The notes under the pieces are model-generated. The model was not told the DNA's origin. It did no database searches and saw only the letters and a list, made by a program, of their open reading frames with translations. Made by a program: the position numbers and the translations under genes. A stretch of 10,407 bases of DNA from assembly GCA_002451015.1 (NCBI GenBank), contig DKBB01000272.1, positions 1 through 10,407 on the forward strand, written 5' to 3'. The stretch is from Acidobacteria bacterium UBA6911. Lineage in GTDB: Bacteria; Acidobacteriota; UBA6911. Below are positions 1 through 10,407 of the stretch, piece by piece; the first letter of the stretch is position 1, and each line of letters begins with the position of its first letter.

Positions 1-1017
1 GAATTCTTCGCCGTTGAGCAGCAATCCTTCCGCCTGTCCGTAGGATGTGTTCTTTACGGTGAGGTTTACAAGATGAATGCCTCTGGAATTGTCGGCCGCA
101 AACGCGGCCCTTCGGGAAGGGAAAGTTCCCGGCACTTCGTTGGTTTTGACATTCAGGGGATGCGGATTGAAAATTTCGTTGTTGGCATAGAAAACGACTG
201 TTTTGTCCCGTTCCTGTCCCAGGAATGTGATGTTGGTTTTGTTGCGGAAATAAACGATTTCTTCATACATCCCGTTCCGGATGTAAACCGTGACCCGTTT
301 GGGATTAAAATCGGGAATAAAATCAATGGCGCCCTGAACGGTATTGAAGTCTCCCCTTCCGTCCGGGCTGACCAGGAGCCTGTCCGATCCCGCTGGAGGC
401 GGCTCTTTTCTGGTCGTGAAACGCCAGCCATTTTTGCCCGAAATTCCCTCGAATCCTCCGTCTCTAAGGGTTAATACGCCGGGATCTATCTGTACATAGT
501 ACGTCTTGTCGTACTCCAGAAGATTGTTGTGAGGAAAAATATTCGCCGTATTGTCGTGAATGATTACCGGGTAAAAGTGGAACGCGTCTGTAAAGCCCCC
601 GATGATGGTCAACTGATAGGTGTCCGGCGTTTGAAGCGCCGTGCCGGAAGGGGTTCCCGCTTTTGTATTGGCATTGGTGAAGTGCCCGGAAACATATCTG
701 TAAGGAACCGGTGCATAGTCGGCATTTGGAGATGGCGTGGGCGCCGTCGGTCCTGGCGGGATGCTCAAATCGAGTACATCAACCAACCGGTCGTCTGCCG
801 CGTCATAAATACGAATCTGTCCGGAATCGCCCTTTGCAGGAGTGCTTGGGAAAGTGAGCTTGAGCAGAGTGTCCGGGTTTACATTCGTTGCCTTATCCTG
901 AGGGAAAAGGGCGGCGGCCTTCAATTGCTCGCAGACTGCGTGTGGGGCAATAACAAAAAAACCTGTCGATAGGGCCAAGATTGAATATAAAAAGAATTTC
1001 CTTATAGATATACGCAT
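1..1017 (-). CDS. Secreted pectin methylesterase (CE8) with N-terminal Ig-like domain, C-terminus outside window
   Basis: The frame is open from the ATG at 1017 to the window edge, giving 339 residues and no stop. Residues 1-29 form a signal peptide: basic RISIRK, a hydrophobic core, and likely cleavage near AVC/EQ. Residues about 34-180 resemble a bacterial Ig-like (Big_5-type) domain, with FPQDKATNVNP near its start. A CE8 beta-helix opens at about residue 215: VSPDGRGDFNTVQGAIDFIP, then the family G-x-Y-x-E motif as GMYEE (249-253), NITFLG, and NLTVKNTSYGQAEGLLLNG at the cut end. By family knowledge it would de-esterify methylated pectin outside the cytoplasm. The catalytic aspartates and arginine lie beyond the window, so activity cannot be judged. 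No clear Shine-Dalgarno precedes the ATG. The frame stays open further upstream, but the signal peptide supports this start. A related CE8 acyl esterase is possible. Confidence 0.88.
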   Translation of the reverse strand, partial: MRISIRKFFLYSILALSTGFFVIAPHAVCEQLKAAALFPQDKATNVNPDTLLKLTFPSTPAKGDSGQIRIYDAADDRLVDVLDLSIPPGPTAPTPSPNADYAPVPYRYVSGHFTNANTKAGTPSGTALQTPDTYQLTIIGGFTDAFHFYPVIIHDNTANIFPHNNLLEYDKTYYVQIDPGVLTLRDGGFEGISGKNGWRFTTRKEPPPAGSDRLLVSPDGRGDFNTVQGAIDFIPDFNPKRVTVYIRNGMYEEIVYFRNKTNITFLGQERDKTVVFYANNEIFNPHPLNVKTNEVPGTFPSRRAAFAADNSRGIHLVNLTVKNTSYGQAEGLLLNGEEF

Positions 1018-1028
1018 GCGGCCCAATT

Positions 1029-1131
1029 TTGGGTGCCCGCTGCAATGGCACCAATTATTCCAATAAGCTGCCTTTACAGGTACGCTGTTGCGGTAATTGG
1101 TGCAAATTCCGCCCGGCACCAATTGTACCTG
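1029..1131 (-). repeat. Interleaved inverted repeats in the pectinesterase leader
   Basis: Plus-strand coordinates: GCACCAATTA (1048-1057) is a perfect inverted repeat of TAATTGGTGC (1094-1103). The latter also pairs over 9 bp with GCACCAATT (1116-1124). CAGGTAC (1077-1083) pairs with GTACCTG (1125-1131). TTGGGTGCCC (1029-1038) can pair with GGCACCAA (1047-1054) if one base is bulged. In the minus-strand transcript these make four successive segments with alternative pairings 1:2, 2:3 and 3:4. This may be a leader regulatory structure, clustered operator half-sites, or a degenerate REP-like element. It shares the string TGGTG-Y-C-R-GGC with the repeat at 9109-9201. Confidence 0.55.
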
Positions 1132-1147
1132 ATGGAAACGCGAACTT

Positions 1148-1176
1148 ATTATATTCTGATGAGATAGATATGAAAA
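1148..1176 (-). promoter_or_regulatory. Candidate sigma70 promoter for the pectinesterase gene
   Basis: On the minus strand, TTTTCA (1176-1171) and a perfect TATAAT (1153-1148) are separated by 17 nt. Transcription would start near 1141 and give a leader of about 120 nt before the ATG at 1017. This leader contains the interleaved inverted repeats at 1029-1131. The call rests on consensus match and position only. Confidence 0.5.
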
Positions 1177-1244
1177 AGGATAATCCCGATCCGTGACTGA
1201 ATCCGGACTCAAACTGGCCCTTGAAATTAAGGTGTGGGGGTTTT

Positions 1245-1263
1245 TTGACAATTATTCTATAAT
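1245..1263 (+). promoter_or_regulatory. Candidate -10 element for the DUF1566 gene
   Basis: A perfect TATAAT lies at 1258-1263, about 57 nt before the chosen ATG at 1321. A perfect TTGACA lies at 1245-1250, but only 7 nt separate the two hexamers, so they cannot form one normal sigma70 promoter. The -10 may work with a poor -35, or the match may be chance in an AT-rich stretch. Confidence 0.35.
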
Positions 1264-1320
1264 CTGCTGGTTGGAACAGGCAGTATCCGTATGGTTACCT
1301 TTTTCCCGAGGATTGGTTTT

Positions 1321-1776
1321 ATGTTTTTAAGAAAATTATTCAATCGTTTGGCAATATCCCTGATTATGATGACTCTCCTTTATGCCGGCATCCAGGTGGC
1401 GATAAGCCAGGACTCCGCCGGGACCTGGGAGGACAACGAGAACGGGCTGCTCTGGTCCGTCAAGGACAACGGCTCCGATATGAGTTGGGACCAGGCCGAC
1501 AGTTACTGCGAGAACCTGGAACTGGGAGGTTATACGGATTGGCGGTTGCCGTCACTGGATGAACTGAAAACTTTATATGACAGAAGTCTTTCGAAGCAAT
1601 ACAAGGCCAGAGGCCCGATAGAACTGGGAGCCGCGTCCGTTTGGAGCGGATCCAAGAACAGATCCGGCGATGCCTGGAGCCTCAATTTCTTCAATGGCGG
1701 CTCGAGTATGTCCCCCACCAGGGGCGGCTGCGGCAGTGCGGGCCGTGCATTGTGTGTGCGTCCTTCCGGCGAGTAA
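1321..1776 (+). CDS. Exported DUF1566 / Lcl_C-domain protein
   Basis: A 151-residue protein. I start it at 1321 because GAGGA (1308-1312) sits 8 nt upstream; an in-frame ATG at 1291 would add ten residues and lacks such a site. Residues 1-30 are a signal peptide or anchor: FLRKLFNRLA followed by a hydrophobic run ending AISQ. The rest is one DUF1566 (Lcl C-terminal) domain. It shows WEDNENGLLWS, then W-DQADSYCENLELGGYTDWRLPS, LDELKTLYD, ASVWSGS, a Gly/Ser-rich turn, and a closing ALCVRPSGE where most members end in V-R-C-V-R. These domains occur in bacterial surface and secreted proteins with a C-type-lectin-like appearance; their ligands are generally unknown. Two cysteine pairs are possible among the Cys of SYC, GGC and LCV. 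It is monocistronic, bounded by a terminator at 1911-1952. Confidence 0.8.
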   Translation: MFLRKLFNRLAISLIMMTLLYAGIQVAISQDSAGTWEDNENGLLWSVKDNGSDMSWDQADSYCENLELGGYTDWRLPSLDELKTLYDRSLSKQYKARGPIELGAASVWSGSKNRSGDAWSLNFFNGGSSMSPTRGGCGSAGRALCVRPSGE

Positions 1777-1910
1777 TTCGAGCCGGGCTTGTGTTTTTGA
1801 ATCAGAACTGGATTCCAACCTGGACCAGATGTTCATTGCTCCAATAAACACTGCTTTGAAATTGCTGCCCATCCGGGCTGTCAGGTAAATTCTCGATAGA
1901 AAAGACATCC

Positions 1911-1952
1911 TTGGCGTGCAAGCAGCCTGCTGCCGCACGCCAAAGCTTTTTT
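1911..1952 (+). terminator. Rho-independent terminator of the DUF1566 gene
   Basis: A perfect 9-bp stem TTGGCGTGC (1911-1919) / GCACGCCAA (1935-1943) encloses an inner 4-bp stem GCAG/CTGC (1922-1925, 1930-1933) with a CCTG loop. AGC and six T residues (1947-1952) follow. It lies 135 nt after the DUF1566 stop and just past the convergent regulator's stop at 1974. On the minus strand the hairpin lacks an immediate T-run, so the main direction is plus; it may also slow minus-strand transcripts. Confidence 0.85.
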
Positions 1953-1973
1953 ACCTTAGCCTGAGACACTACG

Positions 1974-3749
1974 CTAGCGCGTGCCATCATTCGGAATCTG
2001 AGCTATGCGGAAAGGATTGCTGCGCTGCATCAGGTCGATGAGACGATGATCGGTGCGCAGGGCGTCGAACCCTGGGTCGATCGGTAGAAACAGCAGCCAT
2101 CCGGACCTGTCCTCATAAGCGCGCTCGAGCCAGGAGAAGGTTGCGTCATTATCTCCATGAGGCGCAATTGCATACGCCATGAAATAGGGCTCAACACGGC
2201 GCTTTTCGGCCAGTCCCTGAATCTTGTCCAGCATGGCGAGGGCGTCCCTGTGTCTGCCAAGGGCATAGTATGCCACACTCTGCAGAGCGAGAGCCGCCGG
2301 ATGGATTCCCGAAAGACGAATGCTTTTTTCAATTTCTTCCGCAGCATTGTGCAGTTCACCCGCCTGCAGATAGGACTGAACAAGAAACCAGCTTGCCAGT
2401 GCAAATGTATGATCCAGCTCCAGGGCGTGGCGTAGGGCTGTGATCGCACGGTCGTACTGTCGGCAATAGTAGTGCAGCCAACCCTGATGGGACAGCACGA
2501 ACACCGAAACAGGGTCCAGCTCGTGAGCTTGTTTCAGTGCGGAAAGCGATTCGTTGAACCGGCCGATCTGCATGAGGTTCAGGCCGTACCAGTCCCACGC
2601 GAGCACGCAATTTGAGTTCAACTCGATCGCTCGGCGGTGCTCCTTCTCGGCCGCAGGCCAGTTCCAATCGTACATCAGTGTCGGGAAGGCAAGCGAAGTG
2701 TGAGGCTCCGCCAGCTCATTGTCGATTTCCAGAGCTATGAGGGCGTTCTTTTTAGCATTGCCGTATGCCTGTTTGGGCAGCAGCCCTCCGTAGAATCCGA
2801 TCAGGCTGTAGGCGTCGGCAATGCCGCTGTAAGCGAGCGCGTATTGGGGATCCTTCTCAATACAGCGGCTGTAATACTCCAGGGCTCGGGCAAAATAGTC
2901 TTCCCCGCGTCGGCTTGAGTAATGGCGGCCGTGCAGATATAGTTCGTAGGCCTCGGAGCTTCTGGTTGCCGACCGGGCAATGAGGGCCTGCGCCTCAGGC
3001 AGAAGTTCGACCATCAACGATCTGGCTATCCTCTCGGCCACGTCTGTCTGGATGGCAAAAATATCTTCCATATCGCGGTCAAAGGCTTCCGCCCAGACCT
3101 GGGCCTGGTCTTCGACATGAACCAGTTGCGCCAGAATCCGAATTCGGCTATTGGAGCGCCGAACGCTCCCTTCCAAAATGTACTCCACGCCAAGCTCGTA
3201 ACCGATTTCCGAGACGGACTTTTCCGACTGGCGATAAGCCATGGCTGAAGCTCGGGCAATCACTCCAAGCCTTTGTGGATTCAGGCGTCCCAGTTGAGTG
3301 ATCATTTCCTCGGTAAGTCCGTCTGCGAAATATTCCTGTTCCGGATCGCCTCCCAGATTTGCGAACGGAAGTACCGCAATCATGCGTCGGGGGAGATCAT
3401 CTGTAAATGTGGGTGTGTGGGCGGGAGCCACGAAGCGGTACCCCCTGCGAGCGAGCGTTTCGATGAAACGCGGATTGTCCGCGTTGTCCCCAAGTATAGC
3501 CCGGAGCTTGTGGACGGCGATGCTGAGGCTGTGGTCGAAGTCCACGAATGTGTCGGCAGACCAAAGCCTTTCACGCAATTCTTCGCGTGTGACCACTTCA
3601 CCGGGACGCTCAAGAAGTATCGAGAGAAGGGCGAGCGGTTTGTCCTGCAGTTTCAGCTTGACCCCGTATTTCCGCAGTTCTCCTGCGCGAAGGTCGAGTT
3701 CGAATACACCGAACCGGATCGGGCGTCCGGGCTTCCTCCGAGTTGTCAT
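1974..3749 (-). CDS. Winged-helix / TolB-like / TPR transcriptional regulator
   Basis: A 591-residue protein. The start is fixed by AGGAG (3759-3755 on the minus strand) 5 nt before the ATG. Residues 11-109 form an OmpR/PhoB-type DNA-binding winged helix, with VFELDLRAGELRKYG, PLALLSILLERPGEVVTREEL, and the recognition region HSLSIAVHKLRAILGD ending ETLARRGYRFVAP. From about 123 comes a TolB-N-like segment (IAVLPFANLGGDPEQEYFADGLTEEMITQL) running to about 250. TPR repeats fill about 265-545, including YALAYSGIADAYSLIG and FVLSHQGWLHYYCRQYDRAI. The C-terminus WLERAYEDRSGWLLFL-DPGFDALRTDHR is typical of this architecture. There is no receiver domain and no transmembrane helix between the domains (unlike CadC), so it is probably cytoplasmic and uses its TPRs for protein or ligand sensing. 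It is divergent from the lipid-type operon, which it may control. Confidence 0.9.
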   Translation of the reverse strand: MTTRRKPGRPIRFGVFELDLRAGELRKYGVKLKLQDKPLALLSILLERPGEVVTREELRERLWSADTFVDFDHSLSIAVHKLRAILGDNADNPRFIETLARRGYRFVAPAHTPTFTDDLPRRMIAVLPFANLGGDPEQEYFADGLTEEMITQLGRLNPQRLGVIARASAMAYRQSEKSVSEIGYELGVEYILEGSVRRSNSRIRILAQLVHVEDQAQVWAEAFDRDMEDIFAIQTDVAERIARSLMVELLPEAQALIARSATRSSEAYELYLHGRHYSSRRGEDYFARALEYYSRCIEKDPQYALAYSGIADAYSLIGFYGGLLPKQAYGNAKKNALIALEIDNELAEPHTSLAFPTLMYDWNWPAAEKEHRRAIELNSNCVLAWDWYGLNLMQIGRFNESLSALKQAHELDPVSVFVLSHQGWLHYYCRQYDRAITALRHALELDHTFALASWFLVQSYLQAGELHNAAEEIEKSIRLSGIHPAALALQSVAYYALGRHRDALAMLDKIQGLAEKRRVEPYFMAYAIAPHGDNDATFSWLERAYEDRSGWLLFLPIDPGFDALRTDHRLIDLMQRSNPFRIAQIPNDGTR

Positions 3750-3768
3750 AGGATCTCCTGTTGTGCGA

Positions 3769-3795
3769 ATTCTAGCACGACTCAGGAGAAAACAA
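3769..3795 (-). promoter_or_regulatory. Candidate extended -10 promoter for the TPR regulator
   Basis: On the minus strand, TGC-TAGAAT (3777-3769) matches an extended -10. TTGTTT (3795-3790) lies 15 nt upstream of the hexamer, which is short but tolerable for an extended -10. The start codon at 3749 is 20 nt away, leaving a very short leader that includes the AGGAG. I found no equally convincing promoter for the plus-strand operon in the rest of this 168-bp divergent region. Confidence 0.4.
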
Positions 3796-3917
3796 GTTCT
3801 TTATTTCAACATTTTCAGCAGTTTAGACGGAGATACGAAATTGCGGAACAGTTAGCGGTCTGTGCATGGATAAATCCCGCTGGATGTTTGAAAATCCCGG
3901 CAATACCGGAGACCAAA

Positions 3918-5165
3918 ATGATGCCCCCCAATATAAAAGCGTCGTGCGCGGCTGTGAAACGTGCGGATAAGCCGGAATCCCCTTTATTTTCCTATGTGCA
4001 CGGAGATGAAAGCCGCAGGAGTGCGCCGGGAGGAATTTTCCTGACCGGAGGGACCGGTTTCCTGGGATGCGAACTGGTCGCGCGCTTTCTCGCACGCGGC
4101 GGGGATGAGCCGATTTACATCCTGATTCGCGCTCGCAGCAGAGCGGAGGCGCGCAAGCGCTTCCACTCATTGTACAACTCCCCCGGACTGCCCTGGCCGG
4201 ATTCGTATCGAAAGCGTATTCGACCGCTTTGGGGGGACATCTCCCTTCCATGGATGGGACTGGATCCGGATGAAATACGGAATCTTGCCGGCCGGGTCAC
4301 GCGGATCGTACATTCTGCTGCTTCCATTAATCTGAATGCGTCCCTGCAGGAAGCCCGGCGGACGAACCTCGCAGGCGCGCGGGAAATTCTGCGACTGGCG
4401 CTGTCATGCAGGCGACTCGAGTCGCTGGCATGGATCAGTACGGCCTTCGTTGCAGGGAACCGCATAGGCTGCATTCTGGAGGGGGAGCTTCAGTGCGGAC
4501 AGAAATTCCGCAATGGGTATGAACAGTCCAAATTCGAAGCGGAAATTCTGGTACGTTCTTATAAATCCATTCTGCCGGTCACTGTTTTCCGGCCGAGCAT
4601 TATCGTCGGCGATTCGCGCACGGGGTATACGCGCAATTTCTCATCCATCTATTGGCCGCTTCGCCTTGTCGCTGAGGGAGAATTGCGTCGCGTGCCGGGA
4701 GATCCGCGGACACCGCTCGATCTCGTCCCTGTGAATTATGTCGCAGACGCCGTCGCGGAACTCCTGGACCGGCATCGCTCCACAGGGTTCTGCTACCAGC
4801 TTGTCGCCGGTCGGGGAGGCACGATCACGGCCCGCGAGTTCCTTGACCGTGCGATCCGCTATTTCGATCGAAGCAGGGAACCTCTCCGGTTTATCCCTCC
4901 CCGTGCGCACGCCGACTCCAGGCTGCGTGTCTTTTTTGAATACCTGACTGATTACAAACAATTCGACGATTCGGCGACCCGTACCGCCCTTCGAGGGACG
5001 GGCCTTCGATGTCCCCGTATTACGGACTATCTGGACCGTCTGTTTGGTTTTTGTCAACGAACGGCGTGGGGAGGGCAAGGCGGGATCGACCAATACCGAT
5101 TTCATTCCTGGCCGGAACTCCCGATGAAAGGAGTGTCCTATGATGAATCGACTTGCAGCAACTAA
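3918..5165 (+). CDS. Extended SDR, acyl-thioester reductase-like (NAD_binding_4 family)
   Basis: A 415-residue protein. The ATG at 3918 has GGAGA (3908-3912) 5 nt upstream. The frame is open far upstream, but that part is antisense to the regulator and not credible. Residues 1-37 are an unassigned tail. The Rossmann motif TGGTGFLG is at 43-50, with R71 after the second strand suggesting NADPH. HSAASINLN (132-140) and N150 are typical of the family, ISTAFVAG (173-180) gives the catalytic Ser/Thr region, and Y201-E-Q-S-K205 is the catalytic YxxxK. VFRPSIIVGDS and PLDLVPVNYVADAV follow. This pattern is that of fatty acyl-CoA reductases and carboxylic-acid/NRPS terminal reductase domains. It stands alone, with no adenylation or carrier domain. 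Likely role: reducing an acyl-CoA or acyl-ACP to aldehyde or alcohol, or a sugar/lipid epimerase-type step. It heads the operon and overlaps the next gene by 26 nt. Confidence 0.82.
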   Translation: MMPPNIKASCAAVKRADKPESPLFSYVHGDESRRSAPGGIFLTGGTGFLGCELVARFLARGGDEPIYILIRARSRAEARKRFHSLYNSPGLPWPDSYRKRIRPLWGDISLPWMGLDPDEIRNLAGRVTRIVHSAASINLNASLQEARRTNLAGAREILRLALSCRRLESLAWISTAFVAGNRIGCILEGELQCGQKFRNGYEQSKFEAEILVRSYKSILPVTVFRPSIIVGDSRTGYTRNFSSIYWPLRLVAEGELRRVPGDPRTPLDLVPVNYVADAVAELLDRHRSTGFCYQLVAGRGGTITAREFLDRAIRYFDRSREPLRFIPPRAHADSRLRVFFEYLTDYKQFDDSATRTALRGTGLRCPRITDYLDRLFGFCQRTAWGGQGGIDQYRFHSWPELPMKGVSYDESTCSN

Positions 5166-6384
5166 AGGTTCGATGTTCGTTGAAGTTGAGCCGGAAACCG
5201 GTGCATTGGGGGTTGAGGGTTTTCCGGACGAAAAGAAAGAAAGAAGCCTCGCTCCGATCCTGGAACGCCCGGTCTTTGATCGGCTGATATTCGCGCAATG
5301 CTGGGAGGATCCCCGCATGGATGCCGAATCGCTCCGTTTGAAGCCCGGTAAATCAGCGCTGGTTGTGACCTCGGGAGGCTGTACGGCCCTGTCGCTGGCA
5401 CTTTTTCGACCGGACCGGATTTTCGCTGTCGATTTGAATGCCGCCCAGAGCAGCCTGCTCCATCTGAAGATTGCCGGAGCGAAGTGTCTGACCCACCCCG
5501 AGTATCTCGAATTCCTCGGAATCCGCCCTTCCGAACGGCGCAGCCGTCTCTATATGCGGTGTCGCGCAGCGCTGCCTCCCGAAGCAGCGGCCTACTGGGA
5601 CGCGCACCGGGATCTCATTGAAGAGGGCATATCGCGAACGGGGCGTTACGAAAAGTACCTGGATCTATTCCGCCGCCTCCTGAACCTAATCGAGGGACGC
5701 CGGAAGGTCCGACAGCTGTTTGAGCCCCGTTCCCTGGAAGATCGGCGGCGATTCTACGAGGATCATTGGAATACGCGCCTCTGGCGGCTCTGCTTCCGCC
5801 TTTTCTTTTCACGCCCCGTATTGGGAGCCATGGGGCTCGATCGCAGTTTCTTCACTTATGTGGAAGGCATCGAAAGCTTCGGAGACCACTTTCTCGGCCT
5901 GACCCGGCATGCCCTGGTGGACTTGCCGCCTCGAGAGAATTATTTCACTGCTCAAATTTGCCTTGGGGGCTATCTGGACGAGGAAACAATGCCCCCTTAC
6001 CTGCTGGCTGAAAACTTTCAAACGCTACAATCCGCGGTCGATGCCATCGAAGTCAAAACCATGGAACTTGGTGCGTTCCTTGCCCGAATGCCTGAAGGCT
6101 CCATCGACGCATTCGCCTACTCGAACATTTTCGAATGGATGCCTTCCGATTTATTCGAGACGTGTCTGCGTCAGACGCACCGTGTGGCGCGGCCCGATGC
6201 GCGCCTCTGTTACCGGAATCTGCTCGTTCGGCGTCGGACACCGTCGGCTCTTTCCTCTCTGTTCCGTTCGGAAAGCGAGCTGGCCGGTCGCCTGCTTGCC
6301 GGGGACCGGTCCTGGGTTTACTCGAACTTTGAGGTGGCTACCGTCCTGAAGACGAACAGCTCTGAATGGAGGGAGGGGCAATGA
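5140..6384 (+). CDS. DUF3419 / BtaA-like SAM:diacylglycerol 3-amino-3-carboxypropyltransferase
   Basis: A 414-residue protein. GAAAGGAG (5126-5133) lies 6 nt before the ATG at 5140, inside the end of the preceding gene. DUF3419/BtaA hallmarks are clear: FAQCWEDP (51-58), TSGGC (77-81) as SAM motif I, AVDLNAAQ (96-103), LLHLK (106-110), the central HWNTRLWR-CFRLFFSRPVLGAMG-DRSFFTYVE block, and the late YSNIFEWMPSDLFETCLRQTHRVARPDARLCYRNL segment. In betaine-lipid synthesis BtaA moves the aminocarboxypropyl group of SAM onto diacylglycerol, making diacylglyceryl homoserine, which BtaB then N-methylates. No BtaB-like gene is present here, so the product may stay unmethylated, be modified elsewhere, or be a different acceptor's adduct. 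The family is diverse, so the exact reaction is inferred. Its stop overlaps the next start (ATGA). Confidence 0.87.
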   Translation: MMNRLAATKGSMFVEVEPETGALGVEGFPDEKKERSLAPILERPVFDRLIFAQCWEDPRMDAESLRLKPGKSALVVTSGGCTALSLALFRPDRIFAVDLNAAQSSLLHLKIAGAKCLTHPEYLEFLGIRPSERRSRLYMRCRAALPPEAAAYWDAHRDLIEEGISRTGRYEKYLDLFRRLLNLIEGRRKVRQLFEPRSLEDRRRFYEDHWNTRLWRLCFRLFFSRPVLGAMGLDRSFFTYVEGIESFGDHFLGLTRHALVDLPPRENYFTAQICLGGYLDEETMPPYLLAENFQTLQSAVDAIEVKTMELGAFLARMPEGSIDAFAYSNIFEWMPSDLFETCLRQTHRVARPDARLCYRNLLVRRRTPSALSSLFRSESELAGRLLAGDRSWVYSNFEVATVLKTNSSEWREGQ

Positions 6385-7100
6385 AGATCTTTCTGTGTTG
6401 GCAATTCTTGATTCACCTCTGGACACTGGCCGGTCTGGGATTTGCCATGCTGGCGGCGCAGCATATTCTTCTGGGGAACTTCGACACCGCCGCCCGCTGG
6501 CTGCTTCTGGTGCTCGTGGTCGATCACACAGACGGCACTCTGGCGCGCCGCTACAAGGTTGGACAACGTTTGCCCGCAATCTCGGGGAAAACCCTGGACC
6601 TGATTACGGATGTCGTCGGTTTGACCTTCGTGCCCATGCTCTTCTGCTGGTGGGCCGGTGTGTTCCTGGATGGCTGGGGACGTCCCCTGCTGCTGGCGGC
6701 TGCCGTAACCTGCAGCCTCAAATATTCCATGAAGGAGCGCATCCTTGAAGAAGGCTTCAGTCGGGGGGCACCTCCTATATTCTTTTCTGTCCTGCTTTTC
6801 TGGCTGCTTGGGCTTCCGGAAGTATGGGCCACGATCTATGCGAGCGTGCTGGTTCTTCTCTGCTGGTTACCGATCCCGTACCCGATCACAAGTCTGGTCA
6901 CCACTCACTGGAAGCCGGGTTTTGAATCGCTGACCAACTACGTCAGCTTCGCAGCCATGGCTCCGGCCCTGCTATGGCTGCAGGATGCTCCCGGCATTTT
7001 CTACTGGACCCCCCTGATCATTGTGATCGCTCAGCTAGGTGTCGCGCCGGTCCTTCTGGCATTGAGGATGATTCAGCCGGGATTTCGCCGGGTTTATTGA
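6381..7100 (+). CDS. CDP-alcohol phosphatidyltransferase, phosphatidylcholine synthase (Pcs)-like
   Basis: A 239-residue integral membrane protein. I choose the ATG at 6381, which overlaps the upstream TGA as ATGA and has GGAGG (6368-6372) 8 nt ahead; an ATG at 6366 would consume that ribosome binding site. The full CDP-alcohol motif is present: D48-x-x-D51-G52-x-x-A55-R56 ... G69-x3-D73-x3-D77. The 12-residue gap between R56 and G69 is longer than the common 8 but fits Pcs-type enzymes as I recall them. Other Pcs-like features are FLIHLWTLAG at the N-terminus, LPAISGKTLD, KYSMKERILEEGFSRGAP, and LPIPYPITSL. Several hydrophobic helices follow. Pcs condenses CDP-diacylglycerol with free choline at the inner membrane. 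Here the alcohol could be choline or another amino alcohol. The neighbouring kinase could supply phosphatidic acid for CDP-diacylglycerol. Confidence 0.82.
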   Translation: MKIFLCWQFLIHLWTLAGLGFAMLAAQHILLGNFDTAARWLLLVLVVDHTDGTLARRYKVGQRLPAISGKTLDLITDVVGLTFVPMLFCWWAGVFLDGWGRPLLLAAAVTCSLKYSMKERILEEGFSRGAPPIFFSVLLFWLLGLPEVWATIYASVLVLLCWLPIPYPITSLVTTHWKPGFESLTNYVSFAAMAPALLWLQDAPGIFYWTPLIIVIAQLGVAPVLLALRMIQPGFRRVY

Positions 7101-7128
7101 GGCTTGTTTCCAATCGGGAGAATGGTTT

Positions 7129-8166
7129 ATGCGCTACATTTTCGCTTTCAGTAGCCGGGCCGGTGCTGTTCGGGTTGGATCCATAGAGCGGCTGCTCCAC
7201 GCACGTTTCCACGCACAGCGGAATGTACTTCTTCTCGATCCGCCGGACCGGTTGATCGATCTTCTTTGCCGCGCTTATGGTTCGGAGGGAGTCAGGCTGA
7301 TCGCGGTGGGTGGTGACGGAACCGTGCAACGACTGCTCGCTGCGGCGGTCCGATACGATATTCCAATCGGGATCCTTCCTTTCGGCACGGCAAACGACCT
7401 GGCCCGAGCGATCGGACTTAAGCGAAGCCTGAAAGAATGCTGTGATGTGATACGGGCCGATCACACGCGCACCATAGACCTGGTTGCGGTCAATGGAAAA
7501 CCGTTTGCAACCTGTGGCGGCCTGGGTCTCCCGTCATCGGTAGCGATCCGACACAACCGTTTTAATAATAAAGAAACCCGGCTGTCCGCTGATGGATTTC
7601 GGAGGGCCGCGTATTTCCTGGATGCGCTTGGTGCGCTGGGTCGGAGCCATCCTGTAGAAGTCCGGATCCGCAACGGCCATTGCGGATGGAGTGGCTGTGC
7701 GATGGCGGTCGTTGTCAGCAACCAGGCACGCTTTGGAGCGCTTTTCTCCGTTTCTCCTGGGGCGGTCCATGATGACGGTTTTTTTGATCTTTGTGTCATT
7801 CCCGATCCTGCAAATCCTTTCCGGGAACTGGGGATTGTGCTTCAGGCGGTGCTCGGTAAAGAAGCATTCAGGCCGCGATTTGTACAGAGCCGTCTTTGCC
7901 ATACACGCATCCTGACGGACAGAATCGTTCCTTTTTTCGGTGACGGTGAAATCCTATCCCGAGGGCGGGATTTCCAGATCGAAATCCTGCCCCGGACTGT
8001 GCGCCTTATTGTCCCGGGAGGGTCTTCTGAAAAGGAGGTTCAATCCCGCCGGTTGTCGCGGAATCTGTTTCGTTCCGGCATCCGGCATTTCAAACGTTCC
8101 GGCTCCGGGGAAACGGTCGCTGTTCCCCTTCGGAGCGAACAGAAACAACCGGTCGGGCTTTTATAA
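7129..8166 (+). CDS. Diacylglycerol / lipid kinase, DgkB-YegS-LCB5 family
   Basis: A 345-residue protein, with GGGAG (7116-7120) 8 nt before the ATG. The kinase catalytic domain shows GGDGT (61-65) for nucleotide binding and PFGTANDLARAIGL with GTAND at 86-90. The second domain has VVVSNQARFGALFSVSPGAVHDDGFFDLCVI, the usual (G)-x-P-x-A-x-x-D-D-G-x-x-D signature, and a late GDGE. The family phosphorylates diacylglycerol, sphingoid bases or other lipid alcohols at the cytoplasmic membrane face. The last 50 or so residues are basic, serine-rich and probably disordered. It lies 28 nt behind the Pcs-like gene, so it is probably cotranscribed. It could recycle diacylglycerol to phosphatidic acid or phosphorylate an operon-specific lipid; substrate cannot be read from sequence. 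Confidence 0.88.
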   Translation: MRYIFAFSSRAGAVRVGSIERLLHARFHAQRNVLLLDPPDRLIDLLCRAYGSEGVRLIAVGGDGTVQRLLAAAVRYDIPIGILPFGTANDLARAIGLKRSLKECCDVIRADHTRTIDLVAVNGKPFATCGGLGLPSSVAIRHNRFNNKETRLSADGFRRAAYFLDALGALGRSHPVEVRIRNGHCGWSGCAMAVVVSNQARFGALFSVSPGAVHDDGFFDLCVIPDPANPFRELGIVLQAVLGKEAFRPRFVQSRLCHTRILTDRIVPFFGDGEILSRGRDFQIEILPRTVRLIVPGGSSEKEVQSRRLSRNLFRSGIRHFKRSGSGETVAVPLRSEQKQPVGLL

Positions 8167-8267
8167 AACAACGCTGTATCAAAACCGGGTCGACACGCTT
8201 TTACATAAAAGTCGCAGCTTTGGCTTTGTAGGAGCGATGCGGACCCTCTAATAAAAAGGAGACAATT

Positions 8268-9095
8268 ATGCATTCGATCATCAGAGTTTCTACAGTGCTG
8301 TTGGTGGCTGTTTTCATTCTCGCTTCAGGAACAGCGTCAGCGCAAATCAATTTTCAGAAAACGGGCTACTACCTGTCGCTGGGAGACAGCGTGGCCGCCG
8401 GGGAAGGCGCACTTCCGGTTACGCAGGGTTTCGTATACCGGCTTTACAGCGAGGGGGTGTTCGGCCGTAAACAGGCTTTAGACTTCGCCAATATCGCCAT
8501 CAAGGGGGTGACCAGCGAAGAAGTCCTGGCCCTGCAGGTGCCGCAGGCTCTCTGCGTGCAGCCGCCCCGTATAGCCGTCGCTCCTTCCGTCATCACTCTT
8601 ACCGTGGGAGCCAACGATTTCCTCGTGTACATGTCCAGCCCGCAATTTGATCCTCGAGCAATTCCGTATGTGGCGGACCAGATTGCCGGTCATGTTGAAG
8701 TGATTATACGTTCGCTCGTATTCGGGAATCCGTTCCTTCCGGATTACTGTGCGATCGAAGGCATCCCGGGCATCACCGTTCTTGTGTCCAACTACTACAG
8801 GTTCAATCATCCGTATCCGGAAATTGACTTCCTGCTCAGTCTTGCTCTGGATTCGTTCGATGCCAGTATGCAAGACCGTATCGTGCAGATCCAGGCTGAT
8901 ATTGACAAAACCGGAAGCACCGCCAGAGTTGGTTATGTCGACACACTGTCGGCTATGGAGGGGCAGAAGGGCCTGCTGCTGATTGAAAAACGCAACGGTT
9001 TCAGCGGTCCGTTCGATTTCGAGATCCATCCGACGAACGCCGGCCACAGGGTCCTCGCGGCTGAATTCGAGAAGGTCTGGAACAGGCTTCAGTGA
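8268..9095 (+). CDS. Exported SGNH/GDSL-family esterase or lipase
   Basis: A 275-residue protein with a strong AAAAAGGAGA before the ATG. Residues 1-25 are a signal peptide with an ASA/Q cleavage site. SGNH blocks: YLSLGDSVAAGEG with nucleophile S41, block II Gly in IKGVTS (G80), TVGAND with N116, and the C-terminal IHPTNAGH with catalytic H254. The acidic partner is unusual: instead of D-x-x-H the sequence offers D250 at -4 and E252 at -2, so it may act as a Ser-His dyad or use another carboxylate. Such enzymes hydrolyse acyl esters, lysophospholipids or acetylated polysaccharides outside the cytoplasm. A 101-nt gap separates it from the kinase, so it may belong to the operon or have its own start. 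A remodelling role on the operon's lipid is a guess. Confidence 0.88.
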   Translation: MHSIIRVSTVLLVAVFILASGTASAQINFQKTGYYLSLGDSVAAGEGALPVTQGFVYRLYSEGVFGRKQALDFANIAIKGVTSEEVLALQVPQALCVQPPRIAVAPSVITLTVGANDFLVYMSSPQFDPRAIPYVADQIAGHVEVIIRSLVFGNPFLPDYCAIEGIPGITVLVSNYYRFNHPYPEIDFLLSLALDSFDASMQDRIVQIQADIDKTGSTARVGYVDTLSAMEGQKGLLLIEKRNGFSGPFDFEIHPTNAGHRVLAAEFEKVWNRLQ

Positions 9096-9108
9096 ACTCT
9101 CCATTGTA

Positions 9109-9201
9109 TGGTGTCAGGCTAGATTGAAACTAATTACAATGGCAGATAACTCTAATGTTCTCAGCTATTTTAAAAATTGGCGCCAATCTAGCCTGACACC
9201 A
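9109..9201. repeat. 93-bp element with perfect 18-bp inverted termini (MITE/REP-like)
   Basis: TGGTGTCAGGCTAGATTG at 9109-9126 is the exact reverse complement of 9184-9201. The 57-nt AT-rich centre has no ORF. The right arm overlaps a 12-bp perfect palindrome ATTGGCGCCAAT (9176-9187). The element sits between convergent genes, 14 bp after one stop and 11 bp from the other. It could be a non-autonomous mobile element, a REP/BIME-like sequence, or a bidirectional transcription barrier. No clear target-site duplication is visible, and no canonical T-run follows either arm directly, although seven T lie at 9215-9221. Confidence 0.8.
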
Positions 9202-9211
9202 AATTTGCAGC

Positions 9212-9598
9212 CTATTTTTTTGTGATTTTGAAGTCACCCTCGCGGTTGTCGTGGCTCCAGCTGCCTGTCATAGTATCCCCTTCGACTTTCCCGTCGATCA
9301 TATAGTGAATCTGAGAACCTCTGCGGCTCGTGGCGTCAGCCTCCATGTGGATAGCGCCGCTTTGGGGATCGAATGTGGCATTTTTAATCTCGACGGCATT
9401 CGGGCCGGGATTCACGTTTCCGGTAAGAGCTTTGCCGTCCCATTTGAGCTCGACCGTGACCTGGTTGCGGTCTCGCGCACTCGGTCCCCAGTCGCCCGTC
9501 CATGTGCCGCTCAGCGGATCGTCTGCAGCAGTCGTTGCGGCAACAGCAATACTCACCAAAACAAATGTTGTTAAGATTGCAATCCTCAAATTTTTCAT
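9212..9598 (-). CDS. Small secreted beta-rich protein of unknown function
   Basis: A 128-residue protein. GGAGG (9612-9608 on the minus strand) lies 9 nt before the ATG. Residues 1-25 are a signal peptide (KNLRIAILTTFVLVSIAVAATTAA, likely cut after A25). The mature 103 residues alternate short strands and turns: LSGTWTGDWGPSARDRNQVTVELKWDG, LTGNVNPGPNAVEI, GAIHMEADA, HYMIDGKVEGDTMTGSWSHDNREGDFKITKK. The repeated G-x-W / T-G-x-W/V pattern suggests a small beta-barrel or lipocalin-like fold. I recognise the type as a recurring secreted hypothetical protein in Acidobacteriota-like genomes but cannot name a function. It has no cysteines in the mature part and no catalytic motif. It is convergent with the esterase and probably monocistronic. 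Confidence 0.8.
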   Translation of the reverse strand: MKNLRIAILTTFVLVSIAVAATTAADDPLSGTWTGDWGPSARDRNQVTVELKWDGKALTGNVNPGPNAVEIKNATFDPQSGAIHMEADATSRRGSQIHYMIDGKVEGDTMTGSWSHDNREGDFKITKK

Positions 9599-9993
9599 TG
9601 TTTCAATCCTCCATAGATTGATTGTTTCGGGTCACTCCATCGGCAACGGTTTTTCAATCCTGACTTGTCAGGGGCAGCCAGGCCGAAGCTCTGCTTTGGA
9701 TAGGGCGAAGCCTGATCTCGGGCATGTATCCCTCCAGACAGAGGCCTGGTTACATGCTGTTTTTGCTCTGTAAATCCTGATGAAACTGGGGCTTATTATA
9801 TGCGGACGGGGTGGGTAAGGAGAAGGGAAATCCTTTCCCAATGATCGGCAATCAATGCTAGTCTTGTTCCAATGAAGTTTTAATAATACATCCGGTCGGA
9901 AGCGGAGCGGATGCGAAAGGGAAGAGGATTGAAGACCGGCGCTTCTTTTCCCAGCCCGTACAAAGAACCGCAGGACAAGAAGGAGAGGGCAGT
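9599..9993. other. 395-bp divergent intergenic region with small palindromes
   Basis: I see no credible gene here. CCTGAC-TT-GTCAGG (9659-9672) is a perfect palindrome upstream of the small secreted protein and could be an operator. TTTCAATCCT occurs at 9601-9610 and again at 9652-9661. GGGAAA-TCC-TTTCCC (9825-9839) is a small hairpin. A weak plus-strand promoter candidate is TTGTTC (9864-9869) with AT-rich TAATAATAC downstream (9881-9889), but no hexamer pair has good spacing and consensus. The region must hold the promoter of the UGSC gene, whose AAGGAG (9980-9985) lies 8 nt before the ATG. Confidence 0.5.
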
Positions 9994-10407
9994 ATGAGAA
10001 AAATTTTTATCACATTGCTCCTAGGAGCTTCTGTCGTTATGGCGGGACAGGGTCCTTCAGGTGCGCAGTCCGCCGGGAATACGGCGGATCCTCAATTCAG
10101 GGTTCTCAGCCCGTGGGCGGAAGTGGATCCGATAACCCCCCGGGGGATCTCCCCACGGCTGAATACACTTGTGGGTAAGAAAATCGGTTTGTTCGCGAAC
10201 TTCAAGCGCGCCTCCCGGCCGATCGTTGAAGAAGTGGAAAAGCGACTGAAGGGAATGTTTCGCGATTGTGAAACCAGCTTCTTCGATTCCCGCGGAGCCA
10301 ATGTTGTCGAGACTGAAACGGAAAATCGGGAGCAATTCATCGCCTGGGCGAAAGGTGTTGATGCGGTCATCCTGGCGGTGGGCGATTGAGGGTCCTGCAC
10401 AAAGTTC
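9994..10407 (+). CDS. Exported UGSC-family selenoprotein, read through in-frame TGA; C-terminus outside window
   Basis: Conventional reading gives 131 residues ending at TGA 10387-10389. The protein before it is a UGSC-family domain: LSPWAEVDPITPRGISPRLNTL, VGKKIGLFANFKRASRPIVEEVEKRLKG (60-87), then FIAWAKGVDAVILAVGD right at the TGA. The frame continues GGG TCC TGC ACA AAG TTC, that is G-S-C-T-K-F, completing the family motif VGD-U-GSC-T. The TGA is therefore best read as selenocysteine 132, with C135 forming a U-x-x-C pair. Family members carry Sec or Cys here; their biochemical role is not established, and a redox function is inferred. An N-terminal signal peptide (MRKIFITLLLGASVVMA) predicts export, which is uncommon for this family as I know it. 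The SECIS hairpin would lie mostly past the window end. Confidence 0.85.
10387..10389 (+). other. Predicted selenocysteine codon (recoded TGA)
   Basis: This TGA sits between VGD and GSC, the defining position of the UGSC family. In bacteria recoding needs a SECIS hairpin roughly 15-40 nt downstream, bound by SelB. Only 18 nt of downstream sequence are visible, so the hairpin cannot be tested here. Confidence 0.82.

Follow-up and report, generated by a model that had tools for sequence, protein, structure and literature searches.

Structure of the locus

The window analysed here is a 10,407-nucleotide stretch of contig DKBB01000272.1, assigned to Acidobacteria bacterium UBA6911, with the gene of interest at its 3' end. 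An ATG at 9994 on the forward strand opens a frame of 131 codons that reaches an in-frame TGA at 10387-10389. The 18 bases left between this TGA and the window end continue in frame without a stop to give VGD-UGA-GSCTKF (Table 1). Translation with table 11 yields a 131-aa protein (P0001 in our relatives search), and thus standard gene calling does stop at this TGA, as the first-pass annotation had stated; the motif it described, VGD-U-GSC with GSCTKF following, is base-exact and in frame with the ATG. The comparisons below make selenocysteine (Sec) the best reading of this TGA, and judged by sequence the window holds a new member of the known UGSC family in a predicted long, exported form. Elsewhere in the window, a run of genes on one strand (3963-8166) includes possible lipid genes encoding an NAD_binding_4 reductase, a DUF3419 protein and a DAGK-type kinase, together with a CDP-alcohol phosphatidyltransferase-like protein that scores slightly below its cut-off.

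Table 1. Features at the 3' end of the window
Feature	Position	Strand	Basis
Probable ribosome-binding site AAGGAG	9980..9985	+	8 bases upstream of ATG, read from sequence
N-terminal 131 codons of long UGSC-family protein, ending at Sec codon	9994..10386	+	ORF; PF24696 31.3 bits
Probable signal peptide MRKIFITLLLGASVVMAGQGPSGAQS, ~26 codons, 3' limit estimated	9994..10071	+	By eye; 10/10 window-type relatives in hydropathy test
In-frame TGA, read as Sec132	10387..10389	+	TGA and open frame in relatives; Cys at column in four others
GSCTKF codons; U-x-x-C pair completed by Cys135	10390..10407	+	Sequence, PF24696, relatives
SECIS-like stem, initial part of 5' arm	10400..10407	+	Columns 14-21 of alignment A5

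Relatives on both sides of the UGA

The Pfam UGSC profile (PF24696, cut-off 25) scores 31.3 bits up to the TGA and 52.0 bits when the TGA is read through, in agreement with the earlier observation that the gene matches the UGSC family up to its defining residue. The NCBIfam equivalog NF041046 gives 22.6 bits before the TGA and 42.3 bits read through, below its curated cut-off of 125, which is not reached at full length either (76.0 bits for L001 and 70.3 bits for L003). The U/C-G-S-C motif of the family is present as UGA-GSC in the window and with Cys in four relatives. A protein search returned 1315 relatives; 26 among the best 120 listed were aligned, a comparison called for by the first-pass annotation, and all 26 terminate at the identical VGD. 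The 120 matches listed from a search with the full-length protein are all fragments, 384-429 residues long. At the nucleotide level, the 18 bases 3' of the TGA are identical between the window and 12 of the 27 window-type relatives; the 210 bases 5' of the TGA average 62% identity to these relatives, and in none of these is any 21-base stretch of that region matched in full (0/27, in 3-base steps).

One scan of genome contigs yielded five loci, L001 and L002 from MAGs titled Acidobacteria, L003 and L005 titled Deltaproteobacteria and L004 titled Bacteroides, with L001 77% identical to the window. VGD-TGA-GSCTKF is followed by an open frame of about 430 further codons in four of the five, giving proteins of about 560-585 residues, while L002 falls out of frame 5' of the motif. 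Cys replaces the UGA in the haloarchaea Natrinema, Haloterrigena and Halalkalicoccus and in Variovorax boronicumulans. With UGA in some relatives and Cys in others, the column therefore alternates between Sec and Cys, which is how selenoproteins are usually recognised, and the in-frame UGA of the window stands opposite Sec or Cys in its homologues, as in bacterial selenoproteins.

Expansion of UGSC copies

PF24696 matches 85 places in the genomes of these five loci (16, 28, 23, 3 and 15), and by hand count 69 of the 85 have an in-frame TGA within the matched stretch. Ten of 15 genomes in the acidobacterial family to which genome G001 belongs carry 10-28 copies, one carries a single copy and four carry none. 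Across the corresponding phylum sample, 32 of 297 genomes match; the nine with at least 10 matches are all from the family of G001, and the others have one or two copies, most of them short, at about 200 residues. A second phylum sample, that of G003, has matches in 29 of 297 genomes, four of them with at least 11; copies in the phylum samples were scored up to 11 per genome, so that top values are to be read as at least 11. These data rest largely on MAGs. Three proteins (P0206, P0224 and P0343) each lie on a contig of 6,894,879 bases, presumably one genome.

The Sec column of 84 copies (loci L027-L086) holds Sec in 63, Ser in 12, Asn and Leu in two each, Gly, Thr, Ala and Trp in one each and a gap in one, with Cys in none. 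Motif variants include UGSC, UDGC, USSC, USQC, USVC and UPGC, among others. For most copies examined the nearest relative is a copy in another genome rather than in the same one, which by sequence relationship suggests subfamilies of long standing and not a mixture of strains. Several genes adjoining paralogues were recorded: Xanthine-dehydrogenase-type molybdopterin subunits at three loci (L036 1335-3980, L040 849-3464 and L034 6668-9067) and a glycyl radical enzyme at another (L069 5066-7558).

A SECIS-like element and the selenocysteine machinery

Bacterial SECIS elements typically carry GU in the loop of a hairpin. Most of the corresponding stem would fall past the window end at 10407, and it was characterised on relatives. 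Among the 27 window-type relatives, synonymous conservation (identical codons among same-residue pairs) in the 18 codons after the UGA is 0.656, the strongest stretch of the gene against 461 other 18-codon windows (mean 0.430, maximum 0.509). A stem joining alignment columns 14-25 with 45-55 has 93.3% of cells paired, a value as high in 14 of 500 shuffles; three of its pairs are altered on both sides (as high in 2/500 shuffles), and its covariation score is reached by 27/500. Versions of the stem slid along the alignment pair only 25-55% of cells, yet themselves show one or two two-sided pairs, and a plain folding-energy test for the hairpin is weak. A further test, set up after the sequences had been inspected, looked for hairpins of at least six pairs whose 3-6 nt loop contains GU: 31 of 63 Sec copies have one, where 200 shuffles average 5.1 and never exceed 11, as do 2 of 20 non-Sec copies, where shuffles average 0.7 and 33/200 reach the observed count.

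The genomes of the five loci score 72.5-75.5 bits for tRNA-Sec in four cases and 47.1 in G004, with a cut-off of 47 that is also passed by five of 14 control genomes. Above cut-off, selB is found in three of the five against 2/14 controls, and selA in four of the five against 1/14 controls. Neither gene exceeds its cut-off in G004, despite TGA-containing UGSC copies in this genome; selA above cut-off is also absent from the 2.1 Mb genome G017, in which UGSC has 11 matches, and is present in 14 of 15 genomes of the family of G001 whether or not UGSC is. The Sec capacity of the relatives is consistent with the Sec reading and does not discriminate. In G004, titled Bacteroides sp. SM23_62, one UGSC paralogue (L065 2174-3997) has Trp, encoded by TGG, where Sec would stand.

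Two readings would dispense with Sec altogether. Standard gene calling and the mere 18 bases left in the window would suit a genuine stop codon, or a TGA that arose by mutation or sequencing error, closing a 131-residue protein or a dead fragment; this we consider highly improbable, since relatives from different genomes share the TGA and a conserved open frame beyond it, other relatives have Cys at this column and codon conservation rises 3' of it. Decoding of the UGA as an ordinary amino acid, be it Trp as in code 4 or through suppression, could draw on the one Trp codon among the 84 copies (G004), but it is scarcely credible given TGA in 63 of those copies and Cys in none, Cys at this place in other lineages, SECIS-like hairpins 3' of the UGA, Sec genes in most of the relatives' genomes and window ORFs nearby that are intact under table 11. 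By sequence comparison the UGA at 10387-10389 is therefore almost certainly decoded as Sec132, presumably directed by a hairpin that starts about 10-13 nt downstream, as seen in relatives. In the relatives, the frame stays open past the UGA, Sec and Cys alternate at its column and a SECIS-like element follows, which together support the hidden selenoprotein proposed in the first-pass annotation.

Predicted export, domain architecture and fold

A crude hydropathy test found a signal-like N-terminus in all ten window-type relatives of the first set and in 47 of 84 paralogues; the test is simple, start codons are uncertain and the N-terminus of the window itself was judged by eye. The signal peptide noted earlier is thus supported through relatives, and by the same counts an exported UGSC selenoprotein is not the rarity it had been taken for. 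The protein, about 566 residues long in L001, is very probably exported via its signal peptide. Several copies look lipoprotein-like by sequence, and some non-Sec copies appear to have RR-type, Tat-like starts.

The C-terminal domain comprises about 340 residues, has no Pfam family and in several genomes is encoded by its own gene next to UGSC. On the Paracoccus ferrooxidans plasmid pFER4 it occurs as a lone gene about 3.3 kb from selB (L126 4953-6044 and 9359-10795). A structure model (pLDDT 83.6, pTM 0.82) shows alternating alpha/beta order in the Sec domain and predicts a Rossmann- or flavodoxin-like fold for this first domain, with Sec132 starting a helix. The structural neighbours listed for the model are mixed and span residues 57-217 only, and a Trx-like fold was called likely for UGSC in the 2008 GOS study (PMC2398784).

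A paralogue with four in-frame UGAs

Five loci (L054, L085, L106, L107 and L108, in G002, G005, G015, G003 and G486, respectively) encode a lipoprotein-like UGSC paralogue in which four UGAs lie in one frame, as GFGG-UU-GC and GGH-U-[VG]-U-APFS; the five genomes come from two phylum samples. Run over 395 + 396 genomes (791), a DNA pattern that accepts a TGA, Cys or Trp codon at each of the final two sites matches exactly these five loci, with TGA at both sites each time; the reversed pattern has no match in the same genomes. The five proteins are 69-89% identical, with nucleotide changes mostly at third positions, and a hairpin with GU in its loop follows each UGA pair, giving two hairpins per gene. 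Codon conservation is 0.72-0.73 after the first pair and 0.82-0.92 after the second; set against 490 other windows (mean 0.465, maximum 0.738), the second pair lies above all and the first does not. No neighbour gene is common to the five loci. A 2026 review, in the portion available, gives one and rarely two or three Sec for prokaryotic families (PMC13188914), which a four-Sec protein would exceed.

Relation to GrdB and proposed function

GrdB and PrdB act together with a pyruvoyl subunit on glycine, betaine or D-proline, in which they reductively cleave a C-N or other C-heteroatom bond, and TrxB or TrxA genes lie near in grd operons. In profile comparison (hhalign) UGSC scores 48.0 against GrdB, compared with at most 24.2 for 266 unrelated proteins and at most 22.0 for 100 shuffles, and the alignment places Sec on Sec with U-G-[ST]-C-T common to both. 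The Sec domain thus appears, from sequence profiles, remotely related to the Sec region of the glycine reductase GrdB, a likeness that extends to nearby TrxB or TrxA genes. UGSC differs from GrdB/PrdB in that many copies are exported, many occur per genome and PF07355, the GrdB profile, is unmatched: run on the five genomes with E up to 1, it has three matches, none at a listed UGSC place. The C-terminal domain is also unlike GrdE, scoring 14.2, lower than unrelated controls, and bears no resemblance to GrdB. Genes for TrxB or CxxC TrxB-like flavoproteins are present in five of 14 annotated plasmid regions and absent from the other nine, a count that stands without a base rate for comparison; a TrxB-type gene also lies beside the short UGSC of G002.

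Taken as a whole, the data are probably best explained by an exported long UGSC selenoprotein with a GrdB-like reductase mechanism, the reductase function being one that we infer by analogy. The Sec132 selenolate would attack a small organic substrate, possibly bound or activated by the C-terminal domain, and Cys135 would resolve the selenium intermediate as a selenenylsulphide. Thioredoxin/TrxB-type donors could then re-reduce the Sec-Cys pair, with exported forms relying on another donor, of which none was seen. By the same analogy, the likeliest chemistry would be the reductive breaking of a C-N or other C-heteroatom bond, at a little short of even confidence.

A selenoprotein need not be a substrate-cleaving reductase, and the U-x-x-C motif, the TrxB and TrxA neighbours and the Trx-like fold thought likely in the GOS study, as far as its accessible text goes (PMC2398784), would all suit a general thiol oxidoreductase of disulphide or peroxide chemistry. 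We consider this unlikely, though a serious alternative, in view of the remote homology to GrdB, the modelled alpha/beta order of the Sec domain and the many divergent copies adjoining catabolic genes, which suggest differing substrates. In the expanded copies, and most of all in the four-UGA form with its UU-GC and GH-U-x-U clusters in a lipoprotein-like protein, Sec clusters might instead bind or deliver metal or selenium rather than catalyse, much as the available part of the 2026 review reports that some other Sec proteins have been proposed as metal binders (PMC13188914); the window-type protein has a single Sec and the five four-UGA loci share no neighbour gene, and we hold this role to be improbable.

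Dehalogenating bacteria offer a parallel for multi-copy UGSC, with many reductive dehalogenases per genome. Extending the GrdB-like reading to the paralogues, we tentatively suggest, at somewhat less than even confidence, that the window protein may be part of a system of Se-dependent reductases that diversified long ago and is largely exported, present in 10-28 copies per genome in some Acidobacteria and Deltaproteobacteria, each acting on a different organic substrate; one branch would be a lipoprotein carrying two clusters of Sec, four residues in all, and each cluster would have its own SECIS. The link to GrdB, the neighbouring TrxB genes and the high copy number render the function testable. 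Aconitase X can act in hydroxyproline breakdown, and genes for aconitase X and DUF126 adjoin a long UGSC-like gene on Sporomusa termitida pSPTER (L122) and Vibrio europaeus pVEu (L129); this neighbourhood is a possible lead to a UGSC substrate.

Relation to described UGSC proteins

The family itself is already known, and what merits attention is its expansion, its link to GrdB and the form with four UGAs. Among the Sec families of the GOS study, in the part available, UGSC counts 255 sequences with Sec and 21 with Cys (PMC2398784), and UGSC likewise appears as a Sec family in the accessible portions of PMC13188914, PMC9312934, PMC5029168, PMC5330540 and PMC7539508; the word UGSC is absent from the available part of PMC12013277. 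The window-type protein shares with the family (PF24696; NF041046, 'UGSC family (seleno)protein') a profile match across the Sec codon, the UGSC motif and the Sec/Cys active position, but differs in its signal peptide, its fused C-terminal domain without a Pfam family and an NF041046 score of 76.0 of 125. It probably corresponds to the UGSC-'Unknown_1' fusion of the GOS study, UGSC with a conserved domain, a match made by description rather than by sequence; export and expansion are absent from that description in the accessible text (PMC2398784). Our literature search found no description of the expansion or of a four-Sec member, and we make no claim that either is unpublished.

Because database entries are cut at the UGA (26/26 aligned, with 384-429-residue pieces among the matches listed), a layer of Se-dependent, partly extracytoplasmic chemistry may be hidden in public genomes.

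On the conjugative IncP plasmid p2-T1 of Acidovorax sp. T1, a long UGSC gene (L111 8001-9536) contains an in-frame TGA, reading SGD-U-GSCTSW, where the annotation has just a 96-aa hypothetical protein.
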